Made by a program: the position numbers and the translations under genes | Assembly: GCA_949290355.1 (NCBI GenBank) | Contig: CASERN010000011.1 | Span: forward strand, 186,001-250,000 | Length of the DNA: 64,000 nucleotides | From: an uncultured bacterium | Lineage (GTDB): Bacteria > Cyanobacteriota > Vampirovibrionia > Gastranaerophilales > Gastranaerophilaceae | Direction of reading: 5' to 3' | Part shown: in pieces, positions 1-64,000 of the stretch | How the letters are laid out: each line of letters begins with the position of its first letter | Position numbering within the stretch: position 1 is the first letter of the stretch | The notes under the pieces: model-generated | Told to the model about the DNA's origin: nothing | The model's database searches: none | Seen by the model: the letters and a program-made list of their open reading frames with translations, nothing else

Positions 1-399
1 AGGATAATATATGATTATCCATCCGGTAAATTGCATGCAGTCCAAATTTTTATATCAGAAACTGAATCTTATGTATTTAGTCCTGACGGTAAATATGTGG
101 ATTATGCACCATATGTAAAAGAAGTTAAAGAAAAAGTTATTAAAAATTGGAAAGTTCCTCCGAGAAAACAGATAGATATTTTAGCTAAAGGACAAAAAGA
201 TTTAATGGTTCAAATGGCTTTGACTTTGGGGCGTGATGGACATGTAAAAAAATGCAGAATCCTTAAATCATCTAAGATAAAAGCTCTTGAAGACAATGCA
301 GGTGCCGCAATTCGTTCTGCAGCTCCTTTCAAACCTTTCCCGCAAAATTTCTTTAATGAAGAACTTGTGATAATTCTAAACTTTAATTTTAGTTTATAG
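1..399 (+). CDS. TonB C-terminal-domain protein, 5' end outside the window
   Basis: The reading frame is open to base 1, so the true start lies upstream; a TTG at 31 is only an internal candidate. The last 80 or so residues have the pattern of a TonB/TolA C-terminal domain: a strand of the form MALTLGRDGHVKKCRILKSS, a helix, then APFKPFP before a final strand. Such domains normally sit in the periplasm and contact outer-membrane partners, with an N-terminal membrane anchor that is missing here. It converges on a second TonB-C-like gene 12 bases away and faces the minus-strand VWA/FHA-like cluster. Domain call by pattern only. Confidence 0.7.
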   Translation, partial: RIIYDYPSGKLHAVQIFISETESYVFSPDGKYVDYAPYVKEVKEKVIKNWKVPPRKQIDILAKGQKDLMVQMALTLGRDGHVKKCRILKSSKIKALEDNAGAAIRSAAPFKPFPQNFFNEELVIILNFNFSL

Positions 400-410
400 A
401 AATATAATTC

Positions 411-827
411 TTAAAAGATCGTAATCTCATAGTTTCCGTTATTGATTTTAAAATTCATACGGATTGTCTCACCGTTATATTCTTTAGGAGGTGGCGAAAA
501 TTTCGGTACGCTCATAAGCATATAATATACAGTGTCATTTAAACTTTTGTTTGATGATTCTTTTGAAAATTTTCTATTTATTAATTTCCCAGTTTTATCT
601 ACAGAAAACTGAATAGAACATTCTCCTGCCCCTTGGATGCTTCCTACTGCAAATTTTGAAAATAATGCTGCTCTTAAATTATTTTTGTATCTCAGCATTT
701 CTGCGCTATTAGGATTATACGCTGTTTTTTGTCTTTCAGTATTAGCTTTGATATTTTTTGTTTCAGTCGATTTAGTAGTATTTTGAGAATTATTATTTCT
801 TTTGTCAGCATTATAATTGCCTGGCAT
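411..827 (-). CDS. TonB-C-like protein lacking its own anchor, possibly the 3' part of a frameshifted gene
   Basis: An Asn/Thr/Lys-rich, probably disordered N-terminus of about 45 residues precedes a TonB-C-like domain (CSIQFSVDKTGKLINRKF, then VPKFSPPPKEY). There is no signal peptide or membrane segment, which is odd for this domain. The gene overlaps the end of the upstream minus-strand gene (811-1200) by 17 bases and no AGGAG-like site precedes the ATG at 827. The frame stays open for only a few codons upstream. Together with the upstream product (zinc ribbon, membrane helix, linker) it would make one complete anchored TonB-like protein, so a frameshift is plausible; translational coupling is the alternative. 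Confidence 0.6.
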   Translation of the reverse strand: MPGNYNADKRNNNSQNTTKSTETKNIKANTERQKTAYNPNSAEMLRYKNNLRAALFSKFAVGSIQGAGECSIQFSVDKTGKLINRKFSKESSNKSLNDTVYYMLMSVPKFSPPPKEYNGETIRMNFKINNGNYEITIF

Positions 828-1200
828 ATTCAACAGGCGTTATTTTTTCCGTCTGTTGCTCAATTGTTTTTGGTTGATATATAGGAGTGCTATCCCATAT
901 TTTATCAATACTAGGAATATTTTTTGTTACAGCTTGTTGTTTTTTATTTTGAGTTTGTGGAACATTTTTGTGATTATTATCCCCAATAGGAATAAGCCAT
1001 ACTATTGCGGATAAAATTATACATAATATAAAAAATACTTTTGATATTATGTCATTTTTTTGTTCAACTGTTAATGTCTTTTTCTCTTTTATATTTGATT
1101 TAACTGGTTGATCTTCAATAAAATCAAATGTGTTATTCCCGCAATCGCAGTACTCAACTTTATTTTTATATTCTGCTTTACATTCTTTACATCTGTACAT
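811..1200 (-). CDS. Zinc-ribbon membrane protein (129 residues)
   Basis: The product begins MYRCKECKAEY and continues VEYCDCGNN, giving two CxxC/CxC pairs typical of a small zinc ribbon. One membrane helix follows at about residues 53-71, then a Gln/Lys/Thr-rich linker. The ribbon would be cytoplasmic and the linker periplasmic. It lies 7 bases after the small membrane gene at 1208-1387 and overlaps the TonB-C-like gene downstream, in the cluster read right to left from 4636. It may be the N-terminal part of one longer protein split by a frameshift near 811-845. Function unknown. Confidence 0.65.
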   Translation of the reverse strand: MYRCKECKAEYKNKVEYCDCGNNTFDFIEDQPVKSNIKEKKTLTVEQKNDIISKVFFILCIILSAIVWLIPIGDNNHKNVPQTQNKKQQAVTKNIPSIDKIWDSTPIYQPKTIEQQTEKITPVEYARQL

Positions 1201-1207
1201 AACAAGA

Positions 1208-1387
1208 TTATCTTACCACAAATAATCCTAATTTATATATAATGAAAACTATTAACGCTGAAATAACCATTAGTATAATTATTGCGGTTTGTCTGATTAT
1301 ATCATATTCATTTTTTGCTTTTATAAATTTAATTACAAATGGAGTTTCTATTATTAAAAATAGAATAATGCATATAATTTTAAACAT
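1208..1387 (-). CDS. Small two-helix membrane protein (59 residues)
   Basis: An ATG at 1387 is preceded by AAGGAG at a good distance, inside the end of the previous small gene. The product has two hydrophobic stretches (about residues 2-20 and 36-57) separated by a charged KAKNEYD turn, so it should form a membrane hairpin. It lies between two minus-strand genes of the same cluster, 7 bases before the zinc-ribbon gene. Its antisense strand also stays open, but that frame has no ribosome site. I recognise no family. Confidence 0.55.
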   Translation of the reverse strand: MFKIICIILFLIIETPFVIKFIKAKNEYDIIRQTAIIILMVISALIVFIIYKLGLFVVR

Positions 1388-1528
1388 TTATTTACTCCTT
1401 ACAAAAATAATATTATCCAATTGAATTGTTTTGTGCATTATAGGCTTTATTTTAATAACAGTAATTGTGGTTATTAAAAGTGCTAAAATGCTTATTAAAG
1501 ATATGAGTACAATTTTTTTTATATTCAT
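1388..1528 (-). CDS. Small single-helix membrane protein (46 residues)
   Basis: The ATG at 1528 shares one base with the TAA stop of the preceding gene (TAATG), the classic arrangement for translational coupling. The product has one membrane helix at about residues 5-25 followed by a short basic tail. It ends immediately before the ATG at 1387, and its last codons carry the ribosome binding site of that gene. Operon position and coupling are the main evidence that it is real; no family recognised. Confidence 0.5.
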   Translation of the reverse strand: MNIKKIVLISLISILALLITTITVIKIKPIMHKTIQLDNIIFVRSK

Positions 1529-2325
1529 TAGTATGTAACCCTTTCATAATCAGAAAAATCATCTGGGGTTGAATATCTTTCTTGTGTCCCTATTAAGAAA
1601 ATTCCTGTTACAACAGTGGATGTCCTTTGTGTTCCTCTTGGGAAATTTAATATAGTTTTTTTTTGCAACCCAGCTATAGCAGGTTTTACTCTTTCTCTTG
1701 CGATATTCATGAAATCAGGATTTGAGCATTCTACTTTAATGTTAGAAACATTGCCGAATTTATCAACAACAAATGTGAATAAAAACATTGTCCCAAGTGG
1801 AGCATAATCAATTTTTGAATCTCTCATTATTTGATTTTGAATATTGCTTCTCCATCTATTCCAAGCGATGATTTCTTCTTGTTCAGTCATGTATGGATTA
1901 TTGTATTTAGGATTTTTTGCAACTTCTGTTTTTTGTTTTTTTACCTGTTTTGATTCAGTTTGAGTTGGTTGATTATTTTCTGTTTGGTCAATGATTCTTT
2001 GTAATAATTCTAGTTGAGTTGTATCGTCTTGTATTTTATTGCTTTGAGTATTAGTATTTTGTGTTTTTTGTATATTGGCAAAATTTTTATTGTTTTCAAT
2101 GTTTATATTTTTATTATTTGTTGTATTTTGTATGTTTTTTGTAGAGGTTTGTGCAGCAGAACTTACAGGGATATTTTTGTTAGTGATTAAAGAATCGCTA
2201 ATCCTTGTAAGTTTAAAATTTGCATCCTCAATAATCATTGGCTTATGAATTTCAGGATGAAATTTTATCGTCAAAATAGAAACTATAATAAATGCGATTA
2301 TTACAAGTATTTTTAGAAAATCCAT
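1528..2325 (-). CDS. TonB-like membrane-anchored protein (265 residues)
   Basis: One N-terminal membrane helix (about residues 4-22) is followed by a long Asn/Thr/Gln-rich linker, then a folded C-terminal region from about residue 145. That region has the TonB/TolA pattern TFVVDKFGNVSNIKVECS, then a helix and a final strand. The layout of anchor, extended linker and TonB-C-like domain matches energy transducers that reach across the periplasm. Neither ExbB/ExbD-like partners nor a receptor are visible in the window. It starts 2 bases after the FHA-like gene and is coupled to a small membrane gene by TAATG. Confidence 0.65.
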   Translation of the reverse strand: MDFLKILVIIAFIIVSILTIKFHPEIHKPMIIEDANFKLTRISDSLITNKNIPVSSAAQTSTKNIQNTTNNKNINIENNKNFANIQKTQNTNTQSNKIQDDTTQLELLQRIIDQTENNQPTQTESKQVKKQKTEVAKNPKYNNPYMTEQEEIIAWNRWRSNIQNQIMRDSKIDYAPLGTMFLFTFVVDKFGNVSNIKVECSNPDFMNIARERVKPAIAGLQKKTILNFPRGTQRTSTVVTGIFLIGTQERYSTPDDFSDYERVTY

Positions 2326-2327
2326 AA

Positions 2328-3941
2328 TTAATCTTTATCAACTTTTGCTAATAATTCATCACAAGCATATATGTCAAATTTTGTTTGACTTAACATTAAA
2401 GTTTCTGCAATTAACAGAGATGTTGGTACAAGAGCTGCAACTAAACTTAAAAACATTCCTTGCATATCTCCGCCTATTTCTGTCATAAAATATGAAACGT
2501 TCATTGCAAATTCTATAAATATAATTGCACAAGCAATTGCAAGTGATCTGTTTTTTTCGGAGTTTAGTCTTCTTACACCTTCAAGTCCGTATATTGTAAC
2601 ACCGTGATGTTGATAATCTGAAAATCCGTCTTGTTTAATTACTTGAGAACCTTGTACTTTTTTTGTACAGAAAAATGCATTTACAAAAGAGAAAAATGCA
2701 AAGATGATTAAAAATGTTGCAAGAGTTAAAAATACCGGGCTTATTCTTAATCCTGAAATTCTTACCCATCCTGCAGCTTCAGGGAAACACATTGCAAGAG
2801 TATTTGATACACCGTAAGCCAAAAATGGTGCTGTTAAAATCCCTATTATAGTTTCTCCTACGGATTTTAATTGAAGGTTAAACATTTTATCTTTTATGTA
2901 TTGTAATTTTGAATTACTCAAACTGTTAATATATCTCTCAATCCATTGTCTGTATGATTTTATAACGCTTTCAAAATCTTCTCTGTATTCGTATTTATCA
3001 AGTGTAATAGTCCACTCTGTTCCGTTACACTTGAAATATCCGCAGCTTATAGCTAAAACCGCCATTATGCCTGAGAAAAAGAATGAAATAAAGATTGCAA
3101 ATGTCATAAAATCATTCAAATTCATATAATATATAAGGTTTACGACATATATACCAAGGACAAAAATCAATGAAAAAATTAACATAAAACTTTGTCCCAA
3201 TTTAGCTGATTTTGACATTTCTTTTTGGATATTGCTTTGCAGATACAAGTAAATTCCTTGTTTTAAAAGTAAGCAAATGCCGTAAATTAAAATTGTATAT
3301 ATCCCCCAAACTTTTATGTTAGTAGGCATATGTAAAAAGTTCGCAGATTCTTTAATTTCAAGTCCCATAAGGTAATTTGATACGCCGAATGCGCATACCA
3401 TAGAACTTAAAAACATTGCTATATGTAGGAATATACTAGTTTTGGTATTTGTAGAAAGTTTTTGTTTTAAATCATTAATATGGAATGCTACTTGTTTAAT
3501 TATAGCAACACGAGCATTTTCCAAATCCTCTTTCTGCTTTTCAAGTTTTACTTTTGTAACGGCATTTACATCTTTGCCATATAGTCCTTTTATATCTTCT
3601 TCTGTAAAATCTTCTTTCCCGATTGATGTTACAGTTTTAGAATGATTTATCGGAGCTTCTGCTAATAATTTGATGCTTAAAAACTCATTTGTACCTGCAA
3701 ACATAAGTTTACATATATTGCTTACTTCAACTCGTTTTATAGGTTGACCTTTAAATAAAACTTTATCACTTTTAAAAGTATTGATTATAGAGCATCTATT
3801 TTCTGCAACTTTATATTCAAGAGTCAGCAAAACATCATATCCAAGTTTTAAAACAATATCACAATTTGGGTTTGTTCCTACATTTATAACGTCTTTATTA
3901 AATACTTTTTCACCTTGTGAAGTTGATATTATTATAGCCAT
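2328..3941 (-). CDS. FHA-like N-terminal domain with eight membrane helices (537 residues)
   Basis: Residues 1-95 resemble a degenerate forkhead-associated fold: INVGTNPNCDIVLK stands where FHA domains have IGRxxxxDIxL, and KVLFKGQPI resembles the later VxVNGxxI strand. The phosphothreonine-binding Arg and the Ser-x-x-His motif are not evident. A charged helical stretch (about 112-165) follows, then about eight membrane helices near 169-193, 211-234, 251-273, 278-302, 363-385, 401-424, 466-487 and 496-517. It lies 20 bases after the VWA gene and 2 bases before the TonB-like gene, so the three are probably made together. No transport family is recognised. Confidence 0.6.
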   Translation of the reverse strand: MAIIISTSQGEKVFNKDVINVGTNPNCDIVLKLGYDVLLTLEYKVAENRCSIINTFKSDKVLFKGQPIKRVEVSNICKLMFAGTNEFLSIKLLAEAPINHSKTVTSIGKEDFTEEDIKGLYGKDVNAVTKVKLEKQKEDLENARVAIIKQVAFHINDLKQKLSTNTKTSIFLHIAMFLSSMVCAFGVSNYLMGLEIKESANFLHMPTNIKVWGIYTILIYGICLLLKQGIYLYLQSNIQKEMSKSAKLGQSFMLIFSLIFVLGIYVVNLIYYMNLNDFMTFAIFISFFFSGIMAVLAISCGYFKCNGTEWTITLDKYEYREDFESVIKSYRQWIERYINSLSNSKLQYIKDKMFNLQLKSVGETIIGILTAPFLAYGVSNTLAMCFPEAAGWVRISGLRISPVFLTLATFLIIFAFFSFVNAFFCTKKVQGSQVIKQDGFSDYQHHGVTIYGLEGVRRLNSEKNRSLAIACAIIFIEFAMNVSYFMTEIGGDMQGMFLSLVAALVPTSLLIAETLMLSQTKFDIYACDELLAKVDKD

Positions 3942-3961
3942 TAATTACCTCATTTGTTATT

Positions 3962-4636
3962 TTATCTTCCTAATGCATGAAGAAATTTTCTGATTGATTT
4001 GTCAATATTTTGTTCAGGGGATACTATGAGATGATTTTCTCCTAAAACAGGAGTCAATTTTTCTTTAACCAGATCAAGTTTTGCAGGATGTGCATCTAAA
4101 AACATCATAGAAATATCCGGTGCATATTTTTTTACATTCTGAACATTTTTAGGTAATGTATTCCAATTAATTTGTTTTTCTATTGCTCCCTCGTTTTCAA
4201 GGTCTCCAATTACAACAACTGCAGGAATATAACCATTTTTTTTCATTGTAAGTGCATGAGAAAATGCTTTTTTCAGTCCTACCCCATATGCTGTGCCATA
4301 ATCTTTTTGATCATATTTAGTAAAGGCATCCATGGATTTTGTAATAGTACTTCCATTCATAGGACCACCTTCATATATCAAATAAGCATCTTCTGATACT
4401 CTAAGAATTTTGATTTGATCTTCAGGATCTAAAAGATTACAAATTTGTCTTAATATTTTTTTCTGTTCAGGCAGCCTTTTTTGGTTAGAAGCGGATGAAT
4501 CTATTACAAATATTACAGCAGCGGGATGAAAATCATCTACTTTAATCTGCTTTAACCCTGTCCAGATAAACTTTAATGCAACTGATAGTATTAATATTAA
4601 TAAGCCTAATGTAACAAATCTTTTATTTAACTTCAT
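3962..4636 (-). CDS. Membrane-anchored von Willebrand factor A domain protein (224 residues)
   Basis: An N-terminal helix (about residues 8-25) anchors a VWA domain that opens with VIFVIDSSAS, giving the metal-site pattern D46-x-S48-x-S50. A later strand, VVVIGDLENEG, fits the domain's second metal loop. VWA domains bind protein partners through a metal ion; facing the periplasm is the likely topology. It is the first gene of the minus-strand cluster. The start has no Shine-Dalgarno site: a TTATAT box ends 7 bases before the ATG, with TTTGCA 17 bases further up, so the message may be leaderless. Confidence 0.75.
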   Translation of the reverse strand: MKLNKRFVTLGLLILILSVALKFIWTGLKQIKVDDFHPAAVIFVIDSSASNQKRLPEQKKILRQICNLLDPEDQIKILRVSEDAYLIYEGGPMNGSTITKSMDAFTKYDQKDYGTAYGVGLKKAFSHALTMKKNGYIPAVVVIGDLENEGAIEKQINWNTLPKNVQNVKKYAPDISMMFLDAHPAKLDLVKEKLTPVLGENHLIVSPEQNIDKSIRKFLHALGR

Positions 4637-4689
4637 AAATAAAATATAACATATTTTTGTTATATCTGCAAATGGAAATATTAAGTATT

Positions 4690-4714
4690 AAAAAAGGGGC
4701 TTATGCCCTTTTTT
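4690..4714 (-). terminator. Hairpin terminator after the decayed small gene
   Basis: A 9-base-pair stem (AAAAAAGGG with CCCTTTTTT) encloses a 7-base loop and ends in T on either strand. It ends at the stop codon of the 4714-4975 remnant and would also work in the other direction. Confidence 0.75.
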
Positions 4715-4975
4715 TATGAATTTTTAAATTCCTTTATAAGTTTATTTATTTCTGCGTCTGTCAATAATGTTTTGGTTATTTCTTTATTCGCATTTAACTT
4801 TTTAAGAAAGTTTTCTTGTGATATTGGGTCAAGTTTACAAAAATCTGTTTTTGCCGTAAATTTTTTTCATATTCTTATCTGATTTATTTAGTTCTGCTTC
4901 TTTTAATATTGTTTTCGCTTTATCAAATTTAGCTTTAGGGGCTTCGCCTCTTAGACCTTGTCTAATATTAGCCAT
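4714..4975 (-). pseudogene. Small gene broken by a one-base frameshift in an A run
   Basis: From the ATG at 4975 the frame reads MANIRQGLRGEAPKAKFDKA and onward but stops after about 46 codons. Removing one A from a run of seven near 4863-4869 joins it to a second coding-like frame (FTAKTDFCKLDPISQENF and onward) that ends at 4714 beside a terminator. The restored product would be about 86 residues, basic and helical. Either a real loss of function or a homopolymer error explains this. No family recognised. Confidence 0.5.
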
Positions 4976-5078
4976 TATTAATAGTTCTTGCTACTGGTTG
5001 GTTTTGTTCAGCAATTTGTTTAAGCTGTGTGCGTCCTAATGTGATTCGACCTGCAGACCTTCTGTTTTTGGTAACATG
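4968..5078 (-). pseudogene. Remnant reading frame without a start codon
   Basis: A coding-like frame on the minus strand (containing RITLGRTQLKQIAEQNQP) runs from a TAA at 5079-5081 to a TAA at 4968-4970. It has no ATG, GTG or TTG start. Its stop overlaps the first codons of the frameshifted gene below it, as in a coupled pair, so the two may be relics of one small operon that lost its 5' end. Weak evidence. Confidence 0.3.
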
Positions 5079-5105
5079 TTATAAAAAGTCTTTTAAAAGA
5101 ATAGC

Positions 5106-5906
5106 TTAATAACTTTCGTATGGAGAAACGTTTAATGGTTGATTAAGTCTTAATTCAATTGTGGTTCCATTTGGGATGTCAACATCTTCTCCTCGTTGTA
5201 ATGCTCCTCTAATTCCTCCGCCTGCAGCTCCAAGTCCCCCATAAATTAACATATTTCTTCCCCAATCATCTCCTCCTCCTAAAGCTGTAAAGGCTGCACC
5301 AATAAGCATACTGCCAACTGCTCCGATTAAAACATCTCGAGTCATTTTTTTTGTACGTTCATTTTTAGCTTCCATATATATTTTTTCTGTAGAAATATCA
5401 ATCATATTCCCATCTGGTGTCATTATTTGATTAAAGCTTATTTCTAATGCCCCGCTTCCATATGCATAACCAGCATTTTTTGCGTTGATTGCATTGCCAT
5501 AGACAAGACTGCCTTTTGGAGCTATGAGTGTTCCGTTATATACAAAGTCTTGTGTTAATTTTGCGATTAATCTATCATTTTTTTCTAGGCTCCCTGAATT
5601 TATTCCGGAGTCAAAGCTTACTAAAAAACTTGTACCGGTTGGAATTTCTGTAACATTGCCAAATAGGATTTTAGGCTTTGGTTGATATGTGTTGTTTATT
5701 ACTTCTTCTTCAAGAATTTGAGGGGTATTAGTATTTTGTATTTGCTGTCTTTTTTTAGAAAAATTGTCTTTTATAGGTTGACTTATCACAGGTTGAAATT
5801 TATTTCTGTCAAATTCAGCTTGAGCTTCGTCAGAAAAATCATATTCTGCAAGAGCAGGAAGAGTTAAGAGTTGAAAACATAATAATAAAATTAAAATCTT
5901 TTTCAT
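5106..5906 (-). CDS. Exported protein with a VirB10/TrbI-like domain (266 residues)
   Basis: A clear signal peptide (MKKILILLLCFQLLTLPALA) leads to a charged linker and then, from about residue 78, a beta-rich region: LFGNVTEIPTGTSFLVSFDS, then NDRLIAKLTQDFVYNGTLIAPKGSLVYGN-like segments. This resembles the C-terminal barrel domain of VirB10/TrbI proteins, where a pore helix is expected; a Gly/Ala-rich hydrophobic stretch at about 192-230 could fill that place. There is no N-terminal inner-membrane anchor and no other type IV secretion gene here, so a stand-alone envelope role is more likely than conjugation. Family call tentative. Confidence 0.5.
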   Translation of the reverse strand: MKKILILLLCFQLLTLPALAEYDFSDEAQAEFDRNKFQPVISQPIKDNFSKKRQQIQNTNTPQILEEEVINNTYQPKPKILFGNVTEIPTGTSFLVSFDSGINSGSLEKNDRLIAKLTQDFVYNGTLIAPKGSLVYGNAINAKNAGYAYGSGALEISFNQIMTPDGNMIDISTEKIYMEAKNERTKKMTRDVLIGAVGSMLIGAAFTALGGGDDWGRNMLIYGGLGAAGGGIRGALQRGEDVDIPNGTTIELRLNQPLNVSPYESY

Positions 5907-5981
5907 TATTTATATATTATAATCCATTGTTGAATTATTACAATATCCTTGTTATAATTTGTTTCACAGGAGAGGTAAATT

Positions 5982-6587
5982 ATGGAAAAAATATTGGAAT
6001 TATTAGCGGTAGTCGTGAGTGCTTATATAATAGGTTCTATACCTACAGGGTATATTATTGTAAAAACTTTTACTGGTGAAGATATCAGAACTATTGGTTC
6101 AGGATCAACAGGTGCTACCAATGTAAAAAGGGTTATGGGCAAAAAATGGTTTTTTATAACTCTTTTATTAGATGCTTTTAAAGGAGCTTTGCCTGTTTTA
6201 TTGGCAGCTGCTTTTGCAAAATCTTTCACAGGAATAGGATTATTACCTGTATTGGCAGCTATTGCAGTAATTCTAGGGCATAGTAAATCAATATTTCTTA
6301 AATTTACAGGCGGCAAATCTGTCGCTTCTGGAGTTGGAACTATTTTGGCTCTAAATTGGCAGGTCGGATTAATTATTGCAGCGATATGGGCAGTAATTAC
6401 ATTTTTTACAAGATATGTATCTGTAGGTTCAATTATTGCATTGGCATTATCTCCATTTATTATGTATGCATTTAATGCTCCTGTTGCTTATGTTGGCTAT
6501 TGCGCACTTGGAGCTTTGTATATAATATGGCTTCATCGTTCTAATATTCAAAGACTTATTAAAGGTGAAGAAAATAAGGTAAGATAA
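5982..6587 (+). CDS. plsY: Acyl-phosphate:glycerol-3-phosphate acyltransferase PlsY
   Basis: PlsY moves an acyl group from acyl-phosphate to glycerol 3-phosphate, the first step of phospholipid synthesis, in the inner membrane. The 201-residue product has the family's conserved loops: GSIPTGYI with IRTIGSGSTGATNV near the N-terminus, DAFKGALPV, and KFTGGKSVASGVGT. Several membrane helices separate them. The ATG follows AGGAGAGG by a normal spacer. The next small gene starts immediately after its stop. Confidence 0.95.
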   Translation: MEKILELLAVVVSAYIIGSIPTGYIIVKTFTGEDIRTIGSGSTGATNVKRVMGKKWFFITLLLDAFKGALPVLLAAAFAKSFTGIGLLPVLAAIAVILGHSKSIFLKFTGGKSVASGVGTILALNWQVGLIIAAIWAVITFFTRYVSVGSIIALALSPFIMYAFNAPVAYVGYCALGALYIIWLHRSNIQRLIKGEENKVR

Positions 6588-6794
6588 ATGGACTTTACAT
6601 ATTTATTAATAGGTTTAGGTATAATTATTGTTCTTTTTATAATCGGAAAGATTTTTGCAATATTAACAAAAATCTTTTTGATCATAATTCTTGTGGCAGT
6701 TATTGCTGTCGGATTTTTCCTTTGGAAAAATAATAATAATGAATTTAATTTTCAAAAGACAAGTTGTATATCTAATTCTTTGTTCTATTTTTAA
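6588..6794 (+). CDS. Small membrane protein next to plsY (68 residues)
   Basis: The ATG directly follows the plsY stop codon, so translation is probably coupled. The product is almost entirely two adjoining hydrophobic stretches (about residues 4-24 and 28-46), followed by a polar tail. Its last 23 bases overlap the end of a convergent minus-strand gene. No family recognised; the coupling to plsY suggests a membrane-lipid context but proves nothing. Confidence 0.5.
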   Translation: MDFTYLLIGLGIIIVLFIIGKIFAILTKIFLIIILVAVIAVGFFLWKNNNNEFNFQKTSCISNSLFYF

Positions 6795-7197
6795 TATAAC
6801 TTATTAAAATGCTAGTTCCTAATCCTATAATTGCACCGCTTAGTGTTTTTATAGATATTTTTAAAGGTGCAAATTTTTTTATTTTACGAACTTCATTGCG
6901 ACAATTGGATTTAAATTTTTGTATACATTCTTTTCTTAATTTTGAGTAATAAGAAATTCTTTCTTGGATTTCAATTTCTTGTATATTTTTCATTTTTAAA
7001 TCTTTTTCAAGAGTTTTTTCATTTTTAATATAAAAACCTTTCATTAGATTTACATATGAATCTTTACTTCTTTTTATTTTGTAAAAAGTATTGTATGTTT
7101 CTTTACCACCCAAAGCTAAACCGCCTAATGATTATAATATAATATTTTGTTTAATGTTATTATAATTATTTTCTGATGAACTAATTTGTTGGATCAT
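6772..7197 (-). pseudogene. Small gene interrupted by an in-frame TAA
   Basis: The frame starts at an ATG at 7197, just after the stop of the 789-residue gene, and runs 21 codons to a TAA at 7132-7134. It then continues in the same frame, without further stops, to 6772. The full product would be about 140 residues: a Gly-rich SLGGLALGG stretch, a long charged helical middle, and a C-terminal hydrophobic segment (TLSGAIIGLGTSILISYIK). A TTG at 7113 could serve as an internal start but has no good ribosome site. I read it as a gene broken by a nonsense mutation; readthrough or an assembly error are alternatives. Confidence 0.5.
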
Positions 7198-7200
7198 TTA

Positions 7201-9570
7201 TTATCTTTTAATTATCTTTACAAGCTGTGAATTATTTGTAAAATTTATACTTTGTTGATTAGATTCAGATTTTGTATCGATTTTCTTTTCAGTATTTTTA
7301 GGAGCTACTTCATATGATTTAATTGAACGTTTACCTGTTAATCGTTTCATAAAGTTATAATATTTTTTTGTAAACCCTGTTGCTTTATCTTGTTTTTCTT
7401 CAATCGCAAGCAGTTGTTCTCTTGTATGAGTACCTACAGGAACTCCAACAGATTTTCTTGTTAACCATTCCCCAAGTGTTGTGTTGGTTGCTGTAATCCA
7501 GCTCATACCGAATAGTGAACTATTATATTGTCTGCTGAATGTACTGTTGAACAGGTCAATTAATAATGTTTGATAGAATAATCTTGACATTTCCTGTACA
7601 AATCTTTCATTAAATTTAGCCTTTGCACCATCTACATCATTTCCGTTTGACTTTAACATAACCATATTATAGTTATCTGTCATTAGGAACCATAATGTTG
7701 CTGCTGTAGATGCGGTCTTAGCTAAGTTTGATAATTCACTGTTTGGTACATTTGACATTGTATCAATATTGAATGCTTTCAAAATATTGTCGCTAACATA
7801 ATCTCTAAATGCTTTTTTGCTGATTTCCCCTTTTGAATATTTTTCGGCTTCTCGTCCAATATTCTCAACACTTCTTGCTAATGCTGATATTGGATTTGAT
7901 GCTTTCGATTTTGAAAGTTTATTACCTTTTTTAGAAAATAAAGCTTGTACTACATCATTTACAGCTTTATAAGGCATTGAACCGTATTTCCAGATAAATC
8001 TAAATGGAGCGAGTACAAAATCAATACTATTTTTAGCAAATTTTTTCTCTTTAGTTCCGAGATTGATTGAACCATCAGCATTAACAGCTTTAGAAGCTAT
8101 TTGTCTATATTGATTTGCTAGTTCGGTAAAACCGTTTTCTTCCAAAACTTTAGTTATGTTATCGAATTTATTTTTAGAAATTGAGAAATCTTTTATTTCT
8201 GTCGCATTCTTATAAGCGTTTATGAAGTATCCTGAAAATTTATTCCAAGTATTATCAATAGTTTTAATTTTTCTTAAACCTTTAATAGCAAATCCACCGC
8301 CAATTATTACACCAAGAGCTTTCATTAAAGTGTTGAAAGAAAGTATAGGTTTTTGGGTTTTGTCTGTTTCAGTTTCGCTTTTATCTGAAGCTTTGAAGGT
8401 TAATTCAGGTTTTATCTTAGCTTCAGGAGCGTGATTTTTTTCATTTTCTTCTCGAGCTTTCTCAGGAGTTAATCTAGTAATATGTTTTCCGTTAATGATA
8501 CGTGAGAAAGCTTCTGTTGTCAGGGTTGTTATTGCTGTCATGAGCATTATACCCATTTTTGAGTTGTTAATATATTTATTTAATGCTCCAAGTGTAACAA
8601 GTGTTATGTATGCATTAAAACCTATTCTTGCAACTTCTTGATTAAATCTTACTTTTTGTTCATGAGAAGCAGCTTTTTTATCATCATCCATCATTCTTGA
8701 TAGGTTATAAGCATCATTTGCTAAAAATATTGCAGGTGGAAGACCTGATACAATTCTGTTGAGAGATCTTTCATGTTTTGTATCATAATTGCCAGTTTTG
8801 GGGTCAAACATTTTTACTGATTGTTGGAATATTTTTGCTGATATTTCAGAATCAGACTTCCCTTTTAGATTATTCATTGTTTCAAATAATCCGCGTAAAG
8901 AATTAACTTTAGCATCAACTTTTGATCGTTGTCTTATTGATTTAAAAAATGGTTGTTGCAGTGTTTTATCTGCCCAACCTCTAAGAGGTTTTATTTTTCT
9001 CGCAATTGTTACAGTTCCATTTAAGATATCTGCAGGAAGAATTTTGACAGGATATATTAATCCGTCCCAAATTAGTTGCGGAATAGTTTTTTTATTGAAA
9101 GTGATTTTATCTCCATCAATTTTAACCATTTTTTGAGTAAGTTCAGAATCTTTTACACTTTCGAATAATTCTTGACCGATAGATGATTGAATTTTTTCTC
9201 CATTTTTACCGTTTTTCTCTATTCCTGTGTATTTTTTTGCAAATTGCAAGAATTCATTAATACTGTATTCTCCAGCTTTTTTGTAGCTTGGAGCAAATCT
9301 TAGAGCTAATCCGGTAGCAACTAAAGCTCCTACAGTATAAAGAAGTGGTTTTATTTTGTCTTCTTTTTGAGGTTGTTTTTTATCCCCATTAAAAGAAAGA
9401 CCTTTAAAAGATAAATCGTTTGAAATACTTTTTAAAGGTCTCTCGTTTATTAAATTTTTTGAAGACATGAACTCGGAAGAAAGAGGAACATGTTTTGGAG
9501 ATAAATCTCCTGTAGACTTCTGTCGCTGTTTAATCGCACTGTACGATAATCTTTCTACTAACATTTTCAT
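7201..9570 (-). CDS. Large membrane-associated protein of unknown function (789 residues)
   Basis: I recognise no family. The N-terminal 60 residues are polar and include LSFKGLSFNG. Hydrophobic segments follow at roughly residues 77-96, 310-330, 340-358, 412-432 and 630-650, with long basic helical stretches between them, including LVTLGALNKYI and LMKALGVIIGGGFAIKGL. The C-terminal tail is polar. GGGAAGGAA stands directly before ATG-AAA-ATG, so the start may be 9570 or 9564. The small interrupted gene at 6772-7197 begins 4 bases beyond its stop, so the two were probably co-transcribed. Codon use looks like that of its neighbours. Confidence 0.7.
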   Translation of the reverse strand: MKMLVERLSYSAIKQRQKSTGDLSPKHVPLSSEFMSSKNLINERPLKSISNDLSFKGLSFNGDKKQPQKEDKIKPLLYTVGALVATGLALRFAPSYKKAGEYSINEFLQFAKKYTGIEKNGKNGEKIQSSIGQELFESVKDSELTQKMVKIDGDKITFNKKTIPQLIWDGLIYPVKILPADILNGTVTIARKIKPLRGWADKTLQQPFFKSIRQRSKVDAKVNSLRGLFETMNNLKGKSDSEISAKIFQQSVKMFDPKTGNYDTKHERSLNRIVSGLPPAIFLANDAYNLSRMMDDDKKAASHEQKVRFNQEVARIGFNAYITLVTLGALNKYINNSKMGIMLMTAITTLTTEAFSRIINGKHITRLTPEKAREENEKNHAPEAKIKPELTFKASDKSETETDKTQKPILSFNTLMKALGVIIGGGFAIKGLRKIKTIDNTWNKFSGYFINAYKNATEIKDFSISKNKFDNITKVLEENGFTELANQYRQIASKAVNADGSINLGTKEKKFAKNSIDFVLAPFRFIWKYGSMPYKAVNDVVQALFSKKGNKLSKSKASNPISALARSVENIGREAEKYSKGEISKKAFRDYVSDNILKAFNIDTMSNVPNSELSNLAKTASTAATLWFLMTDNYNMVMLKSNGNDVDGAKAKFNERFVQEMSRLFYQTLLIDLFNSTFSRQYNSSLFGMSWITATNTTLGEWLTRKSVGVPVGTHTREQLLAIEEKQDKATGFTKKYYNFMKRLTGKRSIKSYEVAPKNTEKKIDTKSESNQQSINFTNNSQLVKIIKR

Positions 9571-9622
9571 TTCCTTCCCGTCATGTATTCTTAATCGAAA
9601 ATGTTTTTAGCACAAGTGTATG

Positions 9623-9641
9623 ACTGTAAAAAATTTACAGT
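9623..9641. repeat. Short perfect palindrome upstream of the 789-residue gene
   Basis: ACTGTAAA and TTTACAGT face each other across three bases. There is no T run, so this is not a good terminator for the purine phosphorylase gene; it could be an operator for the minus-strand gene starting at 9570. Speculative. Confidence 0.3.
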
Positions 9642-9654
9642 ATTTAACAAATAG

Positions 9655-10455
9655 CTACAATTCTTGTATAATCTTTAAAAGCAAGGATTTGAATTTTACT
9701 TTTGCCTTGTTGGCTGCTTCAATTACTTCTTCATGGGTTAATTCTCCGCTTGTTTCTGAACTGGCAGTATTTGTAATGCAGCTTATTCCTAAAACATTCA
9801 ATTTACAGTAATTTGCAACTATTGCTTCAGGGACTGTCGACATTCCTACAGCATCTCCTCCAAGTTTCCTAATCATTTTTATTTCAGCCGGAGTTTCATA
9901 AGATGGTCCTGAATTTGCCCAATATACACCTTTTTGAATATCAAGTCCCAGATTATTGGCACATTTTTCTGCTAGTTGAATTAATTGCTTTTTATATATT
10001 TCGGTCATATCAGGGAATCTTTCTCCCAGACTATTATCGTTTAAACCGATTAAAGGATTTGTTCCCATATTATTTATGTGGTCTTTTATAATCATTAAAT
10101 CAGCAGGTTTGTATGATTCATTTACTGCCCCTGCAGCATTTGTGAGGATTAGAGTTTTTACTCCTAATAACTTCATAATTTTTACGGGGTATGTTATTTC
10201 TTGCATTGAATGACCTTCGTAAAAATGGTTTCGTCCTTGCATCATAATGACATTTTTGTTATTAATTTTTGCAAAGACCAATCTGCCTTTATGTCCTTGT
10301 ACTGTTGATTTTATAAAATTCGGAATATCATTATAACTAATAGCATAATCGCAAAACTCATCTGCTATTTCTCCAAGACCTGAACCTAATATAATGCCTA
10401 TTTCCGGTTTAAAAAAGTTAGTTTTTGTATTAATAAAATCAATTGTATTTTGCAT
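9655..10455 (-). CDS. Purine nucleoside phosphorylase
   Basis: This enzyme splits purine (deoxy)nucleosides with phosphate to free base and (deoxy)ribose 1-phosphate, in salvage. The 266-residue product has the trimeric PNP signatures: GIILGSGLGEIAD near the N-terminus (phosphate loop), QGRNHFYEGH, TNAAGAVN, the purine-site segment YETPAEIKMI, and GMSTVPEAIVA. The ATG at 10455 is preceded by AGGGG at a good spacing; an in-frame ATG at 10491 lies inside a terminator and is unlikely. A uracil phosphoribosyltransferase gene lies 1 kb away, so two salvage genes are close but on opposite strands. Confidence 0.93.
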   Translation of the reverse strand: MQNTIDFINTKTNFFKPEIGIILGSGLGEIADEFCDYAISYNDIPNFIKSTVQGHKGRLVFAKINNKNVIMMQGRNHFYEGHSMQEITYPVKIMKLLGVKTLILTNAAGAVNESYKPADLMIIKDHINNMGTNPLIGLNDNSLGERFPDMTEIYKKQLIQLAEKCANNLGLDIQKGVYWANSGPSYETPAEIKMIRKLGGDAVGMSTVPEAIVANYCKLNVLGISCITNTASSETSGELTHEEVIEAANKAKVKFKSLLLKIIQEL

Positions 10456-10486
10456 ATAGTCTACCCCTAAAAAATAAACACAAAAA

Positions 10487-10515
10487 TGCACAAGATGTTA
10501 GATTTATCTTGTGCA
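10487..10515 (-). terminator. Terminator between the omega-like gene and the PNP gene
   Basis: A 10-base-pair stem (TGCACAAGAT with ATCTTGTGCA, loop of 9) is followed on the minus strand by a T-rich tract. It lies 12 bases after the 10528-10770 stop and separates that gene from the purine phosphorylase gene. Confidence 0.75.
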
Positions 10516-10527
10516 TTTATTAAACTC

Positions 10528-10770
10528 TTAACCTACAAGTCTGTCATCGTCAGCTTCTGCTGCTTTGACCATAATTGCATGTTCCACTGGATTTTCTTTT
10601 TTATATGTAGTATCAAAATTTTCTTCAAAATTAAAATCGTCATGAGCTTTTTTAGCTTGATTTTCATCAACAAGTTTTTTTGCAAGTTCTGCAATCTCAT
10701 ATACAAGTTGATATCTGTTATCAGTGTTTTCGTTTAAATCCCACGCAATTCTAATTATTTGATCCATCAT
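10528..10770 (-). CDS. rpoZ: Probable RNA polymerase omega subunit, divergent
   Basis: Omega helps assemble and stabilise RNA polymerase through the beta-prime subunit. The 80-residue product has its outline: an early helix (DQIIRIAWDLNEN), then NRYQLVYEIAELAKKL at the position of the family's NRFxLVxxAAxRAR, and later NPVEHAIMVKAAEADD where omega has KPxxxALxEIAxG. The usual basic residues of the AAxRARQ stretch are only partly kept, so this is a divergent member by pattern. GAGG precedes the ATG by 9 bases. The gene is single and ends in a strong hairpin. Confidence 0.6.
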   Translation of the reverse strand: MMDQIIRIAWDLNENTDNRYQLVYEIAELAKKLVDENQAKKAHDDFNFEENFDTTYKKENPVEHAIMVKAAEADDDRLVG

Positions 10771-10860
10771 AAGTTAAAACCTCACTTTTTGTTTAAATTA
10801 TATATCTATACTATAATACAAAAAAAATTTTGGCAAGTGGCAAAATTTTCTGTATTGTTG

Positions 10861-10872
10861 TATAATCAAGCT
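10861..10872 (+). promoter_or_regulatory. TATAAT box 6 bases before the MCE start codon
   Basis: TATAAT occupies 10861-10866 and the ATG begins at 10873; there is no Shine-Dalgarno site. GTGGCA lies 18 bases further upstream as a possible -35. Transcription would start at about the ATG, which implies a leaderless message. Confidence 0.45.
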
Positions 10873-11505
10873 ATGAAAATTTTTGATGGCATACATAAAT
10901 ATATTCTTATAGAAGCTATGGTATGGTTTTTTATATTATGTATTGCCGTTGCTTGTATTAAAATACATAATTACAACAATGAAAAAAAACTTGTAACATA
11001 TCAGATATTTATGCCGGATGTTGATGGCTTGATAGTCGGTTCTCCTGTAAAATTTATCGGAGTGCAGGTTGGTTATATTGAAAAGGTAAAAATTGTTGGG
11101 AATGATGTATATTTAAAAATAGTAATAACTGCAAAAGATGTAGAATTACCTAAAGGTTCTGTTGCAACAGTTGAATTTAACGGTATGGGCGGCTCAAAAT
11201 CTCTTGAGGTATATCCGCCGACAAAAGAGAGTCTTGCAGCTAATAAGTTGATTGTTGTTCAAAATCCTAAAAGGCTTCATGATTCTTTAGGGCTTTTAAA
11301 TGATATGTTTGATAAAATAGGTTCAATTTCGAGTCGTTTGTCATTTTTTGCTAAAGAAACTGGCGGTGCTGATTTGACTAAAGGTATTGAAACAGTTGAA
11401 ATTCAAAGGAATATAAGTGCTTTTGACAGATTAATGAAAGAGTTTTCTGATATAAGAAATGAAGGAGTTAAACATGGACAAGACGAAAGTGAGAATAATC
11501 AATAA
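10873..11505 (+). CDS. MCE/MlaD-family lipid-binding protein (210 residues)
   Basis: One N-terminal membrane helix (about residues 13-30) is followed by a single MCE domain: YQIFMPDVDGLIVGSPVKFI, GVQVGYIEKVKI, then VATVEFNGMGGSKSLEVYPP. MlaD-type proteins form hexameric rings in the periplasm that carry phospholipids between membranes. The C-terminal part is short and helical. No permease (MlaE) or ATPase (MlaF) gene is adjacent; instead its end overlaps the uracil phosphoribosyltransferase gene by 32 bases. The ATG at 10873 gives a proper anchor; longer frames upstream would run through the promoter. Confidence 0.85.
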   Translation: MKIFDGIHKYILIEAMVWFFILCIAVACIKIHNYNNEKKLVTYQIFMPDVDGLIVGSPVKFIGVQVGYIEKVKIVGNDVYLKIVITAKDVELPKGSVATVEFNGMGGSKSLEVYPPTKESLAANKLIVVQNPKRLHDSLGLLNDMFDKIGSISSRLSFFAKETGGADLTKGIETVEIQRNISAFDRLMKEFSDIRNEGVKHGQDESENNQ

Positions 11506-12124
11506 TCCTGTTGTTTTATTAAACTTATGTACAATGAGGGATAAAAATACTGATAGCCAAGGGGTTAGGATTGCGACAAGAAAGATTACCAGATGTCTTT
11601 TATATGAAGCAGCAAAAAATCTTCCTCTTGTAGATACTGAAATTACAACTCCTTTAATAACCTTTACGACAAAAACAGTAGATCCTGATATAAATTTAAT
11701 TATATCTCCAATATTAAGAGCAGGATTGATTTTTACTGATGAAGCTATTGATATTCTTCCTCAAGCTTGCATAAGACATATAGGAATGTATAGAGATGAA
11801 AAAACTCTTAAACCTATTTGGTATTATAATAAGGTTCCTATGGAAGCTCCAAATCCTGAAAAATTTTATATATATATTACAGATCCGATGTTAGCTACAG
11901 GAAATTCCCTTTTGGAAGCGATAAAATTATATGCAGATAAAGGTATTCCAATAGAAAATATAAAATGTATTTGTATAATAGCTGCTCCTCAAGGTATTGA
12001 AAATATCCAAAAACATTATCCGGATATTGAAATAATTACAGCAGCTGTGGATGATCATTTGAATGAAAAAGGTTACATTGTCCCAGGAATGGGGGACGCC
12101 GGCGATAGAATATTTAACACATAA
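11474..12124 (+). CDS. upp: Uracil phosphoribosyltransferase
   Basis: The enzyme makes UMP from uracil and PRPP. The 216-residue product has ILRAGLIFTDEAIDILP and the PRPP loop YITDPMLATGNSLLEAI, followed by the uracil-binding VDDHLNEKGYIVPGMGDAGDRI, all diagnostic. Start chosen at 11474, where AAGGAG stands 6 bases upstream; the earlier in-frame ATG at 11459 lies on that site. It overlaps the end of the MCE gene, so expression is probably coupled despite unrelated functions. Confidence 0.96.
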   Translation: MDKTKVRIINNPVVLLNLCTMRDKNTDSQGVRIATRKITRCLLYEAAKNLPLVDTEITTPLITFTTKTVDPDINLIISPILRAGLIFTDEAIDILPQACIRHIGMYRDEKTLKPIWYYNKVPMEAPNPEKFYIYITDPMLATGNSLLEAIKLYADKGIPIENIKCICIIAAPQGIENIQKHYPDIEIITAAVDDHLNEKGYIVPGMGDAGDRIFNT

Positions 12125-12132
12125 AAAATAAA

Positions 12133-12885
12133 TTATTGATTATTCTTTTTTACAAGTTCTAATAGCTGAAGCATTTTGCGTTTTAGTTTAATGTTTTCAT
12201 CTTTTAATGCAGAAATTTGTTCTTCATATTTTTGATTTTCGTTTGTGAATGTTGTTTCTGATTTTGGAACAGTAGTATAGTCAAGTATAAACCTTTTTTT
12301 AGCTTCTTCTTTGAGGATAAAAAGAGATTTTAAATTTTCTTCTTTTACATATCCAAGAGAAATGAGAATTTCTCCGAATCTTGCAGTGTTTCCGTTTTGG
12401 TTTGCTTCCTTGTAGGAAATTATAGCTTGTTGCAATTGATCAACAGTTAGTTCACCTTTTTGTTTAAAATATTCGCCAGTTCTAAATTTCCCTGCGATAA
12501 ACCCTGCCATTGCATGTATTTCTTTAGACTCAGGAATTTTAATAAAATTCTGTTCTAAACAAAGTTCATAATATTTAGCAACTTCTTCCATTGAAAGAAA
12601 AGTGTTTACAGATATCTCTAAAATTGAGTATCCATTTGCGCAGCTTTGTAAAAAGTTATATATATTATTATCAAGACCGCATTTTCTTTCTGTTAGTTCT
12701 GTTTTTCCTTTAAAAGTTAATGTTGGTATAAATGTTGAAAATATATCATCTTTATGAGAGCGCAAAAAATCTTCACAAGCATTTGCTTGCATTTCATCCA
12801 TCAATTTAAGGTACATAACCTGTTTAATCCAAAGTGGGACATTGAAAACTTTGTCTAAAAATAGATTAAAGATATTTTGTTTCAC
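12133..12885 (-). CDS. Protein with an MshEN-like domain and C-terminal coiled coil (250 residues)
   Basis: The first 120 residues are helical and of unknown type. Residues about 140-190 (GELTVDQLQQAI, then ARFGEILISLGYVKEENLKSLF) match the repeated motif of the GspE/MshE N-terminal domain, which in type II secretion and pilus ATPases binds partner proteins or c-di-GMP. A coiled coil (YEEQISALKDENIKLKRKMLQLLELV) closes the protein. No ATPase domain is present. It may be an adaptor for the type IV pilus machinery encoded elsewhere in the window; that is inference. Convergent with upp, 8 bases apart. Confidence 0.6.
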   Translation of the reverse strand: MKQNIFNLFLDKVFNVPLWIKQVMYLKLMDEMQANACEDFLRSHKDDIFSTFIPTLTFKGKTELTERKCGLDNNIYNFLQSCANGYSILEISVNTFLSMEEVAKYYELCLEQNFIKIPESKEIHAMAGFIAGKFRTGEYFKQKGELTVDQLQQAIISYKEANQNGNTARFGEILISLGYVKEENLKSLFILKEEAKKRFILDYTTVPKSETTFTNENQKYEEQISALKDENIKLKRKMLQLLELVKKNNQ

Positions 12886-13068
12886 ATTGACCTCTCAAGA
12901 ATGTGCGCTAATTATAATTATAACATAGATGTTTGATTAATTCAACCTTTTTATAATTTTATAATCGCTTAGTTTTATTGCCGAAAAGGAGCATAAAAAT
13001 ATTCTTCTTTCTGCTATTGATTTATAAGATTAAAAATTGTATTATTAATACTATTGAATAGGAGATTA

Positions 13069-14271
13069 ATGAGTATGGAAAAAGAAACAAAGAAAAAAAT
13101 AACTATTTCAGCTATTGCAATTATTGGGATTATAACGACAATAAAGCTGGCAATTATATATTACAATGCAAATTTTAATCCATATGCGCTTTCAAGTTTT
13201 TGTTCTGTCAACGATTTTATAGATTGTGATGGAGTTGCAAAAACAGTGGAATCACAGTTCTTTGGAATTCCTCTTGCATATTGGGGATTGTTTTTTTATA
13301 CTTTTATATTTTGGATGCTTTTTGCAGACAAATTGAAAAATTTTAAACTTTTTAAATTTATGGAAGTATTTAAAAATCCTTTTGATTATATTGCATCATT
13401 AGGCTTATTTGCTTTTATAATATCTATGACCCTTTTGTGTGTAAGTTTATTCGATATAAAAAAATTATGTGTACTTTGTGCTTTTACATACATTTTAAAT
13501 CTTCTAATTGGTTGCGTAGCGACAGATTTCAAAAACGGTGGATTTATAAAGTCTATTAAACAGAGTTTTTTAGATTTTATGGATGCTATAAAAATAAAAA
13601 AATATTTAATAGCATTTATAATTGTTGCACTTGTAGCTGTTGGTTTTTTGACATACACAGGTGTAACTTATAAATTTACTCCACAGGTAAAAAAACAGAT
13701 AGAATTAAAAGAATTTGTAGGAGCTAAGAAAAATAAATATGCAGTTACCGGAAATATCTTGGGTGATGTAAATGCAAAAATAATTGTATATACATTTTCT
13801 GATTATCAATGTCCTATATGTCCTGCTCATAATATTATGATGCATAAACTTGCAAAAGAAATGAAAGGAATAAAAGTTGTTCATAAAAACTTGCCTTTAG
13901 ATATGGATTGTAACCCATATTTGCAAGCTCCTTTCCATGAAGGTTCTTGTATAGATGCAAAATATGCAATAGCTGCCGAAAAACAAGGTAAATTCTGGGA
14001 AATGAATAATCTTTTATTCGAGAAAAAACCTCAAACAGAGCAAGCAATAATAGATTTGGCGAGTGATATGGGGTTTGATATTGATAAATTACAAAAGGAT
14101 GCAAATAGCCTTGAGACTTCTAAGGAAATAAAAGAACAAATCGATTTTGCATATAATAAAGGATTAAACGGTACTCCTGCAACTATGATTAACAATGAGG
14201 CTGAAGTTGGAATGAAAACATACAAAGAGTATAAGGATTGGGTGAAGAAACTTGGAGCAGAAGAAAGATAA
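13069..14271 (+). CDS. VKOR-DsbA fusion, disulfide-forming enzyme (400 residues)
   Basis: The N-terminal half is a vitamin K epoxide reductase-like membrane domain: the pair in SSFCSVNDFIDCDGVAKT, the FGIPLAYWGLFFY helix, and the quinone-side LCVLC pair (about C134 and C137). After a fifth helix comes a thioredoxin-fold domain with the CPIC active site (about C248-C251) and GTPATMINN carrying the cis-proline. Such fusions oxidise periplasmic proteins and pass electrons to quinones, replacing separate DsbA and DsbB; they are well known in cyanobacteria. AGGAG at 13060-13064 serves the ATG at 13069 or the one at 13075. It overlaps queH by 20 bases. Confidence 0.9.
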   Translation: MSMEKETKKKITISAIAIIGIITTIKLAIIYYNANFNPYALSSFCSVNDFIDCDGVAKTVESQFFGIPLAYWGLFFYTFIFWMLFADKLKNFKLFKFMEVFKNPFDYIASLGLFAFIISMTLLCVSLFDIKKLCVLCAFTYILNLLIGCVATDFKNGGFIKSIKQSFLDFMDAIKIKKYLIAFIIVALVAVGFLTYTGVTYKFTPQVKKQIELKEFVGAKKNKYAVTGNILGDVNAKIIVYTFSDYQCPICPAHNIMMHKLAKEMKGIKVVHKNLPLDMDCNPYLQAPFHEGSCIDAKYAIAAEKQGKFWEMNNLLFEKKPQTEQAIIDLASDMGFDIDKLQKDANSLETSKEIKEQIDFAYNKGLNGTPATMINNEAEVGMKTYKEYKDWVKKLGAEER

Positions 14272-14797
14272 AATAGTTATTCATACTTGCTGTGCGATAT
14301 GTTCTGGATATCCCATATCTTATTTAAAAGATATGGGATATGAGGTTATTTCGTATTTTTGTAACCCAAATATTTATCCTGTTGAAGAATATGAAAAAAG
14401 GCTTCAGGCTGAAAGAATTTTATGCAAAAGTCTAGGATGTGAATTGGTTGAAGCAGAATATAATCCAAATGAATATTATGAAGCTGTAAAAGGTTTAGAG
14501 GAAGAACCTGAAAAGGGTGCAAGATGTGATAAATGTTTTGAATTAAGACTTAATAAAACTGCTGATTTTGCAAAATCAATTGGAGTAGATATTTTTACTA
14601 CTTCAATTGTAATAAGTCCGCATAAAAATTTTGCAAAATTAACAAAGATAGGAGAAGAAGTTGCCAAAAATAAAGGGATAAATTATTTGGCGATTGATTT
14701 TAAGAAAAAAGACGGATTTTTAAAGACCAATAGAATATCCAAAGAGTTGAATTTATACAGACAAAATTATTGTGGCTGCAAATTTGCAATGAGATAA
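14252..14797 (+). CDS. queH: Epoxyqueuosine reductase QueH
   Basis: QueH performs the last step of queuosine synthesis in tRNA with an iron-sulfur centre, replacing cobalamin-dependent QueG. The 181-residue product has the family cysteines: HTCCAICSGYP at the start, GARCDKCFELRL in the middle and NYCGCKFAMR at the end, plus FTTSIVISPHKN. The best start is a TTG at 14252, inside the end of the VKOR-DsbA gene, so translation is probably coupled. A perfect 14-base-pair inverted repeat lies in the coding sequence just after the first cysteines. Confidence 0.92.
   Translation: MEQKKDKIVIHTCCAICSGYPISYLKDMGYEVISYFCNPNIYPVEEYEKRLQAERILCKSLGCELVEAEYNPNEYYEAVKGLEEEPEKGARCDKCFELRLNKTADFAKSIGVDIFTTSIVISPHKNFAKLTKIGEEVAKNKGINYLAIDFKKKDGFLKTNRISKELNLYRQNYCGCKFAMR
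14308..14341 (+). repeat. Perfect 14-bp inverted repeat inside queH
   Basis: ATATCCCATATCTT (14308-14321) and AAGATATGGGATAT (14328-14341) are exact complements around a 6-base loop, in codons about 19-30 of queH. In RNA this is a stable hairpin; in DNA it is a palindromic site. No T run follows. Confidence 0.8.
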
Positions 14798-14899
14798 ATC
14801 ATATATTTACACTATGATTAATATAAAAAATGTTATATAATAGAATAAAAACTTGATTAATTGAAAATTTTTATTAAAACATAAAAAAAGGATGTATTT

Positions 14900-15889
14900 A
14901 TGAATAAGAAGATTATATGGACTTTATCAGCAATAATGACATTAAGTTGTTTATCGGTGTATTCTGCAGGAATTGAAAAATTGGAACCGATTAATCCGCC
15001 TGCAAGCAATTTATCTCAGTCTGGTTCTGCAAATACTTCATCTACATTTTCATCTGCTTCAAGCGGACTTGATAAAAATACAATTTATTATCCAAATGCA
15101 AATATAAAAAGTGCAATTGCAAAGTATAAAGCAGGTAATTATACAGGATGTTTGCAAGAGTTATTTTCATTAACTAAAAAAGATCCTTCTAATGCCTTGG
15201 CTTATTATTATATGGCTATGGCATATACTCATGTAAATATGAAAGATGACGCAATTTCTGCTTATGAAAAAGTATTATCTTTAAATCCGAATGCTTCTTT
15301 GGTTCAATATGCAACAAAAGGCCGTGATTGTCTGACTGGTGGACCGGCATGCAAACCTCCAGAACAACAAGCTGAACAAATGGATGAACTAGATAAGTTT
15401 ATAAATGCTCCTTATGGAAATGGGCTGTCTCCTGAATTAACCGAAGAAGTAAAACAAAATCAATTGAAAAATATTCAGCAGACTATTAATACTAAAGAAG
15501 ACCTTGAAAAACGAGATATTCAAAGGATCAAGAATTTTGATACAAAAAATAAGTCTTCAATTGATTCAAATGACAAAATTGCTCAAGTGAGTGATGAGGA
15601 AGTTTTAAAAGCTATTAAAACATTAAAAGAAGCAGGCTTAAATTTATCTGTACAATCAGATAATCCATATGCCCAAATGATGCAATATCAAGATCCAAGA
15701 ATGATGGAAATCAGCATGATGCTAGGGAATAATAACAATAATAATAACGGTAATATGATGAATATGCTTCCGATGTTAATGTCTCAGGCTCAAAAAGGTG
15801 AAAATATTGATCCTCGTTTAATGCAAGCTGTGATGATGAATTCAATGATGTCAGATTTTAGTTTCTCAAATAATGATAATAAGTATTAA
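14900..15889 (+). CDS. Exported TPR protein with Met/Asn-rich C-terminus (329 residues)
   Basis: A signal peptide (cleavage near VYSAG) leads to a Ser-rich linker and then TPR units at about residues 70-135 (AIAKYKAGNYTGCLQELFSL, ALAYYYMAMAYTHV). The C-terminal third is unusual: Met- and Asn-rich, with a run of Asn residues near 276-282 and many MM pairs. It is followed 3 bases later by a second TPR gene. Probably a periplasmic or outer-envelope scaffold; specific partner unknown. A promoter-like AT-rich tract with TATAAT lies about 60 bases upstream of the ATG. Confidence 0.65.
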   Translation: MNKKIIWTLSAIMTLSCLSVYSAGIEKLEPINPPASNLSQSGSANTSSTFSSASSGLDKNTIYYPNANIKSAIAKYKAGNYTGCLQELFSLTKKDPSNALAYYYMAMAYTHVNMKDDAISAYEKVLSLNPNASLVQYATKGRDCLTGGPACKPPEQQAEQMDELDKFINAPYGNGLSPELTEEVKQNQLKNIQQTINTKEDLEKRDIQRIKNFDTKNKSSIDSNDKIAQVSDEEVLKAIKTLKEAGLNLSVQSDNPYAQMMQYQDPRMMEISMMLGNNNNNNNGNMMNMLPMLMSQAQKGENIDPRLMQAVMMNSMMSDFSFSNNDNKY

Positions 15890-15892
15890 TCT

Positions 15893-16495
15893 ATGATTAC
15901 TGATTATGAAAAAGCAAAACAAAAATTGTTGACCAGCTATGACTTAAGCTGTCAGCAATTTTTTGTAAAAAAAGGATACTTGTTGGAAAGTGGTTATTGT
16001 GAATTGCTTTCTGATAACATTGATAATGCAAAAAAAATATTCAGTTTGATTAAAGATAGCGATATAAGAGCGCATTGGGGATATTTTTTGATTTTGATGA
16101 TAGAGGGGATAATCTATGAATACCCTTCATACTTTGAACTAAGGAATTTTTTAGAGATTGACTTAGATATTCTGATAAATTATTTTAAAGGTGATTATGT
16201 GGAAAAAATTATCAGGTATGCTGATTATATGTTTACAATTAATCCAGAGGTGCATAAATATATCGGGCGTGTATTTTATAATAATGATATGAAAGAACAG
16301 GCAATGTTTTTTCTTAATCGTGCAAGGAATTATTTTTATCATGATCCTGAATTACATTTTTTATTAGCTTATATTTATTATAATGATAAAGATTATCAAA
16401 AGGCTCAAAAGGCTTTAGAAGACTGTTTATATATTCTCCCTAATTATTTCCCCGCAAAAGATTTACTAAAAAAAATTAAGATTGAAGTTCAATAA
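15893..16495 (+). CDS. TPR protein (200 residues)
   Basis: No signal peptide is seen. The C-terminal half has two recognisable TPR units (VHKYIGRVFYNNDMKEQAMF and PELHFLLAYIYYNDKDYQKA); the N-terminal half is helical and TPR-like. The ATG stands 3 bases after the stop of the exported TPR gene, with no own promoter, so the two are one operon and may act together. Partner unknown. Confidence 0.65.
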   Translation: MITDYEKAKQKLLTSYDLSCQQFFVKKGYLLESGYCELLSDNIDNAKKIFSLIKDSDIRAHWGYFLILMIEGIIYEYPSYFELRNFLEIDLDILINYFKGDYVEKIIRYADYMFTINPEVHKYIGRVFYNNDMKEQAMFFLNRARNYFYHDPELHFLLAYIYYNDKDYQKAQKALEDCLYILPNYFPAKDLLKKIKIEVQ

Positions 16496-16555
16496 ATTGT
16501 TTGAAAAAACTGTTCGTGATAGAATTGTTTTTGCGACAAATAACAGGAGAAAATT

Positions 16556-17605
16556 ATGATTATAATAATGGAGCGTAATGCTACAAAGGTCCAAGTACAA
16601 AGAGTTATCGACTTTTTAAAAGATAATGGCTTTGATATAAGATTTAATCAGGGGCAAGTTCATGCTGTAATTGATGCAATAGGAGATAAAACAACTGTTA
16701 CTCCGGGAAGAATTGCAGCTTTTGATGGTGTAAAAGAAGTAAAAATTATAAGAGAACCTTTCAGATTAGCATCAAGAGATAGAAAACCTGATGATACTGT
16801 AATAGAGTTTGCAAACGGTGTAAAAATCGGGGGAAATAATAAACCGGTATCTATGGTAGGCCCTTGTTCGGTTGAAGAAGATTATGATGGTTTGTTAAAA
16901 GTAGCAATTGCAGCAAAAGAAATGGGCTGTGAATTCTTAAGAGGAGGTGCATTCAAACCAAGAACATCCCCTTATGATTTCCAAGGTTATGGAGAAAAAG
17001 CTTTAAAATATTTAAAAAGAGCAAGTGAAGAAACAGGACTTTTGACTGTTTCAGAAGTAATGGATGCATCTGACCTTGATATGATGTGCGATTATGTAGA
17101 TGTTTTGCAAATAGGTGCAAGAAATGTTCAGAATTTCAAATTATTACATGCTGTTGGACGTTGCAGAAAACCTGTAATTTTAAAAAGAGGTCTTGCAAGT
17201 ACAATAAGAGAATTTTTGCTGGCAGCTGAACATATTATGTATAACGGCAATCCGAATGTAATTCTTTGTGAACGTGGTATAAGAAGTTTTGATAGTGCTT
17301 TTACAAGAAATGTTATGGATATTGCATCTATCCCAGTTATAAAGAAATATTCACATTTGCCTATAATTGTTGATCCAAGCCACGGAACTGGGCAAAGATA
17401 TTTGATAGAACCTATGGCAAAAGCAGGATTGGTAGTTGGCGCAGATGGTATTATGATGGAGGTTCATCATGATCCGGAAAATGCTCTTTCTGACGGAAAG
17501 CAAAGTCTACCTATTCCTATGTTTAAAGAGGTTATGGGAAGAATTAATCAATTTAAAGACAGGCTTCATTATGAAAAAACTTGTCTATCAGTAAATGTTG
17601 ATTAA
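16556..17605 (+). CDS. aroF: 3-deoxy-7-phosphoheptulonate (DAHP) synthase
   Basis: First step of the shikimate pathway: phosphoenolpyruvate plus erythrose 4-phosphate to DAHP. The 349-residue product has an N-terminal ferredoxin-like regulatory domain (about residues 1-75) as in Thermotoga-type enzymes, then the catalytic barrel: VGPCSVE, LRGGAFKPRTSPYDFQG, LQIGARNVQNF, LKRG, and VDPSHGTG. AGGAG stands 6 bases before the ATG at 16556; the in-frame ATG at 16568 is less well placed. A single gene with its own terminator. Confidence 0.95.
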   Translation: MIIIMERNATKVQVQRVIDFLKDNGFDIRFNQGQVHAVIDAIGDKTTVTPGRIAAFDGVKEVKIIREPFRLASRDRKPDDTVIEFANGVKIGGNNKPVSMVGPCSVEEDYDGLLKVAIAAKEMGCEFLRGGAFKPRTSPYDFQGYGEKALKYLKRASEETGLLTVSEVMDASDLDMMCDYVDVLQIGARNVQNFKLLHAVGRCRKPVILKRGLASTIREFLLAAEHIMYNGNPNVILCERGIRSFDSAFTRNVMDIASIPVIKKYSHLPIIVDPSHGTGQRYLIEPMAKAGLVVGADGIMMEVHHDPENALSDGKQSLPIPMFKEVMGRINQFKDRLHYEKTCLSVNVD

Positions 17606-17635
17606 AAAAAAAGAGGGTTTAGTCCCTCTTTTTTT
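17601..17635 (+). terminator. Terminator after DAHP synthase
   Basis: GAGGG and CCCTC pair around TTTAGT, extended by A and T runs on both sides. It begins at the stop codon and ends in seven or more T. Confidence 0.9.
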
Positions 17636-17776
17636 ATTGAATATATATAATTATTAAAAAATTTGTAAGGCTTTGTATTGGGTTTTGAGGTTTCTTGAAA
17701 CTATTTAAGGATTGTAAAAAAACAGAACCTCTGTTATAATAGAAATGTGAGCAAACATTTTTGCGATGGAGAGTTT

Positions 17777-18472
17777 ATGAAAAAATATTTTGGATTCACC
17801 TTGGCTGAAGTATTGATTACATTAGGAATAATAGGTGTTGTTGCGGCTTTAACTATTCCAACATTAATAAAAAATCATCAAAAACATGTTTATGAAACTA
17901 AAGTTAAACAAACTTACAGTTTGGTCTCAAATGCGCTAGAGGCCGCCAGAGCTGATTATGGTGATCCTAAATATTGGGATACTTTTATGAATTTTGATAC
18001 TTCTGACCCTGATGAGTATAATAAGCAGCATCAAGCTCATATGAGAAATGTCGCTGCAAAATATTTTAAACCTTATTTAAAAGTTATTGATGAAGGTGAA
18101 GGGTTATATTTATATTATATGACTTTAAATAATGGAGTTACACTTACTTTTTATCCTGATGGCGGAGTAACCCCTGATGGAAGTACTTTTATTCAATCAA
18201 GAATATATATAATAGGCAGTTTAAACCATAACCATTCTACATTTATGGATGCCTCAAGAGATTATTCAAGAAAAGACTTTTTGATGGAATATTCTACTTA
18301 CACAAATTATCAACTTAAATTTTTCAATTATAATAATTCTAAGACCAGAGATGATTATATAAATCATTCTTCATACGGATGCAACAGCAATATTCAAAAG
18401 AATAGAAGATTATATTGCGGTTCATTACTTTTCCATGATGGATGGAAAATCAAAGATAGTTATCCTTGGTAA
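17777..18472 (+). CDS. Type IV pilin-like protein with prepilin leader (231 residues)
   Basis: The N-terminus MKKYFGFTLAEVLITLGIIG is a class III prepilin leader: cleavage after Gly-6, then methylatable Phe and Glu at +5, and a hydrophobic helix running through VVAALTIPTLI. The rest is a polar head with cysteines near the C-terminus (YGCNSN, LYCGSL) that may form a disulfide. Start chosen at 17777, after GGAGAG; an upstream in-frame GTG would spoil the leader. TATAAT lies about 40 bases upstream. It is not next to the pilus assembly genes and may be a minor pilin or a secreted pseudopilin. Confidence 0.85.
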   Translation: MKKYFGFTLAEVLITLGIIGVVAALTIPTLIKNHQKHVYETKVKQTYSLVSNALEAARADYGDPKYWDTFMNFDTSDPDEYNKQHQAHMRNVAAKYFKPYLKVIDEGEGLYLYYMTLNNGVTLTFYPDGGVTPDGSTFIQSRIYIIGSLNHNHSTFMDASRDYSRKDFLMEYSTYTNYQLKFFNYNNSKTRDDYINHSSYGCNSNIQKNRRLYCGSLLFHDGWKIKDSYPW

Positions 18473-20245
18473 TTAAAAATTTCTTTGAAAAAAGCTTGCT
18501 ATTTCTTTATGAGGGAAGAATTTTACAATTGGACGTCCATGCGGACAAGTGTATGGCATTTTTGTCGTGCGCCATTTTTTGATTATTTCTTGCATTTGCC
18601 AAGTTGATAATTTTTGTCCAGCTTTTACGGATGCTTTGCAAGCGGTAGTAATTAGTATTTTTTCTTCAAGTCTGTCGATATTTCCGTCTATATTTTCTAA
18701 GATATCTGCCAATATTTCCTTTGGATTTACTTTTGCAATCATTTGAGGTACTTTGCGGAAAATAAGTTCATTTTCTTTTAAAAATTCTATACCATATCCA
18801 AATTTTTCAAATTTGCCAATATTTTCTTTAATCAATTCTGCTTCGGTGCTTGATACTGGTACTACATCTGATACAAAAAGCATTTGAGATACAATATTTT
18901 TTTCATTCATAAGTTTTTCGTAAATATAGCGCTCTTCGGCTATATGTTGGTCTACAATTTCAAGTCCGTCTTCCTTTTCTACTAAAATATAAGTGTTTTT
19001 GTATTGACCTACAATATTTTCTTCAGGTTCTTTTTCCTCTTCAACAGGTACAAAAAATTGTTTTTGTTCTGTATTTTCTTCTTCTTTTTGATTAAACTTT
19101 TGTTCTTCTTTATTCAAAAGCTGTTCAGAAATATAAATTGTATCATTCTGTTTGTCAAAAAATATTTCTCTGGAATTTTCCATTTTAGGTTGAACAAAAT
19201 CAACAATATTATCTTGTTTAGGCGTTTCAATATATTTTTCATCCGTTTGCTTCTCAACGTAATTTGAAAGCCCTGCTTGAATAGATGAGTATATAAAGTT
19301 GAATATTTGGTTTGTATTTTTGTATCTGACTTCTTTTTTTGTCGGATGGACGTTTACATCAACATCTGATGGAGGAATTTCTAAATTCAAAACCACAAAA
19401 GGGTATTTCCCATTTGCAATAAGACTTTTATATGCGGTATCAATTGCTTTTTGGAATACCGGACATTTTACTGTTCTTGAATTTATGTATATATGATAAC
19501 TTTTTTTGCTGGAACGGGTGTAATCAGGAGTACTTACATATCCGCTTATTTTTAATCCTGCAAGAGCATCAGTTTTTAAAACCTCTTTCAGATGAGATAT
19601 TACATCTGCTGAATAAACCTCTTTTACTGTTTGTAATAGATTGTTTTGTCCTGATGTCTTTAGCATTGTTTTGCCGTTCTTTTTTAATTCAAAAGAACAT
19701 TCGGGGTGTACAAGTGCTATAGATTGGACAAGTTCTTGTATATATGAAAATTCCGTATTCGGACTTTTTAAAAATTTTAAACGAGCAGGAATATTATAAA
19801 ATAAATCTTTTATATTCATTATTGTTCCTACAGCACAGCCAGTTTCTACTTTTTTTACTTCTGAATTTTCACATACTACTTTGGTACCGGTTTCAAATTC
19901 TTTTGTCCTTGTTGTACAAGTAAGTTTTGAAATTGATATTATGCTGGATAAGGCCTCTCCTCTGAAGCCTAAAGTGTGAATATTGAATAAATCTTCATCT
20001 GTCGCAATTTTACTTGTTGCATGTTTTGAGAATGCAAGCATTATATCATCAGGGTGAATTCCACAACCATTATCTGCAACCCTAATATCTCTGCAATCGT
20101 TATTTATTTCAACACTTATTTTAGTTGCACCTGCATCAACAGAGTTTTCAACAAGTTCTTTGACAACAGATGCAGGACGTTCAATTACTTCTCCTGCTGC
20201 AATTTGATTTATTAAATGTTTTGATAATTGTTGAATGCGAGCCAT
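18473..20245 (-). CDS. mutL: DNA mismatch repair protein MutL, endonuclease type
   Basis: MutL couples mismatch recognition to strand removal. The N-terminal GHKL ATPase has IAAGEVIERPASVVKELVEN, SVDAGATKI, VADNGCGI and HTLGFRGEALSSI. After an acidic linker (about 345-410) the C-terminal domain carries DQHIAEERYIYE, a form of the DQHA-x2-E-x4-E metal motif, plus TACKASVKAG and TCPHGRPIV. So it should nick DNA itself, as in bacteria without MutH. The ATG at 20245 follows AGGTGG, which overlaps the end of the PiT-like gene; the two are coupled. Confidence 0.95.
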   Translation of the reverse strand: MARIQQLSKHLINQIAAGEVIERPASVVKELVENSVDAGATKISVEINNDCRDIRVADNGCGIHPDDIMLAFSKHATSKIATDEDLFNIHTLGFRGEALSSIISISKLTCTTRTKEFETGTKVVCENSEVKKVETGCAVGTIMNIKDLFYNIPARLKFLKSPNTEFSYIQELVQSIALVHPECSFELKKNGKTMLKTSGQNNLLQTVKEVYSADVISHLKEVLKTDALAGLKISGYVSTPDYTRSSKKSYHIYINSRTVKCPVFQKAIDTAYKSLIANGKYPFVVLNLEIPPSDVDVNVHPTKKEVRYKNTNQIFNFIYSSIQAGLSNYVEKQTDEKYIETPKQDNIVDFVQPKMENSREIFFDKQNDTIYISEQLLNKEEQKFNQKEEENTEQKQFFVPVEEEKEPEENIVGQYKNTYILVEKEDGLEIVDQHIAEERYIYEKLMNEKNIVSQMLFVSDVVPVSSTEAELIKENIGKFEKFGYGIEFLKENELIFRKVPQMIAKVNPKEILADILENIDGNIDRLEEKILITTACKASVKAGQKLSTWQMQEIIKKWRTTKMPYTCPHGRPIVKFFPHKEIASFFQRNF

Positions 20246-20246
20246 A

Positions 20247-21269
20247 TTAACCACCTATAAAATGAGAGAAGAAGAAATGTTTAACATAATCAAATTGAGT
20301 AAGTAAAACGACCACAACTATTGATACAATCAATCCTAATGTAACTTTATACAAATCTTTTATAATATGTTTATACATTTTTTTGGGAGATTCAAAACGC
20401 AATCTTTGGTATAATGCAATTTCTCTGCCTGCCAGTAAACCTATGAATACCCAAGTCGTAGACATTGGAACATTGTTTAGATTGATAAAATACATTAACA
20501 AAAATGCATAAATTATATCTATAATTGTAGCTGAACGAGGATCTTGAACATTTGTTTTCATTTTTACAATTTTTTGGATATCTCCTCCGCGTTTGTACGT
20601 TAAAACACCTAAGAAAATTGTAAAACATACAAGTACAAACAATAATTCCCATATAGAAGCTTTTCTTGGAAGGTATATAAATAATTTTGCAGAATCCTGC
20701 ATTAACCATTGCGACCATATGAAAGCTGTAGAACACCATTTTGCAGCCATCCACCATTTAGAAATCTTAGTATCACCAGAGCGTTTTTGAGTATAGTAAA
20801 AATATCTTTCAACAGGTCTTCCTATAATATTATAAATAATAATAGCCACAATGAATGCTATTACATATCCAAGGACTGACTTTGTAAGCATCATCCATAT
20901 TACTGATACATCACTCACCGAAAAAACACTAAGGACAAGAAATGTTGTAGCTACAGGGATTCCCCATCTTGTCAAAATTATTAAAATAATAGGCGGCAAT
21001 AAGTATAAGAACGTGTAATGTTCTGTAACTGGTATCCTTGTTAAAAGCCCAAATGACATATCTCCGTCATTAACTACCCAACCTATTCCTATTGTTAAAG
21101 TTAAAACTATTACGGCAAAAGCCCAAAGATAATAAAATGGTGTCTTTTTATTTGCACTTAAAAAAGTTCCGAGTGTTTGTATAATATCATTTGATACGCA
21201 AGCATACATTGAAAGTAAAAAGCCTGCTATTCTGTAAAAATCGCTTAGTGTAAATGCTCCCTCGAACAT
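20247..21269 (-). CDS. PiT-like inorganic phosphate transporter family membrane protein (340 residues)
   Basis: About nine or ten membrane helices. Two repeats characteristic of the PiT family are visible in altered form: SNDIIQTLGTFLSA near residue 27 (family ANDxANxxGT) and NNVPMSTTWVFIGLLAGREIA near residue 268 (family PVSTTH). The signature Asp and the second-repeat His differ, so the substrate is uncertain. GGAGGT lies directly before two ATG codons; the second (21269) has the better spacing. The stop overlaps the mutL ribosome site. Confidence 0.65.
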   Translation of the reverse strand: MFEGAFTLSDFYRIAGFLLSMYACVSNDIIQTLGTFLSANKKTPFYYLWAFAVIVLTLTIGIGWVVNDGDMSFGLLTRIPVTEHYTFLYLLPPIILIILTRWGIPVATTFLVLSVFSVSDVSVIWMMLTKSVLGYVIAFIVAIIIYNIIGRPVERYFYYTQKRSGDTKISKWWMAAKWCSTAFIWSQWLMQDSAKLFIYLPRKASIWELLFVLVCFTIFLGVLTYKRGGDIQKIVKMKTNVQDPRSATIIDIIYAFLLMYFINLNNVPMSTTWVFIGLLAGREIALYQRLRFESPKKMYKHIIKDLYKVTLGLIVSIVVVVLLTQFDYVKHFFFSHFIGG

Positions 21270-21315
21270 CATACCTCCATCTATTTTTCAATCTACAACA
21301 AACACAAATTCATCT

Positions 21316-21361
21316 AAATGTTTGATTACAAATTTGAAACATTTCTATAAGATGCTATAAA
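21316..21361 (+). promoter_or_regulatory. Promoter with inverted repeat before the DNA methyltransferase gene
   Basis: TTGAAA (21334-21339) and TATAAA (21356-21361) are 16 bases apart. An inverted repeat, AAATGTTT (21316-21323) and AAACATTT (21337-21344), overlaps the -35 box, a place suited to a repressor. AGGGAG and the TTG start follow downstream. Confidence 0.5.
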
Positions 21362-21390
21362 GAGAAAATTTTTTATAGGGAGATAAAGAC

Positions 21391-22263
21391 TTGGTAAGAG
21401 CTCAAATTAATACAAAATTAAAACCAACCAAAAAAGCGGATTTGCAGGTAGTTAAACCCGTAAAAACTACAAGATATAATGATATTGATCTTAATAATTG
21501 GAAAGCATATGACCATGTAAAAACTGATACTTTATGGGAATTCCCTTCAAGATTAAAAGAAAATGGACATTCTAACGAATACCATGGGAATTATATTCCT
21601 CAAATTGCTCAGCAGTTATATGAAAGATTTACAAAGAAAAATGATGTTGTATTAGATTTGTTCTTCGGTTCAGGTACCTCAGGCATAGAAGCTGTAAATA
21701 TGGGAAGAAGATGTATTGGTGTTGAATTAAAAGATGAACTTGCTGAAAGTGTGTCTCAAAAGTTCACATCAAAACAACTTGTAACTGATGTTCGTATTAT
21801 TTGTGCAGATTCAGCATCTGAAGCTGCTAAAGAAAAAATACAGGCAAGTCTTGATATTATGAGAGAAGAAAAAGCTCAATTTTTAATTCTTCATCCTCCT
21901 TATGATGATATAATAAAGTTTTCTGATAAAAAGGAAGATTTGTCTAACTGTGAATCGACAGAAGAATTCTACGATCTTTTTGAAAAAGTTGCAAAAAACG
22001 GCTATGATATGCTTGAAAAAGGTCGTTTCGCAGCATTGATTATAGGTGATAGTTATAAAAATTCCGAAGTTCAACCTCTAGGTTTTGAGTGTATGGCGAG
22101 AATGATGAAACTGGGATTCAGACTGAAAGGTATTATTGTAAAAGATATACAAGGGAATGAAAGAGCAAAAGGTAAAACTGCTAATTTATGGCGTTACAGA
22201 GCTTTAGCCGGCGGATTTTTTATATTTAAACATGAATATGTAATGATATTTGAAAAAAAATAG
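21391..22263 (+). CDS. DNA methyltransferase, N6-adenine or N4-cytosine type (290 residues)
   Basis: The S-adenosylmethionine site is VVLDLFFGSGTSGIEAVNMGR, followed by the GVEL strand. The catalytic motif IV is HPPYDDIIKF, a DPPY-type sequence with His in place of Asp. The N-terminal part (LWEFPSRLKENGHSNEYHG) resembles the N-4/N-6 DNA methylase family. No restriction endonuclease or specificity subunit is adjacent, so this is an orphan enzyme that may mark the chromosome. TTG start after AGGGAG. An RNA substrate cannot be excluded from sequence alone. Confidence 0.8.
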   Translation: MVRAQINTKLKPTKKADLQVVKPVKTTRYNDIDLNNWKAYDHVKTDTLWEFPSRLKENGHSNEYHGNYIPQIAQQLYERFTKKNDVVLDLFFGSGTSGIEAVNMGRRCIGVELKDELAESVSQKFTSKQLVTDVRIICADSASEAAKEKIQASLDIMREEKAQFLILHPPYDDIIKFSDKKEDLSNCESTEEFYDLFEKVAKNGYDMLEKGRFAALIIGDSYKNSEVQPLGFECMARMMKLGFRLKGIIVKDIQGNERAKGKTANLWRYRALAGGFFIFKHEYVMIFEKK

Positions 22264-22283
22264 AGGTACCACCTCTATTTTTT
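22255..22283 (+). terminator. Bidirectional terminator between the methyltransferase and TPR-glycosyltransferase genes
   Basis: A 13-base-pair perfect stem (AAAAAATAGAGGT with ACCTCTATTTTTT) and a 3-base loop. The methyltransferase stop codon lies in the left arm. It serves both convergent genes. Confidence 0.9.
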
Positions 22284-22286
22284 GTT

Positions 22287-23750
22287 TTATATATTTTTAA
22301 GTGATTTAACTACTCTAATCATTAATTCATTCCAACTTTCTTTTTCTCCCAGTCTAAACAATTTGATGCTGTCATACCAGTCGCAATGAGTTAAATCCAT
22401 ATGCCATCTCCAATTATAATTGTATGGAAGCAATACTATACAAGGTTTGCCCATAGCGCCGGCTAAATGAGCTAAAGATGTATCACTGCATATAACAAGG
22501 TCAATATTTGCTAATGCTCCTGCTGTGTATGAAAAATCTTTAAAACTTTTCGATAAATCCGTTATGTCATATTTGGATGAAAGTTTTTCAAATTCCTCTG
22601 AGCCTTCAAATGTTTGTGCTGAATATATTTTTACATCTGGTAAATTAAATAATGGAGAAAAAGCTTCGACGTTGATAACTCTATCTTTCTCATAATAAGT
22701 GTTACCTTGCCATTTAATTGCAATTTTAAATTTATCATTATTGAAAAATTTAGTTTTAAAATATGCTACTTTTTCTTTTTTTGCTTTTAAATATCCTTTG
22801 TGCCCCGTAAATATTTGTTTATTTTTAAGTCCCATTGTGTATGGAACACTTAAAAATGGAACATGTACATCGAAATCAAATTCATTCTCATCATAAAATA
22901 AGTCCATAACTTCTATTTGAGGAAAATTTTCTCTAAATAGCTCTGATAATTCTTTTTGAGGTTTGAGTATTATTTTTTTACATCGTTTTTGGAGCTCTGG
23001 CAGGTATCTTGCAAACATTATCATATCTCCGAAACCTGCTTCGTAGTATGTGTATAAAGTTTTATCAAATATGTTTTCGCCTTGCCAAAGTTTTGATTTT
23101 TTTATCAAATTGGGATAAGTTATTTCTTGAGAAATTATTGCTGTTTGCCTGCATAGTCTGTTTTCAAAGTGTTTTTCACCTGTCTCGTAGTCTTTTATTC
23201 TAAAGTATGCAAGTGAGAGAAAATATAAAACCTCTTTGTCGCCAGGTTTGATTTCAAGACATTTTTTAAAGTATTCAATTGCTTTTTGCGGATTGTTGAG
23301 AAATAAATATAAACTTGCAAGGTTATAACAAGTCTTTTCAGATTGAGGATTAATCTCTAATGCTTTTAAATATGCTTTTTCAGCATTTTTGAATTCTATA
23401 TTATTTTTGTATGCAAGTCCGAGAAGAAAATAAATTTCAAACCCACAATCTTTAAGTTTACAAGCTTTTTTTAAAGTTTTTATTTCTTCTTTATAATTTT
23501 TCGTTCCTTCATATGCTTTTGCAAGGTTCTCGTAAAAATACGAATTTTCCACAATTGACAAAGCTTTTTTTATTAAATCTACTGCTTCATTAAACAAATT
23601 CTCTTTGATTTTTATTATTCCTAAAAGATTTAATACTTCTGCATTATCCGGGTTTTGTTCAAGAATTTCTTTATATATTTTTTCTGCATCTTTGATTTTG
23701 CCTTGAGAATGCAAATTGAATGCTTTATTAAATTTGTTGAAATCAGTCAT
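22287..23750 (-). CDS. TPR domain fused to a family 9-like glycosyltransferase (487 residues)
   Basis: Residues about 1-190 are five or so TPR units (AFNLHSQGKIKDAEKIYKEI and similar). From about 215 the protein resembles GT-B heptosyltransferase-like enzymes: LYTYYEAGFGDMIMFARYLP, IAIKWQGN, and the sugar-nucleotide end LVICSDTSLAHLAGAMGKP. TPR-GT fusions of this kind modify proteins or envelope glycans; the acceptor here is unknown. Start taken as the ATG at 23750. It has no ribosome site, but TATAAT ends 6 bases before it with TTGATT 18 bases further up, so the transcript may be leaderless. Confidence 0.8.
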   Translation of the reverse strand: MTDFNKFNKAFNLHSQGKIKDAEKIYKEILEQNPDNAEVLNLLGIIKIKENLFNEAVDLIKKALSIVENSYFYENLAKAYEGTKNYKEEIKTLKKACKLKDCGFEIYFLLGLAYKNNIEFKNAEKAYLKALEINPQSEKTCYNLASLYLFLNNPQKAIEYFKKCLEIKPGDKEVLYFLSLAYFRIKDYETGEKHFENRLCRQTAIISQEITYPNLIKKSKLWQGENIFDKTLYTYYEAGFGDMIMFARYLPELQKRCKKIILKPQKELSELFRENFPQIEVMDLFYDENEFDFDVHVPFLSVPYTMGLKNKQIFTGHKGYLKAKKEKVAYFKTKFFNNDKFKIAIKWQGNTYYEKDRVINVEAFSPLFNLPDVKIYSAQTFEGSEEFEKLSSKYDITDLSKSFKDFSYTAGALANIDLVICSDTSLAHLAGAMGKPCIVLLPYNYNWRWHMDLTHCDWYDSIKLFRLGEKESWNELMIRVVKSLKNI

Positions 23751-23786
23751 AAAGTTATTATATACATTTTTCTTCAAATAAATCAA
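23751..23786 (-). promoter_or_regulatory. Promoter abutting the TPR-glycosyltransferase start
   Basis: On the minus strand TATAAT (23762-23757) is followed by six bases and then ATG at 23750. TTGATT lies 18 bases above it. Confidence 0.5.
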
Positions 23787-24034
23787 AAAATCTCATGCAT
23801 TTATAGGATAAAATCCGGAAAAATATAGTTTATTCTGTAAATGTACATCAAGGGCATGCCCCAAAATATTAAAAGCATGCTCAATAATGGGCAATATTAC
23901 AAAATATTAACCAAACTTGAAGAAATGTAAAATCCGCTGAAAACATGTCATCATCATGGTTTTCAGGAGAAAATAAAATTGGAGGAAGGTTTAAAAATAA
24001 AAAAGTTGTCCTGTCATGATGTATAGAGTACAAT
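23787..24034 (+). promoter_or_regulatory. Intergenic region with hairpins and the yggS promoter
   Basis: TTGTCC (24006-24011) and TACAAT (24029-24034), 17 bases apart, form a good promoter for the yggS-sepF genes. Upstream, CTGAAAAC and GTTTTCAG near 23937-23968 can pair, with CATG repeats between them. An AGGAG followed by GGAGGAAGG appears near 23964-23990 but leads to no credible reading frame. I see no known riboswitch. Confidence 0.45.
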
Positions 24035-24076
24035 TAATAATATATTCAACTTCTTGTAGAGGTAGGATGATTATTT

Positions 24077-24739
24077 ATGCAATATAACTTAGAAAAAAAT
24101 CTTATACAAATACAGGAAGATATCGCACCTTATAAACCAAATATTATTGCAATTACTAAGTATTTCGATGAGAATGCCATAATTGAAGCTTATAATGCAG
24201 GATTGAGAAACTTTGGAGAATCTAGAGTGCTTGATGCAATTGAAAAATTTTCTAAATTGCCTGTTGAAATTTTAGAAAATTCAACATTCCATTTTATTGG
24301 GCATCTTCAATCAAATAAAGCTAAAAAGGTTGTAAATCATTTTGATTATATACACTCTGTTGATTCTTTGAAACTTGCAGAAATTATATCTGAAGAAGCT
24401 CAGAAGATAGGTAAAATTCAAAATATACTGCTACAAGTAAATAATGCTAATGAGGTTCAAAAATTCGGTTTTTCGAAAGATGAATTATTTGATAATTTTG
24501 AAAAAATTGAAAAACTTCCGAATATAAACCTTTCAGGTTTAATGAATATGGCTCCGCTCAATGCTTCTGAATCCGAATTAAATAGATTGTTTGGGGAAGT
24601 TTTTCAGATAAAAAATACTTTGGAGAAAGAATTTAGTTTCCATTTAAAAGAATTATCAATGGGGATGAGTCAGGATTATAAAATTGCAGTTAAACATGGT
24701 GCGACAATGTTAAGGATTGGTAGAAAATTATTTAATTAA
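24077..24739 (+). CDS. yggS: Pyridoxal phosphate homeostasis protein (YggS family)
   Basis: A single-domain PLP-binding barrel protein that buffers PLP and affects amino acid balance. The 220-residue product has IIAITKYFDENAI (the PLP-lysine strand, usually AVSKxxP), NFGESRVLDAIEK, FHFIGHLQSNKAKKV, and LSMGMSQDYKIAVKHGATMLRIG. It lies 23 bases before sepF, the arrangement common in cyanobacteria and Gram-positives. Confidence 0.93.
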   Translation: MQYNLEKNLIQIQEDIAPYKPNIIAITKYFDENAIIEAYNAGLRNFGESRVLDAIEKFSKLPVEILENSTFHFIGHLQSNKAKKVVNHFDYIHSVDSLKLAEIISEEAQKIGKIQNILLQVNNANEVQKFGFSKDELFDNFEKIEKLPNINLSGLMNMAPLNASESELNRLFGEVFQIKNTLEKEFSFHLKELSMGMSQDYKIAVKHGATMLRIGRKLFN

Positions 24740-24762
24740 GTAAGATAAACGGAGGAAAAACG

Positions 24763-25266
24763 GTGGCAGTAGTAACAGACAAAATTAAATCAGTAGTAGA
24801 TTTTTTAGTAAAAGGATTTGAACCAAGAGAAACAATTTTTGATGAAATGGCTCAAGAAGTTGATGAAGATTATCCTGTTCAAGATAATTTAGCAATTGAT
24901 CCGGCTTATTCTTATCAACCAACAGTAGAAAAAACAAGTGAGTTAAAAGTTGTTAATCATCCTAGCTTCAAAGGATATGAAGTTAAAGTTATGGAACCAA
25001 GATCATTTGAAGATGCAGCAACAATTGTTCAACATTTAAGAAATAGAAAAACAATCGTTTTAAACCTTCATCTTTTAGATAAAGAACAATCTCAAAGAAC
25101 AATTGATTTCGTTTGCGGTGCAGCTCATGCACTTGATGGTAAACCTCAAAAAGTTGGTGATTTAGTATTTGTATTTACACCAAGCAATGTTACTTTGTCT
25201 GTTGATATTAATGCCAACCAAAATAAATTTAACGACTCTTTGTGGAGAGCTCCTCTTCAACAATAG
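24763..25266 (+). CDS. sepF: Cell division protein SepF
   Basis: SepF tethers FtsZ to the membrane. The 167-residue product has a short N-terminal amphipathic stretch, a variable linker, and the C-terminal SepF fold from about residue 70: VKVMEPRSFEDAATIVQHLR, KTIVLNLHLLD, RTIDFVCGAAHALDG and VFVFTPSNVTLS. GTG start after GGAGG. It sits between yggS and nadK, one gene from ftsZ. Confidence 0.93.
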   Translation: MAVVTDKIKSVVDFLVKGFEPRETIFDEMAQEVDEDYPVQDNLAIDPAYSYQPTVEKTSELKVVNHPSFKGYEVKVMEPRSFEDAATIVQHLRNRKTIVLNLHLLDKEQSQRTIDFVCGAAHALDGKPQKVGDLVFVFTPSNVTLSVDINANQNKFNDSLWRAPLQQ

Positions 25267-25306
25267 AGACGTAATTAATATGAGAAAGAGAGAGATAGTT
25301 GAATAT

Positions 25307-25331
25307 GAGGTACTTTAGTACCTCTTTTTTT
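25307..25331 (+). terminator. Terminator after sepF
   Basis: GAGGTAC and GTACCTC pair around TTTA, followed by seven T. Confidence 0.92.
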
Positions 25332-25371
25332 ACTTGTTATTATTAATAAAATATGTTATATTTGTTGCGTT

Positions 25372-26172
25372 ATGGAAGTTAAAAATTTTGCAATTTGCTA
25401 TAATCAAGATATTATTCATTCTGTTGAAGTCAAAGATAAACTTTATCAGATTATATCGGATAAATGTCTGAATGTTAGCGTATTAAATATCGACAATTTA
25501 AAAAGCGGATTTGACTTTGTTTTTGTAATTGGCGGAGATGGAACTCTTTTGAAAAGTGCACGTTTTTATGCAAGATATAAAACACCTGTTTTTGGAATAA
25601 ATTTAGGCAGATTAGGTTTTTTATCACAATGTTCAACTGAAGAATTAATTACTTCTGTTGAAAATATTCTTGATGGGAATTTTGTCGTTCAAGATAGAAT
25701 AATGCTTCAATCTGGTGATTATACTGCTTTAAATGATTTTGTTATAAAAAGTTGTGATATGGGGAGAACATCAAGATTCTCTTTAAAGATTAATGGTAAA
25801 TTTGTATGTGATTATTTAGCAGACGGTATAATAATTTCAACTCCGACGGGCTCAACTGCATATGGACTTTCCGCAGGCGGTCCGGTATTATCTCCGTCGT
25901 TAAATGCGTTGGAAATTGTTCCAATATGCCCTCATACTCTTACTGCACGTCCAATAGTTGTTCCTGATACTGAAAAAATAACTGTTTGTACTGATAAAAA
26001 ATCTAAATATGTTTTATCTGTTGATGGGCAAGAGCTGTATGAATTCGCGGATGAAATTGAGATTACAAAATCTGATTATTGCGCAAAACTTGCACTATTA
26101 GAGTCATCAGAATTTTATTCAATCCTTAAAAATAAATTGTATTGGTCTATTCCTCCTGCGTATAAAAAATAA
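25372..26172 (+). CDS. nadK: NAD kinase
   Basis: Makes NADP from NAD. The 266-residue product has the diagnostic VFVIGGDGTLLKSAR, FGINLGRLGFLS, NDFVIKSC, and the catalytic region STPTGSTAYGLSAGGPVLSP. The ATG lacks a Shine-Dalgarno site; TTATAT ends 10 bases before it, with TTGTTA 16 bases further up, so the leader would be only a few bases. It follows the sepF terminator and precedes ftsZ. Confidence 0.95.
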   Translation: MEVKNFAICYNQDIIHSVEVKDKLYQIISDKCLNVSVLNIDNLKSGFDFVFVIGGDGTLLKSARFYARYKTPVFGINLGRLGFLSQCSTEELITSVENILDGNFVVQDRIMLQSGDYTALNDFVIKSCDMGRTSRFSLKINGKFVCDYLADGIIISTPTGSTAYGLSAGGPVLSPSLNALEIVPICPHTLTARPIVVPDTEKITVCTDKKSKYVLSVDGQELYEFADEIEITKSDYCAKLALLESSEFYSILKNKLYWSIPPAYKK

Positions 26173-26229
26173 TTTTGTTGTTATTATTAATTGTTTTATT
26201 AACTTTTGTTCATAATTATTTGTAAATTC

Positions 26230-26258
26230 TTGTACTTTTTTTCTATTTAAAATAGTAT
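26230..26258 (+). promoter_or_regulatory. Putative ftsZ promoter
   Basis: TTGTAC (26230-26235) and TAGTAT (26253-26258) are 17 bases apart. AAGAGG and a GTG start follow 50 bases later. Confidence 0.5.
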
Positions 26259-26310
26259 GTTATTATATTATTGCATTAGAAAATTATAAATTTATAAAAG
26301 AGGTAAAAAA

Positions 26311-27495
26311 GTGGAAAATTTCGTATCAGATATCTTTGCTAAAAAAGATGAAACAACAAGCAATGATCAAACTCAAAGGTCTCCAATAAACCCTACTAAC
26401 ATTAAAGTTATCGGTGTAGGCGGTGGCGGCGGAAACGCTGTAAACCGAATGATAAAAGCCGGCCTTTCAGGTGTAGAGTTCTGGTTAATGAATACAGATT
26501 TGCAAGTATTGGAATATGGACAAACTAAAAACAGAATTCAATTAGGAGCAAAATCTACAGCTGGTTTGGGGGCAGGCGGAGATCCTTCAGTAGGAGAAAA
26601 AGCCGCAGAAGAAGCTCAACAAGAAATTACAGAAGCTTTAGATGGCGCTGATATGGTATTTATCACAGCTGGAATGGGCGGTGGTACTGGTACAGGTGCT
26701 GCTCCTGTTGTTGCTAAGATAGCAAAAGAATTAGGAATTTTGACAATTGCGGTTGTTACAAAACCTTTTACTTGGGAAGGCCGTAAAAGACAAAACCAAG
26801 CTAATCAAGGGTTAGAAAAACTTAGAGAAGCTGTAGATGCAGTAATTGTAGTTCCAAATGATAAGTTACTTCAAGTAGTTGATAGACAGGTATCTTTAAC
26901 AGAATCATTTATCATTGTAGATGAAGTACTATTAAGAGGTGTTCAAGGTATTTCTGATATCATTACAGTTCCTGGACTTATCAACGTTGACTTCGCTGAT
27001 GTTAAATGCGTAATGCAAGCTTCTGGCTCAGCATTAATGGGTATCGGACGCGGTCAAGGTGAAGGAAGAGCTATTAAAGCTGCTGAAATTGCAATTAATT
27101 CACAACTTTTGGAATCTTCAATAAATGGAGCTACTGGTGTAATTGTAAATATCACCGGTGGACCGGATATGACATTGCATGAAATTTCAGATGCTGCAAA
27201 TATTATTCATGATGCAGTAAATGATGATGCAACAGTTATTATCGGTACAGCTGTTAATGAAAATATTCAAGGAGAAATTCAAATCACTGTTATTGCAACA
27301 GGTTTTGAGATGAATAATAAAAAAGAAGAAAAAACAGATGTAAAACAACTGAGTGCTTCAGATTTCTTCGCTGGAACTTTCAATAGTTCTGTAAATTCTT
27401 CATCAGTTGGTCAATCAACTCCAAGAAGAACTTCAATGCCTGAAGTATCGCCAAGTTTTACAAATATTGAAATTCCAGATTTCTTGAAAAAATAA
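26311..27495 (+). CDS. ftsZ: Cell division GTPase FtsZ
   Basis: FtsZ polymerises at midcell to form the division ring. The 394-residue product has [16 protein letters not shown], the tubulin signature [16 protein letters not shown], and the T7-loop region with NVDFADVK. A polar linker from about 340 ends in the conserved tail peptide IEIPDFLKK, which binds SepF and other partners. GTG start after AAGAGG. It is separated from the usual dcw genes, as in cyanobacteria. Confidence 0.98.
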
Positions 27496-27546
27496 TTTAT
27501 AAACGTATTTAAAATCACACTAACAAGTTGGAATATGAAAAAGATG

Positions 27547-27585
27547 AAAAGAGAATCGATTTTTAAATCGGTTCTCTTTTTTAAG
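27547..27585 (+). terminator. Terminator after ftsZ
   Basis: GAGAATCGATT pairs with AATCGGTTCTC (one G-U pair) and ends in a T run. Confidence 0.9.
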
Positions 27586-27611
27586 TGTTTAGTATTTAAA
27601 TAATAATATAA

Positions 27612-27656
27612 AATAAAACCGCTTTCTAACTTATTTATATAGAAAGCGGTTTTATT
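27612..27656 (-). terminator. Terminator after the aldolase gene
   Basis: A 17-base-pair perfect stem (AATAAAACCGCTTTCTA with its complement) with an 11-base loop lies 44 bases beyond the fba stop. T-rich on the minus strand after the stem. Confidence 0.88.
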
Positions 27657-27699
27657 AGATTTGACTATTTCTTTTTAAGTTTTAATTAAAAAATATAAA

Positions 27700-28659
27700 C
27701 TAGTCTTTAGCGTGTCCTGCAGTTCCTAGTACGTCGCGCATTTTGTGCATAACCATTTCTTTAACTGCTGTTCTACCTGGTCCCATATATTCACGTGGGT
27801 CAAATTTTTCAGGATGTTCAACAAAGAATTCTCTGATTGTTGAAGTCATTGCTAATCTTAAATCTGTATCAATATTAATTTTTGCAACACCGTGTTTAGA
27901 AGCATAATTTAACATATCTTCTGGAACACCTTGTGCATTTGGTAATTGACCGCCAAATTGATTACATTTAGCAACAAATTCTGCTGGTACAGAAGATGAA
28001 CCGTGTAATACTAATGGGAAGTCATATCCAACAGCTTCATTAACTGCCTTTTTAATTTCAGCAAGTCTTTCGAAGTCTAATTTAGCTTCACCTGAGAATT
28101 TGTAAGCACCGTGAGAAGTTCCGATAGCTACTGCCAAAGAATCACAACCTGTTTCTTTAACAAATCTAGCAGCTTCTTGAGGATCTGTATATGTTGAATC
28201 TTTTGCGTGAACTTTAACATCATCTTCAACACCTGCAAGTTTACCTAATTCAGCTTCAACTGATACTCCGCGTGGATGTGCATAATCTACAACTTGTTTA
28301 GTTAATTTAATATTTTCTTCTAATGGGAATCTTGATCCATCAATCATTACAGATGAAAATCCACCATCAATACAAGCTTTACAAATTTCAAAGTCAGCAC
28401 CGTGATCTAAGTGTAAAGCGATAGGAACTGTAGTTGTTGCTAATGCAGCTTCTACTAATTTAATTAAGTATGTTTGGTTTGCATATTTTCTAGCACCTGC
28501 AGAAACCTGTAAAATAATAGGTGATTGAGTTTCTTCTGCTGCTTCAGCAATACCTTGCAAAATTTCCATGTTGTTAACATTGTAAGCACCAATAGCATAT
28601 CCGCCAGCTAATGCTTTTTTGAACATTTCGCCTGTTCCAACTAATTTTCTTTCACTCAT
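27700..28659 (-). CDS. fba: Class II fructose-bisphosphate aldolase
   Basis: Zinc-dependent cleavage of fructose 1,6-bisphosphate in glycolysis. The 319-residue product has AIGAYNVNNMEI, the zinc histidines in ALHLDHGADFE, VMIDGSRFPLEENI, VEAELGKLAG, the later zinc site SLAVAIGTSHGAYKF, and LVLHGSSSVP. GAAGGAGAA precedes the ATG. Single gene with its own strong terminator. Confidence 0.96.
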   Translation of the reverse strand: MSERKLVGTGEMFKKALAGGYAIGAYNVNNMEILQGIAEAAEETQSPIILQVSAGARKYANQTYLIKLVEAALATTTVPIALHLDHGADFEICKACIDGGFSSVMIDGSRFPLEENIKLTKQVVDYAHPRGVSVEAELGKLAGVEDDVKVHAKDSTYTDPQEAARFVKETGCDSLAVAIGTSHGAYKFSGEAKLDFERLAEIKKAVNEAVGYDFPLVLHGSSSVPAEFVAKCNQFGGQLPNAQGVPEDMLNYASKHGVAKINIDTDLRLAMTSTIREFFVEHPEKFDPREYMGPGRTAVKEMVMHKMRDVLGTAGHAKD

Positions 28660-28785
28660 TTGAGTTCTCCTTCTTTTAACTATATATCTAATTTAGCTTA
28701 AAGCTTCATCTTATATACACATGTAAAGTACAACAAACAAAAAATCGGTGCAAGTGTAAAGAAATATTAATATTGTATATATTAT

Positions 28786-28815
28786 TTTACAAAACCCTGT
28801 ATCACTTGCTATAAT
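28786..28815 (+). promoter_or_regulatory. Promoter for the 28922 gene
   Basis: TTTACA (28786-28791) and TATAAT (28810-28815) lie 18 bases apart, about 100 bases before the ATG. The long leader carries GTGGGG just before the start. Confidence 0.6.
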
Positions 28816-28921
28816 TCAAGTTATAAGGAATTAATAAAAAATAAGTGTAGCAAAAAAATTTTTGGGCTTGCTTTAAATTAGGTAAATCAATGTATTAGTA
28901 ATATAAAGTGGGGTAAATATT

Positions 28922-30073
28922 ATGGCAATTAGACCAGTATCGCAAGTTTCATTTCAAAACACAGCAAACAAAGTAGCTTTTGAAGCTAAAAAGAACAAAA
29001 ATGATGGGAATAATATTAATAAGAGTTATGTTTCTCATCGATTAGCTGTTCCTCTTGCTGCAACCGTTTTAGCAATGAGTCCAACAGTAAAATCATCTGC
29101 AAATAGTAATATATATGAAGCTATTCCTGCAAATGTTGAAGTAATGGCACCAGAGAACAATTTGGTTTCTGAAGGGAAAACAGTAAAAGCTAGAACCTTT
29201 GTTCTTAATAGAAAATCTGCAGGTGGTGTTCCTTACAGAGCAATATATAATGTTTATTTTATAAGTGATGATAATGATGATTCAAATTTTGAAAAAATAC
29301 AAATAGTATACAGAGATTTAGACAATCCTAATTCAAAAGGTCGTAGATACACTATAGATAAATTTTCAACTTACAAATTTGGAATTGTATCAGAAGATGG
29401 TTCAGAAAGTAACAATTTCTCATTAGATGAAATTGAGGCTTATGATGCAAATTTGGGTAAGAATACATATGGAAATAAAACATATTTTACAGATACTCCA
29501 ATTTGTGAATATATAAAATCTGAAATCAATTCAGAGCTAAATAATTCATCAGTTAAACCACTTTCAGTAACAAGGAAAATCAGACCATCTATTGATTTTA
29601 ATTTACAAAATGTAGCTCCTCAAAATAAAATGAAAGATGCAGTATCAATTGAAAGACCGGATTATAATCTTTTAGGACATAGTAATGTAGTAGCTTCAAA
29701 TGGAAAATATACGCTACGTTATTATGCAATGGATGATGGAGAGAAAGTTGATTTTGTTACTGTTCAAAAAGAAGGTGGACCTGAATTAGGAGTTAGAAAA
29801 AATATTTATGCAAATGGTGTATTTAATAAAGGTGATAGCTCTCCTGTAGAAGTCCAATATGGTATTACAGAATTGTATGATAATAATAACAAAAATTACT
29901 TTATATCAGATAAAGATCTTTCAATGATGCTGATTAATGTTTTCAATAACGACGTAACAAATAAATTTGCATTTAAATGTGAAGCCTTTGAAAGAGAATA
30001 TATTTGCCATAATGGTGTTGTAATGGCATTAGATGGTGATGACGAATACGGCGATTACGACGAAGAAATGTAA
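28922..30073 (+). CDS. Protein of unknown function with short N-terminal VSFQN motif (383 residues)
   Basis: I recognise no family. The N-terminus is polar (MAIRPVSQVSFQNTANKVAF), then a short hydrophobic stretch at about 41-60 (SHRLAVPLAATVLAMSPTVK) that ends in Ser/Ala-rich sequence and could be an internal export signal. The rest is beta-rich and polar, with two similar-looking halves (FVLNRKSAGGVPYRAIYNVY and GKYTLRYYAMDDGEKVDF), and an acidic tail (DGDDEYGDYDEEM). It has its own promoter and is followed by a terminator only 17 bases past its stop, so it is probably expressed alone. Confidence 0.7.
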   Translation: MAIRPVSQVSFQNTANKVAFEAKKNKNDGNNINKSYVSHRLAVPLAATVLAMSPTVKSSANSNIYEAIPANVEVMAPENNLVSEGKTVKARTFVLNRKSAGGVPYRAIYNVYFISDDNDDSNFEKIQIVYRDLDNPNSKGRRYTIDKFSTYKFGIVSEDGSESNNFSLDEIEAYDANLGKNTYGNKTYFTDTPICEYIKSEINSELNNSSVKPLSVTRKIRPSIDFNLQNVAPQNKMKDAVSIERPDYNLLGHSNVVASNGKYTLRYYAMDDGEKVDFVTVQKEGGPELGVRKNIYANGVFNKGDSSPVEVQYGITELYDNNNKNYFISDKDLSMMLINVFNNDVTNKFAFKCEAFEREYICHNGVVMALDGDDEYGDYDEEM

Positions 30074-30090
30074 ATAATTGTAAACATGTA

Positions 30091-30126
30091 AAAACATGCT
30101 GAAATCGTACATTTCAGCATGTTTTT
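30091..30126 (+). terminator. Strong terminator between the two unknown genes
   Basis: AAAACATGCTGAAAT and its perfect complement around CGTAC, ending in five T. Only 5 bases separate it from the next ATG at 30131. Confidence 0.92.
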
Positions 30127-30130
30127 ATAA

Positions 30131-32803
30131 ATGTATGATGTAAAAAAAATCTTGAGAGAGCATATGGCTGATATGAATAATATATATGTAAATATAAAAA
30201 CTAATGGAATTGAGAATAATACATCGAAATATGAATCTGCATCTGTAAATAAATCGACTCAAACTATTCCTATGGTATCTCAATATACAGAAGAGGAGCT
30301 GCTTAATAAATTAGGAATTACAAAAGAATTTTATAATATTGTTTTATTAAAGTATCCTGATGCTCAATCTTTGTCTGTTGATGATTTAAAACTTTTAGTA
30401 AACAAAGAAATTAAAGCAAATAATTCCGTTTCGGATAATAATGAAACAGTAATAAGTGATAATTCAAAAATTGAGGGTAATGAAGTTGTTAACTCCAATA
30501 CAGAAGAAGAATTGACCGAAACTCAAAAACCGTTTGATAAATCTGCATTTATTAGATCAACTTCTGCTCAAAAAGCTGAGGTAATAGCTTTAGAGTTAGC
30601 AAAAAATAAATTTTTATATTCTGATTCAAATAATCCAAAGACAGATGAAGATTGGAATAATTTGACAGAAGAAGAAAGACAAAGTTTTGTTAAAGAATAT
30701 TTATCCGCTGTAAAAAGTGATAAAAATGGTTTAGCTAAAATACTTACTAAATATGGAAAAAGTTCTATTGCTGAATCTACAATGACTAAAATCCAGACTG
30801 CTAATGTTTATAGTATGTCTTTTGAAGATTTTCAAAAATTATCCCAAGAAAAGCGTGAAGAATATATTTATTCTTATTTAGATTCAGAAAATCGATTAGC
30901 AAAGTCAGAAAATAGAAAACCTGTATATAGTAAATTTGAAAAACAATATTGGGATCGAAATAATTTATTAGCAGAATCTGTAAATTACTATTATGAACAA
31001 AAAGGATTAGATAGTAATATTTGCCCAGGTGATGTTTCACGAGTTTTGCGAGAAGAAAACTTAAATCTTGAACAGATTCAATTTAACTATATTGATAATA
31101 AGGTAAAACAAGGTCAAAACTTATCAAAATATGAAAAATATCAATATGCGTATTTATCTGATGCAAAAGATAATTTTGAGACAGATGCTCAATTAAACAA
31201 ACTTGCGAATGAAGAAAGTCAAGAATTGCAAGATCCTCCATCATTGTATTCAAAAATTCAAAGTACTGAATATGCAGAAAAATATAATTCAGCGTTACCA
31301 AATGAAAAATTTGAAGTTTTATTTGGTATTTTAAAAGATGAATCAGGAAATGATAAAAATGTATTATATGAAAATTTGATGGCTTCTGCATCAGATGCAT
31401 ATAAAACAGGAGATAGAGCTCTTGCTAGTGATTTGGTAAAAATGGCCAAGTTTATTAACAAAGATCGTTATATTGCAGTTGATAAAAATGCTTCTGCTAC
31501 AGAAATATCTTTGAAGACAAAAGTCATGAAAGATTTATCCCCAGAAGAAGCTTCGCAGTTGCATAAAAATATCGGCAATAATGCTAATGAAGCTATTGCA
31601 GAAGCCGGCGGGGTAGCTCTTGTTGCCCAAACGACAGAAGATCAAGCTCTTGAAATATCTTATGTAGGCTCAAAATTTGCAAAAGTTAATAATGCAATGT
31701 ATGACAGAATTACAAAATTTGAAAATATTGATAAAGCTGAAATAGGATATACAAATGTTAGAAATGCTGCCACTCAAGAAACTTTAAATTATGTCGCAGC
31801 AAATGCTGATAAGGCTCAAGCAGAGTTGCAAAATCCTGTATTAAAAATGTTTACAGATGGCAACAAAGAAGCAACTCAATCTGCAATTGAAGCTAAGACA
31901 GTTACAAGAATGTATGCTCAAAACCAAACAGAAGCATTAAACACCTTAAAGAATAATGCAGAATCTTTGATGGCAAAAGATGAAGCAATAAAGGCATTGA
32001 ATTTATTATCAGATCAGATTAGAGATTGTGATAAAAGTAACCAACTTGATATGCATAATAGTATGATGAAATCCAAATATTCAGAAGTACAAGAACATAC
32101 TGCTAGAAATATCAAAGATTATGATCCTACAGTTCAATCCCAAGCTTTAGATTCTGTATATAAATCAGGAAATGAAAAAGCTATTGATGCTGCAGTTGAA
32201 AGTCTTTCAAATACAGCTTCTGTAGATATTGTTGATTATAATTTAAATAAAACTATCACAAATGCTGTTGTAAAAACTTTAGAAAATAATGTAAATATCT
32301 TAGAAAATATTGATGCTGTCTCTAGTGAAGATAAAACAATTAGAGAAAAGGTTATCTCAGGTGAAAAATTATCAGTCCAAGAATATGCATCTCTTTCACC
32401 TTCAGAAAAACGAGAATATATAACTAATTATTTTAAATCTTTGTCTCCTGCACAAAAGATAAAATTGTTAAGTTCAATATCTAATGCTTCTCAAAAAAGA
32501 AGTATTTATAAAATGATTGCTCGTACTAATAATGATTTGTTTAATAGAATGATAACAGATCCTGATATTGCAAAAACTATATTGGATATGAATTTATCAA
32601 ACGAAATTAATAATCAAATATTAAGAGTTGCTAACCAAAAGAAAAATTCAATTAATTCATTTGCAGATATAAGCAAAGAATATGGCAATGATAATGAAAG
32701 TGCTGCAAATTCTGAAAAAAATAGCACATATAATACTAATCCTTATAAATTTGATGCAAAAGAATTATATTTATATGACAAAAACGGTAATCTTGTAGTA
32801 TAA
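30131..32803 (+). CDS. Large helical protein of unknown function (890 residues)
   Basis: No family recognised. The product is predicted to be almost all helix, with no signal peptide or membrane segment. A Ser/Asn-rich linker covers about 95-135. A motif of the form LSxxEKREYIxxYLxS occurs three times: near residue 178 (NLTEEERQSFVKEYLSA), near 237 (LSQEKREEYIYSYLDS) and near 754 (LSPSEKREYITNYFKS). The middle (about 560-720) has alanine-rich helices resembling alpha-solenoid units. The ATG at 30131 directly abuts the preceding terminator and lacks a ribosome site; the ATG at 30164 is an alternative start. Confidence 0.7.
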   Translation: MYDVKKILREHMADMNNIYVNIKTNGIENNTSKYESASVNKSTQTIPMVSQYTEEELLNKLGITKEFYNIVLLKYPDAQSLSVDDLKLLVNKEIKANNSVSDNNETVISDNSKIEGNEVVNSNTEEELTETQKPFDKSAFIRSTSAQKAEVIALELAKNKFLYSDSNNPKTDEDWNNLTEEERQSFVKEYLSAVKSDKNGLAKILTKYGKSSIAESTMTKIQTANVYSMSFEDFQKLSQEKREEYIYSYLDSENRLAKSENRKPVYSKFEKQYWDRNNLLAESVNYYYEQKGLDSNICPGDVSRVLREENLNLEQIQFNYIDNKVKQGQNLSKYEKYQYAYLSDAKDNFETDAQLNKLANEESQELQDPPSLYSKIQSTEYAEKYNSALPNEKFEVLFGILKDESGNDKNVLYENLMASASDAYKTGDRALASDLVKMAKFINKDRYIAVDKNASATEISLKTKVMKDLSPEEASQLHKNIGNNANEAIAEAGGVALVAQTTEDQALEISYVGSKFAKVNNAMYDRITKFENIDKAEIGYTNVRNAATQETLNYVAANADKAQAELQNPVLKMFTDGNKEATQSAIEAKTVTRMYAQNQTEALNTLKNNAESLMAKDEAIKALNLLSDQIRDCDKSNQLDMHNSMMKSKYSEVQEHTARNIKDYDPTVQSQALDSVYKSGNEKAIDAAVESLSNTASVDIVDYNLNKTITNAVVKTLENNVNILENIDAVSSEDKTIREKVISGEKLSVQEYASLSPSEKREYITNYFKSLSPAQKIKLLSSISNASQKRSIYKMIARTNNDLFNRMITDPDIAKTILDMNLSNEINNQILRVANQKKNSINSFADISKEYGNDNESAANSEKNSTYNTNPYKFDAKELYLYDKNGNLVV

Positions 32804-32829
32804 AGGTACAAAATTTGTAGTGGTTAAAG

Positions 32830-32858
32830 AAAAAGCTTCTTATTAAAGAAGCTTTTTT
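32830..32858 (+). terminator. Terminator after the 890-residue gene
   Basis: AAAAAGCTTCTT and AAGAAGCTTTTT pair around ATTA, ending in six T. Confidence 0.92.
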
Positions 32859-32947
32859 ATTTCTTGATTTTTTTATTTTTTTATATTTTAATATTCTTAC
32901 AGTGATTGAAAAATCGCGAGTTCCTATAGAAAGAAGACAATTTTAAA

Positions 32948-33817
32948 TTGCCTAAAGAAATAAAACTAGCCAAATTTGCAGGTTTTTGCTACGGAGTGAA
33001 AAGAGCCGTAGAGACCGTAAAAAAATTAAAAAGTGAAAATCCCGATAAAAATGTTTTTGTATTAGGTGAATTGATACATAATACTCAGGTAATTAATGAA
33101 CTTGAAAGTTTAGGGATTAAGACTTTGACCGATATTCCTGAACAGGGAGATGGAATTTGTGTCATACGAAGTCATGGTGAAAGTCCACAAGTAATAGAAA
33201 AAATTAAACAGGTTGGATTTGAGCCTGTAGATTTGACTTGTCCCGATGTAAAAAAAGTTCAGCAAAAAGCTGTAGAACTTGCTAAAGACGGCTATTTCGT
33301 CGTAATCGTTGGAAAATCTGAGCACCCGGAGGTTAAGGCTATAAGAGCTAACGCTGAATTATGGAGCAAAAATGTTATTGTTGCAGCTTCTGTAGAGCAG
33401 CTTAAAGAGTGCGAATCAAGGATAAAAAATCACAAAAGAGTTGGTGTGGTTGTCCAGACTACTCAAAGATTAGTTACGTTAAATTCCATTGTTGAATATT
33501 TAACATCAATAGCTAAAGAACTACATATTGCAAATACTATTTGTCAAAGTACTTCAATGCGCCAAAAAGAAGCAAGAGAATTAGCTGATGAAAGTGATTT
33601 GGTAATAGTTGTCGGTTCAAAAAAAAGTGCAAATACAACTCATTTAGCAGAAATTTTAAAAGACATAACTCAGACAATTCATATTGAAAAAGATGATGAG
33701 TTAGATAATTATAAAGATTTGATAGCGAAAGCTGAAAGTATATCTGTTACAGCCGGGGCATCTACTCCTCAAAATGTAATAGAAAATGTAATTAAAAAAT
33801 TAAGAAAGGAAATATAA
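32948..33817 (+). CDS. ispH: 4-hydroxy-3-methylbut-2-enyl diphosphate reductase IspH
   Basis: Last step of the MEP isoprenoid pathway, using a 4Fe-4S cluster. The three cluster cysteines are in AGFCYGVKRAV, DLTCPDVKKV and NTICQSTSMRQKEA. Substrate-site sequences GELIHNTQVINEL, RSHGESP, KSEHPEVKAI and the final TAGASTPQNVIE are also present. The start is a TTG at 32948 with a weak GAAGA site. rpsA follows 5 bases later, a pairing also seen in other bacteria. Confidence 0.95.
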   Translation: MPKEIKLAKFAGFCYGVKRAVETVKKLKSENPDKNVFVLGELIHNTQVINELESLGIKTLTDIPEQGDGICVIRSHGESPQVIEKIKQVGFEPVDLTCPDVKKVQQKAVELAKDGYFVVIVGKSEHPEVKAIRANAELWSKNVIVAASVEQLKECESRIKNHKRVGVVVQTTQRLVTLNSIVEYLTSIAKELHIANTICQSTSMRQKEARELADESDLVIVVGSKKSANTTHLAEILKDITQTIHIEKDDELDNYKDLIAKAESISVTAGASTPQNVIENVIKKLRKEI

Positions 33818-33822
33818 ATAAA

Positions 33823-34896
33823 ATGACAACAACATTAGAAAAAACAAATTTAGATGAATTTGAAAGATTGTTAGAAGAATCTTTCGTAAAGTCTTATTCA
33901 GTTGCTGATATCGTAGAAGGTACTGTTGTAAGAAAAGAAAATGAAGGTTACTTGATTAGTGTAAAAGGAGCTAAAACTGAAGCATTTTTACCAAACAAAG
34001 AATTGTCTTCAGATGCATCAGATAATCTTGAAATAGGTGATGAAAGAGAATTCTACGTATTGAAAGAAGAAAATGATGAAGAAGGAATGGTTCTTTCATT
34101 AAAAAGACTTGCTTATGCTCAAGCTTGGGCTCAACTTAATGATGCAAAAGTTCAAGGAGATACTATTCTTGCAAAAGTTGTATCAATCGTTAAAGGTGGC
34201 GTATTAGTTGATGTTGCTGATTTAAAAGGATTTATACCATCATCTCAATTGAGAACAGGAACACCATTTGATGGTTTATTGGATACAAAAATTGAAGTTA
34301 AAGTCTTAGAAGCTGATCCAAAGAAAAATAAATTAATTTTGTCTCAAAGACAAGCTGTAGCAGAACAAAGAGATCAAGTAGTAGATAATATTTTATCTGA
34401 ATTAGAAGAAGGTCAAGTTGTAAAAGGTGAAGTTGTAAGAATTGCCGATTTTGGTGCATTTGTAGACATCAACGGTATTGATGGACTTTTACCTATTTCA
34501 GAAATTTCTTGGTCAAGAATTAAACATCCTTCAGATGTAATTTCTTTAGGTGAAACTATCGAAGTTAAAATTATTAAAATTGATAATGAATTAAAAAGAA
34601 TATCTTTATCTTTAAAAAGAATGGGTGAAGATCCATGGCAGCAAATTGAAGGTCAATTTGAAGAAGGACAAGTAATTACAGGTACAGTTAATAAAGTAAC
34701 AGGTTTTGGTGCATTTATTAATATTTTCCCTGGTGTTGAAGCATTGTTGCCAGTTTCTGAAATGGCAGAAGAAAATGTAAATCCATTTAATACATTCAAA
34801 GTTGGAGATAGCGTAGAAGTTCTTATCAAAAAATTCACTCCACAAGAACATAGAATTGCTTTGAGTATTAAAGATATAAATAAAGATGCTGAATAA
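33823..34896 (+). CDS. rpsA: Ribosomal protein S1 homologue with four S1 domains (357 residues)
   Basis: S1 helps load mRNA onto the 30S subunit. Four S1 repeats are visible, starting near residues 26 (IVEGTVVRKENEGYLISVKG), 107 (ILAKVVSIVKGGVLVDVADL), 199 (VVKGEVVRIADFGAFVDING) and 283 (VITGTVNKVTGFGAFINIFP). This is the short form typical of cyanobacteria and some other groups, against six repeats in Escherichia coli. Downstream of ispH; terminator 15 bases after the stop. Confidence 0.92.
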   Translation: MTTTLEKTNLDEFERLLEESFVKSYSVADIVEGTVVRKENEGYLISVKGAKTEAFLPNKELSSDASDNLEIGDEREFYVLKEENDEEGMVLSLKRLAYAQAWAQLNDAKVQGDTILAKVVSIVKGGVLVDVADLKGFIPSSQLRTGTPFDGLLDTKIEVKVLEADPKKNKLILSQRQAVAEQRDQVVDNILSELEEGQVVKGEVVRIADFGAFVDINGIDGLLPISEISWSRIKHPSDVISLGETIEVKIIKIDNELKRISLSLKRMGEDPWQQIEGQFEEGQVITGTVNKVTGFGAFINIFPGVEALLPVSEMAEENVNPFNTFKVGDSVEVLIKKFTPQEHRIALSIKDINKDAE

Positions 34897-34911
34897 TTAA
34901 ATGATGACAAT

Positions 34912-34945
34912 AAAAAGTCCCGTATTTTAATACGGGACTTTTTTG
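34912..34945 (+). terminator. Bidirectional terminator after rpsA
   Basis: AAAAAGTCCCGTAT and ATACGGGACTTTTT pair around a 4-base loop; T runs on both strands also serve the convergent sigma factor gene. Confidence 0.93.
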
Positions 34946-34959
34946 TTATTTAAATTATT

Positions 34960-35958
34960 TTATTCGCCAAAATAGTTTTTTAAACCAATTGCAAGTTTTT
35001 TGTTTTTGCATAATTTTTTCAATTTTGCAATAGCTCTGTTTTCGATTTGTCTTATACGCTCTCTTGAGACACCATATTGAGAACCTATTTCATCTAATGT
35101 CTTTTTGTTTCCGTTACTGTCAAGTCCATATCTTAAGATTAAAACATCTCTTTCTTTTGGACTTAACTGATTCAGCATTTTTCTGATATCATCAAAAAGG
35201 TTTTCTTGAGAGACTCTGCTGTCAGGCGTTATGGAATCTTCGTCTACAATAAAATCTGCAATTTTTGAAGAATCCTCTGAAGAATTCGCAGGAGTTTCCA
35301 TACTTATTGTTGATTGAGCAGATTTAATTATTGAATTAAGTTTGTTTAGAGGAACTCCAAGTCTATATGCTATTTCTTGTTTTGTTGGAGTATGTCCTAA
35401 TTCAGTAGTTAAGTCAATTGTTGCTCTGCGGATTTTCCCTAAAGATTCTATCATATGTATTGGCAGTCTTATAATTCTTGCTTTGTCTGCAATTGCTCTA
35501 GTTATTGATTGTTGAATCCACCAAGTTGCATATGTAGAAAATTTATAACCTTTTGTATAGTCAAATCTTCCTGCAGCTTTCATAAGCCCCATATTTCCCT
35601 CTTGTATTAAATCAAGGAAAGACAAGCCTCTGCCTATATATTTTTTTGCGATGCTTACAACCAGTCTTAGATTTGCATTAACTAATAAATTTTTTGAGAA
35701 ATCATCGTGATCTTCATATATTTTTTTTGCAAGATCATGTTCTTGTTCAGAAGATAGAAGTGGAATTTTTCCAATTTGTTGAAGATAAATTCTGACACTA
35801 TCGTCAGAATTAACGGATGACAAATTCTCTTGGACTTTTGGATCTTCTACAGATTCAAGTACATCTTCTTCTTCGGGAATATCTAAATCATGAAAATTTA
35901 CATCTTCATCAGAAATTTCATCAGGTAAAAGGCTGTATTTTTCAATTTCTTTTTCCAT
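34960..35958 (-). CDS. rpoD: Primary-type sigma-70 factor (332 residues)
   Basis: Region 1.2-2 is intact: DSVRIYLQQIGKIPLLS, then LVNANLRLVVSIAKKYIGRGLSFLDLIQEGN, and the -10-reading segment FSTYATWWIQQSITRAI. Region 3 and region 4 follow, with LSPKERDVLILRYGL and the helix-turn-helix TLDEIGSQYGVSRERIRQIE for the -35 box. An acidic N-terminus of about 50 residues replaces the long region 1.1. The length fits SigA/RpoD of cyanobacterial type; an alternative group 2 sigma cannot be excluded. GGAGAG precedes the ATG. Confidence 0.9.
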   Translation of the reverse strand: MEKEIEKYSLLPDEISDEDVNFHDLDIPEEEDVLESVEDPKVQENLSSVNSDDSVRIYLQQIGKIPLLSSEQEHDLAKKIYEDHDDFSKNLLVNANLRLVVSIAKKYIGRGLSFLDLIQEGNMGLMKAAGRFDYTKGYKFSTYATWWIQQSITRAIADKARIIRLPIHMIESLGKIRRATIDLTTELGHTPTKQEIAYRLGVPLNKLNSIIKSAQSTISMETPANSSEDSSKIADFIVDEDSITPDSRVSQENLFDDIRKMLNQLSPKERDVLILRYGLDSNGNKKTLDEIGSQYGVSRERIRQIENRAIAKLKKLCKNKKLAIGLKNYFGE

Positions 35959-36025
35959 ATTTTAAACTCTCTCCATTGCTCAAATATTATACAATTTTTT
36001 TGTGTATAAATTCTATTTTGTAATT

Positions 36026-36769
36026 TTACTTAATTTTTTGTTGTAATTTTTGCCTAACGGTTTCAAAAATAATTGCGCTAAGAGCGTTTGAAACATTAAG
36101 TGAGTTAAAATCTTTGTACATTGGTATTTTTACCGTGAAATCGGCAAGTTTTAAGATTGATTTTGATACACCTGCATGTTCAGCCCCCATTACTAAGGCA
36201 AAATTCATATCTTTATAATTTATATCATAATAATTATCTTTTGCACTTGCATCTGTTGCAACTACCCACCAGTCTGAATTTTTTAATTTTTGGATAGCGT
36301 TGACAAGGCTATTGACTTTTATTATAGGGATATGATTTATCGCACCTGCACTTGTTTTTTCGACAACTGCATTCACTTGAACATTTCTTCTTGACGGTAT
36401 AATAATTCCGCTGACTCCTGCGCAGACACAAGTTCTTATTATTGCTCCAAGATTATGAGAATCCTCTATTCCATCAAGGATTACAAGAGAAGAATTTTCA
36501 AATTTTTTTTCTAAAAAATCATCAAGATCTGTATATTGTATTGGAGAAATATATGCAATTACACCTTGGTGATTAAATTTTGCATATGGTTGAAATTTTT
36601 CTTTTGCTACAAACTGGAATACAACCCCTTTTTCTTTTGCTAGTTCTTTTATTTTATTTAGTTTATTATCACTATGAATATTTTTTGAAATAATAATTTT
36701 ATTAATTTCTCTATCACCAGCAATTAAGGCTTCTGTTACAGAATTTTTACCAAAGATAATATCATCCAT
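36026..36769 (-). CDS. rlmB: SpoU/TrmH-family RNA 2'-O-methyltransferase (RlmB-like)
   Basis: Methylates a ribose in RNA; RlmB acts on 23S rRNA. The 247-residue product has the N-terminal substrate domain (IIFGKNSVTEALIAGDREI) and the knotted SPOUT domain: LDGIEDSHNLGAIIRTC, VVEKTSAGAINHIPI, LVMGAEHAGVSKSIL and VKIPMYKDFNSLNVSNALSAI. Start at 36769, where GGAG lies 6 bases upstream inside the end of nadA; the genes overlap by 8 bases and are coupled. Confidence 0.9.
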   Translation of the reverse strand: MDDIIFGKNSVTEALIAGDREINKIIISKNIHSDNKLNKIKELAKEKGVVFQFVAKEKFQPYAKFNHQGVIAYISPIQYTDLDDFLEKKFENSSLVILDGIEDSHNLGAIIRTCVCAGVSGIIIPSRRNVQVNAVVEKTSAGAINHIPIIKVNSLVNAIQKLKNSDWWVVATDASAKDNYYDINYKDMNFALVMGAEHAGVSKSILKLADFTVKIPMYKDFNSLNVSNALSAIIFETVRQKLQQKIK

Positions 36770-37685
36770 TTTTCGCTCCATTAGATACTTCAAGCATTCT
36801 GTTAATACAGTTCATTGCCTTTGAAGCAATATCTTTATCTACATTTATTTCATGTTCTTCTTTTTCTAAAGCATTATAAATATCAATAAGTTTATGCCAT
36901 TTCATGCTTTGACAAATTATACTGTTTTTTATGTGTATAAATTCTTTTTCCGGATAATCTCTTTTTAATCTGTCAACTACTCCTTTTTCTGTTGCAATAA
37001 TGAATCTTTTTTTATTGCTTTCCGCGGCGTATTTCATAATTCCGGTTGTTGAGCCGACATAATCAGATAGTTTGGTTACTGACTGATGGCATTCTGGATG
37101 GGTAAGTATAGGAGCGTCCGGATATTTTTCTTTTGCGTTAATGATATCTTCCGGTTTTATTTGGAGGTGAGTAGGGCAAAATCCCGGATATGTTATTACT
37201 TCAATATTACCTAGTTTAGCTTCAACCCATTTGCCTAAATAAGTATCAGGTAAGAACAACACTTTATCGCTATTCAGACTTGCAACTATTTTCAGAGCAT
37301 TTGAGCTTGTGCAGCATATATCACATTCTGATTTTACTTCGGCTGTTGAATTAATGTAGCAGACTGTAGGAATGTTAGGATGTTTTTTCTTAAATTCTCT
37401 CAAGTCTGCGAGTGTTATCATGTCAGCCATTTTACACCCAGATTCTAAACGAGGCAGTAAAACTTTTTTTTCAGGACACAATATTTTTGCTGTTTGCGCC
37501 ATAAAATATACTCCTGCAAAAAGGATTATTTCAGCGTTGGTTTTTGCGGCCATTTGACTTAGGTACAAAGAATCTCCGACAAAATCCGCAACTTCATCTA
37601 TTTCAGCATTTTGATAGCAGTGGGCTAAGACAACAGCATTTTTTTCTTTTTTTAGTTTGTTAATTTTTGATATGAGTTCATTCAT
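36762..37685 (-). CDS. nadA: Quinolinate synthase
   Basis: Condenses iminoaspartate with dihydroxyacetone phosphate to quinolinate for NAD synthesis, with a 4Fe-4S cluster. The 307-residue product has VLAHCYQNAEIDEVADFVGDS, LLPRLESGCKMAD, TVCYINSTAEVKSECDICCTS and ILTHPECHQSV, containing the cluster cysteines, then GSTTGIM. GGAG precedes the ATG. nadB and nadC are not in the window. Confidence 0.95.
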   Translation of the reverse strand: MNELISKINKLKKEKNAVVLAHCYQNAEIDEVADFVGDSLYLSQMAAKTNAEIILFAGVYFMAQTAKILCPEKKVLLPRLESGCKMADMITLADLREFKKKHPNIPTVCYINSTAEVKSECDICCTSSNALKIVASLNSDKVLFLPDTYLGKWVEAKLGNIEVITYPGFCPTHLQIKPEDIINAKEKYPDAPILTHPECHQSVTKLSDYVGSTTGIMKYAAESNKKRFIIATEKGVVDRLKRDYPEKEFIHIKNSIICQSMKWHKLIDIYNALEKEEHEINVDKDIASKAMNCINRMLEVSNGAKNG

Positions 37686-37798
37686 TTGGGTAAAACTCTC
37701 CTACGTTTAGTGTAAATTTATGTAAATTATGTGAACTTCGTAAAATATATTGTATAATAAAAATGTGATAGAGTAAACAAGTTTAAGAAAAAGATATT

Positions 37799-39475
37799 AT
37801 GGATTTAAATAAATTATTATCTCAATTAGGTGTTGGAGCTGGAAAAGAAGCTGTATATATGTCAATAACCCCAGGAGTCGGATTAGAAGTCATACAGCTA
37901 GATACATCCGCAAAGACAGTAAAAAATTATTCTTGCAGACCTTTAGAGTATAACGAATCTTTAAGGGAAATCGGTGATATGGAAGCGTTTAAGAACGCAG
38001 TATCAGAACTTTTTGAAGAACTAAGAATCCCTTTAAAAAGCAATGTGGTCTTAAATTTACCAATGGTAATTTTTGGCAGTACAGATTTACCAATTTTATT
38101 AGCTGATGATGCAGTTACAGAAGCCATTACTTCAGAAGTAGAGCAGTCTTATATTTTTAGAAGATATGAACCTATTGTTAGTTGGTATGACTCTAATAAT
38201 AATCGTTCTGGAGAATCGAGAAAATTATTTTATTCTGCTATTCAGAAAAATGTTGTGGAAGAAATTGTTAATGCTCTTACAGAGTTAGGCATCAAACTTA
38301 CGAGTATAGAAGTTTCTTTGACATCTTTGTTAAAAGCTTTAGCTTTTACAGGACTTGCTGAAGAGCAAATGAAGGATAATAATTCTTGGAATTTGATGTT
38401 GATTACACAAAGTGGATACTCTATTGTTTCATTAGTTGGTAAAAATATTATTGACTATTATGAAGAACCTTTGGCTATCAAATCTTTTGAAGGTGATGAA
38501 ATTTATAATGCGATAAATGCTTCAGCTCAAATTACATTGATGAGTTACCCTGCTAATTCTCTGTACATAATTTCAGAGACTGATATGGTAAGTGCAGAGT
38601 TACTTGTAAATAGAATGCACAGTGATATTCCTGTAAAATATTGGGATAATAATGATTTTAAAAAACAAGATGCATTACCTGTAAGTCTTGATGTTTTAGA
38701 AGAAGTTGCTCATAAAATATCATTAGAAGCAATTGGTGTTGCAAGCGGTAATAGTGTTGGATTACCTGTAAAATTTAATTTTATGACTGGAACGGCATCT
38801 GATTCTTCATCATTTGATCCTAATGAACCGGTACATGTTGTTCTTGGCTCTAAAGAATTTGATATTTCCCCAAATGCTGCAAGAAATGTTTCGCTATTAA
38901 TTGGGATAATTGTATTGATTCCTGTTATGGGGATATTTTTCGGTGTTCCAATGATAGTTAATCAAAAACAAGCATTATTGGATGATGTAAATTCTCGACT
39001 TGAGCAAACAAATGCGGAGATAAAGAGAATTCAGGATGAGCAAAATAAGACTAATAATTTTGATGTAAATACTGAAATTAAAAATGTTTTAGCAAGTAAC
39101 CGTTCTAAATTGTTGGCATATACTGCATTAGGCGAATCAGTTCCTAAAAAATTATGGTTAACTTATTTTGTCGCAAAAGATGACGGAAAATTTGATATTA
39201 AAGGTGAAGCAATGAATGTTGAGGATATATATAAATTTTTCCGCAACATGAAAGATTCATTGATAAATACAAAATTAAGGTTGCATAAGTTACAAATGAA
39301 ATCAAACTCTGTTGATGATGCTGTAACTATAGATTTGAATGCTCCGGCAGAGTATGAATTTGAAATAACAAATATGTCAGATTCAGAAGTTGCGGAATTA
39401 GAAAAAGCTAATGCAGCTAAAGATGAAAAAAATGGTGATGGTACTCAAAAAACTACCGAAGCAGAGAAAAAATAG
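37799..39475 (+). CDS. Type IV pilus assembly protein, PilM-PilN fusion (558 residues)
   Basis: Residues about 1-330 resemble PilM, the actin-like cytoplasmic ring protein: KSNVVLNLPMVIFG, a region around EVEQSYIFRRYEPIVSWYD, and paired subdomains with LTSIEVSLTSLLKAL. A membrane helix near 362-382 is followed by a coiled coil (LLDDVNSRLEQTNAEIKRIQ) and a PilN-like domain (LWLTYFVAKDDGKFDIKGEA). So two proteins that are normally separate are joined. A PilO-like gene follows 11 bases later. TATAAT lies at 37753-37758, 40 bases above the ATG. Confidence 0.8.
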   Translation: MDLNKLLSQLGVGAGKEAVYMSITPGVGLEVIQLDTSAKTVKNYSCRPLEYNESLREIGDMEAFKNAVSELFEELRIPLKSNVVLNLPMVIFGSTDLPILLADDAVTEAITSEVEQSYIFRRYEPIVSWYDSNNNRSGESRKLFYSAIQKNVVEEIVNALTELGIKLTSIEVSLTSLLKALAFTGLAEEQMKDNNSWNLMLITQSGYSIVSLVGKNIIDYYEEPLAIKSFEGDEIYNAINASAQITLMSYPANSLYIISETDMVSAELLVNRMHSDIPVKYWDNNDFKKQDALPVSLDVLEEVAHKISLEAIGVASGNSVGLPVKFNFMTGTASDSSSFDPNEPVHVVLGSKEFDISPNAARNVSLLIGIIVLIPVMGIFFGVPMIVNQKQALLDDVNSRLEQTNAEIKRIQDEQNKTNNFDVNTEIKNVLASNRSKLLAYTALGESVPKKLWLTYFVAKDDGKFDIKGEAMNVEDIYKFFRNMKDSLINTKLRLHKLQMKSNSVDDAVTIDLNAPAEYEFEITNMSDSEVAELEKANAAKDEKNGDGTQKTTEAEKK

Positions 39476-39486
39476 GGAGAATTACG

Positions 39487-40230
39487 GTGGATAAATCTAA
39501 TGTATATCTAAAAAAATTTCAGATGGCAATTCTTATTTTAGTTGGGACTCTGCTATTAACAATTTTCGTTATATATAAGACAGTACCTCAAGTGCAACAA
39601 ATTTTTAATTTACAAGATCAGTATAAAGCTCAGTCTGCAGCTTTAGTTGATGCTGAAAGGCAATTAGAAGCCTTAAAAGCTGAGGCTGCAAGAAGGGAAG
39701 CTGAAGATGAAAAGGCTTTGAAAATATTTTTTAGACCAATAAATGAAGGTCTTGATTCTGAGGCTGCAATATCTGATGAATTTGGTGAAATTTTACAGCT
39801 GTTGCGAGAAAATAAAATAAAAACAAGATCTGTTAATTATGAATATGATCCAAAAGATGATAATTTCGTAAAAAATGTTTCTTATAAATATCACGTATGT
39901 AAAATATCTGCAGAGATGATTGCAAATTATGCTAATTTTGAAAATTTCTTAAGAGATTTATATCGACATGAACACTTTTTAGATATTTTATCTGTAGAAA
40001 TTACACCATATCAAAAGAATAAAAGAATTTTATTAATTAATTTACAATTAAAATTATATGCACAAAAAGATCCTTCAACAGAACCTCCTGCTCCTGCACA
40101 GACTGCACCAAGTGGTGGTACTGCTCAACCTCAAGACGGATCTGCACCAGCATCTCCTTCTCCATCAGCAATACCTTCTCCACAGCCTATTACTCCGGGA
40201 GGAGTTTCTCCTGAGGCAAATCCTCAATAA
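39487..40230 (+). CDS. Type IV pilus PilO-like protein (247 residues)
   Basis: A short cytoplasmic start, one membrane helix (about residues 12-30), a coiled coil (about 40-85), and a ferredoxin-like periplasmic domain (KYHVCKISAEMIANYANFENFLRDLY) match PilO, the partner of PilN in the alignment subcomplex. The last 50 residues are Pro/Ala/Ser-rich, a tail not usual for PilO. GTG start after GGGAG, directly downstream of pilMN. PilQ, PilP, PilB and PilC genes are not adjacent. Confidence 0.75.
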   Translation: MDKSNVYLKKFQMAILILVGTLLLTIFVIYKTVPQVQQIFNLQDQYKAQSAALVDAERQLEALKAEAARREAEDEKALKIFFRPINEGLDSEAAISDEFGEILQLLRENKIKTRSVNYEYDPKDDNFVKNVSYKYHVCKISAEMIANYANFENFLRDLYRHEHFLDILSVEITPYQKNKRILLINLQLKLYAQKDPSTEPPAPAQTAPSGGTAQPQDGSAPASPSPSAIPSPQPITPGGVSPEANPQ

Positions 40231-40235
40231 GATTT

Positions 40236-41093
40236 TTATTGGAATAGTTTATAATTTATTCCGAATAACTTCTCTTTGTTGTTGATGCATACGGCGCATG
40301 ATTGTGTCTCTAGTGTATTATGTTTTGCGTAGTCCGTAAAATCAGAACCGCATCTGCCTCTATGATCATTTGCTAAAAAAGGACAGCAATATACCCCTTT
40401 TCTTGTAAGTATTCTCCCATATTCGCAGTCGAGAGTCTCCCAAGTCCAATCTGATATTTCTTGAGCTGGTTTGTTTTTATCATACCATTCGTTGATTGTA
40501 AAATTATTATCTTTTGCTTCAAATCCAATTTTTTTGCAAATTTGTTTGAATTCTTGTAAGAGGGTATTTTTATCTTCTTTATAATAATTTGTTATACATA
40601 AAATTGGATTAAAACCATATTTAACAAGACTTTTTAGAGCGTGAAGCGTTTGTCTGTAAGAGCCTCTACCTCTGAGATTGTCATTTTTTATTTCTTCATA
40701 GTGATCAATACTCAACTTAAAAATAATTTCAAATGAACTGTCGTCTTCTACTCTTTTTAAAAATCTTGCTTTTTTTTCATTTATAAATGTTCCGTTTGTA
40801 AAAATACAGACATTTGATCTTTTTAGGCAGGTGCGCAAAATAGTGTTAAAATCAGGATGAGTCATAGGTTCTGCACCTGTTAAATATATACATTCAATAT
40901 TTTCTGCTTTTGTATCATTTATTGCTTTTTTTATTGAATCTAATGCTATAAAATCTTTCACGTTCTTGTTTAGCGGAAAGTCAATATAGCAATGTCTGCA
41001 ATGTTGATTACAATTTTTTTCTGTTAGTTCTATAAACAAATTGTTTAAGGATTTTAATTGGCACGCAGGTGTCTGGAAAATTGAATTTTTCAT
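40236..41093 (-). CDS. Radical SAM protein with SPASM-like C-terminus (285 residues)
   Basis: The N-terminal cluster motif is CNQHCRHC (CxxxCxxC), followed by YLTGAEPMTHPDF (the GGEP-type strand) and VCIFTNGTFI. The C-terminal third is cysteine-rich (GVYCCPFLANDHRGRCG, SCAVCINN), as in SPASM or twitch domains that hold extra clusters and often act on peptides. No small precursor peptide or transporter gene is next to it; the convergent neighbour is the PilO-like gene, 5 bases away. Substrate unknown. AGGAG precedes the ATG. Confidence 0.8.
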   Translation of the reverse strand: MKNSIFQTPACQLKSLNNLFIELTEKNCNQHCRHCYIDFPLNKNVKDFIALDSIKKAINDTKAENIECIYLTGAEPMTHPDFNTILRTCLKRSNVCIFTNGTFINEKKARFLKRVEDDSSFEIIFKLSIDHYEEIKNDNLRGRGSYRQTLHALKSLVKYGFNPILCITNYYKEDKNTLLQEFKQICKKIGFEAKDNNFTINEWYDKNKPAQEISDWTWETLDCEYGRILTRKGVYCCPFLANDHRGRCGSDFTDYAKHNTLETQSCAVCINNKEKLFGINYKLFQ

Positions 41094-41180
41094 ATAAATT
41101 TGACTCCTTTTTTGATATTACAAATATTCTAAATATCTAATAATCAAAAAGGAATTCTCCTGTAGGGTAATATATTAAAA

Positions 41181-41495
41181 TTAATTTAAAAAATCATTTG
41201 AATTTTTATTTTCTAACCACTTGCTCATAATATAATGCTCATAGCTAAGTGCATAGTTATATAATGCATTTATCAATACTCTTCCGCTATCTGATTTCCC
41301 AATTATAAGAAAATCTCCAGATTTATTTTCAGCAAGCATAATTTCTTTATGTACAATTTTATCAACATGATTTTTTGGATTTTTGTTAATTACAAGTTTT
41401 ATCCATTCACATAAAATTTTAGTTGCAGTTGTTTCATTATTGATAATAGATTTGTTTCTTTTTTGTATGAATTTAGAAAATTCTTTTAGTATCAA
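41181..41495 (-). CDS. Small protein of unknown function after comF (104 residues)
   Basis: Start taken as a TTG at 41495, with AAGGA 8 bases upstream and 13 bases beyond the comF stop; a longer frame would overlap comF. The product is basic at the N-terminus and helical, with LSYEHYIMSKWLENK near the end. No membrane segment or known motif. Operon position supports it being real. Confidence 0.5.
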   Translation of the reverse strand: MILKEFSKFIQKRNKSIINNETTATKILCEWIKLVINKNPKNHVDKIVHKEIMLAENKSGDFLIIGKSDSGRVLINALYNYALSYEHYIMSKWLENKNSNDFLN

Positions 41496-41508
41496 TTTAA
41501 TAATCCTT

Positions 41509-42162
41509 CTAATTCTCAAATGGGGTTGTTGCTGCAAAACATATTATATCAGTAATTCCTTTTTTATTCAATTCTTTAATCATTGACTCAAATGTTGCTC
41601 CTGTTGTACAGATATCGTCAATTATTATAATTTTTCTGCCACAAAATTTTGTTTTATCAACGGAAAATGCATTTGTAAGATTTTTAATTCTGTCATCTCG
41701 TTTTAGTTTATATTGCGGTTTTGTATCTTTTACTCGTGTAATTAAAGAATTATTAAGTATACAGTTTTTGTTTAATCTGCAAAATTCTTCTCCGACTATT
41801 TTCATGTGATTATATTTTCTTTTCTTTTCTCTTGTTGAGTAAATTGGAACAGGAACAACTTCAAATTCATTTTCAAATTCAGGAATTTTTACAAAATATT
41901 CACTCATAAATTTAGCAAGGTAGTATGCTAATTCTTTTTGCCTATGATATTTTAGACCTCTTATAAGTTTTTGTAAATTTTTTGAGTATATTCCGGCACA
42001 GTAAGTTTTTTTGCCTAAAATAGACCTATTAATTCTAATTGGAAGAAAATCCATTTGATCATAGCATTTTGAACACATTTTTACAGCTTCTTTTGAGCTT
42101 TTGCAAAAGTAGCATTTTTTCTTGTATATCCAGTCTAAAAGGTTGTCTAATATTCTTAACAT
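41509..42162 (-). CDS. comF: ComF-family phosphoribosyltransferase-like protein
   Basis: The 217-residue product starts with a four-cysteine zinc ribbon (CYFCKSSKEAVKMCSKC) and ends with a phosphoribosyltransferase fold: VVPVPIYSTREKKRKYNH and the PRPP loop KIIIIDDICTTGATFESM. ComF is needed for uptake of single-stranded DNA in naturally competent bacteria; many bacteria carry it without proven competence. It sits 14 bases after the sensor kinase gene. Presence of pilus genes nearby would allow a DNA-uptake role, as inference. Confidence 0.9.
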   Translation of the reverse strand: MLRILDNLLDWIYKKKCYFCKSSKEAVKMCSKCYDQMDFLPIRINRSILGKKTYCAGIYSKNLQKLIRGLKYHRQKELAYYLAKFMSEYFVKIPEFENEFEVVPVPIYSTREKKRKYNHMKIVGEEFCRLNKNCILNNSLITRVKDTKPQYKLKRDDRIKNLTNAFSVDKTKFCGRKIIIIDDICTTGATFESMIKELNKKGITDIICFAATTPFEN

Positions 42163-42176
42163 ATTGATATTACTTG

Positions 42177-43451
42177 TTATAACGGTATTTTTACACAGAA
42201 TTCAGAACCTGCATTTTCTTCACTTTTTACGGTTATTTCGCCCCCATGGGATTTTGCTATTTGCTGTGAAAGATAAAGCCCTAAGCCTGTTCCTATTTTT
42301 CTGAATTTTTTAGCTGCTGAGTAATATTTATTAAAAATTAGTTTTAATTCGTTTGCAGGGATCCCTTGCCCGTAATCAATTACGGAAATTGTTGCATAGC
42401 CGGAAATTTCTCCTGTTTTTATGTCTATTCTATCTTTTGTGTTGCTATGAGAAATTGCATTTGAAATTAAATTTTTTATAACTCTTTCTAATTGTAGAGG
42501 ATCAGCTGATATTTTAATATCTTTAGACGGTGTAAAATATATTGTGATCCCTGAGTTATTGGCTATTGGTTGTGTGCTTTCAACAATATCTGCTATGAAC
42601 TTATTAAGCATAAAACTTTCTTTTAAAAGTTTAATGCCTGTTTCTTTAATCTTGTAAGTTTCCAAAATTATTTGTACAAGTTCTATTAATTCCTGATTGC
42701 AATTTTTCATATTTAAAAGAGCAAATTGTTGCTTTTCTGATATTTCACCAAATTTACCGTCAAGCAGGAAGTTTATAATATTGGATTCTGCAACGATTGG
42801 TACTTTAAGATCGTGAGTTAGGGTTGCTACAAAATCTTCTTTTAATGTTTCAATTTCTCTTTCATTTGTTACATCTTTAATTAATAGTACATATCTTCTT
42901 TTGTTGTTTTCATCTAAAGATAATTTTATTGTATTCATTACAAAATTATTTGTTGGAGTATGTTTGATAAATATATCTTTGTCTTTAACTTTTTCAATTG
43001 GAGTATCATCACTTATTTGTATAAAGTCAAATACGTTTTTTCCAATAGCTTCGCTTCCTTTTATTCCAAACCATATTCCAACTTGAGGGGTAGTTCTTAG
43101 AATATTGTATTTATCATTAATTATAAGGATTCCGTCTGAAAGAGAATTGATTACAGATTCAAGTAACTTATTTTGCTTCATTAGCTCACTTTGATATTCT
43201 ACAATCATTTTTTCTCTGTCATTCAATGTCTCGACCATTCTATTGATACTATCTGTAACATTTTGGTATGTAGGATGGTTTAATTCATCAATTTTTGTTG
43301 ATAGATTCCCGTATCTTACAGAGTTCACTGTATTTGTAACCATTCCAAGATAGTCATTTATTTTTGACCAACGTTTGTTGGTTTGTCTTGCAATTAAAAA
43401 TAGAATTATAAATACTAAAATTATGCTCAAATTTAAAATATACCAAAGCAT
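42177..43451 (-). CDS. Membrane sensor histidine kinase with PAS domain (424 residues)
   Basis: One N-terminal membrane helix (about residues 3-22), a HAMP-like or coiled linker, a PAS domain (about 95-190, SLSDGILIINDKYNILRTTP), then the dimerisation helix with phospho-accepting His in ATLTHDLKVPIVAES and the ATPase boxes NLISNAISHS, VIDYGQGI and GTGLGLYLSQQIAKSHGG. No response regulator is adjacent, so its partner must lie elsewhere. With one helix and almost no periplasmic part it probably senses an intracellular or membrane signal. comF follows. Confidence 0.9.
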   Translation of the reverse strand: MLWYILNLSIILVFIILFLIARQTNKRWSKINDYLGMVTNTVNSVRYGNLSTKIDELNHPTYQNVTDSINRMVETLNDREKMIVEYQSELMKQNKLLESVINSLSDGILIINDKYNILRTTPQVGIWFGIKGSEAIGKNVFDFIQISDDTPIEKVKDKDIFIKHTPTNNFVMNTIKLSLDENNKRRYVLLIKDVTNEREIETLKEDFVATLTHDLKVPIVAESNIINFLLDGKFGEISEKQQFALLNMKNCNQELIELVQIILETYKIKETGIKLLKESFMLNKFIADIVESTQPIANNSGITIYFTPSKDIKISADPLQLERVIKNLISNAISHSNTKDRIDIKTGEISGYATISVIDYGQGIPANELKLIFNKYYSAAKKFRKIGTGLGLYLSQQIAKSHGGEITVKSEENAGSEFCVKIPL

Positions 43452-43505
43452 TTATTTTTCCCTCTCTTTATGGTAAAATTATAGCAGATAAGGGAAGTTT
43501 TGTAT

Positions 43506-43988
43506 ATGGGAAAAATTAAATTGCCTGATACCATAAAAATGGTTATTACGGATTTTGATGGTGTAGTTACTGACAATTGTGTGTACATAAACGATGATTT
43601 TTCTACATCAAGAAAACTAAATTTTAAAGATATCATGGCTTTTTCGATATTAAAGAAAAATAATTTTAAAATTGGAATTATTTCAGGAGAGAAAAATTCA
43701 GCTATAGAGATTCTTGCAAAGAAATTTGCTATAGAAGAGGTTCATCAAAATATAAGAATAAAAATTGATGTCTTAAAAAATATTGTTGAAAAATATCATT
43801 TAACAAAAGAAGAATTTGTTTATATTGGTGATGACATAAATGATATAGAATGTATGAATTATGCAAAATATAAAATAAGTGTTCCACATGCAGTTGAAAA
43901 AGTAAAGGCTGTTAAGGATATTCAAATTACTCAAAATCAAGCTGGTAATGGAGCATTTAGAGAGGTGGCAGATTGTTTGATTCCGTAA
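43506..43988 (+). CDS. kdsC: 3-deoxy-D-manno-octulosonate 8-phosphate phosphatase KdsC
   Basis: A small HAD phosphatase that makes free Kdo for lipopolysaccharide. The product (160 residues) has the nucleophile motif VITDFDGVVTDN, the IISGEKNSAIEILAKKF segment and the metal site YIGDDINDIECMNYA, ending in GNGAFREVAD, which is typical of KdsC rather than other HAD enzymes. Start at 43506 after AGGGAAG. Its end overlaps the next TPR gene by 16 bases. It implies an outer membrane with Kdo-type glycolipid. Confidence 0.9.
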   Translation: MGKIKLPDTIKMVITDFDGVVTDNCVYINDDFSTSRKLNFKDIMAFSILKKNNFKIGIISGEKNSAIEILAKKFAIEEVHQNIRIKIDVLKNIVEKYHLTKEEFVYIGDDINDIECMNYAKYKISVPHAVEKVKAVKDIQITQNQAGNGAFREVADCLIP

Positions 43989-45466
43989 AAAAAATAATTG
44001 AAAAAATAAAGAAAATAAACAGTAATATCGATAAATATAAAAAAGATACAGTTGTCCAATCTTTGCCATCTTATACTTATGTAAATAGAGCTAAAAAACT
44101 AATTGAGGAAAGCAAGTATGAAGAAGCAAAAGAAGTTTTGCAAAAGGCGCTTGCCTTGCCTCAACAAGATCCATTGGTATACAAGTATTTAGGTGCTGTT
44201 TATGAAAAGCTTGGCGATAACGAAGAAGCTTTGAAAAATTACCAAATTTCAGCCGATCTATCTCCTCAAGACAAAGTTATTTGGCAGCGATTAGGCTTTT
44301 CATTAATATCTTCTGGAAAATTTGAGCAGGCGGAAAAATCTTTTGATAACGCAAATAAAATTCAAGCAGGAAATTCCGACACCTTTACTGGTTGGGGAAT
44401 GGCTTTGATGAAACAAAAAAAATATGCAGAAGCCAGAGAAAAGTTTTCTGAAGCTGCAAAATTTAACAAATATAATTTTGTTGCGGTATTTTTATGTGCA
44501 GTAGCAGAGATAAAATTAGAAATGTATGATAAGGCAGAAATGAAATTAACATTTTTGGCAAATGTATGCCCTAATGCTAATAATACATTTGAATTTGCAA
44601 GGTTGAAAGCTATAAAAAATGATTATGAAAGTGCAATACATTATGCATTAAAATCTTTGGATTTCAATGAAAAAATGCTTTCTGCATATATATTGTTGGG
44701 ACAATTATATGCTGCTCGTTTTGATATGGAAAATTCTTTGAAGTATTTTGAAATAGCAGAACAAAAAGATTTGCAATCTTTTGATTTGTACTTGGAATGG
44801 GGTAAGGTTCTTGAAAAATTTGAACAATTTTCAGAGGCTAAGACTAAATTATCTAAAGCTATGGAGATTTCTCCGGAGAATATAAAAGTCATGGCTTGTT
44901 TAGGACTTTCTTTAGTCAATCAAAAAGAATTTGAAGAAGCAAGGCCTCTTTTGGAAAAAGTCTTGGAAAAAGACCCCGAAAATTTGATTACAAAACAAGC
45001 TCTTGGTATTATAGCTTATGAAAATAATGAAATAGAAAAAGCTATGGCTTTTTTCAGAAGTAATGATGAAGATTCAATAAATTGTTGTTATATGGCAAAA
45101 TGTTATGAAAAATTAAAAAATGATACGAAAGTAAGGGAGTATTACGAATCAGCTTTATTGCACAACCCTAAATCAATAAAAGTTTTTTCGGATTATTCAA
45201 AATATTTAATAGGGCAAAATGACTATCAAGAGGCTCAAAGGAAGCTTCGTAAAGCTTTGAAAGTATTTCCTGATGATGTTAAATTTTTAAATTTAATGTT
45301 TTATGTAAGTTACATACTTGTCAAAGAAAACCTTTGTGATTATAATGTAAAAGAAACAATTGCAATTGCGCAAAAAGTTGAAACTATTGCCCCGGGCGCA
45401 TTTGAATACCCCGAGCAGAAAGCGGAGTTGGAAGCTGTTTTACAGAAAAATCCAGAAAGTGAATAA
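43973..45466 (+). CDS. TPR-repeat protein (497 residues)
   Basis: After a short basic N-terminus the protein is made of about eleven TPR units (for example PLVYKYLGAVYEKLGDNEEALKNY and KVMACLGLSLVNQKEFEEA). No signal peptide or membrane helix is seen. TTG start inside the end of kdsC, with AGAGG 7 bases upstream. It lies between kdsC and aspartokinase in one operon; a scaffold for envelope assembly is a guess from position only. Confidence 0.75.
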   Translation: MFDSVKKIIEKIKKINSNIDKYKKDTVVQSLPSYTYVNRAKKLIEESKYEEAKEVLQKALALPQQDPLVYKYLGAVYEKLGDNEEALKNYQISADLSPQDKVIWQRLGFSLISSGKFEQAEKSFDNANKIQAGNSDTFTGWGMALMKQKKYAEAREKFSEAAKFNKYNFVAVFLCAVAEIKLEMYDKAEMKLTFLANVCPNANNTFEFARLKAIKNDYESAIHYALKSLDFNEKMLSAYILLGQLYAARFDMENSLKYFEIAEQKDLQSFDLYLEWGKVLEKFEQFSEAKTKLSKAMEISPENIKVMACLGLSLVNQKEFEEARPLLEKVLEKDPENLITKQALGIIAYENNEIEKAMAFFRSNDEDSINCCYMAKCYEKLKNDTKVREYYESALLHNPKSIKVFSDYSKYLIGQNDYQEAQRKLRKALKVFPDDVKFLNLMFYVSYILVKENLCDYNVKETIAIAQKVETIAPGAFEYPEQKAELEAVLQKNPESE

Positions 45467-45468
45467 CA

Positions 45469-46737
45469 TTGAGAAAGATTATCGTTCAAAAATTTGGTGG
45501 AACATCAGTAGCAGATACTGACAAGATTAAAAATGTAGCCAAAACAGTAATTAAAGAAAAAGAAAATGGAAATGATGTAGTAGTTGTTGTTTCTGCTATG
45601 GGGCATACAACGGACTATTTAGTGAAAATGGCAAAGGATTTGAGCCCAAATCCTTCTGGTAGAGAAATGGATATGCTTCTGTCTACAGGAGAAGGAGTTT
45701 CAATAGCTCTTTTAGCAATGGCTATTCAGGCTCAAGGGTATGATGCTGTGAGCTTTAATGCTATGCAAATAGGTATAATGACAGAAAATGTTCATTCAAA
45801 AGCAAGAATTATTGATATTAAGACTGATAAACTTAGAGAAAATCTAAAACAAGGTAAAATTATTGTTGTTGCAGGATTTCAAGGAGTTACAGAAGATGGA
45901 GAGATTACAACTTTGGGCAGAGGTGGCTCTGATACATCAGCTGTAGCTTTAGCAGCAGCTTTGAATGCTGAAAGATGTGATATATATACTGATGTGGAAG
46001 GAGTTTATACAACAGATCCAAGAATTGTTCCTAACGCATCAAGACTTGATGAAATTTCTTATGAAGAGATGTTAGAACTCGCTCATGCTGGAGCAAATGT
46101 CCTTCATCCTCGCAGTGTTGAAACTGCAAAACAATTTAACGTTCCAATGAGAGTAAGAAGCAGTTTCAAATTGGACAATTTGGGTACTTTAATACTAGGA
46201 GTTGATAAAATGGAAATTTATAAACCAGTTGCAGGCGTAGCAGCAGATTTATCTCAAGCAAGAATTGTTGTTTGTGATGTGCCTGATAAACCGGGTGTAG
46301 CTGCAAAACTGTTTGGAAAATTGGCGTCAGAAAACATATCTGTTGATATGATTATCCAATCTTATGCAAGAAAAGTTTCTAATACAAATGACATTGCTTT
46401 TACAGTCGATGAGTCCGATTTGGATAAGACAGTTGCTGCCTTAGATTCATTGAAAGCGGAAATAGGTGCTAGTGGTGATATTCAAGTTGATAAAAATATT
46501 GCAAAGGTTTCAATTGTTGGAGCAGGAATGATCGATAGACCAGGTGTCGCATCAACTATGTTTGAGACGCTAGCAGAACAGGGAATTAATATCCGTATGA
46601 TTTCGACAAGTGAAATTAAAATCAGTTGTTTAGTAGATAAAGATCAAGCGAAATTTGCAGTTAAAGCATTGCATAAAGTATTTGATCTAGAAAGTGAAGA
46701 AATAGCTGAAGTAAAAGGTGATTTGCCAAACATTTAG
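45469..46737 (+). CDS. lysC: Aspartokinase with two ACT domains
   Basis: First step of the lysine, threonine and methionine pathways. The 422-residue product has VQKFGGTSVAD, VVVVSAMGHTTDYLV, TLGRGGSDTSAVALAAAL and YTDVEGVYTTDPR. Two ACT regulatory domains follow (from about 265: VCDVPDKPGVAAKLFGKLA; from about 345: IVGAGMIDRPGVASTMFETL), as in lysine- or threonine-inhibited enzymes. TTG start 3 bases after the TPR gene's stop. Confidence 0.96.
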   Translation: MRKIIVQKFGGTSVADTDKIKNVAKTVIKEKENGNDVVVVVSAMGHTTDYLVKMAKDLSPNPSGREMDMLLSTGEGVSIALLAMAIQAQGYDAVSFNAMQIGIMTENVHSKARIIDIKTDKLRENLKQGKIIVVAGFQGVTEDGEITTLGRGGSDTSAVALAAALNAERCDIYTDVEGVYTTDPRIVPNASRLDEISYEEMLELAHAGANVLHPRSVETAKQFNVPMRVRSSFKLDNLGTLILGVDKMEIYKPVAGVAADLSQARIVVCDVPDKPGVAAKLFGKLASENISVDMIIQSYARKVSNTNDIAFTVDESDLDKTVAALDSLKAEIGASGDIQVDKNIAKVSIVGAGMIDRPGVASTMFETLAEQGINIRMISTSEIKISCLVDKDQAKFAVKALHKVFDLESEEIAEVKGDLPNI

Positions 46738-46753
46738 TTAAATAGATTTTCTT

Positions 46754-46790
46754 AAAAAGCAGTCTGTATATTTATACAGGCTGCTTTTTT
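46754..46790 (+). terminator. Terminator after aspartokinase
   Basis: A 15-base-pair stem (AAAAAGCAGTCTGTA with TACAGGCTGCTTTTT, one G-U pair) with a 6-base loop and a T run. Confidence 0.92.
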
Positions 46791-47087
46791 ATATAAAAAA
46801 AAGGAGCATGCTTTTTTGTGAAAGGCTGCTCCTATTGGAATTAAGAATAGCTGGAAGTATGAAAAAGATTTAACAATTATATTAAAGATAATAAGTGTTT
46901 ATTTTACAATTACCCATTATGGTAAATATTTATTAATCACTTGTATAATAAAAAAAATAATAAATTATCCATGCTTCTATATAAAAAAACAAAAACAAAA
47001 AAGATTAAGTGTATAAATACCACTTTATCTTAAAATTATTGATATATAAGGGTTTTCAGTATTCTTAATAATTCTTTATACAAAGAC
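46791..47087. other. AT-rich intergenic stretch without a credible gene
   Basis: No reading frame with a ribosome site was found on either strand. AGGAGCA and TGCTCCT near 46802-46834 can pair across 18 bases. The rest is low-complexity A and T leading to the promoter at 47088. Confidence 0.5.
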
Positions 47088-47152
47088 TTGACAAAACATT
47101 TTTTATAGTTTATAGTAAAAGTGTTAAATGAAGTGTTAAAAAAACACTTAAT
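47088..47152 (+). promoter_or_regulatory. Strong promoter with repeated AGTGTT/AACACT elements
   Basis: TTGACA (47088-47093) and TATAGT (47111-47116) are 17 bases apart, the best sigma-70 match in the window. Just downstream AGTGTTAAA occurs twice and is followed by AACACTT, so a 7-base inverted repeat around A-rich sequence covers the start of transcription and early leader. GAGAGGAGG follows before the ATG at 47181. Confidence 0.6.
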
Positions 47153-47180
47153 AAGAAAAACCTCACGAGAGGAGGACGAA

Positions 47181-47468
47181 ATGATTACAATAAATCCAGT
47201 AAAATTAAATACAATGAAAACAGTTACTTTTGGTGAAGGTAACTTGAATAACATAACCCCAAGCGTAGCGATTTTATCGTTACAAAATCCAAATGCGAAA
47301 ATTAATTTTGAGAATGACCTTAACCGTACTCAAAGAGCGGATATGGTTCAAAATCCAAATATGCTTAACGCTTTAGGTGCTAAGCTTCGCAAGACTTATA
47401 ATATACTATTTTCACCTGATTACGACAGAGCAAGCAAAAGCCCAAAACATATTTCTTTCTTAGGTTAG
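47181..47468 (+). CDS. Small protein of unknown function (95 residues)
   Basis: The ATG at 47181 has an ideal GGAGG site; an upstream in-frame GTG would run through the promoter leader and is rejected. The product is polar, with VKLNTMKTVTFGEGN near the start and KHISFLG at the very end. Short motifs of the form hydrophobic-S/T-F-x-G also occur near the N-termini of the unknown proteins at 7201-9570 and, less clearly, 28922-30073. No membrane segment. The promoter suggests high or regulated expression. Confidence 0.6.
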   Translation: MITINPVKLNTMKTVTFGEGNLNNITPSVAILSLQNPNAKINFENDLNRTQRADMVQNPNMLNALGAKLRKTYNILFSPDYDRASKSPKHISFLG

Positions 47469-47556
47469 TTTGAAATTGTTTTTCTGCCGTAAATTTACCC
47501 CACAAAACTTGCTTCATTGATTATAACCATGTTGCTAAGTATTTATTTAATAATTT

Positions 47557-47594
47557 AGAATATCCTTTCTGTATAAAAACAGAAAGGATATTCT
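47557..47594 (+). promoter_or_regulatory. Perfect 16-bp hairpin covering the rhodanese ribosome site
   Basis: AGAATATCCTTTCTGT (47557-47572) and ACAGAAAGGATATTCT (47579-47594) are exact complements around ATAAAA. The right arm holds AAAGGA, the only candidate ribosome site, and ends 3 bases before the ATG at 47598. No T run follows, so it is not a terminator. Either an RNA switch on translation or a dyad DNA operator fits. Confidence 0.75.
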
Positions 47595-47597
47595 ATT

Positions 47598-47981
47598 ATG
47601 AATGAAAAAATTAAAGAACTGCGTTTTAACACAGATAAGGCACAATGCTTTTTTAGAAAATTAGTAGCTTTTACAATCGGACCAATTGAGTTGAAATCTC
47701 TTTTAGAGGAAGGAAATGTAAAACTTTTAGATGTTAGACGACCTGAGGATTATAATATTGCTCATATTCCTCAAGCAATAAATATTCCTGAGTGTGAGCT
47801 TGCTGATAATTTACAAAAACTTTCTAAGGAAGAAGTTACTGTCGTGTATAGCTATAACGCTCAGTGCCATTTGTCGATTAAAGCTTGTCTGCTAATAGCA
47901 GAATATGGGTATCCAGTAATGCTTTTAGAAGGTGGCTTTAAAACTTGGAATGAGGATTTCCGCTTTGCGGTCTCTTCATAA
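47598..47981 (+). CDS. Rhodanese-domain protein (127 residues)
   Basis: Rhodanese domains carry sulfur on a cysteine as a persulfide. After a 30-residue N-terminal helix the domain shows GPIELKSLLEE, LLDVRRPEDYNIAHIPQAINIP, then the active loop VVYSYNAQCHLSIKAC and MLLEGGFKTW. The loop's usual first Cys is replaced by Ser-Tyr; the Cys two turns later (AQC) remains, as in some single-domain relatives, so activity is uncertain. Translation is probably controlled by the hairpin that hides its ribosome site. Confidence 0.85.
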   Translation: MNEKIKELRFNTDKAQCFFRKLVAFTIGPIELKSLLEEGNVKLLDVRRPEDYNIAHIPQAINIPECELADNLQKLSKEEVTVVYSYNAQCHLSIKACLLIAEYGYPVMLLEGGFKTWNEDFRFAVSS

Positions 47982-48022
47982 TTAATAATTTTTCAGGGGA
48001 AGAGTTTATCTCTCCCTTGATT

Positions 48023-48724
48023 TTAAATATTTGCTCTACCGTCATTTTTGATTTTATTTATGACGTTTTTGCTGCCTTCTTTTGTTTTCGCAAGTTTAAT
48101 AGCAAAACTTGTGGCTTCACTATCTCTAGCTATTGCTTCTTTCAAACCTACTAATTCATCAAGATTAAGGTTAGAAAATTCTGTATTTTCACTATTTAAG
48201 TATATTTTAAAAAGTTTTTGAGATAGAAAATCAAACCCCGGAAGTCCCATATTTAGTGAGTACCATTTGTAAAATTGATGGTCCATATAGTAAGGATCAA
48301 TTTCGCCATTCCTCATGATGAACATAGGATTAGATTTTAAAGAAATTCCTGCTCCAGTAATTACATTAATATAGAGTGCTTCAAGGCCTTCTAAAGGGGT
48401 GATAAATCCTTCTTCTTCTTTTATTAGTGCTAATAATTTATCAGCATTTTCTATTTTGTAAACTTTTGTTCCTTTACTCTCCACAAATGCTAAAAGTTTT
48501 TCAGGGTTATTGTTGCATGAGTTAACAATGTCTGATACATTTTTCTTTACAAGTTCAATATTTTTTTCTGTTTCTGCTTTTATGGTAATAGTTGTACCGT
48601 GCGAAATAATAGTTTTTGATGTTGAATTAGTGCTTGATGCTTTAAGATGTTTATAAAGCCTTTTTTTGATTGCTTTTTCTTGCATTTGCAATAAAAAATA
48701 TAAAGTTTTTTTGAATATATTCAT
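48023..48724 (-). CDS. Protein of unknown function (233 residues)
   Basis: No family recognised. The N-terminus is an amphipathic basic helix (MNIFKKTLYFLLQMQEKAIK) that might sit on the membrane, followed by a Ser/Thr-rich linker and a mixed alpha-beta body with SNPMFIMRNGEIDPYYMDHQ and LDELVGLKEAIARDSEAT. It is single, convergent with the rhodanese gene, with a weak GC-containing hairpin between the two stops. Confidence 0.55.
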   Translation of the reverse strand: MNIFKKTLYFLLQMQEKAIKKRLYKHLKASSTNSTSKTIISHGTTITIKAETEKNIELVKKNVSDIVNSCNNNPEKLLAFVESKGTKVYKIENADKLLALIKEEEGFITPLEGLEALYINVITGAGISLKSNPMFIMRNGEIDPYYMDHQFYKWYSLNMGLPGFDFLSQKLFKIYLNSENTEFSNLNLDELVGLKEAIARDSEATSFAIKLAKTKEGSKNVINKIKNDGRANI

Positions 48725-48913
48725 AGTATTAATATATTATATTATTTGCAATATGTAAATATTTTTTGTGCAAACTCCATTATTAGTACTACAGATAAAT
48801 ATTTTCTTGTTTTTATCATTTGGCTTATTAATAAAGTAATTTTAAGGACTATAAACGTTAAAAATATTATTTGTGGAAATATTAAATTTGTATAAAGATT
48901 GTAAAAATTACAC

Positions 48914-48942
48914 TTGCTTTTCGAATATCTTTATTTTATAAT
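48914..48942 (+). promoter_or_regulatory. adhE promoter
   Basis: TTGCTT (48914-48919) and TATAAT (48937-48942) are 17 bases apart; transcription would begin near 48949, inside the palindrome at 48947-48964. Confidence 0.65.
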
Positions 48943-48946
48943 GTAA

Positions 48947-48964
48947 TTGTGAAATAAATCACAA
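48947..48964. promoter_or_regulatory. Rex- or CRP-like operator at the adhE transcription start
   Basis: TTGTGAAATAAATCACAA is a near-perfect palindrome (TTGTGA, six bases, TCACAA; AA and TT extend it). It differs at one base from the Rex consensus TTGTGAANNNNTTCACAA and equally matches TGTGA-N6-TCACA of CRP-type proteins. Lying over the transcription start, it suits a repressor such as the NADH sensor Rex, of which adhE is a classic target. Neither regulator gene is in the window. Confidence 0.65.
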
Positions 48965-48985
48965 TTAAAAGGAGATATAAAAACT

Positions 48986-51658
48986 ATGACAACAAAAAGC
49001 AAAAAAACTGTTGAAAACCTTGAAAAGTCTTTGAATAAGTCTTCTTTGGTTGACAACGCTGAACAATTGGAATTGTTAATCGAAAGAGTAAAAAAAGCTC
49101 AAAAGATTTATTCTGCTTTTTCACAAGAAAAAGTAGATGCAATTTTTAAAGCAGCAGCTACAGCTGCAGACAAAGCACGTATTCCTCTAGCAAGAATGGC
49201 TGTTGAAGAAACAGGTATGGGTGTTTTAGAAGATAAAATTATCAAAAATCACTTTGCTGCAGAATACATTTATAACAAACATAAAAACGCAAAAACTTGC
49301 GGAATTATTAAAGAAGATAAAATAAATGGAATTAAAATTGTAGCAGAGCCTTTAGGCGTAATTGCAGGTATTGTACCTACAACAAACCCAACATCTACAG
49401 CAATTTTTAAATCATTAATTGCTTTAAAAACAAGAAACGCAATAATCTTTTCACCACACCCAAGAGCAAAAGAATCAACAATTGCAGCTGCAAAAATCGT
49501 TTTGGAAGCCGCAGTAAAAGCTGGAGCTCCTGAAGATATTATCGGTTGGATTGATACTCCATCAATTGAATTATCAAGCCAATTAATGAAACACAAATCA
49601 ATTTCTTGTATTTTGGCTACAGGTGGTCCTGGTATGGTAACTGCAGCTTATTCATCAGGTAACCCTGCATTAGGTGTAGGTCCTGGTAACGCATCAGCAG
49701 TTATTGATGAAACAGCTGATATTAAAATGGCAGTTTCTTCAATTTTAATGTCAAAGACATTTGATAATGGTATGATTTGTGCTTCAGAACAATCAGTTGT
49801 TGTTGTAGATAAAGTTTATGAAGAAGTTAAAAAAGAATTTATCTATAGAGGTGCATATTTATTGAACCAAGCTGAAGAAAAGAAGATGATAGATCTTCCA
49901 TTTATTGATCCAAAACGTGGAACAGCTCATCCTGATATCGTAGGTCAAAGTGCTTATAAAATTGCAAAATTGTCAGGGTTTGATATTCCGGAAACTTCAA
50001 AAATCTTGTTAGCAGAAAGACCTTCTGTAGATTGGGAAGATCCATTCTCAAGAGAAAAATTATCACCAATCTTAACAATGTATAGAGCAAAAGATTTTGA
50101 AGAAGCTACAGAAATGGCTTATGAACTAGTATCAAAAGGCGGAGCAGGACACAGTGCAGATCTTTACACAGATACTCGTTGCCAAGAAAGAGTTGACAAG
50201 TTTGCTGAAAAAATGCCTGCTTGCCGTGTATTAATCAATTCACCTTCAGCATTAGGTGGCATCGGCGATTTATATAACTTCAAGTTAGAACCATCATTAT
50301 CTTTAGGTTGTGGTTCTTGGGGTAAAAACGCTATCTCCGGAAACATCGGAGTTGAAAATTTATTGAACTACAAAACAGTTGCTGAAAGGAGAGAAAATAT
50401 GCTCTGGTTCAAAGTTCCACCAAAAGTTTACTTCAAAAGAGGTGCTGTTGATTTAGCTCTTCGTGAACTTCAAGGTAAAAAACGTGCATTTATCGTTACA
50501 GACAGATTCTTATTTAATTCAGGCGCTGTTGACAGTATCGTAAATGTTTTGGATGAAGTAGGTATTGATCATGAAATCTTCTTTGATGTAAAACCTGATC
50601 CAACATTATCAACAATTAATCAAGCAATGGAAATTATCAGACCTTATGAACCTGATGTAATTATTGCATTAGGTGGAGGTTCTCCAATGGATGCTGCTAA
50701 GATTATGTGGTTATTATATGAACAACCTGATACAGTATTTGAAGATATTGCTATGAGATTCTTAGATATCAGAAAGAGAATTTGCAGAATTCCTGATTTG
50801 GGTAAAAAAGCTACTATGGTTGCAATCCCAACAACATCAGGTACAGGTTCTGAAGTTACTCCATTCGCAATCATTACTGATGATGAATCTCATGTAAAAT
50901 ATGCAATTGCAGATTATGCATTGACTCCAAATATGGCTATCATTGATCCTAATTTTGTAGACGGTATGCCAAAAGGTTTGACTGCTGCTTCTGGTATTGA
51001 TGCTTTAGTACACGCTACAGAAGCTTACGTATCAGCAATGGCTACAAACTTTACAAATTCAAATGCATTGGAAGCTGCAAAATTAATCTTCAGATATTTA
51101 GAAAGATCTTATACAGAAGGAGCAAACGATCCTATTGCAAGAGAAAAAATGCACTATGCAGCAACTATTGCAGGTATGGCATTTGCTAACTCATTCCTTG
51201 GTTTGTGCCACTCAATGGCTCACAAGTTAGGAGCTATGTTCCATGTACCTCACGGAGTTGCTAACGCATTGTTATTTAGACAAGTAATTAAATATAACGC
51301 AGTTGATTGTCCTAAAAAACAATGTATCTTCCCTCAATATAAGTTCCCTAATGCAAAAGCAAAATATGGACAAATTGCTGATGAACTTGGCTTGGGCGGT
51401 AAAAATGATGATGAAAAAGTTGAATTATACATCAAGGCTATTGAAGGTTTGATGAAAGCTACAAACTTACCGTTCTCTATTAAGGAATTCGGTATTTCTG
51501 AAGCTGACTTCAATGCTAAATTAGATGAAATGGTTGAACTTGCATTTGATGATCAATGTACAGGTGCTAACCCAGCTTATCCATTGATGGAAGACATCAA
51601 AGCTATATACAAAGATGCTTATAATGGTATTGTAAGAGATTATTATCCTGCAAAATAG
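48986..51658 (+). CDS. adhE: Bifunctional acetaldehyde-CoA/alcohol dehydrogenase AdhE
   Basis: AdhE reduces acetyl-CoA to ethanol through acetaldehyde and regenerates NAD in fermentation. The 890-residue product has the N-terminal aldehyde dehydrogenase half (VAEPLGVIAGIVPTTNPTST; catalytic Cys in NGMICASEQSVVV) and the C-terminal iron alcohol dehydrogenase half (IALGGGSPMDAAKI, PTTSGTGSEVTPFAII, metal histidines in LCHSMAHKLGAMFHVPHGVAN). The length matches the family, and the protein would form the filaments known as spirosomes. AAGGAG precedes the ATG. Single gene with promoter, palindromic operator and terminator. Confidence 0.97.
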   Translation: MTTKSKKTVENLEKSLNKSSLVDNAEQLELLIERVKKAQKIYSAFSQEKVDAIFKAAATAADKARIPLARMAVEETGMGVLEDKIIKNHFAAEYIYNKHKNAKTCGIIKEDKINGIKIVAEPLGVIAGIVPTTNPTSTAIFKSLIALKTRNAIIFSPHPRAKESTIAAAKIVLEAAVKAGAPEDIIGWIDTPSIELSSQLMKHKSISCILATGGPGMVTAAYSSGNPALGVGPGNASAVIDETADIKMAVSSILMSKTFDNGMICASEQSVVVVDKVYEEVKKEFIYRGAYLLNQAEEKKMIDLPFIDPKRGTAHPDIVGQSAYKIAKLSGFDIPETSKILLAERPSVDWEDPFSREKLSPILTMYRAKDFEEATEMAYELVSKGGAGHSADLYTDTRCQERVDKFAEKMPACRVLINSPSALGGIGDLYNFKLEPSLSLGCGSWGKNAISGNIGVENLLNYKTVAERRENMLWFKVPPKVYFKRGAVDLALRELQGKKRAFIVTDRFLFNSGAVDSIVNVLDEVGIDHEIFFDVKPDPTLSTINQAMEIIRPYEPDVIIALGGGSPMDAAKIMWLLYEQPDTVFEDIAMRFLDIRKRICRIPDLGKKATMVAIPTTSGTGSEVTPFAIITDDESHVKYAIADYALTPNMAIIDPNFVDGMPKGLTAASGIDALVHATEAYVSAMATNFTNSNALEAAKLIFRYLERSYTEGANDPIAREKMHYAATIAGMAFANSFLGLCHSMAHKLGAMFHVPHGVANALLFRQVIKYNAVDCPKKQCIFPQYKFPNAKAKYGQIADELGLGGKNDDEKVELYIKAIEGLMKATNLPFSIKEFGISEADFNAKLDEMVELAFDDQCTGANPAYPLMEDIKAIYKDAYNGIVRDYYPAK

Positions 51659-51681
51659 TTCTTGTAAGCAGTTAAATTAAT

Positions 51682-51720
51682 AAAAAGGGAAATAATCTAT
51701 AATGATTATTTCCCTTTTTT
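51682..51720 (+). terminator. Terminator after adhE
   Basis: A 16-base-pair perfect stem (AAAAAGGGAAATAATC and its complement) around TATAAT, with a T run. Confidence 0.93.
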
Positions 51721-51742
51721 TGTATATAACCGTTTTATTAAC

Positions 51743-51771
51743 TTGACTTTTTATTATGTATTTCGTATTAT
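51743..51771 (+). promoter_or_regulatory. tRNA-Cys promoter
   Basis: TTGACT (51743-51748) and TATTAT (51766-51771) are 17 bases apart and end 13 bases before the tRNA. Confidence 0.65.
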
Positions 51772-51784
51772 AAAAGAACGAGAC

Positions 51785-51856
51785 GGCGACATGGCCAAGT
51801 GGTAAGGCAGGAGCCTGCAAAGCTCTTATCCCCCAGTTCGAATCTGGGTGTCGCCT
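51785..51856 (+). tRNA. tRNA-Cys (GCA)
   Basis: Acceptor stem GGCGACA pairs with TGTCGCC; D arm, anticodon loop CTGCAAA giving GCA, and the T arm with GTTCGAATC are all present. The discriminator base is T and CCA is not encoded. A T run directly follows. Confidence 0.95.
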
Positions 51857-51905
51857 TTTTTTATTGCCTATTGACATATTTTTTATATACTGATAAACTT
51901 TTCTT

Positions 51906-52601
51906 ATGAATAAGAAAAGTTGGTTTTTAAGTATTGTTTTTATCTGTTTTACTTGTATAAGTGCAAATGCAATAACGCTGAAGTTTAATGGGTTTATTGC
52001 TGATGAGGCAAATTTACTTTCAGAAAGAGTTGAGAACGATTTGAATATGACACTTTGGGATTTGCAAAAAAAATCTGGAGCTGACCTTGTAGTTGTTACT
52101 TTGCCTTCTTTAAACGGTAGGACTGTAGAGGATGTCGCTATTGATATTGGACGTTCTTACAAACTCGGTGCTGTCGGAAAGAATAATGGAATGGTATATC
52201 TTACCGCTTTGAATGAAAGAAAGATGCGTATTGAACAAGGCATAGGGCTTGAAAACAAGATTAGTGTAAGTACCCTTAAAAGTATCATGAACGAAGATAT
52301 TTTGCCGTATTATAAACAAAATAATTATGAAGCAGGTATTCAAAGAGGGACTTATTTGCTTGTGGATACAATTGCACAAGTTGAAGGTGTTACAGTAAAA
52401 CGTCAGGGTATTTGCCCGACAAGACTTTCTGGCGCATCAGGCAGTTCTTCTCGTAATAGTGCTCTTCCTTGGTGGGCATGGCCTATTATAATTATTATGC
52501 CCATATTTTCTCCAAGAAAACGTTCTTTCAACTCAAGCGGTTTTGGCGGCTTTGGTGGTGGTGGCGGCTTCGGAGGAAGCGGATGTTCCGGCAGTTGGTA
52601 G
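51906..52601 (+). CDS. Exported TPM-domain protein, YgcG type (231 residues)
   Basis: A signal peptide (cleavage near SANA) leads to a TPM domain of about 130 residues: FIADEANLLSERVENDLNMTL, GADLVVVTLPSLNG, MVYLTALNERKMRIEQGIGLE, ILPYYKQNNYEAGI. A membrane helix (WWAWPIIIIMPIF) and a Gly-rich tail with a Cys (GFGGGGGFGGSGCSGSW) close it, the usual YgcG layout. TPM domains have been linked to photosystem repair in plants and to envelope functions in bacteria; the role here is unknown. Confidence 0.85.
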   Translation: MNKKSWFLSIVFICFTCISANAITLKFNGFIADEANLLSERVENDLNMTLWDLQKKSGADLVVVTLPSLNGRTVEDVAIDIGRSYKLGAVGKNNGMVYLTALNERKMRIEQGIGLENKISVSTLKSIMNEDILPYYKQNNYEAGIQRGTYLLVDTIAQVEGVTVKRQGICPTRLSGASGSSSRNSALPWWAWPIIIIMPIFSPRKRSFNSSGFGGFGGGGGFGGSGCSGSW

Positions 52602-52654
52602 ATTTTTACTTTAATAATGAGAATTACTAGGTATATCTTAGGAAAGGATTTGAA

Positions 52655-53356
52655 ATGAAGAATTTAGATAAGTTTTTAGAAGAATTAAAACTTAATTTAG
52701 GTGAAAATTTAGTTTCTGTTATTGCGTTTGGATCTAACGCAAATGTTGAAGATGCAAAAAATAATCTTAATTTAATGATTGTATCTAATGAACTTACTGC
52801 AGAAAATTTATATTCAATTTCAAAACCTGTAAAAAAATGGGTTAAAGGTAAAAATCCTATTCCTATTATAATGAATAAAGATGAGTGGTATTCTTCTTTT
52901 GATGTTTATGCTATTGAATATTCTGATATGAAGGATAATTACAGGATAATTTATGGAGAAGATTTAGTACAATCAATTTGTATTAATAAATATTTTTTGC
53001 GTTTGGAATGTGAGTCTGAGTTAAAAAATCTTTTGTTAAAATATAAGAATAATTTTTTGTTAAATGTAAGATCTGATCGAGAAATGAAGAAACTATTAAG
53101 TAATGTAATAAAAACTTTGATTGTGATTTTTAGATCGGTATTAAGATTGCATGATTGTGCAGTACCTTATAGAGCGGTTGATATTATTGAATATGTTTCA
53201 AATTATTTAACATTCAATAAAATAGTCATGACAAAACTTGCTAAAGTAAAATATGAAAATGATGACTATACAAAACAAGAATTGTTATTTATAGAGGCAG
53301 AGTTGATAAAAGATATTCAAGCTATTTTGAAACAAGTTGATGCTATGCATTTTTAA
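52655..53356 (+). CDS. Nucleotidyltransferase-like protein of unknown function (233 residues)
   Basis: The start (DKFLEELKLNLGENLVSVIAFGSNANVEDAKNNLNLMIV) has the shape of a nucleotidyltransferase fold, with the GS pair, but the metal-binding Asp pair of the GSxARGxxxxxSDxDL motif is not kept, so catalysis is doubtful. The C-terminal half is helical, as in the substrate-binding part of such proteins. AGGAAAGGA precedes the ATG. It may be a degenerate minimal nucleotidyltransferase or an unrelated fold. Confidence 0.55.
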   Translation: MKNLDKFLEELKLNLGENLVSVIAFGSNANVEDAKNNLNLMIVSNELTAENLYSISKPVKKWVKGKNPIPIIMNKDEWYSSFDVYAIEYSDMKDNYRIIYGEDLVQSICINKYFLRLECESELKNLLLKYKNNFLLNVRSDREMKKLLSNVIKTLIVIFRSVLRLHDCAVPYRAVDIIEYVSNYLTFNKIVMTKLAKVKYENDDYTKQELLFIEAELIKDIQAILKQVDAMHF

Positions 53357-53479
53357 GTTTGAGTTAATGTTTTTTATATTAATGAATGGCAAATTTATTG
53401 TCATTCATTAATTTTTCTCATTGAATATATCTAATTTTACAAAAATTGTATTTTTGTGTTAAACTATATAAATATTGAT

Positions 53480-53552
53480 GGGCGATTAGCGCAGTTGGTA
53501 GCGCATCACATTGACGTTGTGAGGGTCACGTGTTCGAGTCACGTATCGCCCA
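53480..53552 (+). tRNA. tRNA-Val (GAC)
   Basis: GGGCGAT pairs with ATCGCCC; D arm GCGCAGTTGGTAGCGC, anticodon loop TTGACGT giving GAC, T loop GTTCGAGTC. Discriminator A, CCA not encoded. Confidence 0.95.
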
Positions 53553-53574
53553 GTTTATCTAAAGAGGAGTAATA

Positions 53575-53925
53575 ATGTTGGATGCTATACTTACAGAATT
53601 AAATTCAAATTTATCTTTTAGTGTTAAAGTTGATAAATATCCATCTCTTAAAAAGAATTACACTACTGTGTATATTGATGATAAGGAAGTAAGGCTGCCC
53701 AATGCTACTGAGTTAAGCGGCTTATTAGAAGTACAGTATGATTTGAGTTCTTATTCTGCTAATGTCGTAAAATTTTTGGCTGGATGGAACAAGAGCAAAA
53801 AAAGAATAGATTTAATGATACAAACAGATAAAAACATGTATTTTTTGAAAGGATGTTATATCAAAAAACATAACGCCGAAATTCAATCTTTTACCATTTT
53901 TTATAATACATTTAAGGAAGCTTAG
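53575..53925 (+). CDS. Small protein of unknown function after tRNA-Val (116 residues)
   Basis: The ATG at 53575 follows AGAGGAG and lies only 22 bases after the tRNA, so the two may share a transcript. The product is polar and beta-rich (YTTVYIDDKEVRLPNATEL, YFLKGCYIKKHNAEIQSF), without membrane segments or known motifs. Its last 4 bases overlap the end of the convergent gcvPA gene. Confidence 0.6.
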   Translation: MLDAILTELNSNLSFSVKVDKYPSLKKNYTTVYIDDKEVRLPNATELSGLLEVQYDLSSYSANVVKFLAGWNKSKKRIDLMIQTDKNMYFLKGCYIKKHNAEIQSFTIFYNTFKEA

Positions 53926-55160
53926 ATATTTGATATATAAGATTCTATATCTTCATCTGATGTCATTTCAGTCGTGGCAACGAGGATTTTATGGTTATCC
54001 AACTTTAAACCTCCAATAATGCCATTATTTTTTAAATTTTTTAAAATTCTATCTGCGTCGTCAACTTCAATTACAAATTCGTTATAGAAGTTTTTGTTTA
54101 AAGTTTTTATACCTTTTTCAGTTAATTTATTGGATAGCATATGAGCCATTTTTGCGGATAGGTATGAAGCTTGTCTAAATCCTTTTTCTCCCATTACAGT
54201 AAGATATAATGTTGCGCAAAGTCCAATCAATGCTTGATTTGAGCATATATTACTAGTGGCTTTTTCTCTTTTTATATGTTGTTCTCTTGTCTGTATAGTA
54301 AGACAATATGCAGGATTTCCATCGGCGTCTACTGTTCGTCCTGCAAGTCGTCCCGGAATTTGTCTCATAAATTTTTCTTTGCAAGCAATAAATCCTGCAT
54401 GAGGACCTCCAAAACTCATTGGAATTCCAAGAGTTTGTACGTCTCCTACGACTATATCAGCATCGCTTGGCGGATTTAGTATTCCAAGAGATGAAACATC
54501 TGTACATACAATTAACAGGCAATCTGTTGGTGTAATTTCTTTAATTTCACCGTAAAAATCAGGGTTTTGAAATAAAATCCCTGCGTATTCAGAAGTATTA
54601 TCAGGGATTTTATCAAACAAATTGATTTCAATGTCATTTGCCCAACAGTAAGTTTTTATAACCTCAATATATTGAGGATTTAATTTATTAGAAACTAACA
54701 CTTTATTTTTTTTAGAAATTCTAACAGCCATGAGAATTGCTTCAGCGCATGCACTTGCAGCGTCATACATTGTTGCATTAGATATATCCATACCTGTTAG
54801 TCTGCAAATCATTGTTTGAAATTCATACATAACCTGAAGTGTTCCTTGGGAAATTTCAGGTTGATAAGGTGTGTATGCTGTCAAAAATTCAAATCTATTA
54901 GCTACCTGAGAAATACAAGCAGGAATGAATTTATTATATGTGCCTGCCCCAAGAAATGTAATATAATCAGTTTTATTTTTCTTTGCAAGTGATTTTATAT
55001 ATTTTTGAGTTTCTGCTTCACTAAGCGGTTTTCCAAAGTTTGGATTTTCCATCCTTGCTTTTTGAGGAATTTGTGAAAATAATTCTTCTATATTTGAAGC
55101 ATTAATGCTTTGCAACATTTCTTTTTTTATTTCATCAGTATGTACTAAAAAATTTTTCAT
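53922..55160 (-). CDS. gcvPA: Glycine dehydrogenase (decarboxylating), subunit 1
   Basis: P-protein of the glycine cleavage system, N-terminal half type. The 412-residue product has FLGAGTYNKFIPACISQV, TAYTPYQPEISQGTLQ, VGDVQTLGIPMSFGGPHAGF and GRTVDADGNPAYCLTIQTREQHIKREKATSNICSNQAL in pieces, all conserved. The PLP-lysine is on subunit 2 (GcvPB), whose gene should follow but does not: the operon ends here at a convergent gene. 4 bases downstream of gcvH. Confidence 0.95.
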   Translation of the reverse strand: MKNFLVHTDEIKKEMLQSINASNIEELFSQIPQKARMENPNFGKPLSEAETQKYIKSLAKKNKTDYITFLGAGTYNKFIPACISQVANRFEFLTAYTPYQPEISQGTLQVMYEFQTMICRLTGMDISNATMYDAASACAEAILMAVRISKKNKVLVSNKLNPQYIEVIKTYCWANDIEINLFDKIPDNTSEYAGILFQNPDFYGEIKEITPTDCLLIVCTDVSSLGILNPPSDADIVVGDVQTLGIPMSFGGPHAGFIACKEKFMRQIPGRLAGRTVDADGNPAYCLTIQTREQHIKREKATSNICSNQALIGLCATLYLTVMGEKGFRQASYLSAKMAHMLSNKLTEKGIKTLNKNFYNEFVIEVDDADRILKNLKNNGIIGGLKLDNHKILVATTEMTSDEDIESYISNI

Positions 55161-55164
55161 TTAA

Positions 55165-55551
55165 TTATTCCAATTCTTCTTTGTAGTCTTCGTATTCCAA
55201 TAAATCATTTTCTTCTGAGGCTACGTCTCCTGTAGCTTCAATTTTTATGAGCCAACCGTTTTCGTAACTATCTTCATTTAAAGTCTCTGGAGTATTTATA
55301 ACATTTTCATTGACTTCAACAACTTTACCGCTAATTGGCATATAAATTTCAGAAGCTGCTTTTACAGATTCTATTGTCGCAAAGGTTTCACCTTTTTTGA
55401 ATTCTGAATCAATTTCCGGTAATTCAACAAATACAATGTCGCCAAGCTGTTCAATAGCATAATCTGTTAAACCAATAGTATAAATGTTATCACCATTGTC
55501 ATACAGGTATTCGTGGGATTTTGAACAAAGCATATTTTCGATAATACTCAT
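55165..55551 (-). CDS. gcvH: Glycine cleavage system H protein
   Basis: H carries the aminomethyl group on lipoate between P and T. The product (128 residues) has YTIGLTDYAIEQLGDIVFVELP and the lipoylation motif ATIESVKAASEIYMP with the modified Lys. Start at 55551 after AAGGAG; an in-frame start further up would overlap gcvT. The acidic C-terminal tail (SEENDLLEYEDYKEELE) is normal. Confidence 0.95.
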   Translation of the reverse strand: MSIIENMLCSKSHEYLYDNGDNIYTIGLTDYAIEQLGDIVFVELPEIDSEFKKGETFATIESVKAASEIYMPISGKVVEVNENVINTPETLNEDSYENGWLIKIEATGDVASEENDLLEYEDYKEELE

Positions 55552-55567
55552 GAATTTCTCCTTATTG

Positions 55568-56671
55568 TTATAACTTAATTTTATTTCTTTTTTCAATGAA
55601 TGGTTTTTTGACTATTTCAGCATCATGTAACTTTTCTCTTATCATAACCTGAACTACAGTTCCATTGCAAATTTCTTTATTATTTTTTACATATGCAAGA
55701 GCAATATTCACCCCTAAAGTAGGAGATGGACCGCCGCTAGTTATTATACCAATTTTTTCTCCATTCTGGTATACTTCATATCCATGTCTGGCAATAGATT
55801 TATCTATCATTTTAAGTCCTACAAGTTTTTTTGATGTTCCGTTTTTTATTTGTTCTAATATTATATCTTTACCGTTATAATCTGTTGTTTTGTCTTTTGG
55901 AATTGACCAACTTAGTCCTGCTTCTATTGGTGTTGTATTTTCATCAAGGTCATTACCATAAAGATGCAATGCAGCTTCAAGTCTTAGAGTATCTCTTGCC
56001 CCAAGCCCTATCGGTTTAATTCCGAATTCTTTGCCATCTTCAAGAATTTTGTCCCATAGATATTCTGAATGTTTGTTTTCAACAAGAATTTCATAGCCGT
56101 CTTCTCCTGTATAGCCAGTTCTAGATGCAAGAACTTTGATATTAGCAATTTTTGCTGGTTTTATTGTAAATGAATCTTGTTGGGTATTTAACCCCATTTT
56201 TCTCATTAGTTTATCTGCGAATGGTCCTTGAATCGCAAGTAAAGAATAATTATGAGATTGATTGTCTATTTTTACCTCAAAATTTTTACTGTTTCTAACC
56301 ATCCAGTTTAAATCTTCATCAATTCTTGATGCATTGCAAATTATTAAATAATTTAAAATTCCTAGTTTATATATAATTAAATCATCAATCAAGCCGCCGT
56401 TTGTATTTGGGAGCTGGCAATATACAGCTTTTTCATAATTCAATTTTGAAATATCTTGAGGAACAATTTTATTTAAAAATTCTAAAGAATCTTTTCCTGA
56501 TACAAAAACCTCTCCCATGTGTGAAACATCAAATAGTCCGACTTTTTCTCTGACAGTTTTGTGTTCTTCCATAATTGATGTATATTGTACAGGCATATGC
56601 CAACCTGCAAAATCAACCATTTTAGCTCCTAATTGAACATGTTTATCATGTAAGAAAGTTTCTTTAGTCAT
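55568..56671 (-). CDS. gcvT: Aminomethyltransferase (glycine cleavage T protein)
   Basis: T releases ammonia and passes the methylene to tetrahydrofolate. The 367-residue product has MVDFAGWHMPVQY, GLFDVSHMGEVFVSG, LLAIQGP, RTGYTGEDGYEI, GLGARDTLRLEAALHLYGND and the C-terminal ITSGGPSPTLGVNIALAYV. AGGGGGA precedes the ATG. First gene of gcvT-gcvH-gcvPA. I see no glycine riboswitch in the short upstream gap. Confidence 0.96.
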   Translation of the reverse strand: MTKETFLHDKHVQLGAKMVDFAGWHMPVQYTSIMEEHKTVREKVGLFDVSHMGEVFVSGKDSLEFLNKIVPQDISKLNYEKAVYCQLPNTNGGLIDDLIIYKLGILNYLIICNASRIDEDLNWMVRNSKNFEVKIDNQSHNYSLLAIQGPFADKLMRKMGLNTQQDSFTIKPAKIANIKVLASRTGYTGEDGYEILVENKHSEYLWDKILEDGKEFGIKPIGLGARDTLRLEAALHLYGNDLDENTTPIEAGLSWSIPKDKTTDYNGKDIILEQIKNGTSKKLVGLKMIDKSIARHGYEVYQNGEKIGIITSGGPSPTLGVNIALAYVKNNKEICNGTVVQVMIREKLHDAEIVKKPFIEKRNKIKL

Positions 56672-56739
56672 AAAATATCCCCCTTATATAGGTTATATTT
56701 TCTATGTAAAGGGGGATAATGTCAATGTTTTATTTAGTT

Positions 56740-57780
56740 TTATAACTCAGATATTTTTCTATAAAGTTCTATTTGTTTTTCTGATATATTTTTAGGAATT
56801 ACAATTTTAATTCTAATATTTAAATTCCCATATCCTCCATCTTTTTTCGGTAGACCAAGCCCTTTTAATCTTAATGTTTGTCCGGAAGATGTTTTTGGAG
56901 GTATTTTTATACCTATTTTCCCATGTAGAGTGTCAATATCTTTTTTGCATCCTAATACAGCTTCTGGCGGCGTAATTTCAATATCTTTTGTAAGATCACT
57001 ACCGTTGATTTCGTAGATTTTATCTTTTATATGAATAATTAGGTATAAATCGCCTTTTCTGCCATAGGAATCTGATTTCCCTTCTCCTTTAATTCTTACT
57101 TTTTGACTCTCTGATATGTTAGGAGGTAATTTTACTTTTATTGATTTTGGTTCAGATTTAAAACCTGTTCCTCCGCATTCACTGCAATATCCTCCATTCC
57201 CAGAGCATTTTGTACATCGTTCTATATTATTAAATTTAACAGTAATTGGTTTTTGGTCAAATAAATCTTTTATAGTTATATTTAAGTTCATTGTAACATC
57301 AAGATTTTCAGCTTTAGGCTGTTGTTGAGTTCTTCTGCGAGAAGTTCTTTGTTGTTGTCCGGCGCCTGTAAAATCAAAACCGTCAAAATTCATTCCTTGG
57401 GATCTTCCCCCTCCCATCATATCTCCGAATAATGAGCTAAAGAAGTCTGAAAATCCGCCCAGATCTTGACCGTTGAAATTAAAGCTTTGATAATTGCCAC
57501 CTTGTCCCCCACCAAATCCGAATTGTTCGAATCCAGGAGGAGGTGTATAGCTTTGTCCGCCTTGCCAATTAGATCCTAAGCTGTCATATCTTTGTCTTTT
57601 TTGTTTATCACCAAGAACTTCGTAAGCTTCGTTAATATCTTTAAATTTGCTTTCTGCTTCTTTGGTTTTATTTACATCAGGGTGATACTTGCGAGCAAGT
57701 TTTCTATAAGCAGATTTTATTTCAGCTTCAGTTGCATCACGTTTAACGCCTAATATGTCATAATAATCTTTGTATTCCAT
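56740..57780 (-). CDS. DnaJ-like co-chaperone with a half zinc domain (346 residues)
   Basis: The J domain is complete ([33 protein letters not shown] in pieces, with HPD), followed by a Gly/Phe-rich region (about 75-150). The zinc region is short: [18 protein letters not shown] supplies two CxxCxGxG-type units, so one zinc site instead of the two in DnaJ. The C-terminal substrate domains ([32 protein letters not shown]) resemble DnaJ/CbpA. It should stimulate DnaK ATPase; dnaK and grpE are not adjacent. It lies between gcvT and rplR as a single gene. Confidence 0.88.
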
Positions 57781-57857
57781 ATTTTAATGTCTCCCAAGTA
57801 TATAATAATATAAAAAATATTAAAACTTGAAATAATTAATTATTTTTTAAGTATTAA

Positions 57858-57888
57858 AAAAGACAGAGTTTATTAAACTCTGTCTTTT
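57858..57888. terminator. Terminator between rplR and the DnaJ-like gene
   Basis: AAAAGACAGAGTTT and AAACTCTGTCTTTT pair around three bases; it works on the minus strand to end the ribosomal operon. Confidence 0.88.
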
Positions 57889-57910
57889 AATTTATGTTAA
57901 AAGCGTCTGC

Positions 57911-57972
57911 GCTCCTTTTTATTTGTTTTGCCTTAAAAAGTTTATACAAAAACTTATTTGGCGGGTGGAGCG
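57911..57972. repeat. Intergenic repeat, copy B (after rplR)
   Basis: Shares GCTCCT, TTTAT, GTTTAT-n-CAAAA and TTTG-nn-GGGTGGAGCG, in the same order, with a copy after rpsN. The GTTTAT to GGGTGG spacing is 23 bases in both. GCTCC at one end and GGAGC at the other can pair. Confidence 0.55.
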
Positions 57973-57981
57973 GCTACGCTT

Positions 57982-58350
57982 CTAGAACATTAAGCCAGCT
58001 TCTCTAGCTGCGTCAGCGAGTGCTGCGATACGACCGTGATATAAAAATCCTCCGCGATCGAATACTACACATTCAATACCGGCTTTTTTAGCTTTTTTAG
58101 CGATTTCTTCGCCAACTAATTTTGCAGCTTCAATATTTCCACCATGAGCTAGTTTTTCTTTTAATTCTTTATCATTAGAAGAAGCTGAAGCTAATGTTAC
58201 ATGATTGTTATCATCAATTAGCTGAGCATATATATGTTTAGTACTTCTATAAACTGCTAATCTTGGGAATTCAGCTGTTCCTGATAATTTAACTCTTATA
58301 GCTCTGTGTCTTTTTTGAACTTTTGGTTTTCTAATTTCTTGTTTAATCAT
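57982..58350 (-). CDS. rplR: Ribosomal protein L18
   Basis: 122 residues with [34 protein letters not shown] (in pieces) and the C-terminal [26 protein letters not shown], the conserved 5S rRNA-binding region. It is the last gene of this ribosomal run; rpsE, which normally follows, is replaced by a repeat, a terminator and the DnaJ-like gene. Confidence 0.97.
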
Positions 58351-58433
58351 TTTATTTATCCTTTCATTACTTGCTTTAACGGGCTACTTAAATTTTTCAC
58401 CCTTCACATGCAATTTTTTAGGCTGCATTAGCC

Positions 58434-58973
58434 TTATTTTTTACCAGCTTTACCAGCTTTACGTCTGATGTATTCACCTTCATATCTAACACCTTTTCCT
58501 TTGTAAACTTCAGGAGGTCTTTTAGATCTGATAAATGCAGCAACATCTCCAACTGTTTGTTTGTTAGAACCTTTTACAGTAATTTTAGTGTTAGCTTCAA
58601 CAGAAATAGTAATACCTTCTGGTGGTTCAACAATTACAGGGTGAGAATAACCTAATGAAAGATTAAGATTTTTACCTTCCATATTAGCACGGTAACCAAC
58701 ACCTTGGATTTCTAATTTCTTTTCAAATTGCTCTTTTACACCATGAACTGCATTTGCTATTAAAGTTCTAGATAATCCGTATAAAGCATCAGTTTCTCTA
58801 GAATCACCAACTTTTGAAAGTACAACATGGTTATCTTCGATTTTTACTGCAATTTCTGGTCGAACTTCAACAACTTCTGTTCCGTGAGGTCCTTTAACAG
58901 TAACTGTATGTCCTTCTATTTTTACTTCAACCCCTTGAGGGATTTCGATAGGTTTTTTACCAATACGTGACAT
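58434..58973 (-). CDS. rplF: Ribosomal protein L6
   Basis: 179 residues from the ATG at 58973, which follows AAAGGAGAA; an earlier in-frame start has no such site. MSRIGKKPIEIPQGVEV at the start and PPEVYKGKGVRYEGEYIRRKAGKAGKK (in pieces) at the end are conserved L6 sequences. Normal spc position between rpsH and rplR. A small hairpin (AGGCT-AATGC-AGCCT) follows near the stop. Confidence 0.97.
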   Translation of the reverse strand: MSRIGKKPIEIPQGVEVKIEGHTVTVKGPHGTEVVEVRPEIAVKIEDNHVVLSKVGDSRETDALYGLSRTLIANAVHGVKEQFEKKLEIQGVGYRANMEGKNLNLSLGYSHPVIVEPPEGITISVEANTKITVKGSNKQTVGDVAAFIRSKRPPEVYKGKGVRYEGEYIRRKAGKAGKK

Positions 58974-59126
58974 TTTAATTTTCTCCTTTTGGTATATTGT
59001 GTACTTAATTTCAAACTTTTCTACCAATTATGTTTGAAATGGATTTCAAAAAGTCTAGATTTCATAAGATCAAGCTATTTAATATAAAACTCTTGACTTC
59101 TTGTCCTCTGACCTTCTTTTTGCTAA

Positions 59127-59525
59127 TTAGTAAACGTAGCAAAGAACTTCGCCGCCAATATTTTCTTTTCTAGCTTTTCTGTCTGTTAAAAGACCTTTGC
59201 TAGTAGAAACAATAGCAATACCCATACCACCTAAAACTTTAGGAAGGTTTTTAGCTTTGCTGTAGTTTCTTAAACCAGGTTTAGAAATTCTTTCTAATTT
59301 AGTGATGATAGGTTTGTTTTTAGCGTCATATTTAAGAGTGATTTCCAAAACTTTGAATTTACCTTCATCTTTTACGCTGTAATCAGTAATAAAACCTTCT
59401 TCTTTTAAAAGTTTAGCTAATTGAACTTTTAATTTTGAAGATGGCATAGAAACTGATGGGTGTGCAACCATATTAGCGTTTCTAATTCTTGTTAGCATAT
59501 CTGCTATAGGATCTGTCATTGACAT
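59127..59525 (-). CDS. rpsH: Ribosomal protein S8
   Basis: 132 residues: [16 protein letters not shown] at the start and [34 protein letters not shown] (in pieces) at the end. It begins after a 373-base gap containing a terminator, so it probably has its own promoter. In many bacteria S8 binds its own operon's mRNA. Confidence 0.97.
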
Positions 59526-59723
59526 AATCTTTTCCCTTTCGAGGACTTACCCACAGTTATAGGCAGTATCCTTTTTAACTATTACACCACTTACTGAATT
59601 AATTGTTGCTCCATATTGAAGCTTATTTCAGCAGTCTGGAACTGTATAACTAAAATATCATGAACAAATTATATTTACAAGAGGATTGTTAGATTTGTTA
59701 ATTAATATTGCTTATAAATAAAA

Positions 59724-59762
59724 ACCAAAAAAGACCGCATCCCTCGGTCCTTTGGTTTTTAT
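59724..59762 (-). terminator. Terminator inside the ribosomal protein gene run
   Basis: GACCG and CGGTC pair around AGGGATG, flanked by AACCAAA and TTTTTTGGTT which extend the stem; T-rich after it on the minus strand. Confidence 0.75.
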
Positions 59763-59837
59763 TATATAATTTAAACTGTTAAAGATATTTATTTGTCTGT
59801 AACAATTTGCAATTAACTAAGCTTGCTTAGAAGTTAC

Positions 59838-59896
59838 GCTCCTAATTTATGCTCTTTATATGTTTATGCAAAACCCAGTTTGATGGGTGGAGCGTT
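59838..59896. repeat. Intergenic repeat, copy A (after rpsN)
   Basis: Same ordered blocks as copy B: GCTCCT, TTTAT, GTTTAT-n-CAAAA, TTTG-nn-GGGTGGAGCG. It abuts the rpsN stop codon. Confidence 0.55.
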
Positions 59897-59898
59897 CT

Positions 59899-60105
59899 CT
59901 ACCAGCTTGCTTTTGTAACGCCCGGAAGTAAACCTTCGTGAGCCATTTTTCTTAAACAAATTCTGCAAAGACCGAAATCTCTGTGGTAACCGTGAGGTCT
60001 TCCGCAAATGCTGCATCTGTTATGAAGTCTTACTGCAGGGTATTTACCTGCTGCAACAAGTTTTTCGCGTCTTAGTTCTTTGTTTATCATCGCTTTTTTA
60101 GCCAT
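59899..60105 (-). CDS. rpsN: Ribosomal protein S14, zinc-binding type
   Basis: 68 residues with four cysteines in [20 protein letters not shown] and [12 protein letters not shown], the zinc-ribbon form; ends [10 protein letters not shown]. Slightly longer than the usual 61 residues. AAGGAGAA precedes the ATG. Confidence 0.96.
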
Positions 60106-60120
60106 GAATTTCTCCTTTTT

Positions 60121-60179
60121 TTATTTTGTTTGTTATTTATTGTAACTCCCGATTCGCGGGTAGAGCTGTTACGCTCCTA
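60121..60179. repeat. Intergenic repeat, partial copy C (after rplE)
   Basis: GCGGGTAGAGC and TTACGCTCCT resemble the right end of copy B (GCGGGTGGAGC, CTACGCTTCT). On the RNA strand GAGC-GTAACA-GCTC and CCCG-CGAAT-CGGG can form two small hairpins. It abuts the rplE stop. Confidence 0.45.
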
Positions 60180-60737
60180 TTTGTTCATTCCTTTGAAAGG
60201 CATTCCTAATAATTTCAATAATTCACGAGCTTCTTCATCTGTTTCTGCTGTAGTAATTACTGAAACGTTCATACCTTTAACTAAATCAACTTCTTCATAA
60301 GTGATTTCTGGGAATAGTGCTTGTTCTTTTAAACCTAATGTGTAATTTCCACGTCCGTCAAAACTCTTTGGAGAAATACCTCTGAAGTCTCTTATACGAG
60401 GTAATACTACACAAATTAGTTTTTGTAAGAAATCGTACATTCTTTCACCACGTAATGTAACCATAGCTCCAACAGGCATCCCTTCTCTCAATTTGTATGA
60501 TGCAATTGATTTTTTAGCTTTAGTTACTACGCATTTTTGCCCTGCAATTTTAGTTAATTGAGCTTCGATTGCTTCTGCAATTTTAGAGTTGTGAGAAGCT
60601 TCTCCAACACCCATATTTAAAACAATTTTATGAAGCTTTGGAATCTGATTAACATTTTTATATCCAAATTTTTCCTTTAATGCAGGAACTACTTCTTCTT
60701 GATATTTTGCTTTTAAACTTCTAGTTTTTGTTGTCAT
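60177..60737 (-). CDS. rplE: Ribosomal protein L5
   Basis: 186 residues: [62 protein letters not shown] and [20 protein letters not shown] are all conserved L5 sequences. Normal position after rplX. Confidence 0.98.
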
Positions 60738-60793
60738 TTTCGTATTTCCTTAATTCTACGATGCAATAATATTATACTTCAAATATGGAAATA

Positions 60794-61129
60794 TTATAAT
60801 TTTGCATCTATTTGTTCACCACATTTTTTACAAACACGAACTTTTTTGCCGTCAACGACTTCGTGTTTGATCCTTGTCGGTTTTTCGCAAGCAGGGCAAA
60901 TAACCATAACATTTGAAGCATCAACAGGAGCTTCAACTTTGATTAATCCACCTTGAATACCTGCCATTGGTTGAGGTTTTTGAGCTTTAGTTACCATATT
61001 CAAACCTTCAACTGTAACAGTGCCTTCTGCAATGTTAATCTTTTTAATGTTTCCGTTTTTACCTTTATCTTTGCCTGCAATAATCATTACTCTGTCAGTA
61101 TTTTTTACATGCAATTTTTTCTTTGTCAT
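60794..61129 (-). CDS. rplX: Ribosomal protein L24
   Basis: 111 residues with the KOW motif VMIIAGKDKGKNGNIKKI and GGLIKVEAPVDASNVMVICP. Four cysteines (CPACEKPTRIKH, CKKCGEQ) form a C-terminal zinc-ribbon-like pair, an added feature of some bacterial L24 proteins. Confidence 0.96.
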   Translation of the reverse strand: MTKKKLHVKNTDRVMIIAGKDKGKNGNIKKINIAEGTVTVEGLNMVTKAQKPQPMAGIQGGLIKVEAPVDASNVMVICPACEKPTRIKHEVVDGKKVRVCKKCGEQIDAKL

Positions 61130-61170
61130 TTTGTTATTCCTTTATATTTTATTGGATTATCTTGCCTGCA

Positions 61171-61539
61171 CTAGATAACTTCCGGTGCAAGAGAAACGAT
61201 TTTCATATAACCTTTATCCCTTAATTCACGAGCTACAGGTCCGAAAACACGTGTTCCGCGAGGGTTACCATCTTTGTTGATAATTACTGCTGCATTTTCG
61301 TCAAATCTGATAACAGATCCGTCTGCACGTTTGATATCAGCTTTTGTTCTAACTACAACAGCTCTAACAACTTCAGATTTTTTTACAGGCATATTTGGAT
61401 TTGCATCTTTTACTGCTGCTACGATTTCATCGCCAACTGCAGCAAATTTCTTATTTGAACTTCCCATTACACGTATGCATAAAAGTTCTTTTGCACCTGT
61501 ATTATCTGCTACTTCTAGTCTAGTTTCTTGTTGTATCAT
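61171..61539 (-). CDS. rplN: Ribosomal protein L14
   Basis: 122 residues: [60 protein letters not shown], all diagnostic. An 82-base gap upstream holds a small hairpin (CATTAC-CATAGC-GTAATG). Confidence 0.98.
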
Positions 61540-61621
61540 TTTTATTTTCCTTTATTTTAAAGAATGTTTTACTGTTTCGTCCTCTCATTACGCTATGGTA
61601 ATGCTGACTGATAGATAATTA

Positions 61622-61867
61622 CTACCTAACTTTTTCAACTACTTCAGCCAATGTCCAACGTTTGCCGCCTGAGATAGGTCTTGATTCAACAATTCTAACG
61701 ATATCTCCTTCGTTACAAACATTGTTTTCATCATGTGCTTTATAGTTTTTATTTGATTCTATAATTTTTTTGTATTTTGGATGTGGTTCATAATCTGCTA
61801 CTTTAACTACAATTGTTTTATCCATTTTGTTGCTGATTACAACACCTTGTTTTTCTTTCTTAGGCAT
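61622..61867 (-). CDS. rpsQ: Ribosomal protein S17
   Basis: 81 residues: [57 protein letters not shown]. Its start overlaps the end of rpmC by 8 bases, so translation is coupled. Confidence 0.97.
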
Positions 61868-62057
61868 GTTGTACCTCTTTTTCTTTTATTACAGTTTTTG
61901 CTTGAGCTATTAATCTTTTTGTTTTAGAAATCAACGCAGTGTTTTCTAATTTATGAGTTGATAGTTGTAATTTGTAATTAAACAAATCTTTTTTCCAATC
62001 AACTATTGCACTTTGCAGCTCTTCTACTGTTTTTTCGCGCATTTCATCTAATTTCAT
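61860..62057 (-). CDS. rpmC: Ribosomal protein L29
   Basis: 65 residues: [20 protein letters not shown], then a basic helix ending in [12 protein letters not shown]. Lies between rplP and rpsQ as expected. Confidence 0.95.
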
Positions 62058-62082
62058 TGTTATTTCCTTTATTTAATTTAAG

Positions 62083-62502
62083 TTATGCTTCTAACTTAGA
62101 TTTTTCTACTACTTTAACTTTGATAGGTAGTTTTTGTGCAGCTAATTCTAAAGCGTGAACTGCAACACTTCTATCGAAGTAATCCAATTCAAATAGAATT
62201 CTGTTCGGTTTAACTACTGCTACCCAATATTCCAAGTTACCTTTACCAGAACCCATACGAGTTTCAGCAGGTTTTGCTGTAATAGGTTTGTCTGGGAATA
62301 TTTTAATCCAAACGTTACCGCCACGTTTGATTTCACGAGTCATTGCACGACGTGCAGCCTCGATTTGTCTGCTGGTAATCCAACCAGGTTCTACAGCTTG
62401 AAGTGCATATCCACCAAATTCTAATTTTGTTCCTCTGGTTTCTGTACCTTTCATTCTGCCTTTCATCATTTTGCGGTATTTAGTTTTTTTAGGCTGTAAC
62501 AT
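62083..62502 (-). CDS. rplP: Ribosomal protein L16
   Basis: 139 residues: [80 protein letters not shown] textbook L16. Confidence 0.98.
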
Positions 62503-62546
62503 TTTATTTTACTCCATTTAGTTTTTCTTACTTTTATTACTAGCGG

Positions 62547-63278
62547 TTATGCTTCTTCAGTGTTTGCAATTCTACGTCTTGGACGTCTGCCACCTTTGTC
62601 AGAACCTTCTTTACCGCTTTTCGCTTTGATGTTTTGATCTGCTTTTTCTCCAGGCATTAAGTTTCCTTTGAAAATCCAAACTTTAACACCAATTTTACCC
62701 ATAATTGTATCAGCTTCTGTGAAACCGTAATCTACATCTGCTCTCAATGTTTGAAGAGGTATTCTACCTTCTTTCGCCCATTCAGAACGAGCAATTTCTG
62801 CTCCACCTAAACGACCTGATACCATAACTTTAATACCTTGAGCGCCAGCTCTCATTGTACGTTGCATTGCTTGTTTCATTGCACGTCTGAATGCTACACG
62901 TTTTTCTAATTGTTGAGCGATTGCTTCTGCTACAAGTTGTGCATCTGCATCAATTCTTGCAACTTCTACAACATTGATAATAACTGGTTTTCCGATGTAT
63001 TTTGTTACATCTTTTTTCAAATCATCAATACCTTGTCCGCCACGACCAACAACTATACCAGGTTTAGCTGTTACTACTGTTACTGTTATGTTTTGGGCTT
63101 TTCTAGCTATTAATATTTTAGAAATGCCTGCTGCATATAGTTTTTTCTTAATAAATTTTCTGATTTTTGCATCTTCTGCAACGAATGCACCATAATCCTT
63201 AACCTTAGCAAACCATGTGCTTACCCAAGGTTGAATTATACCGATTCTAAATCCTTTTGGATGTGTTTTTTGTCCCAT
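62547..63278 (-). CDS. rpsC: Ribosomal protein S3
   Basis: 243 residues: [20 protein letters not shown], the KH domain with [68 protein letters not shown]. The basic C-terminal tail ([15 protein letters not shown]) is longer than in the shortest family members. Confidence 0.98.
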
Positions 63279-63302
63279 TTTATTTACCTTTTGTTATTAC
63301 TA

Positions 63303-63638
63303 CTACTTGATATCACTAACTTTTAATGTTAAATGAGAAGTGCGTTTTAGTCTTGAATACATACGACCTTGCGCTCTTGTTCTTGCTCTTTTGTATGTAA
63401 CGCTTTCGTCAGCAAAGATTTCTGAAACTTTTAAAGATTCTGCGCTTACGCCGTATTTTTCTTGTGCATTTGCAACAGCAGCTTTCAAGTTCTTTTCAAC
63501 TACTCTTGCCGCAAAGTAAGGCATAAAACGTAACATATTTTGAGCTTCAACGACAGATTTTCCTCTTACTTCGTTGATTACTCTACGAAGTTTTCTAGCT
63601 GTCATTTTAATATCTGTTTGTCTTGCTTTAGCTTCCAT
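63303..63638 (-). CDS. rplV: Ribosomal protein L22
   Basis: 111 residues: ARKLRRVINEVRGKSVVEAQ and VYKRARTRAQGRM-type sequence (here VTYKRARTRAQGRMYS), the tunnel-lining loop region. Normal position between rpsS and rpsC. Confidence 0.97.
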   Translation of the reverse strand: MEAKARQTDIKMTARKLRRVINEVRGKSVVEAQNMLRFMPYFAARVVEKNLKAAVANAQEKYGVSAESLKVSEIFADESVTYKRARTRAQGRMYSRLKRTSHLTLKVSDIK

Positions 63639-63690
63639 TTTTTATTTTTCCTTATGTTTTACTTAGCTTTATAAATTTAACTCACTTGAG

Positions 63691-63972
63691 TTATTTACGT
63701 TTTGCAGTCTTATCAGAACCTGCGTGTCCTTTAAATAATCTTGTTGGTGCAAATTCTCCTAGTTTATGTCCGATCATTTGTTCTGTTACATATACTGGAA
63801 CGTGAGTTTTCCCGTTGTGAACAGCGATTGTATGTCCTAACATATCAGGTACAACCATAGATGCTCTAGACCAAGTTTTTACAACTTTCTTTTCAGAGTT
63901 TGCATTCATTTTTGCGATTTTATTTTGTAGAGCTTCTTCTACATATGGACCTTTTTTTAATGAACGTGCCAT
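63691..63972 (-). CDS. rpsS: Ribosomal protein S19
   Basis: 93 residues: [67 protein letters not shown] precedes the ATG. rplB would be expected next on the minus strand, beyond the window edge; the last 28 bases are too short to identify. Confidence 0.98.
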
Positions 63973-64000
63973 TAATATTTTCTCCTTATTGGTTCAATGG

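Follow-up and report, generated by a model that had tools for sequence, protein, structure and literature searches.

The known transducers of the TonB/TolA type work with motors of the ExbB/TolQ family. Among the proteins of Myxococcus gliding, GltJ is laid out as zinc finger, GYF and TonB C-terminal domain (CTD), and CglB is a vWA adhesin. Another Myxococcus protein, GltG, carries both an FHA domain and a TonB CTD (PMC3169522). Inner-membrane-tethered vWA proteins encoded beside tolQ-like genes have been proposed to act as periplasmic force transducers (PMC12204202), and in Sulfolobus the FHA-vWA regulatory pair ArnA-ArnB acts on archaellum expression (PMC6509490).

Here we describe an operon of gut bacteria, non-photosynthetic relatives of the cyanobacteria, that brings together TonB/TolA-type arms, a vWA protein and a multi-pass membrane protein that belongs to no family yet described. 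The host genome, that of a Candidatus Gastranaerophilales, is one in which no TonB-dependent receptor was seen. We propose, with belief and doubt in about equal measure, that the operon encodes one family-specific, inner-membrane-based trans-envelope complex, a transducer or tether, in which a protein combining an FHA domain with eight predicted transmembrane (TM) helices (FHA-8TM) takes the place of ExbB/ExbD.

Gene content and conservation of the operon

An ORF check of the window (the whole stretch of 64,000 nucleotides that was analysed) returned, at the same coordinates, the six close-packed minus-strand ORFs described in a previous sequence-only reading. The layout is TrbI-like-VWA-FHA-TBa-ZTB. 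The features of the locus, with the basis of each assignment, are:

5106..5906, minus strand: TrbI/VirB10-like protein with a glycine-zipper region, probably led by a signal peptide (Pfam TrbI, position)
3962..4636, minus strand: VWA, with an N-terminal TM anchor and a vWA domain with complete MIDAS, predicted to be periplasmic (Pfam VWA_2)
2328..3941, minus strand: FHA-8TM protein, with a degenerate FHA domain (residues 1-96) and a predicted 8-TM domain (AF2 model, fold search)
1528..2325, minus strand: TBa, with a TM anchor, a PxMHK-type juxtamembrane motif, a disordered linker and a TolA-III/TonB-like CTD (AF2, VIA)
1388..1528, minus strand: 46-aa single-TM protein with the TM/KPxMHK motif of TBa (TBa HMM match)
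1208..1387, minus strand: 59-aa protein with two predicted TM helices, an optional member (homologues in place)
811..1200, minus strand: ZTB part 1, with a CxxC...CxC zinc ribbon, a TM helix and the start of the periplasmic linker (conserved Cys)
411..833, minus strand: ZTB part 2, with the remaining linker and the TonB_C domain, shifted by +1 against the frame of part 1 (Pfam TonB_2)
819..828, minus strand: TATGCCAGGC motif at the ZTB frame step (common to 4/5 split genomes)
1..399, plus strand: 3' end of the gene for a secreted TonB_C protein that converges on the operon (TonB_C match; the ORF begins upstream of the window)

The previous list of six left out the TrbI/VirB10-like gene at 5106-5906. 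Its product matches Pfam TrbI with an E value of 2.6e-5, below the cut-off, and 8 of 14 relatives match the same family. A TrbI-like gene lies on the same strand within 3.5 kb upstream in 45/80 loci, some of them incomplete, and in many relatives it directly precedes VWA; its product is a candidate periplasmic or outer-membrane partner. The facing gene at 1-399, in turn, had been counted with the cluster. It does encode a TonB_C domain (Pfam, E 1.2e-10), but what lies in the window is the 3' part of a 269-codon ORF of its own (L003:13590-14399) with a likely signal peptide, convergent to the operon and kept in near relatives only; it is probably a neighbour and not part of the system, so that the "several TonB-C-like proteins" of the earlier description become two arms and this one.

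Conservation in relatives, which had been set beforehand as a test, is far above chance. VWA and the FHA gene are adjacent in 79/80 loci and the FHA gene and TBa in 77/80, with ZTB near the FHA gene in 67/80, and the neighbourhood is strongly kept in about 30 genera of the family. Across 146 family genomes, VWA is present in all 98 that encode a full-length FHA-8TM and in none of the 48 that do not, the corresponding figures for TBa being 93/98 and 0/48. Carriers and non-carriers coexist within several genera, which fits a unit gained or lost together; such a pattern may, however, come from genetic linkage and not from contact between the proteins. Two paralogous operons (L046, L047) do not contain VWA, which is therefore not always needed in them. 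Searches for relatives outside the family and for plasmid-borne homologues returned none. Neither the FHA-TM protein nor the operon is assigned to a family by Pfam, NCBIfam or PADLOC, and literature searches on the gene combination found no paper, in line with the earlier statement that no described system of this composition is known to its author; with no PADLOC match, an anti-phage defence system was rejected.

Domains of the encoded proteins

The vWA protein had been read as membrane-anchored with an intact DxSxS site, and both its score against Pfam VWA_2 (31.5 bits, cut-off 27) and its MIDAS residues D46, S48, S50, T115 and D145, invariant or nearly so among relatives, bear this out. No Asp was seen in the middle of its TM helix, nor was an SHLS motif.

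Each of the two arms was confirmed to end in a TonB/TolA-type CTD. In the AF2 model of TBa, the anchored TonB-C-like protein recognised earlier, residues 147-256 fold as a TolA-III/TonB CTD with pLDDT above 90, and VIA places this domain at Z 8.6 to TolA-III (1lr0) and Z 7.0 to the Helicobacter pylori TonB CTD (5lw8). The ZTB family also matches the H. pylori TonB CTD, and 13 of its 14 members match Pfam TonB_2. The zinc-ribbon and TonB-C-like ORFs had been taken for a pair of proteins; both domains are present, but the two ORFs match the halves of one gene, which most relatives carry as one undivided ORF of about 200-430 aa laid out as zinc ribbon, TM helix, linker and TonB-C. In the host genome the halves are divided by a +1 frame step. 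Cysteines C4, C7, C18 and C20 of the ribbon are invariant in 14 relatives, ORF 411-833 is assigned to TonB_2/TonB_C (Pfam TonB_2, E 2.1e-7), and the downstream ORF is under purifying selection in split lineages. The motif TATGCCAGGC stands at the frame step in 4/5 split genomes; having one copy in the genome, it was rejected as a repeated or recombination site. Owing to the split, the host may lack one arm or produce it through recoding.

Of the two tiny membrane proteins, both present as described, the 46-aa one is a conserved gene in its own right: the TBa HMM matches 18 homologues in this position, with lengths of 43-54 aa. The 59-aa protein has homologues in place in 3/20 first relatives (L034, L035, L036).

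The AF2 model of FHA-8TM (pLDDT 80) agrees with the degenerate FHA-like domain and eight helices proposed from sequence. Residues 1-96 adopt an FHA fold (VIA Z 13.1, rmsd 2.1, 92 residues to 6ccd), and the helical membrane domain that follows is read as eight TM helices. With phosphothreonine-site positions assigned by sequence reading, the place expected for the binding Arg, after G, holds T, S or N in 58/58 alignment rows, and these rows show no conserved His; the fold thus appears to be one without phosphothreonine-binding residues. Invariant in the same rows are E363, E477, N481 and E513, of which E477 and E513 fall within predicted helices of the TM domain. A PDB sequence search with the FHA profile gave no match. 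The structure search with FHA-8TM matched the FHA domain alone; for the membrane part it listed no PDB fold that rose above background, but it barely tests this part, as the FHA domain fills the list. Nor does the membrane part match any Pfam family consistently, and the epithet "channel-like" given to it earlier has no support. Comparison with ExbB, TolQ and MotA by hhalign yielded short chance alignments (probability below 1%), leaving a motor role for FHA-8TM without support from homology. An internal duplication of the two 4-TM halves, with GVSN in TM1 and TM5, was weak (probability 11.7%) and is not claimed.

A possible trans-envelope complex and its alternatives

The earlier observation that no ExbB/ExbD gene is visible holds for the locus, whose conserved members belong to other families; the single ExbB of the host lies elsewhere in the genome, in an operon TrbI-like-TonB-ExbB-ExbD-ExbD. 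In host and relatives alike a TrbI-like paralogue precedes these Ton genes, and the layout mirrors that of TrbI-like-VWA-FHA-TBa-ZTB. The SxxxH motif is present in 10/11 ExbB-linked TonBs, as against 1/50 TBa and 1/14 ZTB, which makes docking of the arms on ExbB unlikely. The TonB-receptor plug domain (PF07715) was absent from the host genome and detected in control genomes, so that a receptor of the classical kind, on which the arms could act, would be missing.

The idea of a trans-envelope complex came through the tests of conservation and against known systems, with no support for its channel and enlarged by the VirB10-like partner. FHA-8TM would form an inner-membrane platform, its FHA domain on the cytoplasmic side binding a protein partner without phosphothreonine recognition. 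The TBa and ZTB arms and the anchored vWA domain, with its intact metal site, would extend into the periplasm, the zinc ribbon of ZTB remaining cytoplasmic. The arm CTDs would contact a partner in the periplasm or outer membrane; in genomes that carry the gene, this is probably the TrbI/VirB10-like protein. By virtue of these contacts the complex would connect the two membranes, mechanically or with input of energy, as TonB-ExbBD or Tol-Pal does, with FHA-8TM replacing the ExbB/ExbD motor. Weighing against this reading are the lack of sequence similarity between FHA-8TM and ExbB, the presence of a TrbI-like gene near the operon in only 45/80 loci, the two paralogous operons without VWA and the split of ZTB in the host. 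It is doubtful, though conceivable, that FHA-8TM is an inner-membrane motor of a new, ion-driven class with no sequence relationship to ExbB/TolQ/MotA, in which intramembrane E477 and E513 drive the arms and the vWA protein across the envelope.

The same two residues, invariant and acidic in predicted helices (58 rows), would be unusual in a passive scaffold. They weigh against a structural tether or sensor without energy input, in which arms and vWA domain would join the inner membrane to the outer membrane or peptidoglycan while FHA domain and zinc ribbon signalled envelope state to the cytoplasm. The predicted cytoplasmic position of those two domains, the long flexible linkers, the intact MIDAS and the lack of a recognisable motor fit such a device, which we nevertheless think unlikely. 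Another reading is an Agl-Glt-like machine for gliding or focal adhesion, a surface-adhesion and force complex driven in trans by the genome's ExbB-ExbD. The parts list resembles that of Glt (FHA, zinc-ribbon/TonB-CTD and vWA, recalling GltG, GltJ and CglB), yet no TolQ/R-like motor was found in the operon, FHA domain and TonB CTD sit on different proteins, the arms do not carry SxxxH and the sole ExbB is part of a separate operon with its own TonB; this reading is quite improbable. That the operon is an accessory module of the host TonB-ExbBD, sharing ExbB-ExbD and the VirB10-like partner and having no platform of its own, is very improbable: TrbI-like proteins do stand beside both operons and nearly all sampled genus members have one ExbB per genome, but the arms are devoid of the TonB SxxxH motif and the ExbB operon also occurs in other families of the order, where FHA-8TM is absent among the matches listed.

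Should the complex be a transducer, TonB-type arms must either be served by another kind of motor or function without any. If the proposal is true, the VirB10-like proteins found beside TonB genes across the order would also gain their first concrete role.

Comparison with described systems

Compared with canonical FHA domains, FHA-8TM shares the fold (6ccd match) and departs at the phosphothreonine-binding Arg (GR) and the Ser/His positions. The Sulfolobus pair ArnA-ArnB likewise joins an FHA and a vWA protein as partners (PMC6509490), a partnership that is predicted here; the membrane would, however, separate the two domains, and phosphothreonine-binding residues are missing from the FHA domain. 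VirB10/TrbI of type IV secretion resembles the upstream secreted protein in its TrbI-like domain, whereas the latter has a likely signal peptide where VirB10/TrbI has its inner-membrane anchor; in the neighbourhood inspected, genes for conjugation or type IV secretion were not noticed.

Myxococcus Agl-Glt is likewise an envelope system in which an FHA domain and vWA parts occur together with TonB CTDs. The layout of ZTB, zinc ribbon, TM helix, linker and TonB CTD, recalls that of GltJ, which we take as a lead only. No AglRQS-type motor was found, the sole MotA_ExbB-family gene of the host being in the TonB operon, and while the bitopic GltG has both FHA domain and TonB CTD, here the FHA domain is on an 8-TM protein and the CTDs are on separate ones. 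With motor genes and a GltG-type protein missing, membership in Agl-Glt was rejected despite the similar parts.

The proposed vWA force transducers (PMC12204202) share with this locus a TM-anchored vWA protein genetically tied to a polytopic inner-membrane protein. They differ in their TolQ-like neighbour, FHA-8TM showing no profile similarity to ExbB/TolQ, and here the VWA helix has no mid-Asp, no SHLS was seen and separate TonB/TolA arms are present. Set against TonB-ExbB-ExbD and Tol-Pal (TolA-TolQ-TolR), the operon has FHA-8TM and vWA instead of ExbB, ExbD, TolQ or TolR, and, against TonB-ExbB-ExbD in particular, its arms do not carry the motor-contact motif and its genome no receptor plug. 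It shares with both systems the presence of two proteins that combine a TM anchor, a flexible linker and a CTD of TonB/TolA fold, and with the host's Ton operon a TrbI-like partner gene in mirrored layout.

Gene content and order

The run of minus-strand ORFs that the sequence-only reading had described, six by its count, was found at the coordinates it gave in the window, itself one part of a 1.85 Mb host genome whose closest named relatives are metagenome assemblies of Candidatus Gastranaerophilales ("Melainabacteria"). These features, together with a TrbI-like gene upstream of them, are:

5106-5906, minus strand, TrbI-like gene
3962-4636, minus strand, VWA protein
2328-3941, minus strand, FHA-8TM (FHA-like domain plus eight TM helices)
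1528-2325, minus strand, TBa (first TonB/TolA-type arm)
1388-1528 and 1208-1387, minus strand, small TM proteins (46 and 59 aa)
811-1200 and 411-833, minus strand, ZTB (zinc-ribbon/TonB_C arm), here two ORFs

In a Pfam search VWA scored above cut-off and ORF 411-833 was assigned a TonB_C-type domain, while the FHA-like protein, TBa (265 aa) and the small proteins matched no family. The stretch from 4689 to 5060, which separates the TrbI-like gene from VWA, has short broken ORFs plus a hairpin resembling a terminator, which suggests a decayed gene.

Genes were called and labelled in 20 relatives and in 80 loci from GTDB contigs, some interrupted by contig ends. The neighbourhood singled out by the earlier reading held in the relatives, with a constant order: (TrbI-like), VWA, FHA-8TM, TBa, (small TM proteins), ZTB. 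The immediate neighbours of FHA-8TM are VWA (79/80 loci) and TBa (77/80). ZTB is no more than 1.8 kb away in 67/80 loci, and in 45/80 a TrbI-like gene sits at most 3.5 kb upstream. Two paralogous operons (L046, L047) lack VWA.

FHA-8TM carriers made up 102 of the 146 genomes of the family Gastranaerophilaceae, 200/382 drawn from the class and 101/292 drawn from the phylum; among the matches listed for the latter two samples, all fall within the family. Four of the 102 have just a stand-alone FHA-like ORF of ~100 aa, with neither the 8-TM protein nor VWA (G096, L052:6798-7097; G038; G068; G134), and were left out of the co-occurrence count, giving 98 carriers and 48 others. VWA occurs in exactly these 98 genomes (0/48 others) and TBa in 93 (0/48 others), with a Fisher p of 1e-39 over the 146 genomes that ignores relatedness. 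Carriers and non-carriers are mixed within several genera, which fits gain or loss of the operon as a unit.

Predicted structures and energy source

The AF2 model of FHA-8TM (58 sequences) has a mean pLDDT of 80, and its residues 1-96 match FHA domains (6ccd, VIA Z 13.1, rmsd 2.1 over 92 residues). Because the expected phosphothreonine-site Arg position holds T, S or N in 58/58 rows, with no conserved His following it, the FHA domain is, judged by its residues, degenerate. E363, E477, N481 and E513 are invariant in these rows, E477 and E513 lying within predicted TM helices.

In its model TBa runs from a TM helix through a disordered linker to a C-terminal domain (CTD) with pLDDT mostly >90, which matches TolA-III (1lr0, Z 8.6) and TonB CTDs (5lw8, Z 7.0). 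In relatives where it is a single protein, ZTB comprises zinc ribbon, TM, linker and TonB_C, with C4, C7, C18 and C20 of the ribbon invariant; its profile matches the H. pylori TonB CTD (E 5e-4). A positive-inside reading suggests that the FHA domain, the zinc ribbon and the FHA-8TM C-terminus are cytoplasmic and that the vWA domain and arm CTDs are periplasmic. The host genome holds eight TonB_C matches (loci L135-L142; L145:5834-6556; L146:5414-6241; L147:5387-5797), several of which look secreted, with no other membrane anchor.

The single ExbB of the host lies in a TrbI-like-TonB-ExbB-ExbD-ExbD operon (L143:4539-8168, G000:C8), a layout that recurs in relatives (L197-L211), both congeners and genomes from the order's other families. 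The operon starts with a secreted TrbI/VirB10-like protein and is there although a search of the host genome found no TonB-receptor Plug domain. An SxxxH motif occurs in 10/11 ExbB-linked TonBs versus 1/50 TBa and 1/14 ZTB, and profile comparison of FHA-8TM with ExbB found no similarity. Taken together, the rarity of the motif in the arms, the lack of a Plug domain and the dissimilarity to ExbB indicate that the arms probably do not use ExbB and that FHA-8TM stands where the motor would be in an operon laid out in parallel; it may itself be a motor. Elsewhere in the host, L143:12709-16681 resembles, by eye, flagellar-type export genes (FliR/FliQ/FliP/FliO/FliN-like), and two loci, window 17747-18472 and L145:6886-7110, encode proteins that resemble pilins and have N-termini of the type IV prepilin kind.

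The split ZTB gene

ZTB is two ORFs in 5 of the 25 congeneric genomes in which the region was read (window 411-1200, L060, L180, L181, L192), the second ORF being shifted to +1 every time. At the frame step TATGCCAGGC is common to four of them, and the fifth has an A9 run. On the FHA tree (26 rows) the five are not monophyletic, and its well-supported branches require at least three changes of state. The split could reflect recoding, separate initiation of the second ORF, or mutation that recurred. L181 and L192, sister genomes that both carry the split, show dN 0.05 and dS 1.2 over the downstream TonB_C part, which has thus probably been kept under purifying selection since the split, if the split is shared by descent. 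Sequencing error is an unlikely source, since the same state recurs in several independent assemblies.

Relation to known systems

The operon is real and restricted to the family, and we found no description of it: a literature search for this gene combination returned no paper within the library searched. A zinc-finger layout is a feature of GltJ of the Agl-Glt machine. In that machine GltG combines an FHA domain with a TonB CTD, alongside a TolQ/R-like motor (PMC3169522). Inner-membrane-tethered vWA proteins adjoining tolQ-like genes are putative force transducers (2025 survey, PMC12204202), whereas here no tolQ-like gene is present. On the features tested the operon falls outside both systems, while a mode of action like theirs remains reasonable. 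The most fitting view is of a novel variation on TonB/TolA-type trans-envelope systems whose polytopic partner belongs to no described family.
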